Shown in pieces: positions 1 to 64,000 of a stretch of DNA of 64,000 bases. The stretch covers positions 1 through 64,000 of the forward strand of contig ONJC01000006.1 in assembly GCA_900318035.1 (NCBI GenBank). The letters run 5' to 3'. Each line of letters opens with the position of its first letter. Within the stretch, counting starts at the first letter, position 1. Made by a program: the position numbers and the translations under genes. Source of the DNA: an uncultured Methanobrevibacter sp. (lineage in GTDB: Archaea > Methanobacteriota > Methanobacteria > Methanobacteriales > Methanobacteriaceae). Under the pieces are notes generated by a model. It was not told where the DNA came from. It was given only the letters and a program-made list of their open reading frames with translations, and searched no databases.

Positions 1-387
1 GTCCAGTTGTAAGCAGTATTTTTTGTTACTTCTGATTTGTAGTTGTCTACGATGGTTACTTCTTCAATTGTGTAATTGATTTGTTGGCCATTATTGTAGA
101 CTGGTAAATCTGTGAAGGTATGTTTCCAATTGTTGGAATCATTTAATACATACTCTGCAACTTTGCTTGTGTCATTTGATAAAACTACTGTGATGCTTGA
201 AGGTCTTATGCCGTCTTGGTTGTTTGCATCATTCCAGATTTTTGTGACGTTTAGTTTTGTCACTGCTGGTGTGTGAGTGTTTGTTATGGTCCAGTTGTAA
301 GCAGTATTTTTTGTTACTTCTGATTTGTAGTTGTCTACGATGGTTACTTCTTCAATTGTGTAATTGATTTGTTGGCCATTATTGTAG
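1..387. repeat. Direct repeat of at least 99 bp, 288-bp period (Cna-B modules)
   Basis: Positions 1-99 and 289-387 are identical over all 99 bases; the left copy is cut by the window edge, so the true repeat may be longer. The 288-bp offset equals 96 residues, one Cna-B module. Identity ends exactly where the second copy is spliced to a different module, as expected for unequal recombination between repeats. Confidence 0.95.
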
Positions 388-608
388 TGTGTGTTAGTAA
401 TTGTAAAGTTTTCAGTAGTGCTATTTGTATAGGATACTGTGTATTTGTCATTTACTTCTTCACTGAAGTTGTATTTAATTTTCTTGCCGTCTTTATAAAC
501 ATAAAGGTTGGTGAAGTAATAATTCCATTTATTGGACTCGTTCAGTTCAATAGTTTGGTATATTTCACCGTTTGCAAGTAAATTAACAATAACTTTAATA
601 GGTCTTAT
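1..608 (-). pseudogene. Out-of-frame continuation of the adhesin: Cna-B repeats, cut by the left edge
   Basis: Translating the minus strand from 608 gives an uninterrupted frame to position 1: IRPIKVIVNLLANGEIYQT..., then Cna-B modules ending in TITNTH and NYTIEEV. Compared with the GAC GGC ATA AGA CCT found in the next module, the junction at 605-610 reads GA ATA AGA CCT. Four bases (CGGC) are therefore missing, and this creates the TAA at 605-607. All downstream modules are intact, so the lesion is recent, a phase-variation state, or a sequencing error. At 387/388 the module is also internally shortened: TITNTH runs straight into YNNGQQINY, with about 55 residues missing. Confidence 0.85.
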
Positions 609-3600
609 TCACGGTTATTGTCATCATTCCAAACTTTAGTAACATTGATATTGGTCTTTCCAATAGTGTGAGTGTTATTGACAGTAAAAATATAAGTATT
701 ATTTGCAATCACAATAGTAAAATCATCAACAGTTTTATTGATAATTTTCATTGTGTAACCCTCAATAGGCTTTTCACTAACTGTATAATTAATAATTTTA
801 CCATTCTTAACCATTGGCAAATCATTGAAAATGAAATTCCAATTATTTTTTTCAGATAAAACAGTTTCATTGATTTTTTTGCCATCAGCAAACAAATAAA
901 TGATTACACTGTTAGGTCTTAAGCCATCATAGTTATTTACATCGTCCCATATTTTTGTCACATTCACTCTTATTGGCACAGCTTCAGTAGTGTTATTCGC
1001 TGTTTTATTTGTGGTTTTATTATTAGAAGCCACAACAACATTAGTTAAATTACCTTTTTTGAGTGTATCAAATATAACAATAAATGATGCATTATCACCA
1101 GGTTTCAATATACCACTATAAATGAATTCACCTGTTTGGATATTGCCTGTCCATAAATTATCAGCAACATAGTTAACTAATTTTAAGCCGTCATATTTAG
1201 CTTCTTTAACTTTAATGTCAGTTAAATTAGATTCACCGTTGTTGGTAACAACAATCTTAAACATTGTTTGATTACCAAGATACACAGTCTTGTTCAAAAC
1301 AATTTTTTGAACGGACATGTTGTGTTTAATCATTTTAAACAGGAATAAACTTTGGGATGTTGGTGAAATCATTGAACTAAAATCAAATTCAACAAGACTG
1401 CCATTGACTTCTTTGATGAATTTTTCAGGTATTTTAGTTCCGTTACCGTATACTGACTTATACAATCTTAAAGTTTCAACAACAAGAGGATGGTCACTAT
1501 TCCAGAAATCATGGTCTGAAAACTCGTGAACCGCTCTGCTGAAATAATCTATACGTGGAATATATACTAACTTATTCCAGTGATCTGGATTATCTCTATC
1601 TGCTTCAGAATAGAATAAAATCTTTTCATCATTATAACGGTAAATATCATCAGTTGAATTAAAGTAAGTAGATACTAAAATTTTCAGATAGTCTGCAATA
1701 CTGTCGCCAGTGAGTATATTTATTACTCTACTAAGAGAATCATCTTTTAATCCCAGATGAGGGAATTGAGTAAACCTTTCAATACATACAGCAGTATAAC
1801 TGGTATTGGTTTTACGTGTAGAATTACCTATTGAATCATCACGATTAATTTGAATAAGTTCAGTTGTTTGTATAACCACATCATTATTTTCAAATTTGGA
1901 ATCTGGCGAAATTTTAGATGAAAAAGAGTGTACAGCTTCACCTATATGAGCACGGTTATTTTTAAAGGTTGAGTTAACAATTTCGCTATTAAGAGATGCG
2001 ATTGCACCACCATAATTATGACATGAGTTTTCCTCAAACAGACAATTTTCAATTAATTTTTCTGCATGAGGATAATAATAGTCACAAGAAAATGCTCCTC
2101 CGGCGTAATAAGCACTATTGTTATAGAAATTAGAATTGTTTAATGTACCTTCAGGAGCATCCCAATAGATAGCTCCACCTTTGTTTGCAGTGTTTTCAGT
2201 GAATGTTGAATTGTCAATAGTACCAGGTTCGTCTAAAGCAACAGCACCACCTAAATATGTTGCATTATTTTTAGTGAATGTTGATTTATTAATTACAAAA
2301 TCTTCACTATTTACATACAATGCACCACCCTCAGTTCCGACACGGTTTCTATTAAATGTAGAATTATACACAGAACCTGCATATCCTTCTAAGTAAATAG
2401 CACCACCATAAGCAATTGCCATATTGTCTTCAAATAAAGAATTTTCCACACTTGTATAGTTACCATCAAGATATAATGCTCCACCATCTGAGAAATTATC
2501 TTTATTGTATGCCCAATTATAGGTAAATTTAGAATTATTTATTAGAGCATTATCTCCATGGAAGTAAACGGCTCCACCATGAGTATTAGACCAATTTTCA
2601 ATGTTTACTCTGTTATTGTAAAACTCTGAATTGTCAATTATACCATTATCACCAAACCAGTAAACAGCTCCTCCACAAGGTAGAATATCTGCCACATTAT
2701 TATAAGCACCATTCTGAACAAAGTGAGAATTGTTTACAGTTACATCATCTGAAGGATAAACATAAATAGCACCACCTACAGTAGCGTTATTCCAATTCAT
2801 ACTAGCATTGTTTACTAGAATATTATCTGAGAATTCAATGCTGAGAGCACCTCCAGTTTCAGATGCAGTATTATGTTCAAATAATGAGTCATCTATTACA
2901 TTATTTTCAGTATCACTTATATATACAGCACCACCAAAAATAGCAGAATTATAATAAAAGTTACTTCCGTTTATGGTATTTCCTTTTGAAGAAATTAAAA
3001 TAGCACCACCTGCACGAGCTCCATTACGATTGAATGTTGAAGCGCGAATTGTATTATTGAGTAATTCATTAGAATACATTTCAGGTTGGCTTATTAGTAT
3101 TGCTCCACCACCATATACTCCATAAGGAGATTCTTCGGTAGCATTATTATCATTAAATTCTGAACTCTCAATAGTATTGTTTCTTCCAGAAATTTTAATA
3201 GCACCGGCTTGTTTAGCGTGATTTTGATTAAATTCTGAATGGATTACAGTTACATTATCAGTTTCAATAGATATTGCACCTGCAAAATTTCCAGCAGTAT
3301 TTTTATTAAATTTTGTATCGTTGATTAATAAATCTTTAGTTATATATATTGCACCAGCACTATTTTTTGCATCGTTTTCATTGAATTCACAACCGTTGAC
3401 TGTTCCGTTTACTCCTTCCCAGTATACTGCTCCACCGAATATTTGTGCACTGTTTTCTGTGAAGTTTGAATCGCTAATTGTTCCATTAGCCCCAATCCAA
3501 TGTATTGCACCACCCTGATCAGCATCATGTTTATTGAATTCTGAGTTTAATATTTCTACATTGTTACCATCAACACGAATCGCAGCACCAGAAGCCTGGA

Positions 3601-4672
3601 CAGCATTTACTGAATTTTCATTGAACTTAGATTCATCTATAGTTAAATTACTACCAGCAATATAAATTGCACCCCCAACAGAATCTGCAATATTATGATT
3701 AATTACTGAATTATTGAGAGTGTTATCATGACCAGACATATAAATAGCACCTGAAATCATTGCATGGTTATATTCAATAGTAGAACCATTAACCAAGTTA
3801 TCATAACCTGCAAAATAAACAGCACCACCATAGTCAGCATTGTTATTTTCAAAAGTAGAATTATTAACCAAGTTATCATAACCATTTAAATAAACAGCAC
3901 CACCATATTGAGCTTTATTACGCTTAAATGTAGAATTATCAATTAAAAGATTATGACCAATTACACAAACAGCACCACCGCCATAAAGTCCAACATCACC
4001 ATTTTCAAAAGTAGAACCATTTATGGTATTATGATTACCTCCTAGATAAACAGCACCCCCATACTCAGTAGCAAAATTATCAATAAATTTTGAATTATTA
4101 ATAACATTGAATTGACCACTCATTCTAACTGCACCACCATATTTTGATGCATTATTGTGTTCAAAAGTACAGTTATTGATTAAACAGTCATTTCCATTAA
4201 TCCAAAGCATTGAGTTGCCTTTACCATTAATAAAAGTAATGTTATTCAATGTCACATGACCAGTACCAGCAGGAATATAAAAAGACATCTTTTTATTTTC
4301 ACCACTAATTTTATAGCCGTTACCATTGATTGTAATAGAGTGGGAAATTTGTATCCAATTTGAATCACCATCTGAATATGCATAGTTTTTACCAAGAGTA
4401 ATAACACCATTAGGATTTGCATCAATCAAACTCTGCAGTTCAGTATAATTTCCAACTTCACCTGCTTTTAGTGTTACATAAGAATTAGTTGCGCCTAATT
4501 TAGCCCCATCGTTAGCATCCGCTAATGAAAGAGCGCTATCGCTATTACCATTAACCATTAGTTTTCCATTTTCAGTTCCAACCAAAGTGTTGTCTTCAGC
4601 TGAAACCACATTAATAATCATCAATAATACAAAAATTATTAATAAAATATTTCCCAGTTTATTTATTTTCAT
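605..4672 (-). CDS. Adhesin-like beta-helix surface protein with Cna-B tail (reading frame broken at 605)
   Basis: Large secreted surface protein, 1355 residues to the stop. I chose the start at 4672 (protein MKINKLGN...) because GAGGG lies 5 nt upstream and a classic signal peptide follows, with cleavage expected after VVSA near residue 26; an in-frame ATG 14 codons upstream would spoil it. Residues about 90-930 are a right-handed beta-helix of repeated 23-28 residue coils carrying GGA(V/I)Y and NNS.F motifs. A unique region follows (about 945-1110), then a DUF11-like domain (about 1120-1215) and a Cna-B domain (about 1234-1336) with the WDD..N..GLRP.S and INYTV.E signatures. A second Cna-B begins but stops after NDDNNRE. 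The reading frame continues after a frameshift (see 1-608). Family knowledge: such adhesin-like proteins are abundant in Methanobrevibacter and are thought to bind host or bacterial partners. Confidence 0.9.
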   Translation of the reverse strand: MKINKLGNILLIIFVLLMIINVVSAEDNTLVGTENGKLMVNGNSDSALSLADANDGAKLGATNSYVTLKAGEVGNYTELQSLIDANPNGVITLGKNYAYSDGDSNWIQISHSITINGNGYKISGENKKMSFYIPAGTGHVTLNNITFINGKGNSMLWINGNDCLINNCTFEHNNASKYGGAVRMSGQFNVINNSKFIDNFATEYGGAVYLGGNHNTINGSTFENGDVGLYGGGAVCVIGHNLLIDNSTFKRNKAQYGGAVYLNGYDNLVNNSTFENNNADYGGAVYFAGYDNLVNGSTIEYNHAMISGAIYMSGHDNTLNNSVINHNIADSVGGAIYIAGSNLTIDESKFNENSVNAVQASGAAIRVDGNNVEILNSEFNKHDADQGGAIHWIGANGTISDSNFTENSAQIFGGAVYWEGVNGTVNGCEFNENDAKNSAGAIYITKDLLINDTKFNKNTAGNFAGAISIETDNVTVIHSEFNQNHAKQAGAIKISGRNNTIESSEFNDNNATEESPYGVYGGGAILISQPEMYSNELLNNTIRASTFNRNGARAGGAILISSKGNTINGSNFYYNSAIFGGAVYISDTENNVIDDSLFEHNTASETGGALSIEFSDNILVNNASMNWNNATVGGAIYVYPSDDVTVNNSHFVQNGAYNNVADILPCGGAVYWFGDNGIIDNSEFYNNRVNIENWSNTHGGAVYFHGDNALINNSKFTYNWAYNKDNFSDGGALYLDGNYTSVENSLFEDNMAIAYGGAIYLEGYAGSVYNSTFNRNRVGTEGGALYVNSEDFVINKSTFTKNNATYLGGAVALDEPGTIDNSTFTENTANKGGAIYWDAPEGTLNNSNFYNNSAYYAGGAFSCDYYYPHAEKLIENCLFEENSCHNYGGAIASLNSEIVNSTFKNNRAHIGEAVHSFSSKISPDSKFENNDVVIQTTELIQINRDDSIGNSTRKTNTSYTAVCIERFTQFPHLGLKDDSLSRVINILTGDSIADYLKILVSTYFNSTDDIYRYNDEKILFYSEADRDNPDHWNKLVYIPRIDYFSRAVHEFSDHDFWNSDHPLVVETLRLYKSVYGNGTKIPEKFIKEVNGSLVEFDFSSMISPTSQSLFLFKMIKHNMSVQKIVLNKTVYLGNQTMFKIVVTNNGESNLTDIKVKEAKYDGLKLVNYVADNLWTGNIQTGEFIYSGILKPGDNASFIVIFDTLKKGNLTNVVVASNNKTTNKTANNTTEAVPIRVNVTKIWDDVNNYDGLRPNSVIIYLFADGKKINETVLSEKNNWNFIFNDLPMVKNGKIINYTVSEKPIEGYTMKIINKTVDDFTIVIANNTYIFTVNNTHTIGKTNINVTKVWNDDNNRE

Positions 4673-4790
4673 TATTTCCCTCAATTGAGACCAAATAAAA
4701 AACAAACTAATCAATAATATAAATTAAATTTATTAAAAGCAAATTTAAACCCTTATAAATAATATCATCAACTATTATCATACAAATAAT
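4673..4790 (-). promoter_or_regulatory. Probable promoter and leader of the adhesin gene
   Basis: On the minus strand a TATA-like AATTTATATT lies near 4706-4716, which would place transcription start near 4690 and give a leader of about 20 nt containing the GAGGG ribosome-binding site. A second AT-rich candidate lies near 4750-4760. Position-based inference only. Confidence 0.4.
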
Positions 4791-5829
4791 GACAAAAAAT
4801 AACCGGTTTATACAATTATCCACATCATCAAGAGTACTAAGCCGAATAATACCAAATACTATCAGTTAAATTAAACTTTAACATTTGATTTTTTATATTT
4901 ATCTAGATTTGATTTAACTCAATAAATATTAAACATATATTATAAACGATTAATTAAATTAAAAAAATTTAATGAATCATAATTTATAGTTTATTTTACT
5001 AAACGGAATCATATTTTTTAATAATACAAACACAATAATAATATTATAAAAAATATCAATATTGTATTATTATATATCTTTTTCATCGTATTTAAACATA
5101 ATCGATTAAAAATTTATTATTATTTATTGAATATGAAATTTAGTTAAATAAAATTTTATAAAATTAAATAAAATATATAAAATTAAATTAAAAAATTATT
5201 TCATTAATGGGTGTTTGTATATAATTTAGATTTTTTGTTATTTTTTTCATTCCAAGTCAAAATGATTGTTTTTGTATATATTTATAGTGTTTTTTGAAAG
5301 TGAAATCGTATTTTTATTTAATTTGATTGTATGAGTAATTTGAACATCTTTCACTAGTTCTATGGGAGGTTATTGTGTTTTTCATTCTTCTTTCATTTTA
5401 GTATAATCTATGCGAAAACAGTACAATTCCCTATTAAAGTATCATTTGATGATATGTTGGATGTTCAAGTTCAGATTCAAGTTCTGAATCCAATTGATAC
5501 ATTAAATTTTGAACCATGTTGATGAATGCGAAATTAGTGCATAACTTGTTTTAATATTTAAATGATTTTAAAAGAAATTTAAGAAGATTCATAAGATCTT
5601 TACAGATTAAAAAATCAAAAAATGTCAAAATAAAAATTCTCGAAAAAATTAAAAATAAGAATTTTAAAAAGAACAAAACGAAATGATAATTTTAGTAGTC
5701 AAATAGAAAAAATAAGTAAAATTATCTAATTAAGGATTTATTGACCAACCCATTAAAACCAATACAATTATAAATAATAAAGAAGTAATATTATTATATT
5801 ATAAAATTATATTTTATTGGAGGAAATTT
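4791..5829. other. AT-rich intergenic region, about 1 kb, without a supported gene
   Basis: Very AT-rich with stop codons in all frames. The only structured piece is a possible decayed gene start at 5375-5522 (listed separately). Upstream of mfnB the AT-rich stretch TATTATATTATAAAATTA (about 5790-5808) is a plausible promoter, and GGAGG at 5819-5823 is the mfnB ribosome-binding site. No tRNA, transposase or convincing RNA was recognised. Confidence 0.5.
5375..5522 (+). pseudogene. Possible decayed start of a secreted protein
   Basis: GGGAGG at 5364-5369 precedes a GTG at 5375 that encodes MFFILLSF and then a stop at 5399-5401. In another frame 5400-5522 is open for 40 codons (SIIYAKTVQFPIKVSFDDML...). 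Joined by a frameshift these would look like a signal peptide plus a mature N-terminus. It is short and unsupported by homology; it may be chance. Confidence 0.2.
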
Positions 5830-6543
5830 ATGCTTCTATTAATAAGTCCTATAAATCGTGAAGAAGCTCTTGAATCTATTGAAGGCGGAGCAGATATTGT
5901 TGATGTGAAAAATCCTAAAGAAGGTTCTTTGGGTGCTAATTTCCCATGGGTCATAAAGGAAATCAGGGAATTGACTCCTGAAGACAAACTTGTCAGTGCC
6001 ACTTTGGGGGATGTGCCTTACAAACCGGGTACAGTTTCACTTGCTGCAATGGGCGCACACGTTTCAGGGGCAGATTATATTAAAGTTGGATTATATGGAA
6101 CAAAAGACCATGATGAAGCGGTTGAAGTCATGGAAAACGTTGTAAAAACTGTTAAAGATGTAAGTGAAGATACAATTATTGTAGCAGCAGGATATGCGGA
6201 TGCTCACCGTGTAGGTGCAGTAGGCCCAATGGAAATTCCAAAGGTAGCTAAAGATGCAGGATGCGACCTTGCAATGTTGGATACTGCTGTTAAAGACGGT
6301 CATACATTATTTGATTATTTAGATATTGATCAATTAAAGGAATTTGTAGAGGAAGCTCACAGCTATGGTTTATTAACTGCACTTGCAGGATCCGTTAAAA
6401 AAGACCAGTTAAAACCATTGCACGATATCGGTTGTGATGTTGTAGGTATTAGGGGAGCAGCATGTGTAGGCGGTGACAGAAACACAGGTAAAATACACCA
6501 TACTGCAGTAGCTGAGCTAAAAGAATTATTGGATTCATTCTAA
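5830..6543 (+). CDS. mfnB: (5-formylfuran-3-yl)methyl phosphate synthase
   Basis: Cytosolic TIM-barrel enzyme of methanofuran biosynthesis; it condenses two glyceraldehyde-3-phosphate molecules to 4-(hydroxymethyl)-2-furaldehyde phosphate. The 237-residue length matches the DUF556/MJ1099 family. The two catalytic lysines known for the family are present: K27 in [12 protein letters not shown] and K155 in [13 protein letters not shown] lies 6 nt before the ATG. The gene is 13 nt upstream of guaB on the same strand and probably shares its transcript. Assignment is firm. Confidence 0.96.
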
Positions 6544-6556
6544 TCAGGTGTAAATT

Positions 6557-8044
6557 ATGTCATATTCAAAAAAAGTTCAAGAAGCAAGAATGTCTTATAC
6601 TTTTGATGATTTTCTATTAACTCCAAATGCAAGTTATGTGGAACCAAAAGATATTGACACTACTATTGAATTAGGTAAAGGAATTAAATTAAACATTCCT
6701 GTTTTAAGTGCTGCTATGGACACTGTAACAGAAGCAGATCTCGCAATTGCCATGGCACAACAGGGTGGTATTGGAGTTATTCACAGAAATCTATCAATGG
6801 AAAGACAGGTTGAAGAAGTTAAAAAAGTTAAAAATGCTGAAGATTTAACCATCCGTGATGTTATAACCATTTCTCCGGATTCTACCGTTAATGAAGCAGA
6901 AACATTAATGCATAATGAACTCATCAGCGGTTTGCCTGTAGTTGATGATGACTCTGAAGTCATGGGTATCATATCCAAAAGGGATATCAGGCCGGTTTTG
7001 AAATCAGAACCTGCAACACCTATTAAGGATATAATGACCTCTGATGTTGTCACTGTTGAAGAGGGAGTTTCTGCTGAAGAGGCATTGAATGTCGCTTATG
7101 ACAACAAAGTCGAAAGGCTTCCTGTTGTTCGTAACGGTAAACTTGTAGGAATTATCACTATCAAAGATATATTGAACAGGTCTCAATATCCTAATGCCGC
7201 ACGTGATGACGATGGAAACTTTTTGGTTGCTGCAGCATGCGGTCCGTTTGATTTGGACAGGGCAATGGCACTTGACCAGGCCGGTGCGGACATCATTTCC
7301 ATTGACTGTGCTCATGCACACAACATGAATGTTGTCAAATTCACAGAAACCATTAAGGATAACATTGATGCTGAATTATGTGTTGGTAACATTGCAACTG
7401 CTGAAGCTGCAGAAGACTTGATATCCATGGGTGTGGATGCACTTAAAGTAGGTATCGGTCCGGGTTCAATGTGTACCACTCGTATTGTAGCAGGTGTAGG
7501 AGTTCCTCAGTTAACCGCAATTTCAGATGTTGCTGATGCAGCTGCAGATTCAGGCATTCCGGTCATTGCCGATGGAGGTATCAGATACTCCGGTGATGTT
7601 GCAAAAGCTATTGGTGCTGGTGCAGATGCCGTAATGCTTGGTAACTTACTTGCAGCATCCTATGAAGCTCCAGGTGATATTGTTGTAATGAACGGTAAGC
7701 AATACAAAAAATACCGTGGAATGGGATCCATGGGTGCAATGACCAGCGAATATGATGGTGGAGCAGACAGATACTTCCAAGGTCAAAAAAGTAAAATGAA
7801 CCATACTAAATATGTTCCTGAAGGAATTGAAGGTGCTGTACCATACAGAGGAACCATTGCGGAAATTTTATTCCAATTGGTTGGTGGTTTAAAATCCTCT
7901 ATGGGTTATTGCGGTGCAAAGGATATTGCTGCAATGAAGGAAAAAGCCAGATTTGTTAGAATTACAAGCAGTGGTATTAAGGAATCCCACCCTCACGACT
8001 TGTTGATTACTAATGAAAGTCCTAATTATCCAACTCTTGAATAG
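6557..8044 (+). CDS. guaB: Inosine-5'-monophosphate dehydrogenase
   Basis: Oxidises IMP to XMP with NAD+, the first committed step of GMP synthesis. 495 residues, normal for the family. The TIM barrel (N-terminal [11 protein letters not shown]; active-site loop GPGSMCTTR with nucleophile Cys306; [16 protein letters not shown] phosphate-binding region; flap [11 protein letters not shown]) is interrupted by a pair of CBS domains at about 95-205. AGGTG precedes the ATG. It follows mfnB closely, an unrelated pathway, so the pairing is probably one of shared expression. Confidence 0.97.
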
Positions 8045-8064
8045 TTGGGTAATTTCATTATATT

Positions 8065-8125
8065 TTTAGATGAGATTTCAAATATGGCAATACGATTTAT
8101 AGGTAATTAAAATTTCTCATCTAAA
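8065..8125. terminator. Inverted repeat downstream of guaB
   Basis: Perfect 11-bp arms TTTAGATGAGA (8065-8075) and TCTCATCTAAA (8115-8125) around a 39-nt loop, 21 nt after the guaB stop. The loop is large for a simple terminator and no long T-run follows the right arm at once. It may be a 3'-UTR structure or processing site. Confidence 0.4.
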
Positions 8126-8184
8126 CAATATTTTTTCTTGATTATCATTGGTTTTTTCTTTAAAATGCTCATTTTTAGCAAACC

Positions 8185-8306
8185 TTTAAATATTAGTAAA
8201 TACTATATTATCATATTAGATAATTTTATGATTATTTTAGATAATCTATGTAAATTAAAATAATTTACATTTTTAATTAAATTTTATTATTACGGAGAGA
8301 ATATAA
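8185..8306 (+). promoter_or_regulatory. Promoter region of the eL43/rpoP unit
   Basis: AT-rich TATA candidates (CTTTAAATATTAG near 8184-8196, ACTATATTATC near 8202-8212) precede two direct copies of TTAGATAAT at 8216-8224 and 8237-8245, spaced 21 bp (two helical turns). CGGAGAG at 8294-8300 is the ribosome-binding site for the gene at 8307. Confidence 0.35.
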
Positions 8307-8576
8307 ATGGCAAGAACTAAAAAAGTTGGTATCACAGGTAGGTTCGGTGCAAGATACGGAAGAAAGGCAAAAAGATCTGTTAAAATCATTGAAGAAAACA
8401 TGAAAAAAAATCATGTTTGTCCTAAATGTGATAGACCTTATGTAAAAAGACAAGCTGCTGGAATTTGGAAATGCAAAAAATGTGGTGCAGTTTTCACCGG
8501 AGGAGCTTACATTCCACAAACTCCTATGGCAAAATCTGCAGCTCGTAGTATCAGAGACATTAAAGTGGAGGAATAG
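8307..8576 (+). CDS. rpl37ae: 50S ribosomal protein eL43 (L37Ae)
   Basis: Zinc-ribbon protein of the large subunit, 89 residues. The basic N-terminus ([20 protein letters not shown]) and the ribbon CPKC (residues about 38-41) with CKKC (about 56-59) match the family. Its stop codon is 3 nt before the rpoP start, and the rpoP ribosome-binding site GTGGAGG lies inside its 3' end, so the two are translationally linked. Conserved archaeal gene order eL43-rpoP supports both calls. Confidence 0.97.
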
Positions 8577-8579
8577 GCT

Positions 8580-8711
8580 TTGTATAGATGTCCACGTTGT
8601 GGAGCAGAAGTAGACCATAAAAGCTACATGGAAAATAAATGTCCTAAATGCAGATATAGGATTTTATTTAAAAATGTTCCAGAAACTACTAGAATTATAA
8701 AAGCAAGATAA
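8580..8711 (+). CDS. rpoP: DNA-directed RNA polymerase subunit P (Rpb12 homologue)
   Basis: A 43-residue protein, short and easily missed. Start is TTG at 8580, then YRCPRCGAEVDH, a second CPKC pair, and the C-terminal RILFKNVPETTRIIKAR typical of Rpb12/RpoP. The four cysteines form the zinc site. GTGGAGG inside the preceding gene is well placed for the TTG. The position just after eL43 is conserved in archaea. Confidence 0.93.
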   Translation: MYRCPRCGAEVDHKSYMENKCPKCRYRILFKNVPETTRIIKAR

Positions 8712-8754
8712 TTTTTTTTGCTTTTACCATATTTTTTTACTATTTTTGATTTAA

Positions 8755-9243
8755 ATGTTAATTTCAACTTCTAGAAAACCTTCTCAAAAAACTAGAAAGT
8801 TTTGTAAAACTTTAGCGCGCACTACCGATTCAACCTCTGTCAACAGAGGAAAAATGAATATGCGCGAACTTCTCCTGAAAGCTCTGGAATTGGATGAAAT
8901 TAACCTGGCTATTGTTAATGAAATTAAAGGAAACCCAAGTAAAATAACATTTTATTCAAATAAGGGTGAAGTGTTACTTGTTCTTTTAATCAGCATTTCT
9001 ATGGACAATAATGAAAAGCTTAACATTGCGACATCCCAATTGAAAATAGTTTCCAGCTTCGATAAACTCAATGTTTTAAGCGATATTTTTGATATGGAAC
9101 TGGTAGACAGGGCAGAAGACAATTTCATAATTATTTCTCGGCATGAAAATTTAATAGCTAAGATTAACTTCGTCAATAAATTTGGAGAGAAGCTCAACTT
9201 CCAGATTAACGTTAAAAAGATTTTAGAGGCACCTCATGATTGA
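8755..9243 (+). CDS. Brix-domain rRNA biogenesis protein (Imp4-like)
   Basis: 162 residues, opening with the archaeal Brix/Imp4 hallmark MLISTSRKPSQKTRKFC. These proteins are believed to act in ribosome assembly and rRNA binding; the archaeal version is a single short Brix domain. No ribosome-binding site is seen, and an AT-rich TATA-like stretch about 25 nt upstream suggests a leaderless message. The 3' end overlaps pcc1 by 8 nt. Confidence 0.88.
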   Translation: MLISTSRKPSQKTRKFCKTLARTTDSTSVNRGKMNMRELLLKALELDEINLAIVNEIKGNPSKITFYSNKGEVLLVLLISISMDNNEKLNIATSQLKIVSSFDKLNVLSDIFDMELVDRAEDNFIIISRHENLIAKINFVNKFGEKLNFQINVKKILEAPHD

Positions 9244-9502
9244 TGAAACTCCTCTTGAATCAGTCAAAAGCAACATATCAGTTGAATTTGAAAGCCCTGC
9301 ACAGGCTAAAATAATTTATGATGCAATCATTCTGGAATTTGAAACCGCTCCGGATTTCAGATCATCAATGACCATCGAATTGGATGGCCGTGAAATCTTA
9401 ATCAACATAGATGCAGAGGATTCAACCTCGTTCAGAGCCTCTGTTAATTCCGCTATTAAATGGATTAAATTGGCACTAGAAATAAATAATTTAACAAACT
9501 AA
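9236..9502 (+). CDS. pcc1: KEOPS complex subunit Pcc1
   Basis: Small 88-residue protein of the Pcc1/CTAG family (FESPAQAKIIYDAI near the N-terminus, a central SSMTIELDGREILINIDAEDSTSFRASVNS core). Pcc1 is the dimerisation subunit of KEOPS, which makes the t6A37 modification of tRNAs. It overlaps the Brix gene by 8 nt and sits upstream of prefoldin beta, an order found in other methanogens. Confidence 0.88.
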   Translation: MIDETPLESVKSNISVEFESPAQAKIIYDAIILEFETAPDFRSSMTIELDGREILINIDAEDSTSFRASVNSAIKWIKLALEINNLTN

Positions 9503-9536
9503 TAATGTTTATAAAAATAATTAAATAGGTGATATT

Positions 9537-9884
9537 ATGGAGATTCCTGAAAACATTCAAAACCAATTAAATCAGTTTCAACAATTACAACAACAAGCTC
9601 AAGCAGTAACCATGCAAGTTCAAAATGTTGAAATTCAAATTCAAGAAACTGAAAAAGCATTAGAAGAACTCAAAAAAGCTGATGAAAATACTGAAGTATT
9701 CAAACAGGCTGGAACTTTACTTATTAAAGTTGAATATGCAGATGCATTAGCAGACATGGAAGACAAATTAGAAACTCTCGAGTTAAGAAAACAAACCATG
9801 TCCCGTCAAGAAGAAAGGGTCATGAAAAAACTTGAAGAAATGCAATCTACTATCCAAGCTGCTATGCAAGGTATGGGCCAATAG
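9537..9884 (+). CDS. pfdB: Prefoldin subunit beta
   Basis: 115 residues, almost entirely coiled-coil heptads around a central beta-hairpin (VFKQAGTLLIKVEYADAL). It forms, with prefoldin alpha, the hexameric jellyfish chaperone that delivers unfolded proteins to the thermosome. AGGTGAT lies 5 nt before the ATG. It belongs to the Brix-pcc1-pfdB-DUF3194 row. Confidence 0.95.
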   Translation: MEIPENIQNQLNQFQQLQQQAQAVTMQVQNVEIQIQETEKALEELKKADENTEVFKQAGTLLIKVEYADALADMEDKLETLELRKQTMSRQEERVMKKLEEMQSTIQAAMQGMGQ

Positions 9885-9917
9885 GCTTAATACTTTCTTT
9901 TCTTTTTTTAGATTAAC

Positions 9918-10202
9918 ATGTCAAAACTCAAAAAATTATCCCAAGATGATTTGTCTACTATTTCTGATGACTTCGGTGAGATTTTAGAACGTGAAGTTTC
10001 CAAAAACATTTCAACCAAGGAAGTTGAGGATTTGGATTTGGATATCATTATCAATTATGAAAATGACCAATTGGACGTTGATGTTGATGTAGGCGTCTTG
10101 TTCGATGCGCTTTCCGATATCAATCAGGACCAAATAATGAAAGCCATTGACGGAGCTTATTTGAAATTTGATTCATATATTGATGAGAATTATAGGGATT
10201 AA
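9918..10202 (+). CDS. DUF3194 domain protein
   Basis: A 94-residue acidic protein (LSQDDLSTISDDFGEILE... YLKFDSYIDENYRD) that I recognise as the DUF3194 family, conserved downstream of prefoldin beta in methanogens. Function unknown; context suggests a link with chaperones or ribosome assembly. No clear ribosome-binding site is present 33 nt after pfdB. Confidence 0.75.
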   Translation: MSKLKKLSQDDLSTISDDFGEILEREVSKNISTKEVEDLDLDIIINYENDQLDVDVDVGVLFDALSDINQDQIMKAIDGAYLKFDSYIDENYRD

Positions 10203-10257
10203 TTATTTTTTTTAAATTTGTAGTAATACTTTTTTTATAATTTTTATCAAATATAGT

Positions 10258-10281
10258 AATACTTTTTTATAAAAAAGTATT
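10258..10281. terminator. 24-bp perfect palindrome, probable terminator of the pfdB/DUF3194 unit
   Basis: AATACTTTTTT with its exact complement, centred between T-rich and A-rich blocks. A near copy of its left half (AGTAATACTTTTTTT) lies about 32 bp upstream at 10222-10236. Located 56 nt after the DUF3194 stop. Confidence 0.5.
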
Positions 10282-10648
10282 TATACTACTAGTTGAAAAT
10301 ATTTAATTGTGCAATGATGATTATGATTCAGCCATATTGATTGCATTATTAATTAGTTTGAAGTAACACAATAGCTTAGCAATTATATAAAATGATTATG
10401 ACTATCTTTCAATTTCCCTCTAATTGTTGCTTCAAACTGAATTAATTCAATTTAACTTTATCAACCTAATTTTATTAAATTTCGCTAAATTTAATCGCTT
10501 AAAAAATGGGTGTTTTATGGTTTTTAGGTTTTATATATTTTTTGTTTAATTATATATCTTATTATTTATATTTTTGATTTAATTTTTTCATAATAATTAA
10601 ATATTATTTATTCAAGTATACTTTAATTTTTCTAAAATAGAGTAACAT
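10282..10648. repeat. Intergenic region with a long imperfect inverted repeat (10348-10367 / 10426-10446)
   Basis: Arms ATTAATTAGTTTGAAGTAAC and GTTGCTTCAAACTGAATTAAT pair over 20 positions with one mismatch and one bulged base, enclosing 58 nt. An inner CAATTA/TAATTG pair can extend the structure. No open frame in it. It could be a small non-autonomous mobile remnant or a structured RNA; the rest of the stretch is plain AT-rich sequence. Confidence 0.5.
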
Positions 10649-10675
10649 TTATATACTATGTGACTAAAAACTATA

Positions 10676-10786
10676 AGTAGAGGTTCATAACTTCTCTGTT
10701 ATTAATCTTAAATTGATCATTATTTTTATATTCTTGAAGGGGGCTAAAAAACACATTGGCTTCCTTCACCTCCTTGAATTTTTTTT
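10676..10786 (+). ncRNA. Putative small RNA or leader, about 110 nt
   Basis: A good TATA box (ATTTATATAC, about 10648-10657) would start transcription near 10676. A run of eight T at 10779-10786 would end it. The segment contains two weak hairpins (AGAGG...CTTCTCT near 10679-10697; TGAAGG...CCTTCA near 10735-10767) and no open frame. The next gene has its own TATA box beyond the T-run. Inference from layout only. Confidence 0.3.
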
Positions 10787-10822
10787 AATATCTTTTTATA
10801 CTTGGATATTCTAACTATTATT

Positions 10823-11512
10823 ATGATTAAAAAAATTCCAGTTATTGATTTGAAACAGCACCAGGCCGTAAGCGGCAAATCAGGTATGAGGGACACATAC
10901 ACACCACTAAAAACTGTTTTTGCACCATCTTCCAGTCCCGTTGAAATAGCACAGGGTCTGAAATTAAACGGAGCAGATGAAATGTACATCGCCGATTTGG
11001 ATTTGATAGAGTCTCAGGGCCACAACATCGACGACATAAAAATGGTGAATACCATTCTACCTGTGATGTTTGACGGTGGTGTCAAAAACCTTGAGGGATT
11101 TGAATTTTTCCTGGATTATGCATTCAAGATTATTGTTCCCACTGAAACCATTGAAAGCATTGATGAAATGTGTAAAATATTTGAAAAATATCCCAAAGAA
11201 AGAATTGTTGTTAGTGTTGATGTTAAAAACAATGAACTTCTTTCAAAAAACTTTGATTTGAGTTTAGCCGAATTCAAAGAGATTTTAATGGAGCTTGACC
11301 CTAATGAAATAATTCTTTTGGACATTACTGGTGTCGGCACTGAAAAGGGATATAACAGAAATCTTTTGGAAGAATTTGCGGATTTAAAAGATAAACTGAT
11401 AATAGCTGGTGGTCTGAATAAAAATTCTTTAAGTGAATTGGATTCACTCGGAATAAAAAAAGTATTGATAGGCACAAGCCTACATTCGGGGGAAGTTAAA
11501 CTTCTAGATTAA
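10823..11512 (+). CDS. HisA-like TIM-barrel protein (COG1411)
   Basis: 229 residues related to ProFAR isomerase HisA (opening MIKKIPVIDLKQHQAVSGKSG; internal MFDGGVKNLEGFE; C-terminal LIIAGGLNKNSLSEL and VLIGTSLHSG phosphate-binding loops). It belongs to the archaeal HisA-related group of unknown function and not to HisA itself. I place the start at 10823 because a TATA box (TTTTTATAC, 10793-10801) lies about 25 nt upstream, indicating a leaderless message; an alternative start is 7 codons earlier. A role in methanogen cofactor synthesis is possible but unproven. Confidence 0.8.
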   Translation: MIKKIPVIDLKQHQAVSGKSGMRDTYTPLKTVFAPSSSPVEIAQGLKLNGADEMYIADLDLIESQGHNIDDIKMVNTILPVMFDGGVKNLEGFEFFLDYAFKIIVPTETIESIDEMCKIFEKYPKERIVVSVDVKNNELLSKNFDLSLAEFKEILMELDPNEIILLDITGVGTEKGYNRNLLEEFADLKDKLIIAGGLNKNSLSELDSLGIKKVLIGTSLHSGEVKLLD

Positions 11513-11683
11513 AACTCTTAAGATTATATAAGGGAAAATGCATGCTATAACAAACAATACAATTCCTAAACCTAATTTAGGTTTATTATTGTCTAATGAA
11601 CCAGAAATAATTAATATTATTCCAAAAAATCCACAGATTACAGGAAGAATATGAGAAAATAATGTTGTTCCAACTATCGCCAT
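11504..11683 (-). CDS. Small membrane protein, 59 residues
   Basis: Minus-strand frame MAIVGTTLFSHILPVICGFF... ending ...YIILRVLI. Two hydrophobic helices (about residues 4-28 and 38-58) are separated by a short polar loop SGSLDNNKPKLG. AGTGAT lies 5 nt before the ATG, the usual ribosome-binding motif here. The last codons overlap the end of the convergent HisA-like gene by 9 nt. Unrecognised family; it accounts for most of an otherwise empty 290-nt gap. Confidence 0.65.
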   Translation of the reverse strand: MAIVGTTLFSHILPVICGFFGIILIISGSLDNNKPKLGLGIVLFVIACIFPYIILRVLI

Positions 11684-11803
11684 TTTTTATCACTACTATA
11701 ATTTACTTTTTTTAATTATATAAATATAACTTAAATCTACTTTAGAATTCATCGTTCACAGATTAGATAACTTTTTTATAATTGGGATTTTATAGATATA
11801 TTA

Positions 11804-12652
11804 ATGAGCGTTGATATGCATCATCATCACAAAAAGGCAGGAAAAAATTTGGCATTTGTATTCTTCATGAATTTGGCATTCAATATAATTGTCATAATCG
11901 GGGGTTTGGCCACTAACAGTATGGCAATTCTTGCGGATTGTATTCATGACATGTCAGATACTATTTCAATAGCTTTTGCCTGGTTTTTAGAACGTGTCTC
12001 TCAAAAGGACTCAACCGATAAATATTCATATGGTTATCAAAGGTTTTCAATTTTGGGAGCGGTCATAATATCTGTTTTTGTAATCCTGATGGCTTTCATA
12101 ATTCTTTCAGAGGCCATTCCAAGATTATTTTCACCAGAGGGTGTTGATGCGGAAGGAATGCTTTTGGTTGCTATTGTAGGCATAATATTTAAGTCAATTT
12201 CAGTTTATCGCCTTCATGAGGGTGAAACATTCAATGAAAAGGCAATATTGATACATCAGCTGGGAGATATTTTTGAATGGGTGGCAATTCTGATATTGAG
12301 TGTTGTTCTGATGTTTTGGAAGGGTGCGCCATATCTTGATCCTTTTGTTTCAATTGGCATTGCATTGTGGCTGATTTTCAACCTAGCAAGAAACTTATAC
12401 AAATCATTAGAGGTTCTTCTTCAAAAGACACCGAATAATTTCGATGTGGATGAGCTCAAATCTTCAATCAATTCCATCGAAGGCGTTAAATCTATTGATG
12501 GTTTTCATCTATGGTCACTTGACGGAATAGATTCTGTCTTAACGCTGAAACTGTCCATTGATAATTTTGAAAATAAGGACGAAATTAAAAAAGAGATTTA
12601 TAATATGTCCTCCAAATATCATATTGTTGACATTACTGTTGAATTTAACTGA
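11804..12652 (+). CDS. Cation diffusion facilitator family transporter
   Basis: Inner-membrane divalent-metal/proton antiporter of 282 residues with about six membrane helices. Metal-site motifs are visible: DCIHDMSD in helix 2 and HQLGD in helix 5. The N-terminal MHHHHKK is a likely metal-collecting tail, and the cytosolic C-terminal domain (about 205-282) has the usual CDF fold. Zinc or another transition metal is the likely substrate. No ribosome-binding site; a TATA-like TTTTTTATAATTG about 30 nt upstream suggests a leaderless transcript. Confidence 0.9.
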   Translation: MSVDMHHHHKKAGKNLAFVFFMNLAFNIIVIIGGLATNSMAILADCIHDMSDTISIAFAWFLERVSQKDSTDKYSYGYQRFSILGAVIISVFVILMAFIILSEAIPRLFSPEGVDAEGMLLVAIVGIIFKSISVYRLHEGETFNEKAILIHQLGDIFEWVAILILSVVLMFWKGAPYLDPFVSIGIALWLIFNLARNLYKSLEVLLQKTPNNFDVDELKSSINSIEGVKSIDGFHLWSLDGIDSVLTLKLSIDNFENKDEIKKEIYNMSSKYHIVDITVEFN

Positions 12653-12667
12653 AATTAGGGTATTTTT

Positions 12668-13489
12668 ATGACATTGGTTGTTATTGGTCCTGTAACAAAT
12701 GATTTGGTTGTTATCGGTGATGAAAAGTCTAGCAATGTAGGTGGGGCAACCTACTTTCAAAGTTTTGTTTTTGAGGAATTTTACACAGACTATCTGGCTG
12801 TAGTCAATTGCAGTGATGAAAAATTGGCTTTCGAATTTCCAAATCCCGATAAGGTCAGGGTGGTCTTAAAGCAGGACACTCATTTTTTTGAAAATAACTA
12901 TCCCGACAAAAACAATAGGGATGTCAGGCATCAGCTGAGTAATTTTTGCCGAATTCCGATTTATCCTGAAGACCTTGAGGAAATCTTACCTGAGAATATC
13001 GACGGGTTTGTTTTGAATCCCCTGAACCGCTATGACTTTCCGGCTGAAACTGTCGAATATCTCAAAACTTTCAATGTCCCAATGTTTTTATCGATACAGG
13101 GTTTTTTGAGAGTCTGTGATGTTAAAGTAAATGAAAATTACACTATAAAATTAGATAACTTTGATGAATTATGTACTATTTTAGAGGGTGTTTCTTCAAT
13201 ATTTTTGGATGAGGCAGAAGCAAGCATCATTGGCTTTGACCTTGATGTAGATGAGATGGTCATAACTAACGGAAGTAAGGGGTCTAGAATAGTAGGTGAT
13301 GGCGATATAAAAATAGATGCTGTCGAGTGTGTTAATGTTGTGGATACCACCGGCTGCGGTGACACATATATGGCGGCCTATATTTCAAGTAAATTACTCT
13401 TCAAATCATCTGAAAAAGCAGGTAAATTCGCTTCATCAATTGCCAGTCAAAAAATCGAAAGACATGGTCCCTATTGTAAAAATGAATAA
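12668..13489 (+). CDS. PfkB-family sugar/nucleoside kinase
   Basis: 273 residues. N-terminal VVIGPVTNDLVVIG and GGATYFQS, and the C-terminal PfkB signature DTTGCGDTYMAAY with the catalytic Asp, are clear. Archaeal family members phosphorylate ribose, nucleosides, inositol or sugars; the substrate cannot be told from sequence. It starts 15 nt after the CDF gene with a weak AGGGT site, so the two are probably co-transcribed. Confidence 0.85.
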   Translation: MTLVVIGPVTNDLVVIGDEKSSNVGGATYFQSFVFEEFYTDYLAVVNCSDEKLAFEFPNPDKVRVVLKQDTHFFENNYPDKNNRDVRHQLSNFCRIPIYPEDLEEILPENIDGFVLNPLNRYDFPAETVEYLKTFNVPMFLSIQGFLRVCDVKVNENYTIKLDNFDELCTILEGVSSIFLDEAEASIIGFDLDVDEMVITNGSKGSRIVGDGDIKIDAVECVNVVDTTGCGDTYMAAYISSKLLFKSSEKAGKFASSIASQKIERHGPYCKNE

Positions 13490-13648
13490 GTATTAAATTA
13501 AAGTATTTGTAAAGTCTTTTTTTAATTATCTAATTTTAATTTTCAATTGTTTTTAAGTAAATTTATTTAGTTTAGTAAACTTTATAAGTTACTTGAATTA
13601 AAATAATATATGTCTTTCTGAATTTTTTTTACACTAAAAAGGGTCATC

Positions 13649-16600
13649 ATGTTAAACAAATCAAGCAATATAATCGAAAAGGAATTTAAGAATTTACGTA
13701 GGGAACTATTGGATTTAACTTTAAGAAATCAACTTCTTAACTTCAAATCAAGAGCCAAAACCATTACAATAGTAAATCAGTCCCCTGTAAATCTTTTCCA
13801 AACACTTGTTTTACAGAACAGCAAAATGTATTTTGTTGCCAATAAGAAAGACAAAAAGGAAGACAAGTCTTCAGTTTGGGATCACATTCCGTTCGACTTT
13901 TCAAAGTTTTCTGAAGGAGACAGGAAACTGGCAACCGATTTGACCCCAAAGGAACTTCAGAAACGATTATATTACATTAACAACCAGGCAAAGACAATGC
14001 TTCAGGAGCAGGGTTATAACATTTTATACCTGGCTGTCGGATTTTTGGAATGGAAGGACAAATCCAAACCGAGACAGAAGAACAACGCTCCTCTTGTTTT
14101 GATTCCTGTTGCAATGGAAAGGAAAAAGGTTGGAGAATCATTTAACCTTGAATGGACCGGAGAGGATATTCAGACTAATATTTCACTTAAGGCCAAATTG
14201 CTGGAAGCGGGCTTAGAGCTCCCCGACTTTGAATTTAAAAGGTATGGTGAAGTAATTGACCATTACATCGCAAGCGTTCGCCGTGCAGTATCACGCATGG
14301 ACGGATGGGAAGTAAACACCAATGTGGCTTTAGGTTTCTTTAGTTTTACAAAATTCGTAATGTATAATGATTTAAACCCAGAAGCATGGGCAGATAATGT
14401 TGATTTGACTAAAAATGAATTGATTCAGGCTATTTTCAATCCAGCTAAAAACGATCAGGAAGCATTCAGGGAGGAGGACATAGACTCCCAACTTGAATAC
14501 AGGTCAATGTATCAGGTATTGGATGCAGATTCATCACAGATTGCCGCAATTCAGGATGTGAAGGCCGGCAGAAATCTGGTAGTGGAAGGACCACCAGGTA
14601 CCGGTAAATCACAGACTATTGTAAATTTAATAGCTGAACTTTTAGCCGAAGGAAAATCAGTTCTATTCGTATCAGAAAAAATGGCGGCATTGGATGTTGT
14701 AAAGGACAGGTTAACCGGAGTGGGTCTGGGCAAGTTTGTCCTTGAGTTGCATTCACATAAAACCAGACGTAAGAAATTCCTGAAAGATTTGCAGAAGGCA
14801 ACCAATGTCAGGGCTCAGGAGCCATTAAACATTGACCAGACAATCCGTAAACTGGAGACTTTGCGTCGCCAACTTGATGATTATTCTCAAATTATTCACA
14901 AACCTGTATTTGCTGTCAACTTGTCAGCATTCCAGTTATATGGTATGAAAGAGTCTGCTGATGACCATTTTGCACGCAAAGACACATTAATGCCTTTGGT
15001 CAGGTTTGAAAACCCAGAAGACGTTACTTTAAAAGATTTGGATGATATGAAAATCGCCCTGGAAAATCTTGCAGAACTCTATCAGACAATATCCAAGGAA
15101 AATCCGTGGAGCAAATGCGCTCCGAAAAGTCTGCTTCCCGGAGATTTGAGGGAAATTGAAATGCTTATCAACGATTCCCTTCACAGTCTGGACAATTTCC
15201 TTGTCGAACGTGGAAGGGTCTATGACATTTATGGAATTAAAAAACCCGATACTTTAAACGAATTCCAGAATTCACTTTCAGCCTTTGAAATAATCAAATC
15301 ACAGAATGCCGAATTGATTGACGGCAGCATTATCAAATCAGGGGCATGGAACAATAACAATGATGATGCGTTTTTATTAATCAGGGAGCTTGAAAGATAT
15401 CAGAAATATGCTCCTGCTCTGGATAAGTTTAATCAGAGCATCTATCAGGCAGACATTGACAGACTGATAGCACAGCTGTATCACATTTCAAACAAAAGGT
15501 TCCGCTTGTTTAATAATAATCAGCACATTGAGCTTGTTGAGATGTATTATGCTGTTCCTGTGTCCGGAAGTGCAGAGGATATTATTCGGGAGTTAAAGCA
15601 GGCAAAAGCAATCATAAAAATCAGAAGAAACCTTGAGGCCAATGATGCTTTAGGCCGAAAGTATTATGGAGGATACTGGCATCTGAATGCAGATCCAAAT
15701 GACTTGAAAGCCATTGCCCGTTGGATGCATGAGTTCACAGCACTGGTTCGTGACGGAACATTTTCCGAAAACACAATTGAGCTTATGAGCAGGGATTTAT
15801 ACGACATTAAACCTGAAAGGGACCTTGCGGAATATATTGATGCTGGTGAAGAGTTCGTAAGAGTACTGTCAAAATTAAAAGATAAGTTAAATCCAAGAAG
15901 CAAATTAATCTTCAAAAGAGAAACAGGTGATGTGCCGTTTGAAGCATGGAAAGAACAGTTGTATAATTGGAGAGGACAGCTATCAAGCCTTCATTTATGG
16001 TCACAATATCTGAATACCAAAAATGCCCTGAAAACTTCCAATGCAAAAATGTTTGTGGATTCAATAGAAAAAAGAAACATTAAAAAAGATGACATTGAAG
16101 CATTGGTTGAAGGAAACTTCGCAGACTCACTTTTAAACATATTATTTATAGAAAATCAGGAATTGGCCACATTCGTCGGAGAACTGCATGAAAATAGAAT
16201 TCGTGAGTTCAAGGACCTGGACAGGAAGATTCTAAATCTTAACAGAAAAAGAATTTTCCATAAGTTAAACAGCAACATTCCTAAAATCTTCGGCGGAACT
16301 GAAAATCCACAGGCCAAAATCCTTGCAGGAGAATTTACAAGAAAAAGCGGACACATGCCGGTTAGAAAACTTTTGGAAAAGGCCGGCGGAATGATAAAGC
16401 AAATCAAACCTTGTTTTATGATGTCTCCGTTATCCATTGCACAATACCTTGATCCGACAAATGAAGAACTTCAGTTTGATGTTGTTATTTTTGACGAGGC
16501 AAGTCAGGTAAAACCTGAAGATGCATTAGGTGCATTCATGAGGGGTAAGACTGCAGTCGTAATGGGAGATACACAGCAGCTGCCTCCAACTTCATTTTTC

Positions 16601-19600
16601 GACCAGATGTCAGACGCAGACAGTGACGAAGAGGAGGCCACATCACTGGATATGGAAAGTATCCTTCACTTGTGTAAATTGTCCTTCCCTGTAAAAATGC
16701 TGAAATGGCACTACAGATCCCGCCATGAATCACTGATTACAGTATCAAACAGGGAATTTTATGATGACGATTTACTGGTTTATCCTTCCCCATCACACAA
16801 CGATCCTGAACTGGGATTGAAATTCCATTACAACCCGAATACCCAATATCTCAGGGGAGCATCATCCGCAAACCCTCTTGAAGCGGAGGATGTTGTTGAG
16901 GAAATCTTCAACCACTTTGAAAAATATGGAGACACTAAAAGTTTGGGTGTCGGAACATTTTCAGTTGCACAAAAGAACGCAATTCTGGAAGCTCTTGAAG
17001 TAAAACGTAAAGAAAGACCTGAATTTGAACCGCTGTTCTCAGACAATAAGGAAGAACGTTTCTTTGTCAAAAACCTTGAAACAATCCAGGGGGATGAAAG
17101 GGATGTCATTCTAATCAGTGTGGGTTATGGATATGACCAGGATGGCAAGATGTCTCTGAACTTTGGTCCTCTGAATCAGGACGGTGGGGAAAGACGTTTG
17201 AATGTATTGATTACACGTGCAAGGGAGAAATGTGTGGTATTTTCAAACTTTAAAGCTTATGACATGAAATTAACTGCAAACCCTCCTTATGGTGTAAAAT
17301 CCTTGAAGGAATTTTTGGAATATGCAGAAAACTTAACCCTTGGAACTAACAGTCCTGATGCACACACAAAAGAACCGTTTGAAGATGCGATAGCAAGTTT
17401 CCTGGAAGAAAACGGTTATACAGTAGACAGACAGATTGGATGTGCAGGATTCAGGGTTGATTTAGCAATCGTGGATGATGAAAATCCGGGCAAATACATT
17501 TTGGGAATCACAACCGACGGAAAAATGTATTCCTCAAGTAAAGTGGCCCGTGATAGGGACAGGCTTCGTGAACAGGTACTGACAGGGTTAGGCTGGAAAC
17601 TGTATCATTTATGGTCAACTGACTGGTATAGAAACAGGGATTTGGGACGTAAAAAACTCTTGGAAAATGTTGAAAAATCCATTAAAAAATCCCGTGAAGA
17701 GGAAAGGCGAAGATCTGAAGAAGAGAAAAAGTTAGCTGAAAAAAGAAGATTGGAAGCTGAGAAGAAAGCAGAGGAACTACGTTTGGCACGTCAAAAAGAG
17801 GAAGAGGAGCGCGCCAAAAAAGAAGCTGAAGAAAATGAAATAAATCAGGAGGATATAGGTCCAAATGATTTTGTAGAAGTTGAAAAAGTTGACGACGGAG
17901 ATATTTTGGAAAAACCGATAGACGTATCCGAAATCAATCCTGAGGAATTCTTTGCAGATGATGATATAAAGACAGCTTCCGATAAAAATACTCAAGATAA
18001 ATCCATTAATGAAGATAATGATTCTCAAAAAGAAACTCCTTCTGAATTTGTTGCTGTAGAAACTCCTGATGAAGATATAAAAATTGAGGAAACTCCTTCT
18101 GAATTTGTTGCTGTAGAAACTCCTGATGAAGATATAAAAATTGAGGAAACTCCTTCTGAATTTGTTGTTGATGAAACTGATGATGAAGATATAAAAATTG
18201 AGGATACTCCTTCTGAATTTGTTGTTGATGAAACTCCTGATGAAGAGGGTTCATTGGATGATGGTTCCGATGTTGTTGTTGAGGAAGTTTCTGATGAGGG
18301 TCCTGTTGGAGAATCTGTTGTTGAGGAAGTTTCTGAGGATAATGAAGTTTGGGAATCAAAAGAAGAACCGGTTAATCAAAATGATGATGCTGAAGTGTGG
18401 GAATCTGATGATGGCGTGGCCCCCGAAGATAATGCTGAAGTTTGGGAGGATGACGCCGATTATGCTGACACTGGTGACGAGTCAGAATCAAAATCAATTG
18501 CTCAAAAAGTCAATCAAAAGGTTAAATCATTCTTTAGACATGATGAATCAGATGATGAAAGCTCATCTAAAAGTTCATTTTTCTCAGCACTTAAATTTGA
18601 AAATGGTTTGGGTGAAAATACGGACATGAATGGGGAACTTGAAGACGATATAAAAGACTCTGTTAAAGATGATAAAATTGATCTGGGGTCTGATGACGAT
18701 TATATTTATGTTGATCACTCCAATGATGAGGTATCTGAAGATATTGAAGAACCTACAAAGCCTGACATTAACGATTATGTTTCCAAAGAAGAAAGAGAGT
18801 ATTATGTTGATGAAGAGCCTATTGATGATGAAATAACACCAGATGAATCCGTCAGTGAAAAAAACATTAAAAAACCTATTTTCAGTGATAGAATTAATAT
18901 TAAATCAGACAATGATTTCAAGGATGATTTTGATTCCGTTAATGTTAATGATGATGTTAATGTTGATTTTGATTCCGTTAATGTTGATGATGATGTTAAT
19001 GTTGATTTTGATTCCGTTAATGTTGATGATAATGTTGATGATGATGTTAATGTTGATTTAGGTTCTGTTAATGTTGATGATAATGTTGATGATGATGTTA
19101 ATGTTGATTTAGGTTCTGTTAATGTTAATGATGATGTTAATGTTGATTTAGGTTCTGTTAATGTTAATGATGATGTTAATGTTGATTTGGGTTCTGTTAA
19201 TGTTGATGATGATGTTAATGTTGATGAAAAAATCAATGATGATGATAAGGTCGATTTAGGTTCAGATGATGATTATATTTATGTTGACCACTCAGATGAT
19301 GAAGTAGCTGAAGAAAGCGAAATGTCTGATGACAATAATGAGTATGAAGATAAACCTCAAAATGAAATTAATGCTCAAAACAAATCAAGGAAATCTAGAT
19401 TCGTAAAATCCATAATATCTGAAGTTGTCAATGCTGAATCCAGACTCCAGCCGGAAGAAATAGAAACTGTCCGTGGAGAAATTGTAGAAGAGGATGAAAC
19501 TCCATTGTATAAACCTGCTCCTAAAGATGAATATGTTGTAGAAGCGGAAATAGTAAATGGTGGAAGCAGCTCTTCTGAAGATACCTTTGAAAAACCAATT

Positions 19601-21064
19601 CCTGGAGAGGATTATTTTGAAGAGGATGAGGAATTGAATATTTTCAACGATGACCTTCCTGACTTAAGTCAGGAGGAATATGATGAAATTAACAATGAAG
19701 CAACCAGAATAATTGATGAGGCCATGAGTGAATTTATGAATGATGTATTCGATAAGGAGGATTCACCTACAAAAGTTGATGGTTCATTCGAACATTCCAT
19801 TGAGAATAAATTTGTCGATGAGGAAATAGATGAGGATGTTGAGGTTGAAAGTAAATTTGCTCACCAGAAAAGTGATGGATATAATGACATTAACGTTCAA
19901 GAAAAATCTAATGAAGAGACAATAATTAAAGGAAATGAAACGAATATTCAAGATAATGAGGATGTTAATGTTATTGAGGATATTGTTGAGGATACATCTA
20001 CATCAGTCGATGATGTAATATACTTTAAGGGAGCAACAGATGTGACAAATCCTTTGAGAAAGAATAATGTCTATTACAATGAACATAATAACAGGTCATT
20101 AAAAGATTCCATTAGGGGAATTAAAAAGGATATGCAGTACATTAACAAATCCCTTAATGAAATTGAAAATCCAACTCAGATAGATTACGTTTCAGTTGTT
20201 GACAGAACCGAAGAGTATGACCCGAACGATTATCTGTCAAGACCGAGCGATGACGATTCCGATAAGATAATTCAAATGGAAAACGACGCCACAGTTAAAG
20301 TAAGAGAAATAATTGGCGAATCCTTTGATAGGGAAGTTCCGAATGATGATGATGTTATAGTGACTGTCAATGAACAATACAGGCGTGAAGAACTTAAGGA
20401 CCAGGCTCTTGAGAACATCATTCAAAATGCAGATGACGATTACAAACAGATTGAAAAGGAAAGGCATAAAAGCTCAAATAAGTTAAAGGCATTTGATGAT
20501 AAAAAACTTCCGGGCAAAAAGAAACCGGAAGATGAGATAATCGACTATGTTCAGGCTGATGATATAGGATTGACTCCACAGAATGACTTATATGCAATGC
20601 CTATTCCTAAAGTTGCAAAATCCATTAAAGCTATTGTTGATGTTGAAGGACCGATTCATGTCAAAGAGGTTACAGCAAGAGTTAAGGACTGCTGCAATAT
20701 TAAAAGGGCTGGGTCTCACCTGAAAAAAACTGTTAATTCAGCAATTGGTGAAGCCGAAAAATCTGGAGATATCATAAAAATTGGTGATTTCCTGTATGAT
20801 GCTTCAAACAATAATGTGGTTATCAGGAAGAGGAACAAACCTAACATTGAACTGATATCTGATGAGGAAATAGCGAAAAGCATTGAACTTGTGCTTATTC
20901 ACAATCGAAATGTCTCAACCAAACAGATTGCAAAGGAAGCTTCACGTAACTTCGGATTCAAATCCACTTCCAAAAAGACTGCTACCAGAATAAACAGCGT
21001 CTTGGATTTGATGATTGCTAACAACCGTGTAAAGATTGTCGATGATTATGTTGAACTAAATTAG
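13649..21064 (+). CDS. Giant DUF4011-type superfamily 1 helicase with PD-(D/E)xK nuclease and acidic repeat insert
   Basis: 2471 residues, predicted cytosolic. In order: an N-terminal DUF4011-like region (about 5-260), SF1 helicase core with Walker A GPPGTGKS (K320), DEAS Walker B (D949, E950) and GDTQQLPPT (from G973), helicase C-terminal lobe to about 1220, and an MTES_1575-type endonuclease domain (about 1240-1350) with E1245, D1271 and D1290-G-K1292 as likely catalytic residues. A highly charged coiled segment (about 1350-1400), an acidic Asp/Glu-rich insert with tandem repeats (about 1400-2290) and a C-terminal DUF3320-like winged-helix pair (about 2300-2471) follow. Core families of this type act on DNA and some occur in defence loci. 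The acidic insert is unusually long. uvrC follows after 9 nt, with its own AGGAGG. Confidence 0.88.
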   Translation: MLNKSSNIIEKEFKNLRRELLDLTLRNQLLNFKSRAKTITIVNQSPVNLFQTLVLQNSKMYFVANKKDKKEDKSSVWDHIPFDFSKFSEGDRKLATDLTPKELQKRLYYINNQAKTMLQEQGYNILYLAVGFLEWKDKSKPRQKNNAPLVLIPVAMERKKVGESFNLEWTGEDIQTNISLKAKLLEAGLELPDFEFKRYGEVIDHYIASVRRAVSRMDGWEVNTNVALGFFSFTKFVMYNDLNPEAWADNVDLTKNELIQAIFNPAKNDQEAFREEDIDSQLEYRSMYQVLDADSSQIAAIQDVKAGRNLVVEGPPGTGKSQTIVNLIAELLAEGKSVLFVSEKMAALDVVKDRLTGVGLGKFVLELHSHKTRRKKFLKDLQKATNVRAQEPLNIDQTIRKLETLRRQLDDYSQIIHKPVFAVNLSAFQLYGMKESADDHFARKDTLMPLVRFENPEDVTLKDLDDMKIALENLAELYQTISKENPWSKCAPKSLLPGDLREIEMLINDSLHSLDNFLVERGRVYDIYGIKKPDTLNEFQNSLSAFEIIKSQNAELIDGSIIKSGAWNNNNDDAFLLIRELERYQKYAPALDKFNQSIYQADIDRLIAQLYHISNKRFRLFNNNQHIELVEMYYAVPVSGSAEDIIRELKQAKAIIKIRRNLEANDALGRKYYGGYWHLNADPNDLKAIARWMHEFTALVRDGTFSENTIELMSRDLYDIKPERDLAEYIDAGEEFVRVLSKLKDKLNPRSKLIFKRETGDVPFEAWKEQLYNWRGQLSSLHLWSQYLNTKNALKTSNAKMFVDSIEKRNIKKDDIEALVEGNFADSLLNILFIENQELATFVGELHENRIREFKDLDRKILNLNRKRIFHKLNSNIPKIFGGTENPQAKILAGEFTRKSGHMPVRKLLEKAGGMIKQIKPCFMMSPLSIAQYLDPTNEELQFDVVIFDEASQVKPEDALGAFMRGKTAVVMGDTQQLPPTSFFDQMSDADSDEEEATSLDMESILHLCKLSFPVKMLKWHYRSRHESLITVSNREFYDDDLLVYPSPSHNDPELGLKFHYNPNTQYLRGASSANPLEAEDVVEEIFNHFEKYGDTKSLGVGTFSVAQKNAILEALEVKRKERPEFEPLFSDNKEERFFVKNLETIQGDERDVILISVGYGYDQDGKMSLNFGPLNQDGGERRLNVLITRAREKCVVFSNFKAYDMKLTANPPYGVKSLKEFLEYAENLTLGTNSPDAHTKEPFEDAIASFLEENGYTVDRQIGCAGFRVDLAIVDDENPGKYILGITTDGKMYSSSKVARDRDRLREQVLTGLGWKLYHLWSTDWYRNRDLGRKKLLENVEKSIKKSREEERRRSEEEKKLAEKRRLEAEKKAEELRLARQKEEEERAKKEAEENEINQEDIGPNDFVEVEKVDDGDILEKPIDVSEINPEEFFADDDIKTASDKNTQDKSINEDNDSQKETPSEFVAVETPDEDIKIEETPSEFVAVETPDEDIKIEETPSEFVVDETDDEDIKIEDTPSEFVVDETPDEEGSLDDGSDVVVEEVSDEGPVGESVVEEVSEDNEVWESKEEPVNQNDDAEVWESDDGVAPEDNAEVWEDDADYADTGDESESKSIAQKVNQKVKSFFRHDESDDESSSKSSFFSALKFENGLGENTDMNGELEDDIKDSVKDDKIDLGSDDDYIYVDHSNDEVSEDIEEPTKPDINDYVSKEEREYYVDEEPIDDEITPDESVSEKNIKKPIFSDRINIKSDNDFKDDFDSVNVNDDVNVDFDSVNVDDDVNVDFDSVNVDDNVDDDVNVDLGSVNVDDNVDDDVNVDLGSVNVNDDVNVDLGSVNVNDDVNVDLGSVNVDDDVNVDEKINDDDKVDLGSDDDYIYVDHSDDEVAEESEMSDDNNEYEDKPQNEINAQNKSRKSRFVKSIISEVVNAESRLQPEEIETVRGEIVEEDETPLYKPAPKDEYVVEAEIVNGGSSSSEDTFEKPIPGEDYFEEDEELNIFNDDLPDLSQEEYDEINNEATRIIDEAMSEFMNDVFDKEDSPTKVDGSFEHSIENKFVDEEIDEDVEVESKFAHQKSDGYNDINVQEKSNEETIIKGNETNIQDNEDVNVIEDIVEDTSTSVDDVIYFKGATDVTNPLRKNNVYYNEHNNRSLKDSIRGIKKDMQYINKSLNEIENPTQIDYVSVVDRTEEYDPNDYLSRPSDDDSDKIIQMENDATVKVREIIGESFDREVPNDDDVIVTVNEQYRREELKDQALENIIQNADDDYKQIEKERHKSSNKLKAFDDKKLPGKKKPEDEIIDYVQADDIGLTPQNDLYAMPIPKVAKSIKAIVDVEGPIHVKEVTARVKDCCNIKRAGSHLKKTVNSAIGEAEKSGDIIKIGDFLYDASNNNVVIRKRNKPNIELISDEEIAKSIELVLIHNRNVSTKQIAKEASRNFGFKSTSKKTATRINSVLDLMIANNRVKIVDDYVELN
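18032..18259 (+). repeat. Tandem 57-bp repeats inside the helicase gene
   Basis: Four consecutive units start at 18032, 18089, 18146 and 18203. Each encodes 19 residues of the type ETPSEFVAVETPDEDIKIE. The first two units are nearly identical in DNA. The unit length is a multiple of three, so gain or loss keeps the frame. Confidence 0.95.
18930..19230 (+). repeat. Tandem 39/51-bp repeats inside the helicase gene
   Basis: Seven units of 13 or 17 residues, consensus (D/G)SVNV(N/D)DDVNVD(F/L). Two units carry an extra DDNV. The DNA is a near-monotonous GTTAATGTTGATGATGATG pattern, prone to slippage in steps of 12 or 39 bp without frameshift. Confidence 0.95.
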
Positions 21065-21073
21065 GAGGCATTA

Positions 21074-22825
21074 ATGTCAACTAAAGTCAAATCTCCTGAT
21101 AACTTGCCGAATAAGCCAGGCGTTTATATTATGCGTGATGCATCGGATACCATAATTTACATAGGAAAGGCCAAAAACCTTATCAAAAGGGTAAAATCTT
21201 ATTTTCGAGAAAAGCTAGACAGGCCGAAAACTCAAATATTAATGAGTCACTTTGACAGTTTGGAATATATTGTAACTAATTCTGAAAAAGAGGCTCTAAT
21301 CCTCGAGGCCACATTAATTAAGAAATATCGTCCAAGATATAATGTCCAGTTAAAGGATGATAAAAGATATCCTTATGTTAAGATAACCGACGAGAAGTTT
21401 CCACGTTTGCTGATTACAAGAAACGTTACTAAAAACGGCATTTATTATGGTCCTTTTACAGATGTAGGTTCCGTCAAGCAAACAGTTAAGTTTTTAAAGT
21501 CTTTATTCAAAATCAGGACATGCCGCAATATGAACGGGCCATGTCTCAATTCTCAAATTGATCTTTGTTATGCTCCATGCAATGATGGGATTACTGAAAA
21601 GGAATATTCTGAAATTATAAATAAAATAGATCTGTTTTTCCAGGGCAAATATTCCACAATTGTTAAAAATCTAAAAAGGGAAATGATGGAGGCCGCTGAA
21701 AATGAGGAATATGAAAAGGCTGCCGTTATAAGGGACCAGATTGCATCCATTGAGGAAATCATGGAAAAACAGTTTGTGGATCTGGTTGATGATGATTTGG
21801 ACCAGGACGTAATAGCCATTTCCCAGGGCGATGATGAAGTTGTGGTCATTATAATGCCAATCCGAAACGGTAAAATAGTCGGAAGGGATGACTTTTTGAT
21901 GAGTGCATCCCAATATGATTCTCCATCAGAAATCATGTTTGCTTTCATTCAGCAGTATTATGGATATAACAGACATGTTCCAAAACAGATTCTTCTTGAT
22001 GAAGACATCGGTGAAAAACAGCTGCTGGAAGAATGGCTAAGCGATTTGAGGGGCAATAAGGTCAGCATCAAAGTTCCTCAAAAGGGTGTCAAGTTACGTC
22101 TTGTCAAGATGGCCCGCAAAAATGCCGACATTATCAAGCATCAAAAGAAAAAGATGGAATCCGCATTGATTGAACTTAAAAAATACCTGAAGCTTGAAAG
22201 GATTCCCCATGTCATTGAAGGTTATGACATAAGTAACATTTCAGGCAAGTTTGCCGTGGGTTCAAAAGTATCGTTCAAGGACGGAAAGCCCAACAAAAAA
22301 ATGTATAAACATTTCAAAATGGAAACTCCCGGACCGAACGATTTTGCTATGATGGAGGAGTTATTGACTCGAAGATTAAAAATGGTGGACAGGGATCCTG
22401 AACCGGACCTTATAGTAATCGATGGGGGCAAGGGACAGTTAGGCATGGCATGCGGAGTATTGGATAAATTGAATCTCACACATATTCCAATCATTGGTCT
22501 TGCAAAGGAATTTGAAGAGATATTTATTCCAAATTCGTCTCGTCCAATTATAATTCCTAAAAATAATCAGGCTCTGCATTTGCTTCAGCAAGTTCGTGAT
22601 GAATCTCATCGTTTTGCAATAACGTATCATAGAAAACTCCGCAGTAAGAATATTTCTGCCTCTTCACTTGATGATATTGCTGGAATTGGTAAAAAACGAA
22701 AGATTAATCTTTTAAAGGAATTTGAAACAATTGATAACATTAAAAATGCATCTGTTGAGGAATTAGCTAAAATAGAGGGCATGAATCTAAAAACGGCTGA
22801 AAATGTTTATAATTATTATCACTAA
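21074..22825 (+). CDS. uvrC: Excinuclease ABC subunit C
   Basis: 583-residue dual-incision nuclease of nucleotide excision repair. GIY-YIG domain at about 11-90 (PGVYIMRDASDTIIYIGKAK), UVR/UvrB-binding motif at about 200-235, RNase H-like nuclease domain with aspartates near 385 (GYDISN) and 450 (VIDGGKGQ), and a C-terminal helix-hairpin-helix pair (about 545-583). AGGAGG lies 6 nt upstream. Bacterial-type Uvr genes in methanogens are known horizontal acquisitions. The immediate upstream gene is the giant helicase-nuclease, suggesting a shared DNA-processing operon. Confidence 0.97.
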   Translation: MSTKVKSPDNLPNKPGVYIMRDASDTIIYIGKAKNLIKRVKSYFREKLDRPKTQILMSHFDSLEYIVTNSEKEALILEATLIKKYRPRYNVQLKDDKRYPYVKITDEKFPRLLITRNVTKNGIYYGPFTDVGSVKQTVKFLKSLFKIRTCRNMNGPCLNSQIDLCYAPCNDGITEKEYSEIINKIDLFFQGKYSTIVKNLKREMMEAAENEEYEKAAVIRDQIASIEEIMEKQFVDLVDDDLDQDVIAISQGDDEVVVIIMPIRNGKIVGRDDFLMSASQYDSPSEIMFAFIQQYYGYNRHVPKQILLDEDIGEKQLLEEWLSDLRGNKVSIKVPQKGVKLRLVKMARKNADIIKHQKKKMESALIELKKYLKLERIPHVIEGYDISNISGKFAVGSKVSFKDGKPNKKMYKHFKMETPGPNDFAMMEELLTRRLKMVDRDPEPDLIVIDGGKGQLGMACGVLDKLNLTHIPIIGLAKEFEEIFIPNSSRPIIIPKNNQALHLLQQVRDESHRFAITYHRKLRSKNISASSLDDIAGIGKKRKINLLKEFETIDNIKNASVEELAKIEGMNLKTAENVYNYYH

Positions 22826-22923
22826 TTTTTAATCGGTTATTATAAAAAACAACTAATTTTCCATTAAGTTTAAATATAAGTATTTTTAAAGTGTTTATTA
22901 TCAATTTAAGAGGAATAAATTTT

Positions 22924-23463
22924 ATGGTAAAGTGTCCTAGATGTGGGTATGAAAATGCATCTTCATCTAATTATTGTGATAACTGTTACTATCCTTTATC
23001 TGCAAAAGACCAATCCACTATAAATAAATCAAAAAAGCGTAAAAGATGGAATATTGGTTTTGCTAGAAAGGTAGTACTTATTTTGGGTTTAATCGTTGTG
23101 GCATTATTGTTGTTTACTTTAGTGCAGAATGGCACTGAAAAGGCTCATAATGATACATTGAATGTTATTTATGACAACGGAAGTCAACATCAGCCGGCTT
23201 CTTATCCATATAAGGCTGTAATTAAATGTGATGGTGATTGGTCAGCTAAAATGGGTAATCCGGGATATCTTGTTGAAAAATCAGGTTCAGGTTCAAGAAC
23301 TATTTCACTTGACTGCGCCTCTTGGGATGATGTTGAGATTGACGCTCAAAAAGATAGCGGTGAAGGTCAACTTCAAGTTCAGCTTTTGAGAAATGGTGAA
23401 GTTGTAGCTGAAAATTCAACTACAAATGGTTCTAATAGTGTTATTTTATATTATGACAGTTAA
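22924..23463 (+). CDS. Zinc-ribbon membrane-anchored protein
   Basis: 179 residues. An N-terminal zinc ribbon (CPRCGYENASSSNYCDNC) is followed by a basic stretch KSKKRKR, one membrane helix (about residues 44-66) and an outside domain rich in beta-strand pattern (SYPYKAVIKCDGDWSAKMG...). I chose ATG 22924 because GAGG lies about 9 nt upstream and the ribbon starts at once; an in-frame ATG 11 codons earlier lacks support. Family with zinc ribbon plus helix is common in Methanobrevibacter; function unknown. Confidence 0.8.
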   Translation: MVKCPRCGYENASSSNYCDNCYYPLSAKDQSTINKSKKRKRWNIGFARKVVLILGLIVVALLLFTLVQNGTEKAHNDTLNVIYDNGSQHQPASYPYKAVIKCDGDWSAKMGNPGYLVEKSGSGSRTISLDCASWDDVEIDAQKDSGEGQLQVQLLRNGEVVAENSTTNGSNSVILYYDS

Positions 23464-23756
23464 ACTTGATTAACTGCTTTTTCCAATAATTCTATTAGTT
23501 CTTCGGTTTGGTAGAGTCTGATTTCTTGCTCATCCTTGTCTTTAAATATTTTGATAAATGTGACCATGTCATTGCATAACTGGTCATACTGAATACTTAG
23601 GGTGTTAAAGTTAGACAGTAGTGCAAATGCTTTTTGCTGGTCTAATTTGGGATTGTCATTTAAAATCCTTTCCATATTTGCAAAATGTGTTTCAATCATT
23701 ATTTTTTCCTGTTCTAAACTGTCTAAATATTCTTGAATTTTATTGTCGCTAGCCAT
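23460..23756 (-). CDS. Small coiled-coil protein, function unknown
   Basis: 98 residues from ATG 23756 (MASDNKIQEYLDSLEQEK...), selected because AGTGAT lies 4 nt upstream. Almost wholly alpha-helical with heptad-like spacing. Its stop overlaps that of the convergent zinc-ribbon gene by 4 nt. No family recognised. Confidence 0.7.
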   Translation of the reverse strand: MASDNKIQEYLDSLEQEKIMIETHFANMERILNDNPKLDQQKAFALLSNFNTLSIQYDQLCNDMVTFIKIFKDKDEQEIRLYQTEELIELLEKAVNQV

Positions 23757-23841
23757 TTTTATCACTTATTTTTAAATATGTACAAATAAAATATAAATAG
23801 TTTCACAAATATAATGATACTATTATATAGGGGCATAAATA

Positions 23842-25548
23842 ATGATAAAAGTTGAAAACGTAAGTAAAGATTATGAATTGGATAATGGAACTAAAGTCAC
23901 AGCGCTTAAGAATGTTAGTTTTGAAGTTGAAGAGGGCGAAATAGTTGGAATCATGGGGAAAAGCGGTTCCGGTAAAACTACACTTTTAAGAGCGTTAAGG
24001 GGAGTTGAACACATTGATGAGGGCAGTGTCACTGTAGGTGACGTTACCGTTAAGGCAGGTCAATCCCAGTTCTATTACAACAACCTTAAAAAGGAAACAG
24101 CAATACATCTTCAAAGGTCCTTCGGACTATGGCCGGATACAGTGCGCGAAAATGTATTGAGGAAATTATATGCAAGAAATTACTTCGATGAGTCAGATAC
24201 CAATTTTGAAACTGCAGAAAGTGAATTCGGTGAAGAGGCCGATGAACTTCTGGAACTGGTTTCACTTACTCATAAGGCTGACCATTATGCTTCTGTCCTG
24301 AGTGGAGGTGAAAAGCAAAGGCTTATAATGGCTCGTCAACTTGCAAAACAACCTAAAGCTTTACTTCTCGATGAACCAGCTACTATGGCATGCCCTAAAA
24401 CTAAACAGGAAATATTGGATGCGGTTAAAAAGATTAATAGGGAATTGAATATTACTGTCATTGTCGTATCCCATTTGCCTGATGTTCAAAAATACCTGGC
24501 AGACAGGGTAATTCTACTTGAAGACGGTGAAATTGCCGATGAAGGAATTCCTGAAGAAATCTGCGACAAGTTCATGGCAGATATGCAGCCTATTGCAGAT
24601 ATCCAGAATGTCGCAACCGATGAGGATGTTATTGATGCAAAAGATCTCAAAAAACGTTTCTACCTCTTGACAGGTGGTGAAGTTCTTGAAATGGAAGACA
24701 TCAACTTCAAAGTTCAAAATGAAAATATATTAAGCATAATAGGTCCGAGTGGAGCGGGCAAAACTGTTCTTTTAAGAATGCTGGGAGGCCTTGAGGATCC
24801 TGATGAAGGTGATGTCATGTATTACGTTGACGGCGAATGGAGAGACATTGAAATTCCAGGTATAAGCCGTATGAAAATACGCTCCAAATTAGGTTTCATG
24901 CATCAGGAATTCTCACTTGTTCATTATTCAACCGTTTTAAGCCAACTGGCTACAAGATTGGGATATAAAAATCAGGATATTGTAAAGGACGCTCAGGAAA
25001 GGGCAAGAAAAATAGGCATCGGTGAGGAATTGTTGGATTCATTTTATCTATTGACTGATTTGCCTGAAACCGAAGCAAAACATCGTCTGGAGCAAATCGG
25101 TTTGGATGCTGAAATCTTAAATGACCTCTTCCCAAGGTTCCCTGAAACTGCAACCCGGGAAGCCGTAGCTGATATTTTTGAAAATCTTGACTTGGATTTG
25201 GATATATTGCCTAGAAGGTCCTATGAATTGTCAGGAGGACAGCAAGTTCGTGTAATGCTTGCATTGATTTTGGTTTCAAGACCTAAATTCCTGCTTTTGG
25301 ACGAACCGTTCGGTGATTTGGATCCGGTTACATTAAGGGACGTGACAAATTCACTTAAAAAGATTTCCAAGGAATACGGAATTACCATTGTAATGATTTC
25401 ACACAACACTGACTTCATCAAGGAATTGAGCAACAGGGCAATCTTTATGGATGACGGTAAAATCATTGATGACAGCGAAAACATCGATGAGATTGTGGAC
25501 AATTTCATTGACTTCTGCCATGCGGATTACTTGAAGGGTGATTGCTAG
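23842..25548 (+). CDS. atwA: Methyl-coenzyme M reductase activation component A2 (tandem ABC ATPase)
   Basis: 568 residues with two ABC cassettes and no membrane helices. First cassette: Walker A GKSGSGKTT (K45), signature LSGGEKQ (about 154), then LLLDEPATMACPKTK. Second: GPSGAGKT (about 301-308), signature LSGGQQ (about 460), LLLDEPFGDLDP. Component A2 is the ATP-dependent factor in reductive activation of methyl-coenzyme M reductase, the last enzyme of methanogenesis. GGGG before the ATG serves as ribosome-binding site. Its TAG overlaps the next start by one base. Confidence 0.93.
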   Translation: MIKVENVSKDYELDNGTKVTALKNVSFEVEEGEIVGIMGKSGSGKTTLLRALRGVEHIDEGSVTVGDVTVKAGQSQFYYNNLKKETAIHLQRSFGLWPDTVRENVLRKLYARNYFDESDTNFETAESEFGEEADELLELVSLTHKADHYASVLSGGEKQRLIMARQLAKQPKALLLDEPATMACPKTKQEILDAVKKINRELNITVIVVSHLPDVQKYLADRVILLEDGEIADEGIPEEICDKFMADMQPIADIQNVATDEDVIDAKDLKKRFYLLTGGEVLEMEDINFKVQNENILSIIGPSGAGKTVLLRMLGGLEDPDEGDVMYYVDGEWRDIEIPGISRMKIRSKLGFMHQEFSLVHYSTVLSQLATRLGYKNQDIVKDAQERARKIGIGEELLDSFYLLTDLPETEAKHRLEQIGLDAEILNDLFPRFPETATREAVADIFENLDLDLDILPRRSYELSGGQQVRVMLALILVSRPKFLLLDEPFGDLDPVTLRDVTNSLKKISKEYGITIVMISHNTDFIKELSNRAIFMDDGKIIDDSENIDEIVDNFIDFCHADYLKGDC

Positions 25549-25973
25549 TGTTTGATGTGATTATGGTTCCCGTTGACGGGTCCGAATATGGATTTAAAGC
25601 TGCAGATGTAGCTATTGAAATTGCTCAAAAATTTTCATCAAAGATAGCTGCAGTTCACGTTTTGGAAGAATTTTCATTTAATAGCTATGATTCTGAAGAG
25701 GATTCCGGTGATGCAATTCTGGCTAAAATCACCAAAAAAGCGGGCGAAGTTGGTGTTGAAGTTACTGAACACTTGCTTACAGCAGATCCTTTAAGGGACA
25801 TGAAGTTCATAGTTGACCAAACCCGTGCTGATCTGGTTGTTATTCATGCTCATGGGGAAAATAATAATAGGTTTGTCTCATTTGAAGAAAACAACGTTTC
25901 CGATACTCAAATAGGGTCTGTTTCAGAAAGACTTTTAAGAACTTCTGAAGTTCCGGTATTGCTGGTAAAATAA
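25548..25973 (+). CDS. Universal stress protein UspA family
   Basis: 141 residues, nucleotide-binding UspA fold (FDVIMVPVDGSEYGFKAADVAIEIA; C-terminal GSVSERLLRTSEVPVLLVK). The GTG at 25548 overlaps the atwA stop codon (TAGTG), with GGGTGAT about 6 nt upstream; a TTG two codons earlier is less likely. The canonical G-2x-G-9x-G(S/T) ATP motif is incomplete here (HAHGENNNRF replaces the first part), so ATP binding is uncertain. Translational coupling ties it to atwA. Confidence 0.88.
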   Translation: MFDVIMVPVDGSEYGFKAADVAIEIAQKFSSKIAAVHVLEEFSFNSYDSEEDSGDAILAKITKKAGEVGVEVTEHLLTADPLRDMKFIVDQTRADLVVIHAHGENNNRFVSFEENNVSDTQIGSVSERLLRTSEVPVLLVK

Positions 25974-26093
25974 TCCCTTAAAACTTTTTATTTTTCTTAT
26001 TTGTTCCTATAATTTCTATTTTTTTACTATACTTTTAAATATAATAAAAATCTTACTATTTATAAACTAAACTGTTTAGTATAAGGAGATATT

Positions 26094-26261
26094 ATGATTG
26101 TTAAAGATTGGTGCTCATTCTGCGGAGAATGTGCAGGAGTTTGTCCAAGAAATTTAATCCAAGTAAGGGAATACTCATTGGTATTTAATGATGAAGACTG
26201 TCGAGATTGTGATACATGCATTAAAGCATGTCCGATTGATGCTTTAGAAAAAGAGGAATGA
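26094..26261 (+). CDS. 2[4Fe-4S] ferredoxin
   Basis: 55-residue ferredoxin: WCSFCGECAGVCPRNLI and CRDCDTCIKACPIDAL each supply four cysteines for a cubane cluster. AAGGAG lies upstream of the ATG. Its last bases overlap the region of the reductase gene start, so the two form an operon, and it is the likely electron donor of that enzyme. Confidence 0.95.
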   Translation: MIVKDWCSFCGECAGVCPRNLIQVREYSLVFNDEDCRDCDTCIKACPIDALEKEE

Positions 26262-26266
26262 TTTAT

Positions 26267-27445
26267 ATGATTGAAACTGATGTAATTGTAGTTGGTTCTG
26301 GACCTGCAGGCTCCAGTGCAGCAAAACATGCTGCATTAGGTGGAGCAAAAGTAATTTTAATGGATAAGAAATCTGAAATTGGATCACCAAAAAGATGTGC
26401 AGAAGGAGTTTCAATTCAAGGACTTGAAAAATTAGGAATTGAACCATCTCCTCGCTGGATTACCAAAAAAATCGAAGGTGTAAGAATACAAACACCTGAC
26501 GGAACTGATGTTTGGTTAACTGAAGACCAGGTTAAAATCCCTGAAGCAGGTTACATTCTTGAAAGAAAAGTCTTCGATAAGCACATGGCAATGGATGCCG
26601 CAAGAGCCGGTGCAGAAATCAGAATCAAAACCTTAGTGACAGGCATTGATAAAATTGATAATGGTTACATAGTCTACACTGAATGCATGGGAGAAAAAAT
26701 AGACTACAAATGTAAAATTTTAATTGCAGCTGACGGTCCTGAAGGTCACGTTGCAAGATGGGCAGGATTAAGACCGGCAGCAAAACCTAAAGAAATGGAA
26801 TCCGGAGTACAATACGAAATGTGTAATGTGGAATTTGAAAAGCCTGGAGTAATCGAATTCTACCTTGGTTCATGTGCACCTGGAGGTTACGTATGGATTT
26901 TCCCAAAAGGTGATGATATCGCAAATGTCGGTTTGGCAATATTGCCTCACAAAGCTGAAAAAACAGCAAAAGAATATTTGGATGATTTCGTAGCAACTTC
27001 TCCTTATCTGAAAAACGCACAGGCTGTTGAATTGAATGTTGGAGGAGACCCTGTCGGTGGTATGACTAAAAAATTATATGATGACAATATCATGGTTGTT
27101 GGAGACGCTGCAGGTCAGGTAAATCCATTGACCGGTGGAGGAATCATCTCCGGTATGACTGGTGGAATGTGTGCAGGTAAAGTGGCTGCACAGGCTATTA
27201 AAGAGGACTGCTCTAAAAAATACTTAAAAATTTATGATAAAATGGCTCATGAAGAATTGGACCATGAAATCAAAAGATATAAGAAAGTGCAGGAATATCT
27301 CCTTACATTATCTGATGATGAGCTTAACAGCATTGGTCATGCTTTCCAGGGTGAGGACTTTGAAAAAATTTCCACAACAGAAATTGTTAAGAAATTAGTT
27401 AAATTATCTCCAAAAGCATTACTTAAATTAGGTAAATTCGTATAA
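26267..27445 (+). CDS. Digeranylgeranylglycerophospholipid reductase (geranylgeranyl reductase family)
   Basis: FAD enzyme that saturates the isoprenoid chains of archaeal membrane lipids. 392 residues from ATG 26267; GAGG lies 10 nt upstream, while the earlier ATG at 26258 is only 1 nt from it. FAD-binding GSGPAGSSAAKHAALGG is at the N-terminus, the second FAD motif VVGDAAGQVNPLTGGG near residue 280, and the KRCAEG substrate-site region (about 47-53) is present. Coupled to the ferredoxin gene. Confidence 0.93.
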   Translation: MIETDVIVVGSGPAGSSAAKHAALGGAKVILMDKKSEIGSPKRCAEGVSIQGLEKLGIEPSPRWITKKIEGVRIQTPDGTDVWLTEDQVKIPEAGYILERKVFDKHMAMDAARAGAEIRIKTLVTGIDKIDNGYIVYTECMGEKIDYKCKILIAADGPEGHVARWAGLRPAAKPKEMESGVQYEMCNVEFEKPGVIEFYLGSCAPGGYVWIFPKGDDIANVGLAILPHKAEKTAKEYLDDFVATSPYLKNAQAVELNVGGDPVGGMTKKLYDDNIMVVGDAAGQVNPLTGGGIISGMTGGMCAGKVAAQAIKEDCSKKYLKIYDKMAHEELDHEIKRYKKVQEYLLTLSDDELNSIGHAFQGEDFEKISTTEIVKKLVKLSPKALLKLGKFV

Positions 27446-27456
27446 ATGGTGTAAAA

Positions 27457-28425
27457 ATGATTTTAGTTACTGGTGGGGCAGGTTATATAGGAGCACATAC
27501 AAATAAGGCATTGCATGCCGCAGGTTATGATACTGTTGTAGTTGACAATCTTTGCAAAGGTTATGAAAACTTTGTAAAATGGGGATTCTTTGAAGACTGC
27601 GATTTCGGAAGCGGTGATTTAAGAGAAGTATTCAAAAACTATGACATTGATGGCGTTATTCATTTTGCAGCATTTTCATCAGTAGCAGAGTCTGTTGAAC
27701 TTCCTCAAAAATACTTCAAGAACAATTATAAAAATACGCTAAACCTTTTAAAAATCATGAGGGAATTTGGTGTTGACAAATTTATATTGTCATCCACTGC
27801 TGCTGTTTACGGCAATCCCGAAAAAATTCCAATCACTGAAGACAGTGATTTAAAACCAATCAATCCTTATGGACACTCCAAATTCATTACAGAAAAGGCA
27901 CTTCAAAGAGAAGCCGACAAAGGTGATTTCAATTATGTATCCTTAAGATACTTTAACGCAGCAGGATGCGACTTTGATTGCGAAATCGGCGAATTGCATG
28001 ATCCTGAAACACATTTGATTCCTTTGGTATTGGATGCGGCAATCGGAAAAAGAGACAGCATCTCCATTTTCGGTGATGATTACGATACTCCCGACGGAAC
28101 ATGCATCAGGGATTATATTCATGTAAATGACCTTGCAGATGCACACATCAAAGCATATGAATATTTATGCAATGAAAATGAATCAAATATCTTTAACCTT
28201 GGAAATGGTGAAGGATATTCCGTTCGTGAAGTAATTGACATGTGCAAAAAGGTCACAGGATGTGATTTTGAAGTAAAAATGGATGAACGCCGTGAAGGTG
28301 ACCCTGCTATATTGATAGCGGATTCAACAAAAATACATGAAAAACTGGGATGGACTCCTCAATATGATTTGGAACAGATTGTCGAGTCTGCTTGGGCATG
28401 GCATCAAAAAGTGAATAAAATTTAG
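27457..28425 (+). CDS. galE: UDP-glucose 4-epimerase
   Basis: 322-residue short-chain-dehydrogenase-fold epimerase. NAD-binding TGGAGYIGAH at the N-terminus, catalytic Ser in LSSTAAVYG and the YGHSK pair (YxxxK) are present, as is the RYFNAAG region. It interconverts UDP-glucose and UDP-galactose for cell-surface glycans. GGTG precedes the ATG, 11 nt after the lipid reductase. Confidence 0.92.
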   Translation: MILVTGGAGYIGAHTNKALHAAGYDTVVVDNLCKGYENFVKWGFFEDCDFGSGDLREVFKNYDIDGVIHFAAFSSVAESVELPQKYFKNNYKNTLNLLKIMREFGVDKFILSSTAAVYGNPEKIPITEDSDLKPINPYGHSKFITEKALQREADKGDFNYVSLRYFNAAGCDFDCEIGELHDPETHLIPLVLDAAIGKRDSISIFGDDYDTPDGTCIRDYIHVNDLADAHIKAYEYLCNENESNIFNLGNGEGYSVREVIDMCKKVTGCDFEVKMDERREGDPAILIADSTKIHEKLGWTPQYDLEQIVESAWAWHQKVNKI

Positions 28426-28434
28426 GTAATTTTC

Positions 28435-29331
28435 ATGGAAAATGAAAACCACGAATCAAAAATTGATGTTCGCATAATCGTTCAGGGTTTGGATGTTGCG
28501 CAGCTTGTTTCAAAGGCTGTCAACAATATTCAACTTGAAAACGATTATAATATCATTGTTTCATCAATTATTCCAACCACAGAACTGAGCATAGTCAAGA
28601 AAGTAGCTTCAGGAGCAGATATATTATTGATTGGTGGGTATGGACATGATGAAACCTACAATATTCTTTTTAATGAACTGAAAACAGATTTCAATCATAT
28701 AGGTCTGTTTGATTACAATAACATTATTATAGAAGATGAATCAATAGATTTCAATCTTGCTGAAAAGGAAATTCTAAATTCTATAATTAAATCAACATTG
28801 TCTTATTCTTTAAATCTTATCAATATCCACACTTTGGAAAACAAGCTGATGAAAGTAACCCATAATTACAATAACCTTTTGGATGACTATAATAAGCTTA
28901 TAAAGGAAAATGAAGTCTTAACTCAGCAGAACAATGAATTAATTGAAGATATCGATGAGGTAAAATCAGAGTTTTCCGCATTTAAACTGCGCTATGAAGA
29001 CATTTATTCAAAGGACATACTGGAAATCTTCAATCTGGAGGAGCTCTGGCAGGAAACATTCAGGCAGGATTTAATCGATGAGGACAGAATCGTCATTGCC
29101 ACTAACAAGTTCCGTCCTGAAAACATTATCGTAGGCCAAAACTATATTGCAGCAGAGTCAAAATCTAAAGCAATCGAATGGTTGAATATTGTCAGAACTG
29201 CTTTAATATTTGTGGATGAAAATTCCGAAGATTTAAAAAAAGAGTTGGATGAAACAAAAGAAAAAGAAAAAGTCCCTGAAGTTAAAGACGACTATGATAT
29301 TCCGAATAATTTTGAAAATTTTTGGGATTAA
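28435..29331 (+). CDS. Conserved coiled-coil protein, function unknown
   Basis: 298 residues. An N-terminal alpha/beta region (about 10-105; VRIIVQGLDVAQLVSK, DILLIGGYGHDETYN) is followed by a coiled coil (about 130-195) and a mixed C-terminal region ending in an acidic, lysine-rich tail. AGGTAA lies 7 nt before the ATG, 9 nt after galE. No family recognised; it is likely in the galE operon. Confidence 0.7.
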   Translation: MENENHESKIDVRIIVQGLDVAQLVSKAVNNIQLENDYNIIVSSIIPTTELSIVKKVASGADILLIGGYGHDETYNILFNELKTDFNHIGLFDYNNIIIEDESIDFNLAEKEILNSIIKSTLSYSLNLINIHTLENKLMKVTHNYNNLLDDYNKLIKENEVLTQQNNELIEDIDEVKSEFSAFKLRYEDIYSKDILEIFNLEELWQETFRQDLIDEDRIVIATNKFRPENIIVGQNYIAAESKSKAIEWLNIVRTALIFVDENSEDLKKELDETKEKEKVPEVKDDYDIPNNFENFWD

Positions 29332-29342
29332 TTAAAATCAAC

Positions 29343-29726
29343 TCATTCTTTTTCATGAGATTTCCATTCAATATATCCGTAGTATAGTTCCTTGTCCTTA
29401 ACTTTCAGTTCATCAAAAAATTCCTTTTGTTTTTCATCATCAAATTTGGATATGACTTCTTCAATGGCAAGAAACGGAGATAAACGAACTGCTTTGTGGT
29501 CCCTTTTTTGTGTTTTAATTTTAATAAGGTCACATATTTCTTTTAAATAATCTATATTTGAAAAATAGATGACTTCCGGACTAGGGTCACGTTCATAATA
29601 CTTTTTTGGAAGTTTATTATCTTCAAAAGCGTGCATGAATTCAATGATTCTGTCTCTTTCCTGCAATATCTTTTTTAAGCTGCTGTCTTCAAATTCTTTT
29701 CTATAATTTTTTGGGTCCAATATCAT
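29343..29726 (-). CDS. Hypothetical protein, 127 residues
   Basis: Helical, charged, cytosolic-looking protein (MILDPKNYRKEFEDSSLKK... YYGYIEWKSHEKE) with GTGAT just upstream of its ATG. It is convergent with the coiled-coil gene, 11 nt away. No domain recognised. Confidence 0.65.
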   Translation of the reverse strand: MILDPKNYRKEFEDSSLKKILQERDRIIEFMHAFEDNKLPKKYYERDPSPEVIYFSNIDYLKEICDLIKIKTQKRDHKAVRLSPFLAIEEVISKFDDEKQKEFFDELKVKDKELYYGYIEWKSHEKE

Positions 29727-29835
29727 ATTATCACATTAACTAAAGGGCTATTGTTAATATGGTATATTTTCTTTGTTTTTATTTTTTATGTTGAATTTTC
29801 AAAAATTGCTGGAGAAATTTCATAAGTTGTGATGA

Positions 29836-29913
29836 TTATATATCTAAAACAATTATTATTTTATACTAGTTTTTAGATAATTATAATTATACTATTTTAT
29901 AGGGAGTTTATAA
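29836..29913 (+). promoter_or_regulatory. purF promoter region with inverted repeat
   Basis: TATCTAAAAC (29841-29850) and GTTTTTAGATA (29869-29879) form a 10-bp inverted repeat with one extra base, bracketing TTTTATACTAG, a TATA candidate. AGGGAG at 29901-29906 is the ribosome-binding site. The repeat may be an operator or a leader hairpin. Confidence 0.4.
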
Positions 29914-31335
29914 ATGCAAGGTGAGATGGAAGATAAGTGTGGTATTGTTGGAATTCATTGTGCAGATGATTCTAAAAATGTCGCATCTTTTGTGTATTAT
30001 TGTTTGTATGCTTTACAGCACAGAGGTCAAGAATCAGCAGGTATAGCTACTTTTAACCCGGAAATTGGTTTGAGTCATTATTGTGGCATGGGTTTAATCA
30101 CAGATGTGTTTAGGGATTATGATGTCCATAGCTTAATTGGAAGCAGGGCAATCGGCCATGTAAGATATTCAACTACCGGACAATCAAAAATAGAGAATTC
30201 ACAACCTTTTGTAACTGATTTTGGAGATGGATTTATTGCAATGGCTCATAATGGAGATATTGTCAACTCCGATGAGTTAAAAAAGGAACTTATTGATGAA
30301 GGATTTTATTTCAAATCCGACTGTGATTCTGAAGTGATATGTTATATGCTTAAAAAAGAGCATTATGACAATGACAAGGATGTACTGGCCGCTATTGAGG
30401 CAGTATGTAAAAAGCTTGTAGGATCATATGCATTGACAATTCTGGTCGACGGTGAATTGTATGGTGTAAGGGACCCTATGGGAATAAAACCTCTTGCTAT
30501 TGCTAAAAGGGATGATGAATTTATTTTGGCTTCTGAAACTGTCGCATTCGATGTAATCAATGCGGAATATATCAGGGATATTGTACCTGGTGAAGTTGTT
30601 CACTTCAAAAACGATGAAATCAATTCATATATGCTTGAAAGTGCAGGAAAATGCAAGCTTTCACACTGCATGTTCGAATATGTATACTTTGCAAGGCCGG
30701 ACAGTACAATCGACGGCATCAACGTTTATGAAACCAGAATGAATATCGGTCGCCAGTTACATGAATTGTATCCTATCGATGCTGATTTGGTTATTCCAGT
30801 TCCCGATTCTTCAATTCCTGCAGCCATCGGATATTCCAGAGCATCAGGAATTCCATATGGTGAAGGTTTAATCAAAAACAGATATGTGGGAAGGACTTTT
30901 ATCATGCCGACCCAGGAAGAAAGGGAGCTTGCGGTAAGAGTCAAACTGAACCCTATAAAAGATGCCATTAAAGGCAAAAAGATTATTTTAATAGATGACA
31001 GTATTGTAAGGGGAACCACTTCAAAACAGTTGCTTGACCTTGTTAAGGAAGCGGAACCTGCAGAAATACACTTTTTGGTAGGATGTCCTCCTGTTATTGC
31101 ACCATGTTACTACGGTGTTGCAATGGCAACCAAAAAGGAACTGATTGCTGCAAACTATTCTCCTGAAGAAATCAGGGAACAACTGGACATAGACTCATTA
31201 GGTTACATTACCCTTCCTGCTTTGGTTAAAGCTATCGGAATGCCTGAAGAGAACTTGTGTCTAGGCTGTTTGAATGAAGATTATCCTACAGAAATTCCTG
31301 AAGGACTTGAAGCTGAAACCTACTACAAACCTTAG
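29914..31335 (+). CDS. purF: Amidophosphoribosyltransferase
   Basis: 473 residues, first committed step of purine synthesis. Cys9 (MQGEMEDKCGIVGIHC) becomes the N-terminal nucleophile of the glutaminase domain after cleavage of a short propeptide. The PRPP loop is IILIDDSIVRGTTS (about 350-363). Cysteines in SHCMFEY, the CPPVIAPC region and CLGC near the C-terminus match the iron-sulphur-type enzyme as in Bacillus. GGGAG spaced 8 nt from ATG 29914 supports this start over the internal ATG. Confidence 0.96.
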   Translation: MQGEMEDKCGIVGIHCADDSKNVASFVYYCLYALQHRGQESAGIATFNPEIGLSHYCGMGLITDVFRDYDVHSLIGSRAIGHVRYSTTGQSKIENSQPFVTDFGDGFIAMAHNGDIVNSDELKKELIDEGFYFKSDCDSEVICYMLKKEHYDNDKDVLAAIEAVCKKLVGSYALTILVDGELYGVRDPMGIKPLAIAKRDDEFILASETVAFDVINAEYIRDIVPGEVVHFKNDEINSYMLESAGKCKLSHCMFEYVYFARPDSTIDGINVYETRMNIGRQLHELYPIDADLVIPVPDSSIPAAIGYSRASGIPYGEGLIKNRYVGRTFIMPTQEERELAVRVKLNPIKDAIKGKKIILIDDSIVRGTTSKQLLDLVKEAEPAEIHFLVGCPPVIAPCYYGVAMATKKELIAANYSPEEIREQLDIDSLGYITLPALVKAIGMPEENLCLGCLNEDYPTEIPEGLEAETYYKP

Positions 31336-31341
31336 ATACTT

Positions 31342-32589
31342 ATGGTTGAATTATTAGCTCCGGCGGGAAATTTCATTTCTCTACGTGCCGTTTTAGAGAA
31401 TGGTGCCGATGCAGTTTACTTTGGCCTTGATGACTATAACATGAGGGCCAATGCAAAAAACTTTTCGATAGATGATTTATCTGACGTTTCCGAAATGGCT
31501 TCTCAATATGGAGCCAAAACATATCTGTGCACCAATATTATCCTAAATGAAAGGCTGGCAAGTGAACTGGAATCCAAGCTGGAGAAAATTTCATCATCTG
31601 ATATCGACGGACTTATTTTATCTGACATAGGCCTTATTGAGGATACCGTATCCCACGGTCTTGAAGCTCACATTAGCGTTCAGGAAAATGTCACAAATTC
31701 ATATACTTTAAAAACACTTAAGAAACTTGGCGCCAAAAGGGCAATCCTATCAAGGGAGCTGTCTTTGCGCGAAATCACTGAAATCACTAAAAAATCACCG
31801 ATTGAAACCGAGATTTTTATTCATGGTGCAATCTGTATGGCAATTTCAGGGCGATGTTTTTTAAGCTATGGACTTTATGGCAGAAGTGCAAACTGCGGGG
31901 ATTGCCTGCAGCCATGCCGTAAAAACTGGACACTGACATATGAGGAAGGCGAAGACAATGTCATAAACTTTTCAGATGTGGAAGATGAGACATTCATCAT
32001 TGCCGGAAGTGATGACGGAAGCTACAGGACCAACTTCTTTTCACCAAAGGACATGTGCATGATTGAATACATTCCGCAGCTTATGGAAAGCGGTGTTGCA
32101 TCATTTAAAATTGAAGGAAGGGCCAGAAGTCCTGATTACGGTGCAATGGTTACCGGAATCTATCGTGAAGCTATTGATTCCTATGAAAACAACCCTTCAC
32201 AATATAATGTTAAAGACGAATGGATGGATGAGCTGACAAGCGTATTCAACCGTGGTTTTGACACCAACTTTTATTTTAGCACTCCATTTGAGGTAAGTGA
32301 AGACAACCAGTCAAAATATATCAAAAGAGACATAGGGCAGGTTGTAAACTATTACGGCAGGGTTAAGGCTGCTGAACTTAGGATATGGGATGATTTAAAG
32401 ATTGGGGATAAAATCATCATCCAGGGCCAGACCACAGGCTCAATTACACATACAATAGATTCCATGCAGATTGAAGGAAAATCCGTTGAAAAAGTGGATA
32501 AAAACTCTAATGTAGCTATTTCAATGCCTACTAAAGTAAGAAAAAATGATTTTGTTTATAAACTAGTTGAGAGGAATTCGAATGATTAA
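31342..32589 (+). CDS. Peptidase U32 family protein
   Basis: 415 residues. N-terminal ELLAPAGNFISLRAVLENGADAVYFG and the U32 signature region E.F.HGA.C...SGRC..S, followed by NCGDCLQPCR, identify the family. Many members carry an iron-sulphur cluster and work in tRNA or cofactor hydroxylation and not as proteases. It overlaps cfbC by 8 nt, so it is coupled to F430 biosynthesis. Its exact role is unknown. Confidence 0.85.
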   Translation: MVELLAPAGNFISLRAVLENGADAVYFGLDDYNMRANAKNFSIDDLSDVSEMASQYGAKTYLCTNIILNERLASELESKLEKISSSDIDGLILSDIGLIEDTVSHGLEAHISVQENVTNSYTLKTLKKLGAKRAILSRELSLREITEITKKSPIETEIFIHGAICMAISGRCFLSYGLYGRSANCGDCLQPCRKNWTLTYEEGEDNVINFSDVEDETFIIAGSDDGSYRTNFFSPKDMCMIEYIPQLMESGVASFKIEGRARSPDYGAMVTGIYREAIDSYENNPSQYNVKDEWMDELTSVFNRGFDTNFYFSTPFEVSEDNQSKYIKRDIGQVVNYYGRVKAAELRIWDDLKIGDKIIIQGQTTGSITHTIDSMQIEGKSVEKVDKNSNVAISMPTKVRKNDFVYKLVERNSND

Positions 32590-33376
32590 AAAAATTGCTA
32601 TCTATGGAAAGGGCGGAATTGGAAAAAGTACTACAGTGGCAAACCTGTCTGCTGTATGGGGTAGTGATGATTTAAGCTGTCTTGTTATAGGATGTGATCC
32701 GAAAGCGGACACAACACGTACATTATATGGCTCAAGAATTCCTACGGTTGTCCATACATTGAAGGAGAACAAAAAACCTGAAAAGGAAGATCTGGTTTTT
32801 ACAGGTTTTAAAGGTATTCAGTGTGTTGAAAGCGGAGGTCCCGAACCTGGAGTGGGATGTGCCGGACGTGGCGTTATTGTTGCAATGAAAAGACTTGAAA
32901 AGCTAGATATCTTCAATGATGAGCTTGATGTTGTAGTATATGATGTGTTGGGTGATGTTGTTTGCGGAGGATTTTCAGTGCCTTTGCGTGAAAAATACGC
33001 TGATGAGGTATTGATTGTAACATCCGGTGAATACATGTCACTTTATGCTGCAAACAATATTGTTCGGGGTGTTAAAAAGCTTAAGGGAAACCTGAGCGGT
33101 ATTGTGTGCAACTGCAGAAATGTTGACAATGAGGAGCAGATTGTCAGCGACTTTGCAAAAAAGATAGGAACACATGTAGTTGGAACAATTCATAGAAGCA
33201 ATTTAATTCAGGATGCCGAATTAGATGCAAAAACTGTTATAGAAAAATACCCTGAAAGTGATGAAGCACAAGAATACAGAAACCTTGCTTCAAGCATAAT
33301 GAATAATGAAAACATATCCACACCGGAACCTATGAGCGATGATGAATTTGAGGAATTCTTCAAAAGGTATGTGTAA
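32582..33376 (+). CDS. cfbC: Ni-sirohydrochlorin a,c-diamide reductive cyclase, ATP-dependent reductase component
   Basis: 264-residue NifH-like protein. P-loop YGKGGIGKSTT near the N-terminus, CDPKADTT, the cluster cysteines in GVGCAGRG and VVCGGFSVPL, as in nitrogenase Fe protein. CfbC passes electrons to CfbD in F430 biosynthesis. The start at 32582 (MIKKIAIYGKGG) has GAGAGG upstream and overlaps the U32 gene; an earlier in-frame start adds 5 residues. No nitrogenase genes are seen nearby, supporting CfbC over NifH. Confidence 0.9.
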   Translation: MIKKIAIYGKGGIGKSTTVANLSAVWGSDDLSCLVIGCDPKADTTRTLYGSRIPTVVHTLKENKKPEKEDLVFTGFKGIQCVESGGPEPGVGCAGRGVIVAMKRLEKLDIFNDELDVVVYDVLGDVVCGGFSVPLREKYADEVLIVTSGEYMSLYAANNIVRGVKKLKGNLSGIVCNCRNVDNEEQIVSDFAKKIGTHVVGTIHRSNLIQDAELDAKTVIEKYPESDEAQEYRNLASSIMNNENISTPEPMSDDEFEEFFKRYV

Positions 33377-33861
33377 TGATGTACTATACCACCTACGCAT
33401 CACCGATAGGTGAAATGTTAATTGCAGGTGATGGTGAATCCATTTGCAGAGTTTCATTTTGCGGCCAAAAGCATTTGCCGTCATTTGATGATTTCATCAG
33501 AAATGATGGACTGGCTATTTTTAGAGATGTAAAAAACTGGCTTGACGATTACTTCGATGGTTTGAACCCGAAAATCAATTTTAAACTTAATCCTCAGGGC
33601 ACTGAATTCAGGCTTAAGGTCTGGAGGATACTTTCTGGAATTTCCTACGGTGAAACATTGACATACGGTGAAATCGCATCAATGATATCTGAGACAATGT
33701 CTGCACAGGCAGTGGGAGGAGCCGTTGGACATAATCCGATAGCTATTCTGATACCGTGTCACAGGGTATTGGGAGCCAATGGAAAATTAACAGGCTATGC
33801 AGCAGGCCTTGACAAAAAGATAGAATTGCTGAAACTTGAAAAGATAATGTTTCGGGATTAA
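33376..33861 (+). CDS. ogt: Methylated-DNA--protein-cysteine methyltransferase
   Basis: 161 residues. The suicide cysteine lies in PCHRVLGANG, with the upstream helix-turn-helix (LTYGEIASM, AVGGAVGHNPIAILIPCHRV). It removes O6-alkylguanine. The ATG overlaps the cfbC stop (TAATG), so it is translationally coupled, an unexpected partner for F430 synthesis. Confidence 0.95.
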   Translation: MMYYTTYASPIGEMLIAGDGESICRVSFCGQKHLPSFDDFIRNDGLAIFRDVKNWLDDYFDGLNPKINFKLNPQGTEFRLKVWRILSGISYGETLTYGEIASMISETMSAQAVGGAVGHNPIAILIPCHRVLGANGKLTGYAAGLDKKIELLKLEKIMFRD

Positions 33862-34045
33862 ACTGGAGGCATATATTTTTCAACTGTTTTTCCGTAAATA
33901 GATGAACTTTAAATAGTAACAGTCAATAAAATATTAAATGGCAATGATAATGTTCAATAAATCTTTTTTTTAGATACATTGGTCCGTGAATTGCCCGAAC
34001 CTTCAAAACAGTAATGGTTCAGTATAAATATTATAGGTGATAACA

Positions 34046-34459
34046 ATGGCATTAGAAGGAGCACAAAGGATAGATGAGTTCATGAACGAGGCACAAGTCT
34101 TTTTCTTGGCAACCGTAGATGGGGATAAACCTAAAAACAGACCGCTTGGTTTTCATTTGCTGAAAGATGGAAAACTCTACTTTGGTGTTGGAAACCACAA
34201 GGATGTATTCAAACAAATGCAGGAAAACCCTTATGTCGAAATAGTTGCTTTAGTCGAAACCGACTTTTTAAGATATTACGGAAAAGTGGTTTTCGAACCT
34301 GATTATGAACTTGCAGATGCAATAGTTTCCGGAAATGAATTCCTTCAAGGAATCTACAATGATGAAACAGGTTTCAAATTAGCTATTTTCCATTTGGAAG
34401 AAGCAACTGCTGAAATCCGTGATATAACTGGAAAAATCAATGAATCATATAATTTCTAA
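34046..34459 (+). CDS. Pyridoxamine 5'-phosphate oxidase-like FMN-binding protein
   Basis: 137 residues, split-barrel flavin-binding fold (MNEAQVFFLATVDGDKPKNRPLGF... GKLYFGVGNHKDVFKQMQENPYVEI). Such proteins bind FMN or F420 and often reduce small molecules. AGGTGAT precedes ATG 34046. It appears to be a single-gene unit. Confidence 0.85.
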   Translation: MALEGAQRIDEFMNEAQVFFLATVDGDKPKNRPLGFHLLKDGKLYFGVGNHKDVFKQMQENPYVEIVALVETDFLRYYGKVVFEPDYELADAIVSGNEFLQGIYNDETGFKLAIFHLEEATAEIRDITGKINESYNF

Positions 34460-34521
34460 TTATATCCTTTTTTTCTTTTTTCATGAAACTATTTAAATTT
34501 TGATTTACATATTTTTCATCA

Positions 34522-35700
34522 ATGAATGCAAATGTCAGTGATGAAAAAATTTTTACAAAAGACTTCTTTTTGGTATTCGGAGCTCTGCTTTTTTCAGCTC
34601 TTGTAATGTATGCATTGATGTCAACAGTAACAGAATATGCAACCTCGCTCGGCTCATCTGCAACCATTGCAGGACTCGTATCCGGATTATACATCTTCGG
34701 AGGATTATGTTCCAGAATCTATTCCGGAAATGCTCTCGAGAAGGTCGGCTGGAAAAAGATAGCCCTGATATTCATGAGCATTCATTTTCTCTCATGCATT
34801 CTTTATTTTTTTGTCAGTGACGTCAATCTGCTTTTATGTGTGCGCTTCATTCACGGTATAGGTTTTGGAGCAACCGCCAATGCGATAGTTACAATAGCTT
34901 CTGATGTGCTTCCCAAGAAACGCTTTGGAGAGGCATTCGGCTATTTCATGCTTGGAACAACAATAGCTGTCGGTCTTGGACCATACATCAGCGGATTTCT
35001 ATATGATACTGTAGGTCCCTACGGCTGTTTTTTGGCTGCAAGTGTCTTTTCAGGTCTTGCTTTGGTTTTTATTTATTTTGTTGATGTCAGTGAACATGAT
35101 CCGGCAAACAATCCAAATCAGGTTAAGGATAGTCAAAATAATTATTCAGGAATCGAAAAGGTTTTTGAGATTAATGCGATTCCCGTATCCTTTTTTACAG
35201 CCCTGACAAGCCTGGGTTATGTTTCCATTTTATCATTTTACAGGCTGTATGCTGCAGAAGTCGATTTGACTGCTGCATTTTCATGGTTTTTTATAGTATA
35301 CTCAATTGTCTTGGTGCTTTCAAGACCTGTTGCAGGTAAAATCCAGGACAGAAATGGTGATTTGATTATTTGTGTTGTTGGAATTGTTGCCCAGTCAGTC
35401 GGACTGTTCTTAATAGCTGTTTGGCCTTCATCGTTAACTGTAATGATTTGTGCAGTATGTGCCGCATTGGGTTTCGGAACACTGAATTCAGCCTGTACAA
35501 CAATAGTTACAAGAAACGCTCCCGAACACAGAAGGTCATATGCAGTCTCAACATTCTATATTTTCTGTGATGGAACAATGGGTTTCGGACCGGCGCTGCT
35601 TGGACTGTTTGCAGTAAATGGATATGCTCCAGTATACATGATATCTTCTGTGATTACACTATTGGCTCTGCCAATCTGTATTTTGTCCCTTCGTAAATAA
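34522..35700 (+). CDS. Major facilitator superfamily transporter
   Basis: 392 residues with about 12 membrane helices; the first-half motif GLYIFGGLCSRIYSGNALEKVGWKK fits the MFS loop 2-3 signature. Substrate unknown, drug or metabolite efflux likely. A TATA-like ATTTAAATTTTG about 30 nt upstream and the lack of a ribosome-binding site indicate a leaderless message. Confidence 0.85.
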   Translation: MNANVSDEKIFTKDFFLVFGALLFSALVMYALMSTVTEYATSLGSSATIAGLVSGLYIFGGLCSRIYSGNALEKVGWKKIALIFMSIHFLSCILYFFVSDVNLLLCVRFIHGIGFGATANAIVTIASDVLPKKRFGEAFGYFMLGTTIAVGLGPYISGFLYDTVGPYGCFLAASVFSGLALVFIYFVDVSEHDPANNPNQVKDSQNNYSGIEKVFEINAIPVSFFTALTSLGYVSILSFYRLYAAEVDLTAAFSWFFIVYSIVLVLSRPVAGKIQDRNGDLIICVVGIVAQSVGLFLIAVWPSSLTVMICAVCAALGFGTLNSACTTIVTRNAPEHRRSYAVSTFYIFCDGTMGFGPALLGLFAVNGYAPVYMISSVITLLALPICILSLRK

Positions 35701-35849
35701 TTTTTTAGGATAAATCTTTTTCTTTCGCTGATTTATATATAAACTGAAATAAACTAATTTTGAAGATTAAATTCTTCGATTGTTCATCATTTTTTTAATG
35801 ATGGAGTATGGATATTGTTTGTTAATTAATTATATAGGAGGTAAATTTA
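35701..35849 (+). promoter_or_regulatory. EF-1alpha promoter and leader
   Basis: TTTATATATAAAC (35731-35743) is a strong TATA box, giving a leader of about 85 nt. The leader holds GAAG...CTTC (near 35763-35778) and CATCATT...AATGATG (near 35785-35803) hairpins, then AGGAGG 8 nt before the ATG. Confidence 0.55.
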
Positions 35850-37091
35850 ATGGTAAAAGACAAAGAACACATTAACTTAGCATTTGTAGGTCACGTTGAC
35901 CACGGAAAATCTACTTTAGTAGGACACGTACTTGTAAACGCTGGAGTAATTTCCGAAAAACAATTAGTTGGAGGAGAAGACAAATTCAGATTTGTTGTAG
36001 ACACCAGTAAAGAGGAACAAATGAAAGGTGTAACAATCGACCTTGCCCACCAAAAGTTCTCTACAAAAAAATATGACTACACAATCGTTGACTGTCCAGG
36101 TCACAGAGATTTCGTAAAAAACATGATTACTGGTGCTTCTCAAGCAGATGCAGGTGTTTTGGTTGTAGCTGCCGATGACGGTATCATGCCACAAACCAAA
36201 GAGCACGTATACCTTTCCAAAACTTTAGGAATCAGCCAGCTTGTAGTTGCAATCAACAAAATCGATTTGGTTGACTACAGCGAAGACGCATTCAACCAAT
36301 TAAAAGATGAAGTGGCTGCATTAATCAAAACAGTTGCTTTCAATCCTGATGAAGTTGCATTTGTTCCGGTATCTGCATTTGAAGGAGACAACATTACTGA
36401 AGCATCCAAAAACACTCCATGGTATGATGGAGTAACATTCGTTGAAGCTTTGGATAATCTGACAGCTCCTGAAAAACCTACAGACTTACCATTAAGAATT
36501 CCTATCCAGGATGTATACTCCATCAATGGTGTAGGAACCGTACCTGTAGGAAGGGTTGAAACAGGCGTAATGAAAAAAGGTGAAAATGTTGTATTTGAAC
36601 CTTCCGGTGCTTCCGGTGAAGTCAGATCCATTGAAATGCACCACGAACAATACGAAGCAGCAGAACCTGGTGACAACATCGGGTTCAATGTAAGGGGTGT
36701 AGGTAAAAACGACATCCGCAGAGGTGACGTTGCAGGTCACACTGACAGTGCACCTACAGTTGTAAAAGAATTCAAAGCTCATGTTGCAGTTTTAAACCAC
36801 CCTGGTGTAATCACAGCAGGATACACTCCGGTATTCCACTGCCACACATCCCAAGTGGCATGTACCTTTGCAGAACTTGTTGCAAAATATGATCCTGCAA
36901 CCGGTCAGCCTACCGGTGAAAAACCTGATTTTATCAAAACAGGTGACAGTGCACTTGTTAAAATCAGACCAACAAAACCAATGTGTGTTGAAAACGTGAG
37001 TGAAATCCCTCAAATGGGCAGATTCGCTATTCGTGATATGGGCCAAACTGTTGCAGCAGGAGTTTGTGTTGAAATTACAGAGAAAAGATAA
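35850..37091 (+). CDS. tuf: Translation elongation factor EF-1alpha
   Basis: 413-residue GTPase that delivers aminoacyl-tRNA to the ribosome. G1 [10 protein letters not shown]3 DCPGHRDF, G4 NKIDL are intact, followed by the two beta-barrel domains. A strong AGGAGG and a TATA box agree with high expression. The common downstream uS10 gene is not here; a hairpin follows and a different region begins. Confidence 0.97.
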
Positions 37092-37159
37092 ATTGGAAGG
37101 TAATAATTACTTTCTTTTTTATTTTTTTCTCATGAATGGCGATAGTTGTACTTGATTTG

Positions 37160-37190
37160 CAGAATAATGTAGATTTGATACATTATTCTG
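37160..37190 (+). terminator. Hairpin terminator after EF-1alpha
   Basis: Perfect 12-bp arms CAGAATAATGTA and TACATTATTCTG with a 7-nt loop, followed on the plus strand by a T-rich tract (ATTCTTCTTTTTCTTTC). The right arm also overlaps the last codons of a minus-strand microORF. Confidence 0.6.
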
Positions 37191-37242
37191 ATTCTTCTTT
37201 TTCTTTCTGTTTTTCTTTTAAGTTTTCAATTCCGATAATCAT
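37183..37242 (-). CDS. MicroORF, 19 residues, with a strong ribosome-binding site
   Basis: Minus-strand ATG at 37242 with GGAGGA 5 nt upstream encodes MIIGIENLKEKQKEKEESE and a stop. The ribosome-binding site is among the strongest in the window, which is notable for so short a frame. It lies downstream of a TATA box and a palindrome. It could be a leader peptide, a microprotein or the surviving head of a deleted gene. Confidence 0.4.
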   Translation of the reverse strand: MIIGIENLKEKQKEKEESE

Positions 37243-37267
37243 TTTTATCCTCCATATTGATTTTTTA

Positions 37268-37292
37268 AAATGACATTTCGGGAATGTCATTT
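37268..37292 (-). promoter_or_regulatory. Hairpin in the leader of the microORF unit
   Basis: Perfect 10-bp arms AAATGACATT and AATGTCATTT around TCGGG. It lies between the predicted minus-strand transcription start (about 37298) and the microORF ribosome-binding site. Confidence 0.5.
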
Positions 37293-37329
37293 CACTTGAT
37301 GTTATGTTAATCTTTCATGTTATATAAAT

Positions 37330-37347
37330 ATTTAGGTATGCCTAAAT
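37330..37347. promoter_or_regulatory. DtxR-like palindrome between divergent promoters
   Basis: ATTTAGGTATGCCTAAAT has 7-bp arms and TTAGG half-sites like those of the DtxR/MntR iron and manganese repressor family. It abuts ATTTATATAA (37322-37331, a minus-strand TATA box) on one side and AAAATATAAAAAAATT (about 37351-37366, a plus-strand TATA candidate for the beta-helix gene) on the other. The regulator is not in this window; the assignment is by resemblance. Confidence 0.45.
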
Positions 37348-37395
37348 TTTTAAAATATAAAAAAATTATTATAGAGTTTTTAAATAAATTACGTT

Positions 37396-40300
37396 ATGGA
37401 AGAAAATTTCCTAAACCAGGGATTCGAATATCTAAATAGACTGATAAGTTTTAATAGGAAAATTCACTTAGAACATGATGTTATTTTAGAGGATATTATA
37501 GAAATTGATGGTAATGATTTAATTATTGATGGTAAAGGCCATACTATTGATGCTTGCGGAAAAACGCAAATATTTAAAATAACAGGAAAAAATATCCTAA
37601 TAAAAAATACTATTTTTAAAAATGCTCTCTCAAAAAAGAGTGGAGCAGCAATATTTAATTATAAGGGAAATTTGACATTAACAAATTGCAGATTCATCAA
37701 TAATGCTTCTTCAAATGGAGATGGGGGAGCAGTTTGCAATTGGGGTGGAGTTTTAACTATTGAAGGATGTGATTTTACACATAACTCTTCAAATAAAGAT
37801 GGAGGGGCGATTTTCAATGGAAATACGATGACGATAACAAATTGCAAATTTTCTAAAAATAACTCAAAAAGAGGCTCATCGATTTTCAATAAAGATAAAT
37901 CCACTTTAACGTTAAATGATACTGTTTTTAAAAGAAATAATGATTCTACTTTAAAAAATACTCACATTAACAATGAAATTTTCAATAAGGGAATAATAAA
38001 TATCAATAGCTTTGAAAAAGAATATTTTAAACGATTTATTAAATTTGGATTTTTGCATTGCTTTTCAAGTAATTCAAAGTCCTTTAAAGATTTTAAAAAG
38101 TTAATAACAGACTCTAATGAAGAAATTATCTTGGATTTTGATGTTGAATTCTCAGATGAGGATTCTCCAATCAGCTTGGACATTGACAATTTGGTCATAA
38201 ATGGAAATAATCATACAGTAGATGCATTAGCTAAAAGCAATATCTTAACCGTTAACTCTAAAAATGTTACATTGAAAAATATTAATTTTAAAAATTCTAA
38301 TTCTAAAGAAAGCTGTCTGGAAATTACTAATCAATCATCTCTAAATTTAATCAATTGTAGCTTTGAGAATAACATGGCTGAAAATGGTGGTGCCATAAAT
38401 AATGAAGGAAAACTAATGTTAAATGAATGTAACTTTGAAAATAATGTTTGTGAAATTAATGGAGGTGCAATAAACAATGAAGGAGACATGTCGTTAACGG
38501 ATTGTAATTTTAAAGACAATATCTCTTTTAAATATGGAGGCGCCCTAAACAATCGCAGATTTCTAAAAATGGTAGGTTGTGAATTTAAATCTAACTTGAC
38601 TGAATATGGCGGAGCTATAAATAATGAATTATCCGGCCTTACAAATATTAATAAAAGCTCTTTTAAAAAAAATATTGCCAGCAAACAAGGAGGCATAATA
38701 TTCAATGATGGAAGTGTCAGTATTGCAAATTCTGAGTTTTCCAAAAATATTTCGAATAAAAATTGTCATTTGATTTATCAGAGAGGCGATGAGGATAGTG
38801 AGTTAATAATTGAATATGTTAATTTTTCAGAAAAGACAACTGAAAATAATCTAATTCATCTCAAGGAAGGTTTTTGCTTAATCAAATCATGTCAATTTGA
38901 TGTAAATGAGGATTATTACATTGTCCATAATCAAAATGCACATTTAAAATATGAAAAAACAAGATTAATAAATTCGAATACAAAAGCTATTTTAAATAGT
39001 GGAAATTTATCAATCAGAAAAAAGGAAAACATGGAAAGTGCGATTAAAAATAATGGATCTTTAAATTACCTGGATGAAAAACTTCCAAAAGACTGGAAAG
39101 GATTTACATATTTAGATAATTTAATTCATTCTGGCCCGAAAAAAATTACTTTGGATTGCGATATTCTAATGCATCTATCTGAACAGGATTTTTATGAAGG
39201 TGGAATTGACATTGATGAAGATAATCTAGTTATTGATGGTGATGGCCACTCTATTGATGCAAATAATTTTTCCAGGATATTTTTAATCTCTTCAAAAAAT
39301 GTAATAATTAAAAATATTAAATTTGTCAATGGCAAATATTTTAAAAACAAACTGGATGGAGAAAATGAGGGTGGAGGAGCAATATATTCAATGCCTAACT
39401 CTTCTGTAGATATAAAAGACTGCTTATTTTTACAAAATAAATCAAGAAATTCAGCTGGAGCAATATTGAATAAGTCAAAGTCTTTTAAGATTGATAACAG
39501 TAATTTTGAAAATAACCTGGCAAAAAATAGGGCAGGCACCATACTAAATTTCAACTCATTAATTGATTTGAGCAGCGTCAGGTTTATAAATAATTATGCA
39601 ACATCTTCCGGATGCATATATAATGAAAATTCTTCATTTGACCTAATCCATGGAGTATTTTATGATAACTGTGCTGATAAAGCAGGAGTAATTTCAAATA
39701 ATGATTCGTTTATTAAATTAAATGATTGTAGGTTTAGAAACAATTCATCAAATAACTGTGCAGGGGTTATTTTAAACTATAAAAATTCTTCTGAATTTTA
39801 TAATTGCTCCTTTGAAAAAAACAATTCAAATGGTGAAGGTGGTGTGATTTTTAATAAGTCTGGAAATTTGACTCTAGATAAATGTAAATTTACTCAAAAT
39901 TCTTCAAAGGAAAATGGTGGAGGAATTTTTAATAGTGAATCATATTTATATTTAGTGGATTGTAATTTTACAGGCAATTCTGCAATAAATAGAGGTGGTG
40001 CCATTGAAAATAACTTCAAATCGGAAGTATATTTAAGGGATTGCATATTTTCTAAAAACTCTGCAGAGGATGGTGGAACAATATCGAACATGAAAAAATG
40101 CAAATTGTCTTTAAAAAATTCCACTTTTGAGAATAATAACGCAAATGATAATGGTGGAGCTGTTTATAATTTTTTTGGATTTGTAAGTGTTGAAGGTTGT
40201 AATTTCTCAACAAATGAATCAAAATATGCTGGAGCTTTTGATAATTATTTAGGATTTGTTGTTATTAAAAAAACAAACTTTAGAGAGAATAATGCTAAGG

Positions 40301-40713
40301 AATCAGGTGGAGCTATTTTTAATGGAGGAATGATGGAATCACTTGAGGATTGTTTATTTAAAAACAATGCTTCCCTATTAAAAGGAGGAGCAATATATCA
40401 AACTAAAAGCAGTTCAGCAAGCATTTCAAATTCAACATTTAAATACAATAAGGCATACGGAAATGGGGGAGTGGGCGGAGCAATCTTTAACAATTCCCAT
40501 TATAATGAATCCGTAGAATTCGGGTTGGATTTAATTAACTGTGATTTTTCAGATAATTGTGCTAATGATAATGGAGGAGCTATTTTAAACAGAGGCTACA
40601 TTAATTTGAATAAATGTAATTTTGCCAATAATTATACTGTTAAAAAGGGTGAACCTATAAAAAATGATGGCAGAAATGTTAAGATTTCCATTAAAAACAC
40701 CAAAATTAAATAA
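37396..40713 (+). CDS. Beta-helix repeat protein without a signal peptide
   Basis: 1105 residues of right-handed beta-helix coils with GGAI.N and NCF.NN motifs, like adhesin-like proteins of this group. It begins MEENFLNQGFEYLNRLISF with no hydrophobic segment and has no C-terminal membrane helix or Ig-like stalk. Three modules each open with a strand pair and (I/V)DG(K/D)GH(T/S)IDA-like sequence at about residues 45-55, 265-280 and 605-620. No ribosome-binding site; a leaderless start from the TATA box near 37355 fits. It may be cytosolic, or exported by an unknown route, or have lost its secretion signal. Confidence 0.85.
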   Translation: MEENFLNQGFEYLNRLISFNRKIHLEHDVILEDIIEIDGNDLIIDGKGHTIDACGKTQIFKITGKNILIKNTIFKNALSKKSGAAIFNYKGNLTLTNCRFINNASSNGDGGAVCNWGGVLTIEGCDFTHNSSNKDGGAIFNGNTMTITNCKFSKNNSKRGSSIFNKDKSTLTLNDTVFKRNNDSTLKNTHINNEIFNKGIININSFEKEYFKRFIKFGFLHCFSSNSKSFKDFKKLITDSNEEIILDFDVEFSDEDSPISLDIDNLVINGNNHTVDALAKSNILTVNSKNVTLKNINFKNSNSKESCLEITNQSSLNLINCSFENNMAENGGAINNEGKLMLNECNFENNVCEINGGAINNEGDMSLTDCNFKDNISFKYGGALNNRRFLKMVGCEFKSNLTEYGGAINNELSGLTNINKSSFKKNIASKQGGIIFNDGSVSIANSEFSKNISNKNCHLIYQRGDEDSELIIEYVNFSEKTTENNLIHLKEGFCLIKSCQFDVNEDYYIVHNQNAHLKYEKTRLINSNTKAILNSGNLSIRKKENMESAIKNNGSLNYLDEKLPKDWKGFTYLDNLIHSGPKKITLDCDILMHLSEQDFYEGGIDIDEDNLVIDGDGHSIDANNFSRIFLISSKNVIIKNIKFVNGKYFKNKLDGENEGGGAIYSMPNSSVDIKDCLFLQNKSRNSAGAILNKSKSFKIDNSNFENNLAKNRAGTILNFNSLIDLSSVRFINNYATSSGCIYNENSSFDLIHGVFYDNCADKAGVISNNDSFIKLNDCRFRNNSSNNCAGVILNYKNSSEFYNCSFEKNNSNGEGGVIFNKSGNLTLDKCKFTQNSSKENGGGIFNSESYLYLVDCNFTGNSAINRGGAIENNFKSEVYLRDCIFSKNSAEDGGTISNMKKCKLSLKNSTFENNNANDNGGAVYNFFGFVSVEGCNFSTNESKYAGAFDNYLGFVVIKKTNFRENNAKESGGAIFNGGMMESLEDCLFKNNASLLKGGAIYQTKSSSASISNSTFKYNKAYGNGGVGGAIFNNSHYNESVEFGLDLINCDFSDNCANDNGGAILNRGYINLNKCNFANNYTVKKGEPIKNDGRNVKISIKNTKIK

Positions 40714-40750
40714 GATATTATTTATATTTTTTAAAAACATAAGTAAGACT

Positions 40751-41395
40751 ATGAAAAGGCTTGCAATTTTTGATTTTGACGGAACATTGTTTGATTCCGT
40801 GTGGGATGTTGTAATCTGCTTTAACAGGACTCTGGAAATTCATGGTTTTCCTACATTGACACATGAGGAATATCTTGACAGATTGGGTGGAAATATCGAT
40901 GAAATTGTATCTCTAGTTTTAAAAGACAAAAACACTGCCGAAAATATGGAGCTTGTAAAAACTACTTATGCAAAAATGTATTCTGATTCGCCTAAGGACA
41001 ATACCAAACCATTTGCCAAAACCCATGAAGTACTGAATGCACTGCAGGAAAAAGGAATATATCTTGCAATCAACTCAAACAGAACCAATGATTCCATTAG
41101 AATGTATGTTGATGAATTTTTCAATGACATTGACTTTAAAGCTATTGAAGGGCACAACCCGCCTTATCCGTCAAAGCCAAGTCCCTATGGCGTTGAAAGA
41201 ATAATGGATCAATTGGAAGTCACAAAAGAGGAAACGATTTATATCGGAGATTCGATAACTGATATCAGAACATCTCAGAATGCTGAAATTGATTGCATAC
41301 TTGTCAGCTGGGGTTATGGCAGAAAAGAGGCGTTTGAAAGTGACTATCCTATAGAAACTGTTGATGATGTTTGTGATTTGCTTAAAATAATTTAA
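40751..41395 (+). CDS. HAD-superfamily phosphatase (phosphoglycolate phosphatase-like)
   Basis: 214 residues. HAD motif I is FDFDGTLFDS with the nucleophile Asp, motif II is INSNR, motif III/IV are KPSPYG and GDSITDI. A cap domain lies at about 18-85. ATG 40751 starts the conserved MKRLAIFDFDGT; longer in-frame starts overlap the beta-helix gene and add a non-homologous tail. Substrate uncertain. Confidence 0.88.
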   Translation: MKRLAIFDFDGTLFDSVWDVVICFNRTLEIHGFPTLTHEEYLDRLGGNIDEIVSLVLKDKNTAENMELVKTTYAKMYSDSPKDNTKPFAKTHEVLNALQEKGIYLAINSNRTNDSIRMYVDEFFNDIDFKAIEGHNPPYPSKPSPYGVERIMDQLEVTKEETIYIGDSITDIRTSQNAEIDCILVSWGYGRKEAFESDYPIETVDDVCDLLKII

Positions 41396-41586
41396 TATTG
41401 GTATTGTTTTGCACTTAAAATTTATATATTGCCTTGTAATTAATTTTTAATCTATAAACGATAGTTTTATTAATGATATGGAGTATATTGTATTTTAAGT
41501 AAGATTTAAAGCTTTCATAGTATTTTTAAAGCAATTTAACGAATTGAAAGCAATTTTTTAAAATGAATGCAATAATGGTGAAAATT

Positions 41587-42186
41587 ATGTTGGAAAATTT
41601 AAGCAATGATTATAAGTTAATTTCTCCAAAAACGGTTGAAGAATTTTTAAATGAAAACGAAATAGCCAATGAGATTATTATTGCGATGGACCCTTTTTTA
41701 CATCAGTTTTTCCCAAATGCAAATTTTTCTCTTGAAGTATCAAATCAGATTAATTGGACAACTGAAACAAAATTACTTTTAAATGTGGGGGTTTCTGAGC
41801 AGGTATTCTTTAATGGAATGTTGGATAATTTTAATGAGATATATTCCAGAATTGAACCTATTATTGAGGACATTCTATGTCCTGTGGTATTATTTCCACA
41901 AATAAATAACAGATCATTTGATAAGATGAGCAATAACAGTGCGATTAATTTGATTGCCAGAACAGCATATTTCAACAATGATTATGATGGTAGTGTTGAA
42001 CATGAAATAGGATTAAGGGATATACCGAAATCCCAACAGAAACGGGAAATCATTGAATACTGCAATACTCATGAGGATATCTTTGCTCAGGATATTGAAA
42101 GAGAGTTGCAGATAGATTTTCATGATGTATGTATGATTCTTGATGAGTTGGAGGAAGAAGGTAAAATACGGGAAGTAATATCATAA
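41587..42186 (+). CDS. Hypothetical protein with C-terminal winged helix
   Basis: 199 residues from ATG 41587, chosen because TGGTGA lies 6 nt upstream; two other in-frame ATGs precede it. The first about 145 residues match no family I know. The last about 45 (KREIIEYCNTHEDIFAQDIERELQ... EEEGKIREV) look like a winged helix-turn-helix. A transcription factor sensing an unknown ligand is plausible. A TATA box TTATATATT lies near 41421-41430. Confidence 0.65.
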   Translation: MLENLSNDYKLISPKTVEEFLNENEIANEIIIAMDPFLHQFFPNANFSLEVSNQINWTTETKLLLNVGVSEQVFFNGMLDNFNEIYSRIEPIIEDILCPVVLFPQINNRSFDKMSNNSAINLIARTAYFNNDYDGSVEHEIGLRDIPKSQQKREIIEYCNTHEDIFAQDIERELQIDFHDVCMILDELEEEGKIREVIS

Positions 42187-42236
42187 GTTCAAAAGCTATA
42201 TTAGTCAATTTCAATATATTTAATGTAAGTGATAAT

Positions 42237-42587
42237 ATGTTATTCGTGCAATACCCGAAATGCTCAACATGCAGAAAAGCAAAAAACTGGTTAGATGAAC
42301 ATAATATTGAATATGAGTCAAGACATATAATTGAGGACAATCCTTCAGCTGAAGAATTGCGCAAATGGTGGGAAATATCAGACCTTCCTCTCAAGAGATT
42401 TTTCAACACAAGCGGCATGAAATACAGGGAACTGAAATTAAAGGACAAGCTTCCAGACATGTCTGAAGACGAACAATTGGATTTGCTTGCCACTGACGGC
42501 ATGCTTGTCAAAAGGCCTGTTCTTGTGGCTGATGATTTGGTTTTGGTTGGTTTTAAGGTTAAGGAATGGGAGGAAAAATTAATATAA
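42237..42587 (+). CDS. ArsC/Spx-family thioredoxin-fold protein
   Basis: 116 residues. Opens FVQYPKCSTCRKAKNWLDEH with a CxxC redox motif and continues with the ArsC family core (DLPLKRFFNTSGMKYRELKLKDKL, MLVKRPVLV). Family members are arsenate reductases or Spx/MgsR regulators; here no ars genes adjoin, so the role is open. Confidence 0.88.
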   Translation: MLFVQYPKCSTCRKAKNWLDEHNIEYESRHIIEDNPSAEELRKWWEISDLPLKRFFNTSGMKYRELKLKDKLPDMSEDEQLDLLATDGMLVKRPVLVADDLVLVGFKVKEWEEKLI

Positions 42588-42978
42588 TCAAGAGATAGCA
42601 GGAATTTTTTGATTTTACCAATTTTTTTTAGGGAATATGGGATTTAAGGATTCGGAGGATGGTGACAGCCCAATGCTGTCTCAAAAAATTCTCTGTGGAA
42701 ATCCATGAAACCTTTTTTTGGGATTAAATATGGGTTCGATGTAACAATAGTTTTGTAATTGCTTCAATGTTACTCATTCGGGGAAGCTATGAGTTCACAT
42801 TCATGCATGCTATAAGTTATTTTTTTTAGGATGGTTTCAATTTTCATTCCATTGTGTTTTTTCGATGTTTTTTGCTATCTCCTTGGATTTGAAAGCACAG
42901 TGTTTGTAACTTTCAATACAGACTTGGGCTGACAGTATATAAAAGCTTTTTGTAACTGTTTGGTAACCATGTGAAAAC
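42588..42978. other. Intergenic region with several hairpins
   Basis: Higher complexity than other gaps. Potential stems: ATGGGATTT (42637-42645) with AAATCCAT (42699-42706); GACAGC (42664-42669) with GCTGTC (42675-42680); GTAACA (42741-42746) with TGTTAC (42768-42773); CTCAT with ATGAG (42773-42777/42789-42793). Only short open frames occur. It may be a structured RNA or the remains of a gene. A TATA box GTATATAAAAGC lies near 42935. Confidence 0.4.
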
Positions 42979-43041
42979 CGAAAAGTTTATATGCTTTAAA
43001 AACAAGTCAATATAGCCGACTGATTTTAAGGAGGTATTATC
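42979..43041 (+). promoter_or_regulatory. Promoter and ribosome-binding site of the HxlR gene
   Basis: AAGTTTATATGC (near 42981-42992) is a TATA candidate placing the start near 43010, and AAGGAGG at 43029-43035 is an almost perfect Shine-Dalgarno sequence 6 nt before the ATG. Confidence 0.55.
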
Positions 43042-43413
43042 ATGAACATCACTAAACATGTTAAATCATGTCCGATAGAATTGGTTGTAAAATTAATCAA
43101 CAAAAAATGGGTAATTCAGATAATGCGTGATTTATTCTATGGTAAATCCCGTTTTCACGAATTCAATGAGGATAAGCCTGATCTTTCAAACAAGGTTCTA
43201 AGCAACTGCTTAAAGGATATGGAAAGCAACGGTTTAATCCAGCGTATTGTTGATAAATGTGATAAGAAAAACGTAAAATACATATTGACTGAAAAGGGCA
43301 AATCATTAAACAAGGTTTTATATGAAATTGCCATGGTAACTGTTGACAGTGAAAATTACTCCGAAAAACTCGCCGGTGAACTGAAGGCAAGTTTTAAGGA
43401 AAACTTGTTATAA
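43042..43413 (+). CDS. HxlR-family transcriptional regulator
   Basis: 123-residue winged helix-turn-helix (CPIELVVKLINKKWVIQIMRDLFYGKSRFHEF... LSNKVLSNCLKDMESNGLI). The HxlR core with KW..I.. and L...LK.ME..GLI motifs is complete. Family members often sense redox or electrophiles and regulate a nearby gene. The ArsC-like and flavin genes in the region are candidates. Confidence 0.9.
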   Translation: MNITKHVKSCPIELVVKLINKKWVIQIMRDLFYGKSRFHEFNEDKPDLSNKVLSNCLKDMESNGLIQRIVDKCDKKNVKYILTEKGKSLNKVLYEIAMVTVDSENYSEKLAGELKASFKENLL

Positions 43414-43553
43414 TATGGGGTTGCGGTGTGAACCCTAAAACTACTTTTTTTTGATTTTGAAAAATTTCTAAAATTCTGTTTAATTTAGCATTAACTTTAA
43501 AAAACAAGAGAAACTAAATTAATATTGAATAAAATATTTTAGGGGACAAAATA

Positions 43554-44831
43554 TTGTTAGATATAAAATTATTCAGAGAAAATCCGGAAATCATCATGGA
43601 CTCTGAAAAGAAGAGATTTAGAGACACAGAAAACGTTGAAAAAGTAATAGAATATGACACCTTATGGAGAGAAGGTGAAAGAAAACTTAATTCATTAAGA
43701 TCTGAGAAAAATAAATTATCCAAATCATTCAAAAAAGCTAAAGAGGAAGGAAATTTGGATGAAGTGATAGCCAGATCTAAAGAGGTAGCTGCTGAAATCA
43801 AAGAACTGACAGCTAAAAATGCAGAATACCTTCAGCTCAGAGAAGACTACAGATACAAAGTGGGAAACATCATAGACGAGGATGTTCCAATTTCAGACAC
43901 TGAAGATGATAATGTTGTAGTCAGAACCTACGGTGAAATCCCTGAACATGATTTTGAACTTTTAAACCATGTTGACCTTATTAAAAAAATTGACGGAGCA
44001 GACCTTGAAACAGCGGCCGAGATTGCAGGTGCCCGTTTCTACTACCTTAAAAGAGACATCCTTCACCTCAACCTTGCACTGATTCAGTTTGCACTTTCCG
44101 AGTTGGAAAAGGAAGGATACATTCCAATGCAAACTCCCTTCTTTGTAAAAGGTGAAGTTGCAGCTGAAACTTCAGAATTGGGCGAATTTTATGAAACCCT
44201 CTACAAGGTTGAAAATGAGGACATGTATCTTATTGCAACCGCCGAACAGACTCTTGCGGCACTTCACAGAAATGAAATCATACCTCCTGAAGACTTGCCG
44301 TTGAGATACTGTGCACTTTCAACCTGCTTTAGAAAAGAGGCAGGATCCCACGGAAAGGATACTCTTGGAATATTCAGGGTTCACCAGTTTGAAAAAATAG
44401 AACAGTTCATCTATTCCGCTCCTGATGATTCAAGAAACCAGCATGATCACCTGATGGAAGTCACAGAAAGGATATATCAGAAATTAGGCCTCCCATATCA
44501 GGTAATAGCTATTGTATCATCTGCTTTAAATGACAATGCGGCCATCAAATACGACCTTGAAGCATGGTTCCCTGGTTCAGGTGCATTCAGGGAATTGGTA
44601 TCATGTACCAACTGTAAAGATTATCAGGCGCGTAAAACCAAAACACGTGTTGGTAGAGCAGGTTCCGGTGATGCGCAGGCTCTTCACACCTTAAACAGTA
44701 CAGCTATTGCAACTGAAAGGACAATGTGCTGTATTTTGGAAAACTATCAGCAGGCCGACGGCAGCGTTAAAGTTCCTGAAGTGTTAGTCCCTTACATGAA
44801 TGGAAAAACCGTTATTGAAGCTAAAAAATAG
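43554..44831 (+). CDS. serS: Seryl-tRNA synthetase
   Basis: 425 residues, bacterial-type class II enzyme. The N-terminal coiled-coil tRNA-binding arm (about 25-110) is followed by the catalytic core with motif 2 (FRKEAGSHGKDTLGIFRVHQF) and motif 3 (NSTAIATERTMCCILENYQ). The start is a TTG at 43554 (LDIKLFRENPE follows); GGGGAC 11 nt upstream is a modest ribosome-binding site. No in-frame ATG lies nearer. Confidence 0.96.
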   Translation: MLDIKLFRENPEIIMDSEKKRFRDTENVEKVIEYDTLWREGERKLNSLRSEKNKLSKSFKKAKEEGNLDEVIARSKEVAAEIKELTAKNAEYLQLREDYRYKVGNIIDEDVPISDTEDDNVVVRTYGEIPEHDFELLNHVDLIKKIDGADLETAAEIAGARFYYLKRDILHLNLALIQFALSELEKEGYIPMQTPFFVKGEVAAETSELGEFYETLYKVENEDMYLIATAEQTLAALHRNEIIPPEDLPLRYCALSTCFRKEAGSHGKDTLGIFRVHQFEKIEQFIYSAPDDSRNQHDHLMEVTERIYQKLGLPYQVIAIVSSALNDNAAIKYDLEAWFPGSGAFRELVSCTNCKDYQARKTKTRVGRAGSGDAQALHTLNSTAIATERTMCCILENYQQADGSVKVPEVLVPYMNGKTVIEAKK

Positions 44832-44856
44832 TCTTTTTATAAAATGTGACTGTTAA

Positions 44857-44876
44857 GTAGGTAGTACATTACCTAC
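44857..44876 (+). terminator. Hairpin terminator after serS
   Basis: Arms GTAGGTA and TACCTAC with loop GTACAT, followed 10 nt later by a run of T (TCTTTTTTTTTAATTTT). Located 25 nt after the stop. Confidence 0.65.
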
Positions 44877-45162
44877 AATTCTTATCTTTTTTTTAATTTT
44901 GTCATGAAACTAATTTTCATTTTTGAGATTTCTTTTACACACTTCATTTAATGTTTGACCAATGTAAAATCAGGAATTTCTGATTTGAATATTGTAAAAT
45001 AATCTTTGTATTTTGATGGATTCAAACAGAAAACGTTTCTACCAATATTATTCGAATCAATAGGAATTGTTTTTATCTATAAGAACAAATTAACAATCAA
45101 GTAGAAAAGTTAATAAATAATATGTTTGAATATATAATATTAACTGATAATTGGTGTTAATA
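44877..45162 (+). promoter_or_regulatory. Intergenic region with promoter of the large secreted protein
   Basis: Mostly AT-rich with no gene. GAATATATAATATT (about 45128-45141) is a TATA candidate about 30 nt before the TTG start, and GGTG (45153-45156) is the ribosome-binding site. Confidence 0.45.
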
Positions 45163-48100
45163 TTGAAAATTTATAGATTGATGATAATCAGTTCATTATT
45201 GATTATCCTACTCGGCGGCGTAAGTGCTGCAGACAACACACCTCATGATGCAATCATGAATATTTCATCCGGCAATCCATTTGATGATTCATTCAATGGG
45301 GAGGATGTTAATGAAAGTGTGCAGGAATATGATGCCAAACACGATAATGAAAACCCTCCTTTTGCTGAAGATATTGAAAATCAATCTGTTAATAGTTCAA
45401 ATAACTCTTTTTCAAAAATAAAAGTGCCTGCAAAGGATTTTCCAGGACCAAATCCTAATGAAAAAAGTTTATATGATAACCAATACTATTTATTCCGAGG
45501 CGATTGCTGGGTAATCAACAACAATTTCGAATCAACAGCCGCAGTTACCAGCCAAAGTTTCACTGATTTAACTGTAACAGGTACTTTCAGAACTCAAAGC
45601 GACATGGTGGGATTGTACTGGTATTCAAAAGATCCGATTCAGCATCCATACATCAGTTACGGCAGCCGCAGTGATTATTCCAATGTGGTGCTTGAATTCG
45701 ATTATCAGATGTCAGGATGCACTGATTTTTCAAAAAGCATTATAAGCATTGCAATAGAGACCAACAACGGTGAAACATATTATCTTACAATGAACAAATT
45801 CATTAAAAAAAATCATGTAAAAATTGATTTCAATAAGTTGGCCTTACTTCCGGGCAATTCCTATTTTGACAAGAACGGTCGATTAGTAACCGTTAAAAAA
45901 CAAACAAAATTGGATGTGACCAATCTTAAATCAATCATGTTTGTATTGGTGCCTGTTAACTTTGTCGACCATCCAAATTATAAAATTATGAAAAATGCGG
46001 ATTTCACCTGCAGGATATCCAATATTAATGTTGTCAACGGTGCAATCCGTACTGAACAGTCTGCATTGGAGCCTCATCAATACCGCCTTTGCGAAGACTA
46101 TGATGACATATTCAACATGAATCCTTTAAGGATATCTAACGAAATGAGAAAATTGGGATATGTCGGTTGGGTTGACCTCTATATTGGAGCTTCACACTAT
46201 TATGAAAAGTATGGGACTGTCGGTGATGTGATTGCCGGTAGCGGGTTTACAAATAGCCGTACTGAAAAAATGGTTTTGAATAAAAATGTGCCATTGAATA
46301 AAGCATTTAAAACCTGGCTCGATTGCTATTCACGCCAATTGAAAAAGAATAATGTGGAAAATCTTATTATCAGCGTTTCTATGGAAAATCTGCAATCACC
46401 GCACAGTTGGAGGCAAATGGATTGCAACGGAAATTTTGCAGTCACCGATTGGAATCCTTCAACATTCATTTATAGTCCATGCAATGATGAGGTTGTCCAG
46501 TATATGCAAAGAGTATCTGGAGCCTGCCTGGATATTGTCGTTGCCAATGGTTTTAAACCTATACTGCAGATGGGTGAAATTTGGTGGTGGTGGAATGAAC
46601 AGAAATTGCCTAATCAGTCACCATGCTTCTATGATGATTCAACCAAAGCTAAATATCTTGCAGAACATGGTACTGCCATGCCGGAATATGCCAATGTCTG
46701 GACCGCAGATTATGATAATGCAACTATAAATTGGCTGAATCAGCAACTGGTAAAATACAGTGATGCCCTACGCAGCGTCGTTAAAAGCGACAAATATGAT
46801 GAAGGATTATACATAGCACTATTCTTCCTGCCAAGCATTATAGGCAATGATAGAGTTCCGCCAATGATTACCGATGTCAATTATCTGCCGGATGCATATT
46901 CTCCATTTAAACTTGATATTCTCCAGATTGAGGATTATGATTGGGTAATCTTTGAAAGCATACATCATAGGGAAGCTTTTGCAATTGGTTATGATTTAGG
47001 CTTCAATGAATCCAATCTGCATTATTTTGGAGGTTTTGTTTTATATCCTGAGGATGCGGCAAAATATTGGCCATTGATAGAAAAAGCATTGGAGGATGCT
47101 ATAGAGCACAAATTCAAGGAGGTTTATATCTGGTCGGGCACACAGGTTAGAAGGGACAGCAAAATTCTTGGATATGATGAATATGCAATACTGGAAAACC
47201 TATTGAGAACCAACACGCCGGGCATTGTTTCTCCAAAAATAACTGCTCCGGAATATGTGTGCGCTGGTGAAATCTTCTCAATTAATATTCGCACAAATGC
47301 ATGGGTTAATGGTGCTTTTAAAGTATATGAATATAATAATGGCAAGAAGGGAAAACTTCTGGCTTCAAATAAAATAACTAACGGACATTCAGCAGTTTCA
47401 CTGTCAAGCGATAGTATAGGTTTAAATAGATTTTATTTGGAATTCGACTATGTTAAAGGAGAATATCATTTAATTCAAGAGATTTATATAGTTGGAAACT
47501 CACCAAATGTCAATGTCATTGTTACCGGTGAAATTGAAAGCGGATCTGTAGCAAATATCACATTTAATGCTCCTGAAAGTCCGAATGCTGTCATAAATAT
47601 TACTGTTGATGGAATAGTTCATAAATCCTATTTGGTTGACCATGGAAAGTTCAGGGCATCAATTTTAAGATTATCAAATGGATATCATAATGTTTTAATA
47701 AAATACGAAGGCGGAAAATATGTCGGCGGCAAATTTATCGGAGATGCTTACTATAAAACATTCACAGTTAAAGTCGCAGCCAAATCAATCATTGAAACCA
47801 GCAATGTAACTTCAGAGTATAATTCTGCTGTAAATTTGGCTGTAAATTTAAAAGACAGCAAAGGCAATGCTTTGAATGACAAAATCATTAAAATATCTTT
47901 AAATGGCAAAAACTATACTTTTACAACCGATAAAAATGGGCATGCTTCATTGCAGATAAGCCTATTGCCTGGAGAATACATTGCAGAACTATTTTATGCA
48001 GGGGATGATGTTTATTTATCTTCATTTGCCACATCTAAGATTGTTGTAAAAAAGATTGCTACAGGATTGGCTGCTAATGACATTAATTTGATTTATGGGG

Positions 48101-50529
48101 ATTCTGCTAATTTAGTTGTAAGTTTAAAAGACGGCAAAAATAATGTAATGGAAGGAAAGGACATTATAATTACATTAAATGGGATAAAATATACATTAAC
48201 TACCGATAAACAGGGTAAAGTCTCATTGCCAATAGGCATATTGCCTGGAAAATACACAGCAAAAATATTGTTTGAGGAAGATGACGCATATCTTTCATCA
48301 TCCGTCAATGCCAATGTTGTTGTAGACAAGAGTGCAACCATTTTAACAGTCAATGAGGTCACAAACAATTTAATCATTACTTTAAAGGATGCAAAAAATA
48401 AAGCTTTAAAAGGAAAAGACATTTCAATAAACTTAAACGGCAAAAATCATACAATCATTACAGACAATAACGGACGGGCCACCTTGCCAATAGACCTGCT
48501 TCCGGGAGAATATGTCGCAAAAATATCATTTAAAGAGGATAATGCCTATCTGTCCTCATCTGCAACAATCTCAGTCATCATAAATAAGATTGCTACATCT
48601 TTGAGTTCAAATAACCTTAATTTCACATATGGAAACCCAAATAATCTATTCATTACATTAAAAGACATTAAAAATAATGCTTTGAAAGGAAAAGACATTA
48701 CCGTTAACTTAAACGGTGTAACTCATACTGTTGTTACAGACAATAACGGACATGCCTCACTGCCTATTGATCTGCTTCCTGGAAAATACACTGCAAAAAT
48801 ACAATTCAGGGAAGACAACATTTATGTATCATCATTCGTCAATGTTGATGTTCTTGTAAACAAGGTTCCAACAAATCTGATTTCCAAAGATGTAAGTTTC
48901 ACATATGGTGATTCTGCAAATTTATTAGCTACACTAAAAGACACTAAAGGAAATGTTTTAAAAGGAAAAGTTATTGTCATTAATTTAAATGGTGCAAATC
49001 ATACGGTTGCTACTGCCGATAACGGTCAGGCTGCACTGCCAATAGATTTGATGTCTGGAAAATATGCTGCAAAAATCCAGTTCATTGAAGACAGTATTTA
49101 TATGTCTTCATCTGCTGATGCGAATATTGTAATAAACAAGGCCGCAACAGCTTTATTTGCTAATGACATTAATGTTACATATGGTGATTCTGCAAAGTTA
49201 TTAGTTACACTAAAAGACAGTAAAGGTGCTGTATTGAAAGGAAAAGCTATTATTGTTAACTTAAATGGCGTAAATCATAATGTCTCTACAGACAGTAATG
49301 GACAGGCCGTACTGTCAATTGATTTGCTGGCTGGAAAATATGCTGCAAAAATCCAGTTTAGTGAAGACAATGCATACCTGTCTTCATCCGCTGATGCGAA
49401 TATTGTAATAAACAAGGCTGCAACTGTTCTATTCGCTAAAGATATTACTGTTACATATGGTGATTCTGCAAAGTTGTTCGTTACACTAAAAGACAGTAAA
49501 GGTGCTGTATTGAAAGGAAGGGATATTTCTGTTAATTTAAATGGTGTAAATCATAATGTCGCTACAGACAGTAATGGTCAGGCTTCATTACCTATTGATA
49601 TGCTTCCTGGAAAATATGCTGCAAAAATCCAGTTTAGTGAAGACAATGCATACCTGTCTTCATCCGCTGCCGTTGATATTGTTATAAATAAAGTTGCAAC
49701 AACCTTAACTTCCGAAAACATCAATGCAGTATATGGGGATTCTGTCAATATGGTTGCTGCACTTAAAGACAGTAAAGGAAATGTCTTAAAAGGCAAATAC
49801 ATTGTCATTAATTTAAATGGCGTAAATCGTACAGTTGCCACAGACAATAACGGTCAGGTCGCACTGCCGATAGACCTGTTGCCCGGAATATATGTGGGAA
49901 AAATCCAGTTCAAGGAAGACAGCATATATGAGGCATCAGCCACCAGCAATAACATAAATGTAAGTAAAGCCACAACTGATTTAACATCCAATGACATCAA
50001 TATCGTATATGGTGATTCAACAAATCTAATCATTACTTTAAAAAGCACTCATGGCAATGTATTGGTTGGCAAATCAGTCACTGTCAAATTAAATAATAAG
50101 AATTACATTAAAAAAACAAATGCAAGCGGACAGGTACTGATTAACGTAAATCTGCCAGCCAACAAATACGATGCAAAAATCGGATTCGCTGGTGATGACA
50201 CATATTTATCTTCAACTCATACAGCTAAAGTGATAGTTAATAAGGCAACTTCAAAAATTACTGCATCATCCAAAACATTTAAAGCTAAATCCAAAGTTAA
50301 AAAAGTAACTGTAACACTTAAAAATAAAAATAAAAATAAAGCTATTAAAAATACGATTGTCAAATTAACTGTCAACAAAAAAACCTACAAAGTTAAAACT
50401 AATTCAAAGGGTATTGCTATTTTTAGTATTAAACTGGTTAAAAAAGGCAAATATGATGCGGTATTTAAATATGGAGGCAGTTCCAATTTCAAATCAGCAA
50501 CTAAAAATATTAGGATAACCATTAAATAA
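45163..50529 (+). CDS. Large secreted protein: enzyme-like head on an Ig-like repeat stalk
   Basis: 1788 residues. I put the start at TTG 45163, giving MKIYRLMIISSLLIILLGGVSA, a textbook signal peptide, with GGTG 6 nt upstream. Residues about 90-330 are beta-rich and about 330-690 look like a TIM-barrel glycoside-hydrolase-like domain (QMGEIWWWW, DWVIFESIHHREAFAIGY, EVYIWSGTQVRRDS), faintly reminiscent of phage tail TIM-barrel modules. Two spacer domains lead to nine repeats of about 92 residues (about 875-1690; YGDSANLLVTLKDSKG... GKYAAKIQF.ED..YLSSS). A lysine-rich terminal module (1690-1788) may bind the cell wall. No membrane anchor is seen. Confidence 0.85.
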   Translation: MKIYRLMIISSLLIILLGGVSAADNTPHDAIMNISSGNPFDDSFNGEDVNESVQEYDAKHDNENPPFAEDIENQSVNSSNNSFSKIKVPAKDFPGPNPNEKSLYDNQYYLFRGDCWVINNNFESTAAVTSQSFTDLTVTGTFRTQSDMVGLYWYSKDPIQHPYISYGSRSDYSNVVLEFDYQMSGCTDFSKSIISIAIETNNGETYYLTMNKFIKKNHVKIDFNKLALLPGNSYFDKNGRLVTVKKQTKLDVTNLKSIMFVLVPVNFVDHPNYKIMKNADFTCRISNINVVNGAIRTEQSALEPHQYRLCEDYDDIFNMNPLRISNEMRKLGYVGWVDLYIGASHYYEKYGTVGDVIAGSGFTNSRTEKMVLNKNVPLNKAFKTWLDCYSRQLKKNNVENLIISVSMENLQSPHSWRQMDCNGNFAVTDWNPSTFIYSPCNDEVVQYMQRVSGACLDIVVANGFKPILQMGEIWWWWNEQKLPNQSPCFYDDSTKAKYLAEHGTAMPEYANVWTADYDNATINWLNQQLVKYSDALRSVVKSDKYDEGLYIALFFLPSIIGNDRVPPMITDVNYLPDAYSPFKLDILQIEDYDWVIFESIHHREAFAIGYDLGFNESNLHYFGGFVLYPEDAAKYWPLIEKALEDAIEHKFKEVYIWSGTQVRRDSKILGYDEYAILENLLRTNTPGIVSPKITAPEYVCAGEIFSINIRTNAWVNGAFKVYEYNNGKKGKLLASNKITNGHSAVSLSSDSIGLNRFYLEFDYVKGEYHLIQEIYIVGNSPNVNVIVTGEIESGSVANITFNAPESPNAVINITVDGIVHKSYLVDHGKFRASILRLSNGYHNVLIKYEGGKYVGGKFIGDAYYKTFTVKVAAKSIIETSNVTSEYNSAVNLAVNLKDSKGNALNDKIIKISLNGKNYTFTTDKNGHASLQISLLPGEYIAELFYAGDDVYLSSFATSKIVVKKIATGLAANDINLIYGDSANLVVSLKDGKNNVMEGKDIIITLNGIKYTLTTDKQGKVSLPIGILPGKYTAKILFEEDDAYLSSSVNANVVVDKSATILTVNEVTNNLIITLKDAKNKALKGKDISINLNGKNHTIITDNNGRATLPIDLLPGEYVAKISFKEDNAYLSSSATISVIINKIATSLSSNNLNFTYGNPNNLFITLKDIKNNALKGKDITVNLNGVTHTVVTDNNGHASLPIDLLPGKYTAKIQFREDNIYVSSFVNVDVLVNKVPTNLISKDVSFTYGDSANLLATLKDTKGNVLKGKVIVINLNGANHTVATADNGQAALPIDLMSGKYAAKIQFIEDSIYMSSSADANIVINKAATALFANDINVTYGDSAKLLVTLKDSKGAVLKGKAIIVNLNGVNHNVSTDSNGQAVLSIDLLAGKYAAKIQFSEDNAYLSSSADANIVINKAATVLFAKDITVTYGDSAKLFVTLKDSKGAVLKGRDISVNLNGVNHNVATDSNGQASLPIDMLPGKYAAKIQFSEDNAYLSSSAAVDIVINKVATTLTSENINAVYGDSVNMVAALKDSKGNVLKGKYIVINLNGVNRTVATDNNGQVALPIDLLPGIYVGKIQFKEDSIYEASATSNNINVSKATTDLTSNDINIVYGDSTNLIITLKSTHGNVLVGKSVTVKLNNKNYIKKTNASGQVLINVNLPANKYDAKIGFAGDDTYLSSTHTAKVIVNKATSKITASSKTFKAKSKVKKVTVTLKNKNKNKAIKNTIVKLTVNKKTYKVKTNSKGIAIFSIKLVKKGKYDAVFKYGGSSNFKSATKNIRITIK
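47800..50240 (+). repeat. Nine tandem Ig-like repeats, about 276 bp each
   Basis: Units of about 92 residues end in IVINK or similar. Repeats 6 and 7 are the most alike: 49331-49393 and 49607-49669 are identical over 63 bp at a 276-bp offset, indicating recent duplication or gene conversion. Outer repeats are more diverged. Confidence 0.9.
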
Positions 50530-50668
50530 TTTTGTTGTGATACTTATCATCCCATTTTCCATAACTTTTTTTTAATCATGGATTTCAAATTTTTACAAAA
50601 AATTACACTTGTCATAAACATTATTACTGTTTGTTGGGATAATATTATGTATTGGAGATGATTTATTT

Positions 50669-51301
50669 ATGAAAACAATTGTCATTAATGCAAGTCCGAG
50701 AAAAACATGGAATACTGCTGAAATAATGCAGGCCGCCCAAAAGGGAGCGGAATCCGTTGGGGCTGAAACTGAATACTTCAATTTATATGATCTTGTTTTT
50801 AAGGGTTGCAGGAGCTGCCTTGTCTGCAAACTCAAAACAAAAACCAAAGGAAAATGCTACTGGAATGATGACCTGACTGAAGTAATCGACAAGATACTGG
50901 CATCAGATTGCCTGTTGATAGGCTCGCCGATTTATTTTGGCCAGCCTACAAGTGAATTTCGAGCTTTAATAGAACGTCTGATATTCTGCATAATGTCCTA
51001 TGATGACGGATCAAGCTATTTTACAGGCAAGGTCAATGTCGGAATTTTCTACACCATGAACGCTCCACTTGAGTTTTATGAAAATTCGATGAAGGACAGT
51101 CTTGCTACAACAGAATATCTGTTTTCATTTCTAAATGGTGAAATAGTAACCTATCCTGTTTGTGATACAATACAAATCAGTGATTATTCCAAATTCAACA
51201 TGGCAGGCTTTTCACAGGAGCTTAAGGAAAAGCAATGGATACTGCAGTTTCCAAAAGACCTGGAAAAGGCATTTGAAATTGGAGCGGAGCTGTCAAAATG
51301 A
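50669..51301 (+). CDS. NADPH-dependent FMN reductase / flavodoxin-like protein
   Basis: 210 residues. N-terminal flavin-phosphate loop VINASPRKTWNTAEIMQAA, two cysteine pairs (CRSCLVCK) and GSPIYFGQPTSEFRALIER fit the NADPH-dependent FMN reductase (iron-sulphur flavoprotein-like) group. Redox partner unknown. It is followed at once by a truncated copy. Confidence 0.85.
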   Translation: MKTIVINASPRKTWNTAEIMQAAQKGAESVGAETEYFNLYDLVFKGCRSCLVCKLKTKTKGKCYWNDDLTEVIDKILASDCLLIGSPIYFGQPTSEFRALIERLIFCIMSYDDGSSYFTGKVNVGIFYTMNAPLEFYENSMKDSLATTEYLFSFLNGEIVTYPVCDTIQISDYSKFNMAGFSQELKEKQWILQFPKDLEKAFEIGAELSK

Positions 51302-51305
51302 AGAT

Positions 51306-51604
51306 GTTGTTACTGTATGGTTTCATATAGAACAGGCAATAAATTTAAGGGTAAAGTCAATGTGGGGCTTTTCTACACCATCAATTATCCTATGGATTAT
51401 TTTGAAAAGTCTGTCAGGCCTCATCTTAAGCAGTCTGAGGATTTGCTTAAAGTGTTGAATGGTAATGTTGTCATCGATACATTTTCTAACATTTCCAAAA
51501 ACGATTACTCCAGTAAGGATGCCGATTTGATTCAAGCAAAAGAAAAACAGTTATCTCTTGATTTGAAAAAGGTTCATGATATTACTGCTGAATTGAGTCA
51601 ATGA
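51306..51604 (+). pseudogene. Truncated copy of the flavodoxin-like gene
   Basis: MVSYRTGNKFKGKVNVGLFYT... to the stop aligns with the last half of the preceding protein (MSYDDGSSYFTGKVNVGIFYT... GAELSK versus TAELSQ). The N-terminal flavin-binding half is absent, so it cannot bind FMN in the usual way. A tandem duplication followed by deletion is the simplest account; an ATG at 51317 could still yield 95 residues. Confidence 0.8.
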
Positions 51605-51632
51605 TTCGGCCATTATTTTTTTGAATTTTTCA

Positions 51633-51734
51633 TGTATACAAATTTTAAAAATGAATACATTTATATACTACCTCTTCACAATATAATAGTGTATACAAAA
51701 AACAATTTTGTAATACAAATTCTGAAGTGATAAC
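51633..51734 (+). promoter_or_regulatory. Promoter with two TGTATACA palindromes
   Basis: The 8-bp palindrome TGTATACA followed by AA occurs at 51633-51640 and 51690-51697, bracketing a TATA box (ATTTATATAC, 51659-51668). The second copy sits at the expected transcription start. AGTGAT at 51726-51731 is the ribosome-binding site. The layout suggests repressor control. Confidence 0.45.
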
Positions 51735-52514
51735 ATGTCAAACCAAAAAAGAACAAGAAAATTTGAATTCGGAAATGAAAGATTTGGGGGATCATACACT
51801 CCGGGCGATTTTGAATTCAATTTCCCGAATGATATGTCCCGCGAAGAATTTGAAAGAATGTTTTCAAGAAGAATGAATGCCCTGCACAAAAGAGGCAATG
51901 ACTTTGCTGAAGAATTCTTTGACGGTGCTTCAAAGGCAAGAAAGGAAAACCTGAAGCCATTGAGCATCCGCGTAAAACCACACACCAAAGATTTTTTCAA
52001 AAACAAATCAATTCTCTCACCAAGGGAGGTGCTTGAAATGTATGAGAATTTCAACAACGGATCAGAAGCATTCATAAACTCACTGATTGAAGATGAAAAG
52101 CAGCTTGAAAAGGAACTGGCGGAAGTCCAGGAAAAACTTCACAACGCCAAACTCTTCAAGGAAAAGCTGGGTGAAATGGAACCTGAAATCGATGTCATGA
52201 CCGATGAGGACAAACTGGCCAAACTGCATGCCATATATGAAAAGACCAATGTCAAATCCATCGGAAATGAAACATCACCTGAAAGGGCAATGAATGAAAT
52301 CATCCGCATGATTCAGATATACAATACCCAGGACGTCAGCGTTTGGGGAAATGACTATCTGCTTTTGACAGTATACACAAACGCCCAGCCGGTGTTGTTC
52401 TACTTTAAAAATGAATACAATAGTGAGGATATTGGAGACATCATAAATCATGTCAACAAGTATTGTGGTGACAACAATATCGGATTCAGATTATTTGAAA
52501 ACAGTAATCTTTAA
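51735..52514 (+). CDS. Orphan protein with RHH-like segment
   Basis: 259 residues, charged and helical. Residues about 72-108 (PLSIRVKPHTKDFFKNKS... LSPREVLEMYENF) resemble a ribbon-helix-helix DNA-binding domain with the strand-turn-helix-helix pattern. A coiled coil follows (about 110-145), then a C-terminal alpha/beta region (SVWGNDYLLLTVYTNAQPVLFYF). No family recognised. With its palindromic promoter it could be autoregulated. It is flanked by a hairpin and a tRNA-like scar. Confidence 0.7.
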   Translation: MSNQKRTRKFEFGNERFGGSYTPGDFEFNFPNDMSREEFERMFSRRMNALHKRGNDFAEEFFDGASKARKENLKPLSIRVKPHTKDFFKNKSILSPREVLEMYENFNNGSEAFINSLIEDEKQLEKELAEVQEKLHNAKLFKEKLGEMEPEIDVMTDEDKLAKLHAIYEKTNVKSIGNETSPERAMNEIIRMIQIYNTQDVSVWGNDYLLLTVYTNAQPVLFYFKNEYNSEDIGDIINHVNKYCGDNNIGFRLFENSNL

Positions 52515-52524
52515 AAAAACTTTC

Positions 52525-52556
52525 GGAAGTGTGCACATGTGCACTTTCACACTTCC
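52525..52556. terminator. Nested palindromes after the RHH-like gene
   Basis: GGAAGTGTG (52525-52533) pairs with CACACTTCC (52548-52556), and inside lies the perfect 14-bp palindrome GTGCACATGTGCAC (52531-52544). The two structures are mutually exclusive in part. Lies 10 nt after the stop codon, followed by AAAATATTTATTTC. Confidence 0.5.
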
Positions 52557-52587
52557 AAAATATTTATTTCTTTTCAAAACAAATTAT

Positions 52588-52620
52588 TGACCGGGTTCGA
52601 ATCCTAGGCTTGGTTAATAA
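52588..52620 (+). other. tRNA 3'-end-like fragment (possible attachment-site scar)
   Basis: GACCGGGTTCGAATCCTAGG resembles a tRNA T-arm (GGTTCGAATCC box B core) and is followed by GCTTGGT, as an acceptor strand would be. No D-arm or anticodon arm lies upstream. The T-stem pairs at about 4 of 5 positions. Integrases commonly use tRNA 3' ends, so this may mark an old integration event. Confidence 0.35.
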
Positions 52621-52687
52621 TTTTTTTTAATTTAAATTGGTGATGGCTTAATGTATGGTGGAACATCTTTTCTTATTAACCAAGTCT
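52606..52687. repeat. Inverted repeat between the tRNA-like fragment and the DUF308 gene
   Basis: AGGCTTGGTTAATAA (52606-52620) and TTATTAACCAAGTCT (52673-52687) match over 15 bp with one mismatch. The right arm includes the last codons of the DUF308 gene. The 52-nt loop starts with a run of eight T. Confidence 0.65.
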
Positions 52688-53168
52688 ATTCTAAAATCAT
52701 TGCAATTCCTTCAATGATTAGGACAATTCCGATGATAATCGCAATGTAGATTGGTTGATTAAGGGAAAATGCTCCAAGAACTATTGCAAGAATACCCATT
52801 ATCAGCACAAGCACTGATGTGAATTTGGAAAATCTTGTCATTTGGGATAATAAACCTGTTATTCCGAACACTATCATAATGATTCCGACAATATAGAATT
52901 GTAAACCTATCAGGAATGATAATGCATCAATATAGAAGATAAACAGGAATCCAAAGATAATGGCTATGATTCCAATGATTATGGTTATTGTGGAATAAGT
53001 ATTCATATGATTTCTCATGTTGAATCCCATGAATGCTGATGAAATACCAAAGAACAGCAAGCTTAATCCGACAATTAGGGAAACAAATTCCGCTGAAAAC
53101 ATTGGAAATATAATGAAAATCAATCCCAATATGACAGACAGTATTCCCGCACTTTTTTGAATGCCCAT
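52686..53168 (-). CDS. DUF308 (HdeD-like) membrane protein
   Basis: 160 residues, six hydrophobic helices in the three-fold repeated DUF308 pattern (ILSVILGLIFIIFP, ITIIIGIIAIIFGFLFIF, VLIMGILAIVLGAF). Function unknown; the bacterial relative HdeD is an acid-resistance membrane protein. GGAGG lies 7 nt upstream on the minus strand. Confidence 0.85.
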   Translation of the reverse strand: MGIQKSAGILSVILGLIFIIFPMFSAEFVSLIVGLSLLFFGISSAFMGFNMRNHMNTYSTITIIIGIIAIIFGFLFIFYIDALSFLIGLQFYIVGIIMIVFGITGLLSQMTRFSKFTSVLVLIMGILAIVLGAFSLNQPIYIAIIIGIVLIIEGIAMILE

Positions 53169-53227
53169 TATTCCGCCTCCATTAATTTTAATTAATTATT
53201 TATATAATCAAAATGTTATTTAAAAAT

Positions 53228-53746
53228 ATGGTAGAATTTGAAGAAATTATTAATACAAGAAGAAGCATTCGTGAATATAGCGACGAACAGGTAAATGATG
53301 AAGATATTCTAAAAATACTGAAGGCAGGAATGCAGGCACCAGGATCAAGACTGGGAGCTGAGCCATGGGAGTTTATTGTAATCAAAAACAAGGAAACTCT
53401 TGCAAAAATTGGTGAAATAAAGCCTAGAGTAACCAATGCTCCCGTAGCTATTTTATTGGTTGCAAACATTGAAAGAGCATTCTATAAAACAGTATGGCAA
53501 CAGGATATGGGTGCTGCATGTGAAAACATGTTGCTTGAAGCTGTAAACCTTGGCTTAGGTGCCCTATGGAATGGGGTTGCACCTGAAGAGGAAAGAATGG
53601 CAAAAATAGGTGAAATCGTCGGAATCGATGATATTACAAATCTCAAGCCATATTCAATAGTTACTATAGGATATCCTGCCGACGGATGGGAAAACAAATT
53701 CATGGACAAATTTGACGAAGAAAGGATACATTATGAAAAATACTGA
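53228..53746 (+). CDS. Nitroreductase-family protein
   Basis: 172 residues. FMN-binding TRRSIREYSDEQV at the N-terminus, MQAPGSRLGAEPWEFIVI, and the C-terminal YSIVTIGYPADGW are typical. A TATA box TTTATATAAT (53200-53209) about 20-25 nt upstream and no ribosome-binding site support a leaderless start at 53228; an in-frame ATG five codons earlier would be inside the promoter. Overlaps the next gene by 14 nt. Confidence 0.88.
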   Translation: MVEFEEIINTRRSIREYSDEQVNDEDILKILKAGMQAPGSRLGAEPWEFIVIKNKETLAKIGEIKPRVTNAPVAILLVANIERAFYKTVWQQDMGAACENMLLEAVNLGLGALWNGVAPEEERMAKIGEIVGIDDITNLKPYSIVTIGYPADGWENKFMDKFDEERIHYEKY

Positions 53747-54893
53747 ATACGATTTCCAGACAGTCATCGAAAGAAAAAATACAAACTGTCTGAAATGGGA
53801 CTTGTTTGATGATGATCTGCCGATGTGGGTTGCCGATATGGACTTCAGAGTAGCTCCGGCTATCGAAAATGCAATTATGCAAAGGGCAAACCACCCCATA
53901 TACGGCTACACAGTAGTTCACGATGAGCTTTTTGAAGCATATATCAACTGGTGGGATAGGAGATATGGCCTTAAAATGCAAAGGGAGGACATGGCATATT
54001 CCATAGGAGTGATGCCGTCAATATCCTCAATGATAAGATGCCTGACAGATGTCGGTGATGAAATATTAATCCAGACACCTGTATATCATGTATTTTTCTA
54101 TGTCATTGAAGACAATAACAGAAAAGTCCTGGAAAACCAACTGATTTATGAAAACGGCGAATATAGAATAGATTTTGAAGATTTGGATAAGAAGCTCTCA
54201 AAGGTTAAGATGATGATACTGTGCAATCCTCACAATCCTGTAGGTAAAATCTGGTCTGAGGGTGATTTGGACCATATTGGGAGGCTGTGCAAAAAGCATG
54301 ATGTGATTCTGATTTCTGATGAAATTCACTGTGACTTGACTGATCCCGGAGTTAAATACAATCCATTCAAGCCACGGGATAATGTTGTCAGGTGTCTTTC
54401 CCCTTCAAAGTCATTCAATATTGCAGGTTTTCAAAGCTCCATTGTGCATGCAACAAACAGGGAGTTGCTTGAAAAAATCAAAAACCAAATGCACATTGAC
54501 AACTCATCTTCCTGCAATGTATTTGCCACAGCGGCCGTTATGGCAGCATATGATGAGTCTGAAGAATGGCTTGAAGAGCTTAAGGATGTTTTATATGAAA
54601 ATAAGCGCATTGTAAAAGAGTATCTTGAAAGTGAACTTCCGATAATAAAATTGGTTGAAAGTGATGCAACATACCTGCTGTGGCTAGACTGTTCAGCCTT
54701 GAATGTGCCTTCAAAAGTGCTTTCAGGATTTTTGAGAAACAATCAGGGACTGTTTTTATCAGCAGGTATTGATTTTGGAAAAAATGGAGACAATTTCCTA
54801 AGGATGAATATAGCCTGTCCTCAGGAATTGTTGCGTGATGGTTTGGGTAGGTTAAAGGCAGGAATCACCGCTTTAACCATAATCAAAAAATAA
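53733..54893 (+). CDS. MalY/PatB-type aminotransferase (cystathionine beta-lyase-like)
   Basis: 386 residues, PLP fold type I. The opening YDFQTVIERKNTNCLKWD, LPMWVADMDFRVAPAI, CNPHNPVGKIW and SDEIHCDL match the PatB group, and the PLP lysine is in LSPSKSFNIAGFQ. It cleaves cystathionine or cysteine C-S bonds or transaminates. ATG 53733 (AAGGA upstream) is the conserved start; an earlier in-frame ATG overlaps the nitroreductase more. Confidence 0.9.
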   Translation: MKNTEYDFQTVIERKNTNCLKWDLFDDDLPMWVADMDFRVAPAIENAIMQRANHPIYGYTVVHDELFEAYINWWDRRYGLKMQREDMAYSIGVMPSISSMIRCLTDVGDEILIQTPVYHVFFYVIEDNNRKVLENQLIYENGEYRIDFEDLDKKLSKVKMMILCNPHNPVGKIWSEGDLDHIGRLCKKHDVILISDEIHCDLTDPGVKYNPFKPRDNVVRCLSPSKSFNIAGFQSSIVHATNRELLEKIKNQMHIDNSSSCNVFATAAVMAAYDESEEWLEELKDVLYENKRIVKEYLESELPIIKLVESDATYLLWLDCSALNVPSKVLSGFLRNNQGLFLSAGIDFGKNGDNFLRMNIACPQELLRDGLGRLKAGITALTIIKK

Positions 54894-54904
54894 TTTAGTT
54901 TTGT

Positions 54905-56251
54905 TTAAGAATCAGTAACTGTAATTGTACTTTTTGCAGTTGCTGAGTTCATATATGAGTTCGCTTTCACTGAAGCAACAATGTTATGCACTGAATTATT
55001 CAATCCTTCAGTTGAAATGCTTACTTTTCCATTTTTATTTGTTTTTAAGCTATATGTTTTGTATTTTTTGCCGGTGTAGACTTTTACAATAACTTTAACG
55101 TTTTGCATGGCCTTGCCGGTTTCTTTGTTTTCAACGGTAATTTTCATGTTTTTGACAGAATTGGAAGTTGTTATTATTGTTGGAGCTTTAATAGTTAGTT
55201 TAGCTTTTGAAACTTTAGCATTTACTGTTTTTTCGTTGGTATGGCTGCAGTATTTCTCAGCATTTTTGATGACAATCTTATGGGTTCCTATGCTTAATCC
55301 GGAAACGTCATATTTCGCATATCCATTTGCATTGGTTTTTAAAGTGACTGTTTTTGATTTTTTGCCTGTGTAGACTACTAATGATACTTTGGTTTTTTTC
55401 ATAGGTTTATTTGTAAAGTGGTTGACTAGTTTAATGTTTAATGTCTTTCCTGAGTTGTAGGTTGTTGCCAAATCATTTGCAATGGATTTTATGTAAGTTT
55501 TTCCGATGGAAAATTTCATGCTTACAGTACTTTTCTTGATGTGTTTTGAACTGGTTGTTGCGGTCACGCTGTAGGTTCCAGGTATAAAGGGCACATCATA
55601 GCTTGCCAGTCCTTTGGAATTTGTTGTTATTTTTGCTGTTTTCCCGTTTGAAAACTTAAGGTTAAGGTTAACTCCGGATGCAGGTTTGTTTGTTTTGAGG
55701 TTGGTCAGTTTCACGGTTAATTTGGTGTCCTTGTAATATGCACTGTCCTGACTTAAACTGATGCTTGTCGGAATTCCTAAAACGTTGATGTTGTACTCGC
55801 CGATGGTAAACTCGTCACCGTTGCTCTTGAGTATTTTTGCCTCCACATAATATTCTCCGGGATTCTTTTTAAAGTCAAGGTCAATAGCTCCTTTTGAATT
55901 TGTAGTGACATTCTTCCAAAGTTCGTCATCCACATAAAATCCTACTTTTTTGTCTGCAATGCCATTTCCGTTGGTAGTGTTGGTAATCTCCACATGCAAT
56001 TTGGTTTCACCGTAATAAAATCCTGTCTGTGAAAACTTGTATTTTGTCTGTGAAACGATTTTTTCACTATTGTAATCTCCAATAACTTCATCTGCATTGT
56101 CTTGGGTGAGGATATCACCGTTTTCGTTTAAATCATCAATGTTTTGGGTTTCAACAGCAGTTTCGTTCAGTTCAACTGCACTGACTGATGAAATGCCAAT
56201 AATGAAAATTGATAATACAAATAATATAACAATTAGCTTTTTATTTGACAT
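54905..56251 (-). CDS. Secreted Ig-like repeat protein
   Basis: 448 residues. A signal peptide (MSNKKLIVILFVLSIFIIGISSVSA) is followed by an acidic spacer and four Ig-like modules of about 90-95 residues (GFYYGETKLHVEITN; DTKLTVKLTNLKTNKPASGV; GKTLNIKLVNHFTNKPMKK; VKNMKITVENKETGKAMQNV). Each has the N.KG or N.NG.A turn typical of Big_1-like domains. It lacks a beta-helix head and a membrane anchor, so it may be a short stalk protein or a free cell-wall protein. Confidence 0.82.
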   Translation of the reverse strand: MSNKKLIVILFVLSIFIIGISSVSAVELNETAVETQNIDDLNENGDILTQDNADEVIGDYNSEKIVSQTKYKFSQTGFYYGETKLHVEITNTTNGNGIADKKVGFYVDDELWKNVTTNSKGAIDLDFKKNPGEYYVEAKILKSNGDEFTIGEYNINVLGIPTSISLSQDSAYYKDTKLTVKLTNLKTNKPASGVNLNLKFSNGKTAKITTNSKGLASYDVPFIPGTYSVTATTSSKHIKKSTVSMKFSIGKTYIKSIANDLATTYNSGKTLNIKLVNHFTNKPMKKTKVSLVVYTGKKSKTVTLKTNANGYAKYDVSGLSIGTHKIVIKNAEKYCSHTNEKTVNAKVSKAKLTIKAPTIITTSNSVKNMKITVENKETGKAMQNVKVIVKVYTGKKYKTYSLKTNKNGKVSISTEGLNNSVHNIVASVKANSYMNSATAKSTITVTDS

Positions 56252-56340
56252 AACTTAACTATATGTATTTTTGAATATTTAATGTTATGTCGGATTTTTT
56301 TAGCTAAAAATCGAAATCTTTGATGAATGGGCAAATACTG

Positions 56341-57138
56341 TTAATCTGTCGAATCAATGAACTGCTGTATCAGCCAGTCTGATATGCTGATGTCAGACCC
56401 GTATCTTATTATTTCATCTTTTTTAAACCATTTTGCCTTTAGGATTTCATCCCCGTCCACTTTTATGTTGCCGGATTTATACTCTGCGGTAAATCCAAGC
56501 ATCAGTGAGTTTGGAAACGGCCAGGATTGGCTTTTTTGGTATTTCAAATTTCTGATTTTTATGCCCACCTCTTCCATGACCTCCCTGTGGACTGCCTCCT
56601 CTATTGACTCGCCGGGCTCTACAAATCCTGCTATCAGCGCATATCTGATATTGTCATGGTAGCTGTGTTTTGCCATAAGCAGTTTGTCATCATTTCTTAT
56701 TGCCACAATAATTGCAGGAGCGATGCGCGGATAGTGCACCTGACCGCATTGGGGACATTTTAACATCATGTCCTTTTCATCTAATTGTGTTGGTGTTCCG
56801 CATCTTCCGCAGAACCTGTGTGATATATACCAATCGTTTACAAGTACTGCCTTTCCGGCAATATGGTAGAGGTCATGGCTGATTTCATAAACATCTCTCA
56901 AATCATAAAATGACTCACTATTTTCAACATTAACGACAAATGCTTTTTTGCTGTCATAATCTCCAATATATAAACAGAAGTTAACGTTAAAATCTTTCAG
57001 TGTTTTTGGCAATTTTTTATCACTATTCAGGTATAATTCCCTATTTTCATTAAAAACAAACAACATATCGTTACTGTCGGGGGTAATTTTTTCATTAAAA
57101 TCGATGCGGTAGTTTTCATAGAGTGATTTTTCTATCAT
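56341..57138 (-). CDS. nudC: NADH pyrophosphatase (NudC)
   Basis: 265 residues. Zinc ribbon FCGRCG...CPQCG (about 108-131), the Nudix box GFVEPGESIEEAVHREVMEEVGI and the NudC-specific SQSWPFPNSLM motif (SQPWPFPxS in the family) identify it. It hydrolyses NAD(H) to NMN(H) and AMP and may decap NAD-RNA. Divergent from ferritin across 74 nt. Confidence 0.93.
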   Translation of the reverse strand: MIEKSLYENYRIDFNEKITPDSNDMLFVFNENRELYLNSDKKLPKTLKDFNVNFCLYIGDYDSKKAFVVNVENSESFYDLRDVYEISHDLYHIAGKAVLVNDWYISHRFCGRCGTPTQLDEKDMMLKCPQCGQVHYPRIAPAIIVAIRNDDKLLMAKHSYHDNIRYALIAGFVEPGESIEEAVHREVMEEVGIKIRNLKYQKSQSWPFPNSLMLGFTAEYKSGNIKVDGDEILKAKWFKKDEIIRYGSDISISDWLIQQFIDSTD

Positions 57139-57212
57139 ATTATCAGATATGTATTTTAATTAACTTAAAATTTATATTAATCAAATGATATAATGTATTA
57201 TGGTGATATTTA
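57139..57212. promoter_or_regulatory. Divergent promoter region nudC/ferritin
   Basis: 74 nt, AT-rich. AAAATTTATATTAATC is a TATA candidate for ferritin and ATTAATTAAAATACAT for nudC. GGTGAT 6 nt before the ferritin ATG is its ribosome-binding site. No DtxR-like palindrome is seen here. Confidence 0.45.
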
Positions 57213-57713
57213 ATGGTATCTGAAAATATGGAAAAAGCTTTAAATGGTCAGTTAAATGCTGAAGTTTATTCAGGATATTTATATTTGTCCATGGCAGCTT
57301 ACTTTGAAGATGAAGACTTAGCAGGATTTGCTAACTGGATGAGAGTACAAGCAGAAGAAGAATTGGAACATGGAATGAAATTCTATGACTACATCATAAG
57401 AAGAGGAGCTTCTGTAACCCTTACTGAAATTGAAGGTCCGCAAACCGAATGGGACTCTCCTGTAGCAGCATTCGAACATGTTCTTGAACATGAAAAAAAG
57501 GTATCCGGTCTTATTGACGATTTGGTTAACCTTGCTATTGAAGAAAAAGACCATGCAACCAACAATTTCCTCCAATGGTTTGTTGAAGAACAAGTCGAAG
57601 AAGAAGAAAATGCAATGGAATTAGTTGCAAAAATAAGACTCGCCGATGGCGACAACAGATTAATTTACGAATTAAACAAAGAATTAGGTGCACGTTCACC
57701 TTCAGAAGACTAG
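57213..57713 (+). CDS. ftn: Ferritin
   Basis: 166 residues, four-helix-bundle ferritin. The ferroxidase glutamates and His appear in [33 protein letters not shown] and the helix 3-4 region [35 protein letters not shown]. It oxidises Fe(II) and stores Fe(III) in a 24-mer shell. A hairpin terminator follows at the stop. Confidence 0.95.
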
Positions 57714-57727
57714 ATTTTATCTAGTCT
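57707..57727 (+). terminator. Hairpin terminator at the ferritin stop codon
   Basis: AGACTAGA (57707-57714) and TCTAGTCT (57720-57727) are perfect 8-bp arms; the TAG stop lies in the left arm. A T-rich tract (TTATTTTTTTC) follows. Separates ferritin from the next gene or attenuates it. Confidence 0.6.
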
Positions 57728-57753
57728 CAACTTATTTTTTTCAGGTGTTTTCA

Positions 57754-58407
57754 ATGAACTGTCCGGAAGGTCCAACCAGCAAGGCTCAGATAGATTCCAC
57801 AGAATATGAATCAGAACTGATAGGCGAAAACGAATTGGGTAGCGTACATATTCACGGTCCTTTTGGAGATGTTGAATCGGATGTAAAAATAGCTTATCTG
57901 ATTGGAATGCATCCGCTTGAAAGCAAATCACACAGGGCGCTTTTTGAGAAATTAACATCCAAAGGGGATTTGAAATACTGCTATTATATCTATAACATTA
58001 ATGTCAACGATAAGCAAAGCGAATCTGAAGGGAGAAATGAAGGCCAGCTTCTGGCTCAGGAATTTGTCCGTGATGATATTATTGATGAGGAATATGATCT
58101 GTTTTTGGACATTCACTCAAACCGTGGTTCAAGGGGGCCTGGAGACTATCAGATAACTAATTTTGTTTTTGCTCCGGGCTTTGATGAGGGATCCTCAAAA
58201 TATATGGATGAAATCATTGAATCCGTTGATGGTGTTATTTATTATGCTCCTGAATTCCGGTCAAGTCCGCCGTTTATTACAGAACCGACTGCAAAGGCGG
58301 GAATTCCAACACTGGTCTATGAATGCTATTCATATGAGCCTATGGATTTGACATTAACGCTGGCATCAAAACTTATAAAATGTGTCGACAATTTAAATTT
58401 TAAATAG
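57754..58407 (+). CDS. M14-like zinc hydrolase (conserved methanogen protein)
   Basis: 217 residues. I chose ATG 57754 (MNCPEGPTSKAQ) with AGGTG 9 nt upstream. IGMHPLESKSH supplies an HxxE zinc pair, FLDIHSNRGSRG a second His, and the C-terminal TLVYECYSYEPMD a plausible catalytic Glu, as in zinc carboxypeptidase and succinylglutamate desuccinylase-like folds. Predicted deacylase or amidase, substrate unknown. Assignment by motif only. Confidence 0.6.
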   Translation: MNCPEGPTSKAQIDSTEYESELIGENELGSVHIHGPFGDVESDVKIAYLIGMHPLESKSHRALFEKLTSKGDLKYCYYIYNINVNDKQSESEGRNEGQLLAQEFVRDDIIDEEYDLFLDIHSNRGSRGPGDYQITNFVFAPGFDEGSSKYMDEIIESVDGVIYYAPEFRSSPPFITEPTAKAGIPTLVYECYSYEPMDLTLTLASKLIKCVDNLNFK

Positions 58408-58431
58408 TTGTTGGATTAAATATAGTTTCAT

Positions 58432-59142
58432 ATGAGCACCAGAAAGCGACTATTCTATTTAATTATAATTTTTCTGACATTTATTGATATTCTATTTTTG
58501 GGATATTCAGTATTCTTTTCCGTTTCTTCAACGGTAAGATACAGTGCTGTCGCTTTTGATTTGATTGTATGTATTATCCTTTGGATCGAATTCTTTTACA
58601 GCTATATGCATAGCAAAAACAAAAAGAAATACTTAAAAGATAATTCATTTAGTATTTTAGGAATGTTTCCTATAGATTTTGTATTTTTAAGGGCATTGAG
58701 ACTGGTCAAGCTTGTTCAATTAATTAAATTATATGTATTGGCTCGTGAAACAACAGGAAACATTTCAAAGTTTTTAAAACATACTCTTTTGGATAAGATT
58801 ATTTTCATTGCCATTCTGTTTATTTTCATTGTTACAGTTTCAATTCGTTTATTGGATCCGGGTATCAACGATATTCCTACTGCAATATGGTTCATTGTTG
58901 TTTCAATGACCAGTACAGGTTATGGTGATGTTGTTCCGGTTACACATTCGGGAAGACTCATAGGAATTATTGCAATGATTGGAGGGATTCTGATTTTCGC
59001 CACCATCACGGCTGCAATCTCTACAATATACATGTCTAAAATCTCCAGGTCCCATCATGACAATCTGGAGTCAAAAATTGATGATTTGTCCAGTGAAGTT
59101 GAAAGACTGAATAAAAAAATAGACGAGTTAAAAAAAGAATAA
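58432..59142 (+). CDS. Potassium channel (voltage-gated-like, 2TM pore module)
   Basis: 236 residues. The selectivity filter TSTGYGD (about 161-167) precedes the last membrane helix. Upstream are helices resembling a degenerate voltage sensor (FLRALRLVKLVQLIKLYVLAR, few positive charges in the S4-like segment). The C-terminus is a coiled coil (about 205-236) for tetramer assembly. No ribosome-binding site is clear; a TATA-like AATTTAAATTTTAAATAG lies about 30-40 nt upstream. Confidence 0.88.
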   Translation: MSTRKRLFYLIIIFLTFIDILFLGYSVFFSVSSTVRYSAVAFDLIVCIILWIEFFYSYMHSKNKKKYLKDNSFSILGMFPIDFVFLRALRLVKLVQLIKLYVLARETTGNISKFLKHTLLDKIIFIAILFIFIVTVSIRLLDPGINDIPTAIWFIVVSMTSTGYGDVVPVTHSGRLIGIIAMIGGILIFATITAAISTIYMSKISRSHHDNLESKIDDLSSEVERLNKKIDELKKE

Positions 59143-59166
59143 AGGAAAAATAAAGTATTTTTTTCC

Positions 59167-59277
59167 TTAAAATGAATATATCAATGTTAAAACCAACGGT
59201 ATAATCAAAGTAAGATATACTGTTGCGGTTACAACATCTGTTTCTTTTAAATCGGCTTTAATAGAATTAAAGTTCAT
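59167..59277 (-). CDS. Small membrane protein, 36 residues (tentative)
   Basis: Minus-strand ATG 59277 encodes MNFNSIKADLKETDVVTATV followed by a hydrophobic helix (YLTLIIPLVLTLIYSF). Amphipathic N-terminus plus one helix is typical of small membrane proteins. No strong ribosome-binding site. It is convergent with the K+ channel gene. Confidence 0.4.
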   Translation of the reverse strand: MNFNSIKADLKETDVVTATVYLTLIIPLVLTLIYSF

Positions 59278-59406
59278 GAGTTTATATTATGCAATCTACT
59301 ATAAAATACTTTTTATTTTTTTTAAAGTTTAATTGATATAATATGAAAAGATTTATTATAGTATTTAAACAAAAATAATAAAGGAAATATTTATTACGGA
59401 AGTGAA

Positions 59407-60393
59407 ATGATGATTATAAAAGCACCTTCAAGAATACATATGTCCCTTATTGACTTGAACGGGTCATATAGAAGAGTCGATGGTGGAATTGGTCTAGCAT
59501 TGGCTGACCCACAATTTGTATTGGAAGTCGAGCAGATAGAAAGTGGAATCGAACTTGAATTTGCAGACACCGTTACAGATGAAGAGGCTATTTTAGAATG
59601 TAAGGAAAAAATTCCTGATGCGGCAAAAAGAACCATAGAACATTTTGACATTGATGCCGGTTTTAAATTTATTGTTCATGAAACATATCCTCCACACTCA
59701 GGATTCGGTAGCGGAACCCAGATTGCAGTTTCAACAGCACATCTGATAACTGAAACAATGGGAATCGAAATAGAAAGCCGTGAATTGAGTACAATTGTTG
59801 GAAGGGGAGGGACCTCTGGAATCGGAACATACACTCACGATTTAGGAGGATTCATCCTTGATGGAGGACACAGCAAAGAGGAAAAACCGTTATTCCTGCC
59901 TTCAGGCGCATCCAAGGCAAAACCTGCCACCCTGATTGCAAGATATGATTTCCCCGAAGAGTGGAATATTCTGATAGCCATTCCCGAAATCGAAAAGCAT
60001 GTGGAAGGTGATGATGAAGTGGATGTGTTCCAGACATACTGTCCTATTCCAAAAGAGGAAGTTGAACAGGTATCTCACCTGATTTTAATGAATCTCGTTC
60101 CGTTCATGCTTGAAAAGGACATCAAAAACTTCGGATGGGCTGTAAGCGAACTTCAAAAAGTTGGTTTCAACAAGCTTGAACACTCACTCGATGCTAGCTA
60201 CCTGCCTGCAATGAAAGCCATTGAAGATGCAGGCGCATATGGTGTCGGTATTTCTTCATTCGGTCCTGTACTCTACACAGTATTTGATGAATCAAATGAA
60301 TTCATTGTAGAGAAAACCAAAGAAATAATTGGTGAAAACGGAACCGTGTTTGTAACCAAAGCACAAAATCATGGATTTGTTATTGAAAAATAA
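59407..60393 (+). CDS. mptG: Beta-ribofuranosylaminobenzene 5'-phosphate synthase
   Basis: 328 residues, GHMP-kinase-fold enzyme that joins PRPP with 4-hydroxybenzoate to give beta-RFH-P, an early step of tetrahydromethanopterin synthesis. APSRIHMSLIDLNGSYRRVDGGIGLAL and the glycine-rich PPHSGFGSGTQIAVSTAHLI are family hallmarks, with GRGGTSGIGTYTH in the middle. GGAAGTGA precedes the ATG. It is followed by an MFS gene 21 nt later. Confidence 0.93.
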   Translation: MMIIKAPSRIHMSLIDLNGSYRRVDGGIGLALADPQFVLEVEQIESGIELEFADTVTDEEAILECKEKIPDAAKRTIEHFDIDAGFKFIVHETYPPHSGFGSGTQIAVSTAHLITETMGIEIESRELSTIVGRGGTSGIGTYTHDLGGFILDGGHSKEEKPLFLPSGASKAKPATLIARYDFPEEWNILIAIPEIEKHVEGDDEVDVFQTYCPIPKEEVEQVSHLILMNLVPFMLEKDIKNFGWAVSELQKVGFNKLEHSLDASYLPAMKAIEDAGAYGVGISSFGPVLYTVFDESNEFIVEKTKEIIGENGTVFVTKAQNHGFVIEK

Positions 60394-60414
60394 CATCTCT
60401 AATCTTCTTTTTTT

Positions 60415-61575
60415 ATGAAAAACAATCCTAAGATATTGTTGTACATATTGATGTTGGCAACACTGGGAATCAACACTCCTCTCAGTATCGTCGGCATTAT
60501 CTCACAAATTTCAACATATTTCAACACTTCAATCGCCGTTTCAGGATTGTATGTAAGTTCATTCACATTTACAATTGCCATTTGTGGCCTGTTTGTTCCC
60601 GCCTTATTTTCAAAATTTGAGAGAAAGACAACGTTCATATCAATATTGGCAGTATTTGCAGTTTCAAATCTGGTCATCGTATTTTCCACGAATTTATATG
60701 TGTCATTAATATTCAGGATTCTTTCTGCAGTGTTTTATCCTGCATTCATCTCAATTGCCCTGACATTCTGTGAGGAAATTGCTCCTGAAGGTGAAAAGCA
60801 GGACTACATCACGAAAATATTGCTTGGAATATCAGTAGGAAGCATTGTCGGGCTTCCTATAACTACAGGTCTTGGAACAATATTAGGATATCAGGCGGCA
60901 ATGTTTTGGATATTTGCAATTAACTTCATGACATTGATTTTGATAATGACATTTTTCCCAAAAGTTCCAGGAAAATCAAAGACATTTGAACTTCCGGTAT
61001 CTGCTCTAAAATCAAAAGAGTTTATCCTGGCCTCATTGGGCATAGTCATGATGCCTATAGGGGCAAGCATGGTCTACAATTACATGCCCTATTTTCTCCA
61101 GACAGTAAGCCATATCTACACCTACAAATTAAGCATTCTCCTTTTCATATATGGTGTCGTTTCAATTTTTGGAACATGGCTGGGAGGAAAATTGATAGTT
61201 TACAGGGACAAGGCCACTTTGATGATTTTTCATATTGTATGCGGAGCGGTTTTTGTACTGTTCTATCTTTTTGCAGATTATCTGATTCCTGTTTTAATCC
61301 TGTTTCTGATATTCGGTATTCTTGACGGAATGGGATATAATCTGATTCAGTATATTGAAACATCGGTATTGCCGGAAGATCCTGAAATTGCAAACGGAGT
61401 ATTTTTAAGTATTTTAAATGGTGGAATAGCCATAGGAATTGCAATCGGAGGGTTTTTGGTCAATGATTTCGGAGTGATGTCAATATTTGTTGGTGGCCTT
61501 ATATTTTTAATGCTGGCATTTGTAATGCTTTTCTATTGCATATACGTTTTGAAAATTAGCTTAAAATATAGTTGA
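60415..61575 (+). CDS. Major facilitator superfamily transporter
   Basis: 386 residues, about 12 membrane helices (LLYILMLATLGINTPLSIVGIISQI... ; second half GVVSIFGTWLGGKLIVYRDKA). It resembles sugar or drug efflux members. No ribosome-binding site; the short spacing after mptG and the T-rich upstream (TCTTCTTTTTTT) leave the mode of translation unclear. Confidence 0.82.
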   Translation: MKNNPKILLYILMLATLGINTPLSIVGIISQISTYFNTSIAVSGLYVSSFTFTIAICGLFVPALFSKFERKTTFISILAVFAVSNLVIVFSTNLYVSLIFRILSAVFYPAFISIALTFCEEIAPEGEKQDYITKILLGISVGSIVGLPITTGLGTILGYQAAMFWIFAINFMTLILIMTFFPKVPGKSKTFELPVSALKSKEFILASLGIVMMPIGASMVYNYMPYFLQTVSHIYTYKLSILLFIYGVVSIFGTWLGGKLIVYRDKATLMIFHIVCGAVFVLFYLFADYLIPVLILFLIFGILDGMGYNLIQYIETSVLPEDPEIANGVFLSILNGGIAIGIAIGGFLVNDFGVMSIFVGGLIFLMLAFVMLFYCIYVLKISLKYS

Positions 61576-61601
61576 GAAGTTGGATGAAAAAACCAACTTC
61601 T
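61575..61601. terminator. Bidirectional hairpin between convergent MFS and SDR genes
   Basis: Arms AGAAGTTGG (61575-61583) and CCAACTTCT (61593-61601) with a 9-nt A-rich loop, lying just after the MFS stop and 12 nt before the SDR stop. Confidence 0.55.
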
Positions 61602-61613
61602 GAAAGGTAGTGT

Positions 61614-62357
61614 TTAAATTTCGAATCCGCCGTCTGCTTTGATGATTTGACCGTCAATGAATGAAGAGTCGTCACTTGCTAAAAACAATGCAAGATTTGC
61701 GATGTCTTCAGGTTGGCCGCATCTTTTAACAGGGCATTGGTCAATCATTTGCTGAAGTGCTGCAGGTCCGCCGATACTGTCCACCATTGCTGTGTGGATA
61801 AGTCCAGGTGCAATTCCGTTGCATCTGATTTCAGGACCTAATTCCCATGCCATTGATCTGGTTAATCCCATCATAGCATGTTTACTGTCAACATATGCTG
61901 CAAATCCGTGGTGTGCTCCAAATGATGCTACAGAACAGGTGTTGACAATTGTTCCTTTTCCTTTTTCTTTCATTACAGGTGCAACGAGCTGTGTTAAGAC
62001 TAATGCTGAGGTGACATTAACGTTAAACACTTTTGTCCATTCATCGATACTTACATCCATCAATGGTGACATTGAAAGCACTCCTGCATTGTTGAACAGT
62101 ACATCAACGGTTCCGTATTCGTCCATAGTTGCTTCAAATACTTTTGGAACTTCATCAAGGTTTGCCATATCTACAATTACATAGATTGCTTCACCGCCTG
62201 CGGCTTTAATGTCGTCCACTACGGCTTTTGCTCTTTCTTCGTTTCTTCCAGTTACAACAACTTTTGCTCCTTCTGCTGCGAATAGTTTTGCAGAGTCTCT
62301 ACCCATACCGGAGGTTGCTCCGGTTACGATTGCTACTTTACCGTCTAGTTTTCCCAT
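61614..62357 (-). CDS. Short-chain dehydrogenase/reductase
   Basis: 247 residues, classical SDR. NAD(P)-binding TGATSGMGR, NNAG and the catalytic Ser (TCSVASFGAHH), Tyr-x3-Lys (YVDSK) are in order. Substrate unknown; the family oxidises alcohols or sugars. GGTGAT lies 4 nt before the ATG on the minus strand. Confidence 0.9.
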   Translation of the reverse strand: MGKLDGKVAIVTGATSGMGRDSAKLFAAEGAKVVVTGRNEERAKAVVDDIKAAGGEAIYVIVDMANLDEVPKVFEATMDEYGTVDVLFNNAGVLSMSPLMDVSIDEWTKVFNVNVTSALVLTQLVAPVMKEKGKGTIVNTCSVASFGAHHGFAAYVDSKHAMMGLTRSMAWELGPEIRCNGIAPGLIHTAMVDSIGGPAALQQMIDQCPVKRCGQPEDIANLALFLASDDSSFIDGQIIKADGGFEI

Positions 62358-62676
62358 TGTATCACCTTTTTAACACCATGATAGTTCACGATGTCTATGA
62401 TTTTTTATTTATTTTAAAAAGTATTTAAATTTTAACTAAAAAAGATAATTTTTATTGAAAATTTTAAAAAATTAAATAATTATTCTGAATATCTTTAAAT
62501 TTTGTAATTTTTGTCGTTTGTAAAAAATTTTTGATATAAATTGTCATTTAAAATTAATCTGTCCCCAATAATTGTATCCGGATACATTATTTTTTAAGAA
62601 AAATTAAAATGGAGTATAAATAAATTTTGGTGTTTAGTGTATGGGGATTTTTAAAAAAAAAGAATAAGAAAGGAGG
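62358..62676. other. Intergenic region with an isolated palindrome
   Basis: AT-rich. TGTATCCGGATACA (62573-62586) is a perfect 14-bp palindrome with no gene start close by. Minus-strand T-rich sequence right after the ACT gene (TTCTTATTCTTTTTTTTT, about 62649-62667) may terminate it. The SDR promoter (TTTAAATAC on the minus strand near 62421-62429) is at the left end. Confidence 0.5.
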
Positions 62677-63108
62677 TTATAGGTTATAGACTTCATCAGC
62701 CTGAACGATAACTATGTCCTTTTCTTTTAATGCATCAATAAGTTCCTCGAGTTTATCTGCATGAAGCAACAGGATAGCTTTTCCTTCCTTTTCATGTGTA
62801 AATGCGTAAAGATATTCCAAATCTATTTCATTTTCTTTGATGACTTTTAAAATAGATGTCAAACCACCGGGGGTATCGTTCATCTCAACGCCGATGATTT
62901 CGGTAATTTTAACAAGGAAACTGTTCTCTTCCAAAGCTTCTTTTCCCCTTTCAGGATTATCGACAACAAGTCTTAAAATTCCAAATTCGGAAGTGTCCGC
63001 CATACACATTGCCCTGATATTGACATCGGCTTCTGACAGCACTTCAAGAGGTTTGGATAAACTGCCCATTCTGTTCTGTAAAAAGATTGATAACTGTTTG
63101 ATTTTCAT
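62677..63108 (-). CDS. Tandem ACT-domain protein
   Basis: 143 residues with two ACT domains (about 1-70 and 71-143): IKQLSIFLQNRMGSLSKPLEVLSEADVNI, then VEMNDTPGGLTSILKVIKENEIDL. ACT domains bind amino acids or related ligands and regulate enzymes. The start at 63108 has GGTGAT 4 nt upstream; this position also overlaps the end of the paaK gene's message. Its partner is probably the CoA ligase next to it, a pairing common in methanogens. Confidence 0.88.
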   Translation of the reverse strand: MKIKQLSIFLQNRMGSLSKPLEVLSEADVNIRAMCMADTSEFGILRLVVDNPERGKEALEENSFLVKITEIIGVEMNDTPGGLTSILKVIKENEIDLEYLYAFTHEKEGKAILLLHADKLEELIDALKEKDIVIVQADEVYNL

Positions 63109-63117
63109 GTTCATCAC

Positions 63118-64000
63118 CTAGTGTAAATTCCTCTCGTCTATTACTCTTTTGGCTTTTCCTTCAAACCTTGGAAGTGTTTTAGGTTCAACCAATGTTACTT
63201 TCACGCGTATGCCTGTTTCATTTTCGATTGATTTTCCTATCTTTTCCTGAACGGCCATCATCTCTTTCACGCCGTCAAAGAAAATGTCCTGTGACGCTTC
63301 GACTTTGACTTCGATTTCATCAAGGGTTCCAGGTCTTGTAACTATAATTAAATAATGAGGCTCTACATCACCAACCTTAAGCAATGCCTTTTCGATTTGT
63401 GATGGAAAAATAGCTACTCCTTTGACCTTGATCATATCATCTGATCTGCCTGTAATTCTGCTCATTCTGGCATGTGTTCTTCCACAGCTGCATTTCTCAT
63501 AGGTAATTTTGGTCAAATCCTTTGTCCTGAATCTTATTACCGGCATTCCTTCCCTTTCAAGATTGGTTAAAACCAGCTCTCCCGGAGTGTCTGCTCCTAA
63601 TGTTGTGCATGTATTGGGGTCTATAATTTCAGGATAGTAGATGTCTTCTGCAATGTGGAGGCCTTCCTGCGCTTCACATTCAACTCCCACACCGGGTCCC
63701 ATAAGTTCTGTCAGACCATAGATGTTGAACGCTTTGCATCCGAATAGCTCCTCAACCCTTTGTCTGATTTCCTCTGTCCACATTTCAGCTCCGAATCCGA
63801 TGGCCTTTATTCCCAAATTCTTAGGGTCTATTCCGTCTTCCAGTGCAACTTCTCCAATGTGAATTCCGTATGACGGGGTGAATATAAGTCCTGTTGCTCC
63901 GAAGTCTTCCATGATTTCGATTTGTCTGCGGGTCTGGCCGGTTGAAATAGGAATGATTGCAGCACCGATTTTGTGGCATCCGTAGTGTACACCGAATCCT
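63118..64000 (-). CDS. Phenylacetate-CoA ligase-like (PaaK) adenylate-forming enzyme, partial
   Basis: Frame open from the right window edge (GFGVHYGCHKIGAAIIPIST..., reading the minus strand) to the stop at 63118; the N-terminus lies beyond 64000. Motifs: DFGATGLIFTPSYGIHIGE, FNIYGLTELMGPGVGVEC and the C-terminal CSCGRTHARMSRITGRSDDMIKVKGV. The conserved TP and GLTE motifs fit PaaK-type ligases. Many methanogens carry this with an ACT protein, possibly for aryl-acid (phenylacetate, indoleacetate) activation. Confidence 0.92.
   Translation of the reverse strand, partial: GFGVHYGCHKIGAAIIPISTGQTRRQIEIMEDFGATGLIFTPSYGIHIGEVALEDGIDPKNLGIKAIGFGAEMWTEEIRQRVEELFGCKAFNIYGLTELMGPGVGVECEAQEGLHIAEDIYYPEIIDPNTCTTLGADTPGELVLTNLEREGMPVIRFRTKDLTKITYEKCSCGRTHARMSRITGRSDDMIKVKGVAIFPSQIEKALLKVGDVEPHYLIIVTRPGTLDEIEVKVEASQDIFFDGVKEMMAVQEKIGKSIENETGIRVKVTLVEPKTLPRFEGKAKRVIDERNLH

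Follow-up and report, generated by a model that had tools for sequence, protein, structure and literature searches.

A resident DUF4011-family helicase with a predicted inactive nuclease domain and a long acidic linker, encoded beside uvrC in Methanobrevibacter

Locus, domain organisation and family placement

The window, a 64,000-nucleotide stretch of a contig from an uncultured Methanobrevibacter sp. of the order Methanobacteriales (ONJC01000006.1, assembly GCA_900318035.1), contains a giant ORF that opens with ATG, runs as a single unbroken frame and is closely followed by uvrC (Table 1). Its neighbours encode housekeeping functions, namely 4HFCP synthase, IMPDH, prefoldin, HisA and geranylgeranyl reductase, and no recognised defence system was detected among the window neighbours with PADLOC and Pfam, by which a defence island was ruled out. 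A frameshift or assembly artefact was also ruled out, the same open frame being present in 35 complete copies from the same genus, including single-contig genomes; broken copies run into the end of a contig or, in L194, the single case looked at closely, into a 100-N gap within the linker. In the uncultured Methanobrevibacter RUG11674 (L130) the core of the protein is 99% identical to that of the window. One single-contig genome record (L033, G041:C1:10) begins at the orthologous gene, possibly at an arbitrary or origin-near linearisation point. Elsewhere in the window, a 276-bp tandem repeat of 4.6 copies (48654-49929) lies in a 1792-aa ORF (45151-50529) with a signal-like start, probably encoding an adhesin-like surface protein.

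Table 1. Positions in the window of the giant gene, its domains and motifs, and the adjoining uvrC
Feature	Position	Strand	Size or evidence
Type-A (resident) DUF4011 helicase-pseudonuclease ORF (putative)	13649..21064	+	2471 aa
DUF4011 domain (res 19-184)	13703..14200	+	Pfam E 5.7e-46
Helicase motif I GPPGTGKSQTI (res 314-324)	14588..14620	+	invariant, 81/81 aligned sequences
Helicase motif II VVIFDEASQ (res 945-953)	16481..16507	+	D and E invariant
MTES_1575 Vsr-type REase domain (res 1244-1340), predicted to be inactive	17378..17668	+	Pfam E 1.9e-30, fold match, dN/dS 0.034 (rough)
Codon of Thr1288 (Glu in 49/52 relatives outside the order; ECDG -> TTDG)	17510..17512	+	alignment
Codon of Ser1295 (His in 42/52 relatives outside the order; YH -> YS)	17531..17533	+	alignment
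K/E/R-rich charged probable helix (res 1341-1400)	17669..17848	+	sequence, conservation; helix runs on from nuclease model
Hypervariable acidic linker (res 1401-2110)	17849..19978	+	tandem repeats at 18032-18246 and 18925-19226
Conserved linker motif b5 (res 2115-2205: NPLxKN..YY..YINKSLxEIENPT..VIDRT)	19991..20263	+	conservation
Conserved linker block b6 (res 2240-2300), predicted to be helical	20366..20548	+	conservation, AlphaFold2
C-terminal winged-helix region (res 2305-2471; DUF3320 res 2313-2359)	20561..21061	+	Pfam, predicted structure
uvrC (583 aa), probable operon partner	21074..22825	+	starts 9 nt past giant ORF

Pfam analysis of the 2471-aa protein identified, in the order known from PDC-S37 and ProA, DUF4011, an SF1 helicase split into AAA_11 (res 294-357) and AAA_12 (res 1008-1200), the MTES_1575 domain and DUF3320 (E 2e-10), and no Pfam family was found in res 1340-2313. 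Motifs I and II (FDEASQ) and the later motifs III-VI are intact, and the sampled helicase motif columns are invariant across the alignment, except for an R/K swap in motif VI. The helicase core resembles in sequence those of the SF1 helicases Sen1, SMUBP-2, Upf1 and Dna2, its relatives of solved structure; unlike them, the window protein carries DUF4011 and a long extra segment separating its RecA halves, and its accessory domains are others. The first-pass annotation, which had described a DUF4011-type SF1 helicase with a PD-(D/E)xK domain and terminal winged helices, was thus borne out in its architecture by Pfam and by fold matching, as it was in the roughly 900 Asp/Glu-rich residues that it placed between the nuclease domain and the winged helices; the altered active site of the nuclease had escaped it.

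The best family models are PDC-S37 (1656 bits; res 8-1398), ProA (NCBIfam NF058533; 1334 bits) and Hhe (NF042953; 925 bits), the matches to PDC-S37 and ProA together lying within res 8-1408. The ProA score falls below the curated cut-off of 1500 bits and the Hhe score (924.7 bits, in three separate stretches) below that of 2000, while the PADLOC model PDC-S37 has no curated cut-off; PADLOC and NCBIfam label these relatives anti-phage. DUF4011, the SF1 helicase and the MTES_1575 nuclease are shared with PDC-S37 and with the 'anti-phage protein ProA', and the DUF4011-family helicase and nuclease segments with the anti-phage helicase Hhe. Compared with PDC-S37 and ProA, the window protein has lost the nuclease active site, has gained an acidic linker of 350-1080 residues and is encoded by a core rather than a mobile gene. 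Full-text literature on PDC-S37, ProA and Hhe yielded nothing directly of use. The window protein may accordingly be called a resident archaeal ('type A') form of the DUF4011/PDC-S37/ProA-like helicase family, a placement that belongs to the evenly weighted reading developed below.

The nuclease domain and the acidic linker

The Vsr/PD-(D/E)xK fold of the third domain was recognised both by the PF18741 match and by Foldseek on the predicted structure, with 3r3p (I-Bth0305I; prob 1.00, E 3e-3) and 1cw0 (Vsr; prob 0.99, E 4e-2) as matches; the model also resembles the NGO0050 endonuclease-like protein 3hrl. Sequence searches of the nuclease and C-terminal regions against solved structures returned nothing significant, a weak RAP-domain match (E 0.12) being a lead. 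An architecture of helicase, Vsr REase and wHTH has been described for the MTES_1575 REase (PF18741; PMC3710099), which shares sequence and predicted fold with the window domain; the latter differs in the absence of the active-site Glu and His, and no HEPN or transglutaminase fusion was seen.

In relatives outside the order the nuclease motif reads D...E-x-D-G-x-x-Y-H, 49 of the 52 having the Glu and 42 the His. Neither residue occurs in any of the 37 type-A copies from the genus of the window (0/37 each), where Glu is replaced by Thr (36) or Asn (1) and His by Ser (20) or Ala (17). Among the 31 other resident copies Glu is kept in 13, giving way to Leu, Thr, Gln, Ile or Met in the rest, and His is kept in three; counted over the order, six substitutes for Glu occur (T, N, L, I, M, Q). 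Mapped on the whole tree, the presence or absence of Glu needs nine changes, eight of them forced by well-supported branches. Both residues are kept in 0/53 long-linker copies versus 37/52 others; since the long linker arose only once, this association amounts to one phylogenetic contrast and not to an independent test of correlation. Moreover, Methanothermobacter-like copies have lost both residues with a linker of only about 30 aa, so that the two traits are not tied and the insert as the cause of nuclease loss is unsupported. The Methanomassiliicoccales relatives L152 and L154 have independently lost Glu and His (CLDG, YQ) and have a short tail.

Vsr-type endonuclease chemistry depends on a conserved Asp and His, and Vsr itself is not known to have a Glu at the equivalent position; a key residue is lost under either an ExK-type or a Vsr-type reading of the site. 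The nuclease domain of the type-A protein is probably catalytically dead, and the 'nuclease' of the first-pass annotation does not stand as an activity. The domain nevertheless does not resemble one in decay, which would not give helicase-level constraint: its dN/dS of 0.034 versus 0.035 for the helicase (24 close same-genus copies; rough values, dS being near saturation), together with the near-invariant D1271, D1290, Y1294 and RDRDR cluster, suggests that the fold is retained for binding.

The acidic linker evolves in another manner, with a dN/dS of 0.43 versus 0.035 for the helicase (same 24 copies, equally rough). In the window, res 1421-2290 (about 870 aa) consist of 32% D+E with a net charge of -200, and nothing else in the window comes close to the linker in acidity (lowest net charge of any 150 aa -58, that of the next stretch -23). 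It contains in-frame tandem repeats of 39, 51, 57 and 90 bp, and the motif DLGSDDDYIYVDHS occurs twice in its hypervariable part (res 1401-2110). An acidic insert of varying length was found in every complete same-genus orthologue, including those of single-contig genomes. Outside the order the nuclease-to-winged-helix linker has a median of 15 residues and a maximum of 227 (41 sequences). Within it, with genera coded g1 (that of the window) to g19 (Methanothermobacter-like), the linker measures about 17-39 residues in g19 and g14, 120-160 residues in g15 and g16, where it is already acidic (net about -36), and 353-1081 residues with a net charge of -36 to -200 in the clade of the window's genus, lengths from metagenome assemblies being uncertain and shortened copies usually reflecting contig ends. 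The tree of the helicase sequence places a single origin of the long linker inside Methanobacteriaceae; in the more than 50 copies descended from it the linker has always stayed long and acidic, its length varying freely beyond a few hundred residues. Where the linker repeats lie (window 17849-19978), draft assemblies tend to end or to contain N gaps, as with the 100 N at 6498-6597 of the reverse strand in L194.

Two islands of conservation interrupt this variability. The block b5, of about 80 residues, has a dN/dS of 0.089, and the wHTH region one of 0.097 (both rough, from the 24 close same-genus copies). It is present in eight linker-bearing genera (g1, g3, g5, g6, g7, g8, g9 and g13) and was not found in relatives without the long linker; that it is a module common to other proteins was ruled out, as it gave one match per genome, always in the giant ORF. 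The block b6 is likewise shared in part. AlphaFold2 predicted a helix in b5 at moderate confidence and the winged helices at high confidence, and fold matches of the winged-helix region to other winged-helix proteins, e.g. SelB, were weak.

Distribution and gene neighbourhood

Type A is present in 36/37 good genomes of the genus, as is uvrC, whereas HsdR_N, scored for comparison, occurs in 26/37. The one genome that lacks type A, assembly G098, is also the one that lacks uvrC; its weak match to DUF4011 comes from another protein. A DUF4011 search across the phylum added nothing to that of the order. With this distribution and housekeeping neighbours, type A has neither a defence-island nor a mobile context. 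A second DUF4011 paralogue of the same order, type B, has the same domain order and about 40% identity; it differs from type A in its intact Glu (13/13), its mostly intact His (10/13), its short linker and its patchy occurrence (L037, L041, L047 and L087 in the same genus; L065-L070, L083, L085 and L086, Methanosphaera included). Four same-genus genomes carry both types. In L041 type B sits just after HsdS/HsdR, and none of the type-B loci has uvrC, mrf or DinG/XPD-like neighbours.

In all 35 loci of the genus with a complete 3' end, uvrC follows the type-A gene on the same strand at a distance of 7-18 nt (9 nt in the window); g3 has a gap of 5 nt, and three g6 loci have one of 0.6-1.8 kb. Such conserved same-strand adjacency is the pattern expected of a UvrC-linked repair module. 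In g15, g16, g19 and g11 the type-A gene instead lies directly downstream of an mrfA-mrfB pair, encoding an MZB helicase and an RNase_H_2 exonuclease, on the same strand and about 0.5-1.4 kb away; the pair was seen upstream of the resident gene in L071, L072, L073, L076-L081 and L063. For g7 and two of the g6 loci, mrfB is located 2.7-3.6 kb upstream, and these g6 loci have uvrC on their downstream side as well; in g14 a DinG/XPD-like helicase gene is found 0.2 kb upstream. No mrf adjacency was detected in g8, g9 and g13, and outside the order no uvrC- or mrf-type repair neighbours were found in the flanks covered by the collection scan, except for two weak MrfA-like matches in Streptomyces. 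In Bacillus subtilis, the repair of mitomycin C damage by MrfAB does not depend on UvrABC (PMC11194089).

Of the damage-or-defence module with uvrC proposed by the first-pass annotation, it is the damage part that finds support, the uvrC link being non-random and mrfB or mrfAB lying nearby in other genera; defence is opposed by the housekeeping neighbours and the core distribution. The repair link has more behind it than the first-pass annotation could have known; the helicase-nuclease label and the defence and nuclease-sequestering ideas are not well supported by these comparisons.

A putative repair factor and the competing explanations

The type-A protein may be a resident helicase-pseudonuclease of DNA repair that carries a charged tether and derives from a helicase-nuclease, a reading that we consider about evenly poised between right and wrong. 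In such a protein the helicase would translocate along nucleic acid that is damaged or branched, the inactive nuclease domain would serve as a Vsr-fold clamp gripping DNA or partners without cutting, and cutting would be left to separate nucleases, UvrC in the genus of the window and MrfB in others. The winged helices would hold nucleic acid or a partner. D/E-rich tails, e.g. that of HMGB1, weaken non-productive DNA binding by charge competition (PMC10250230), and the long acidic tether might act likewise while giving the winged helices reach; b5 could be where a repair partner, or another segment of the same protein, docks. Like the HMGB1-type autoinhibited proteins with D/E repeats (PMC10250230), the window protein combines an acidic, presumably disordered stretch with nucleic-acid-binding domains (-200 over 870 aa), but its linker is about 20-30 times longer and internal instead of a tail. 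Against the repair reading, PADLOC and NCBIfam call the relatives anti-phage; the adjacency to uvrC, seen in three related genera, may be one inherited event; the gaps of the mrf pairs are such that these need not form an operon with the type-A gene, and g8, g9 and g13 lack such pairs; outside the order neither link was seen, bar the two weak Streptomyces matches; and a Thr/Ser active site could still act in an unusual way.

The competing explanations differ in which part of the protein they emphasise. The linker may mainly reflect neutral growth of low-complexity repeats, tolerated as soluble and acidic and without a mechanistic role, as its in-frame tandem repeats, its high dN/dS and its range of 353-1081 aa would allow; between the window copy and L103, whose cores are 98.9% identical without indels, linker lengths lie 59 residues apart and 83 linker residues are unmatched. 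We regard this as rather improbable, given that more than 50 copies descended from one origin have all stayed long and acidic, and given the conserved islands inside the linker, b5 above all. An antiviral sensor, in which the resident helicase would recognise foreign DNA and block it without cutting, is unlikely: it would agree with the best family models, which are anti-phage or candidate defence systems (PDC-S37, ProA and Hhe), and with the YprA-type helicases of Druantia I/II, in which inactivated Vsr domains occur (PMC12458937), yet the protein scores below the curated cut-offs of ProA and Hhe, its gene is not patchy but part of the core and inherited vertically, and it stands in a housekeeping neighbourhood, with repair genes adjoining it in several genera.

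Less probable still is an active nuclease using D1271, D1290 and a Glu of the helix, in a site that is Vsr-like or has migrated, which would make the protein a helicase-nuclease with an odd tether. The near-invariance of D1271, D1290, Y1294 and the RDRDR cluster, the helicase-like constraint on the domain and the apparent absence of the Glu from Vsr itself would fit; against it, the position of the Vsr general-base His is also lost (Ser/Ala), and the Glu has been exchanged for six different residues within the order. The proposal of the first-pass annotation, in which the nuclease of an active enzyme is restrained by an acidic insert acting as a DNA mimic, in a defence or damage module with UvrC, is the most improbable of these and we give it very little credence. 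The insert does directly follow the nuclease domain and uvrC does adjoin the gene, but the active-site residues are gone in all same-genus copies, so that there is no evident nuclease to sequester and sequestration is unlikely, and the relatives with an intact active site carry no such insert. That annotation had itself counted against the proposal insert-less orthologues of the same function and mutated catalytic residues in most copies: short-linker orthologues do exist among the Methanothermobacter-like copies (about 30 aa), which answers to the insert-less part, and most resident copies have substitutions at the catalytic residues.

What appears new here, as far as sequence can tell, is a variant of the known DUF4011 family with a dead-looking nuclease and a presumably flexible acidic tether of about 700-900 residues. 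A fuller history of the repair factor, in which an anti-phage-type helicase-nuclease was domesticated in Methanobacteriales, repeatedly lost its nuclease site, left an intact paralogue in defence and is now paired with UvrC or MrfB via an acidic tether with a new docking motif, as an undescribed archaeal repair factor, is tentative, and we lean against it in that complete form. The residues and segments singled out are T1288, S1295, D1271 and the b5 motif, and the exaptation from defence to repair is directly testable, some genomes holding both a disarmed resident copy and an intact paralogue. So long an acidic linker in an archaeal helicase would either be one that bears a function or serve as a clear example of neutrality. 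Automated tools match the protein to the defence families PDC-S37, ProA and Hhe; the methanogen version, its nuclease domain retained but apparently disarmed, has the look of a resident repair protein, which suggests that in gut and rumen methanogens a defence-type enzyme may have been turned into a housekeeping DNA-repair factor.
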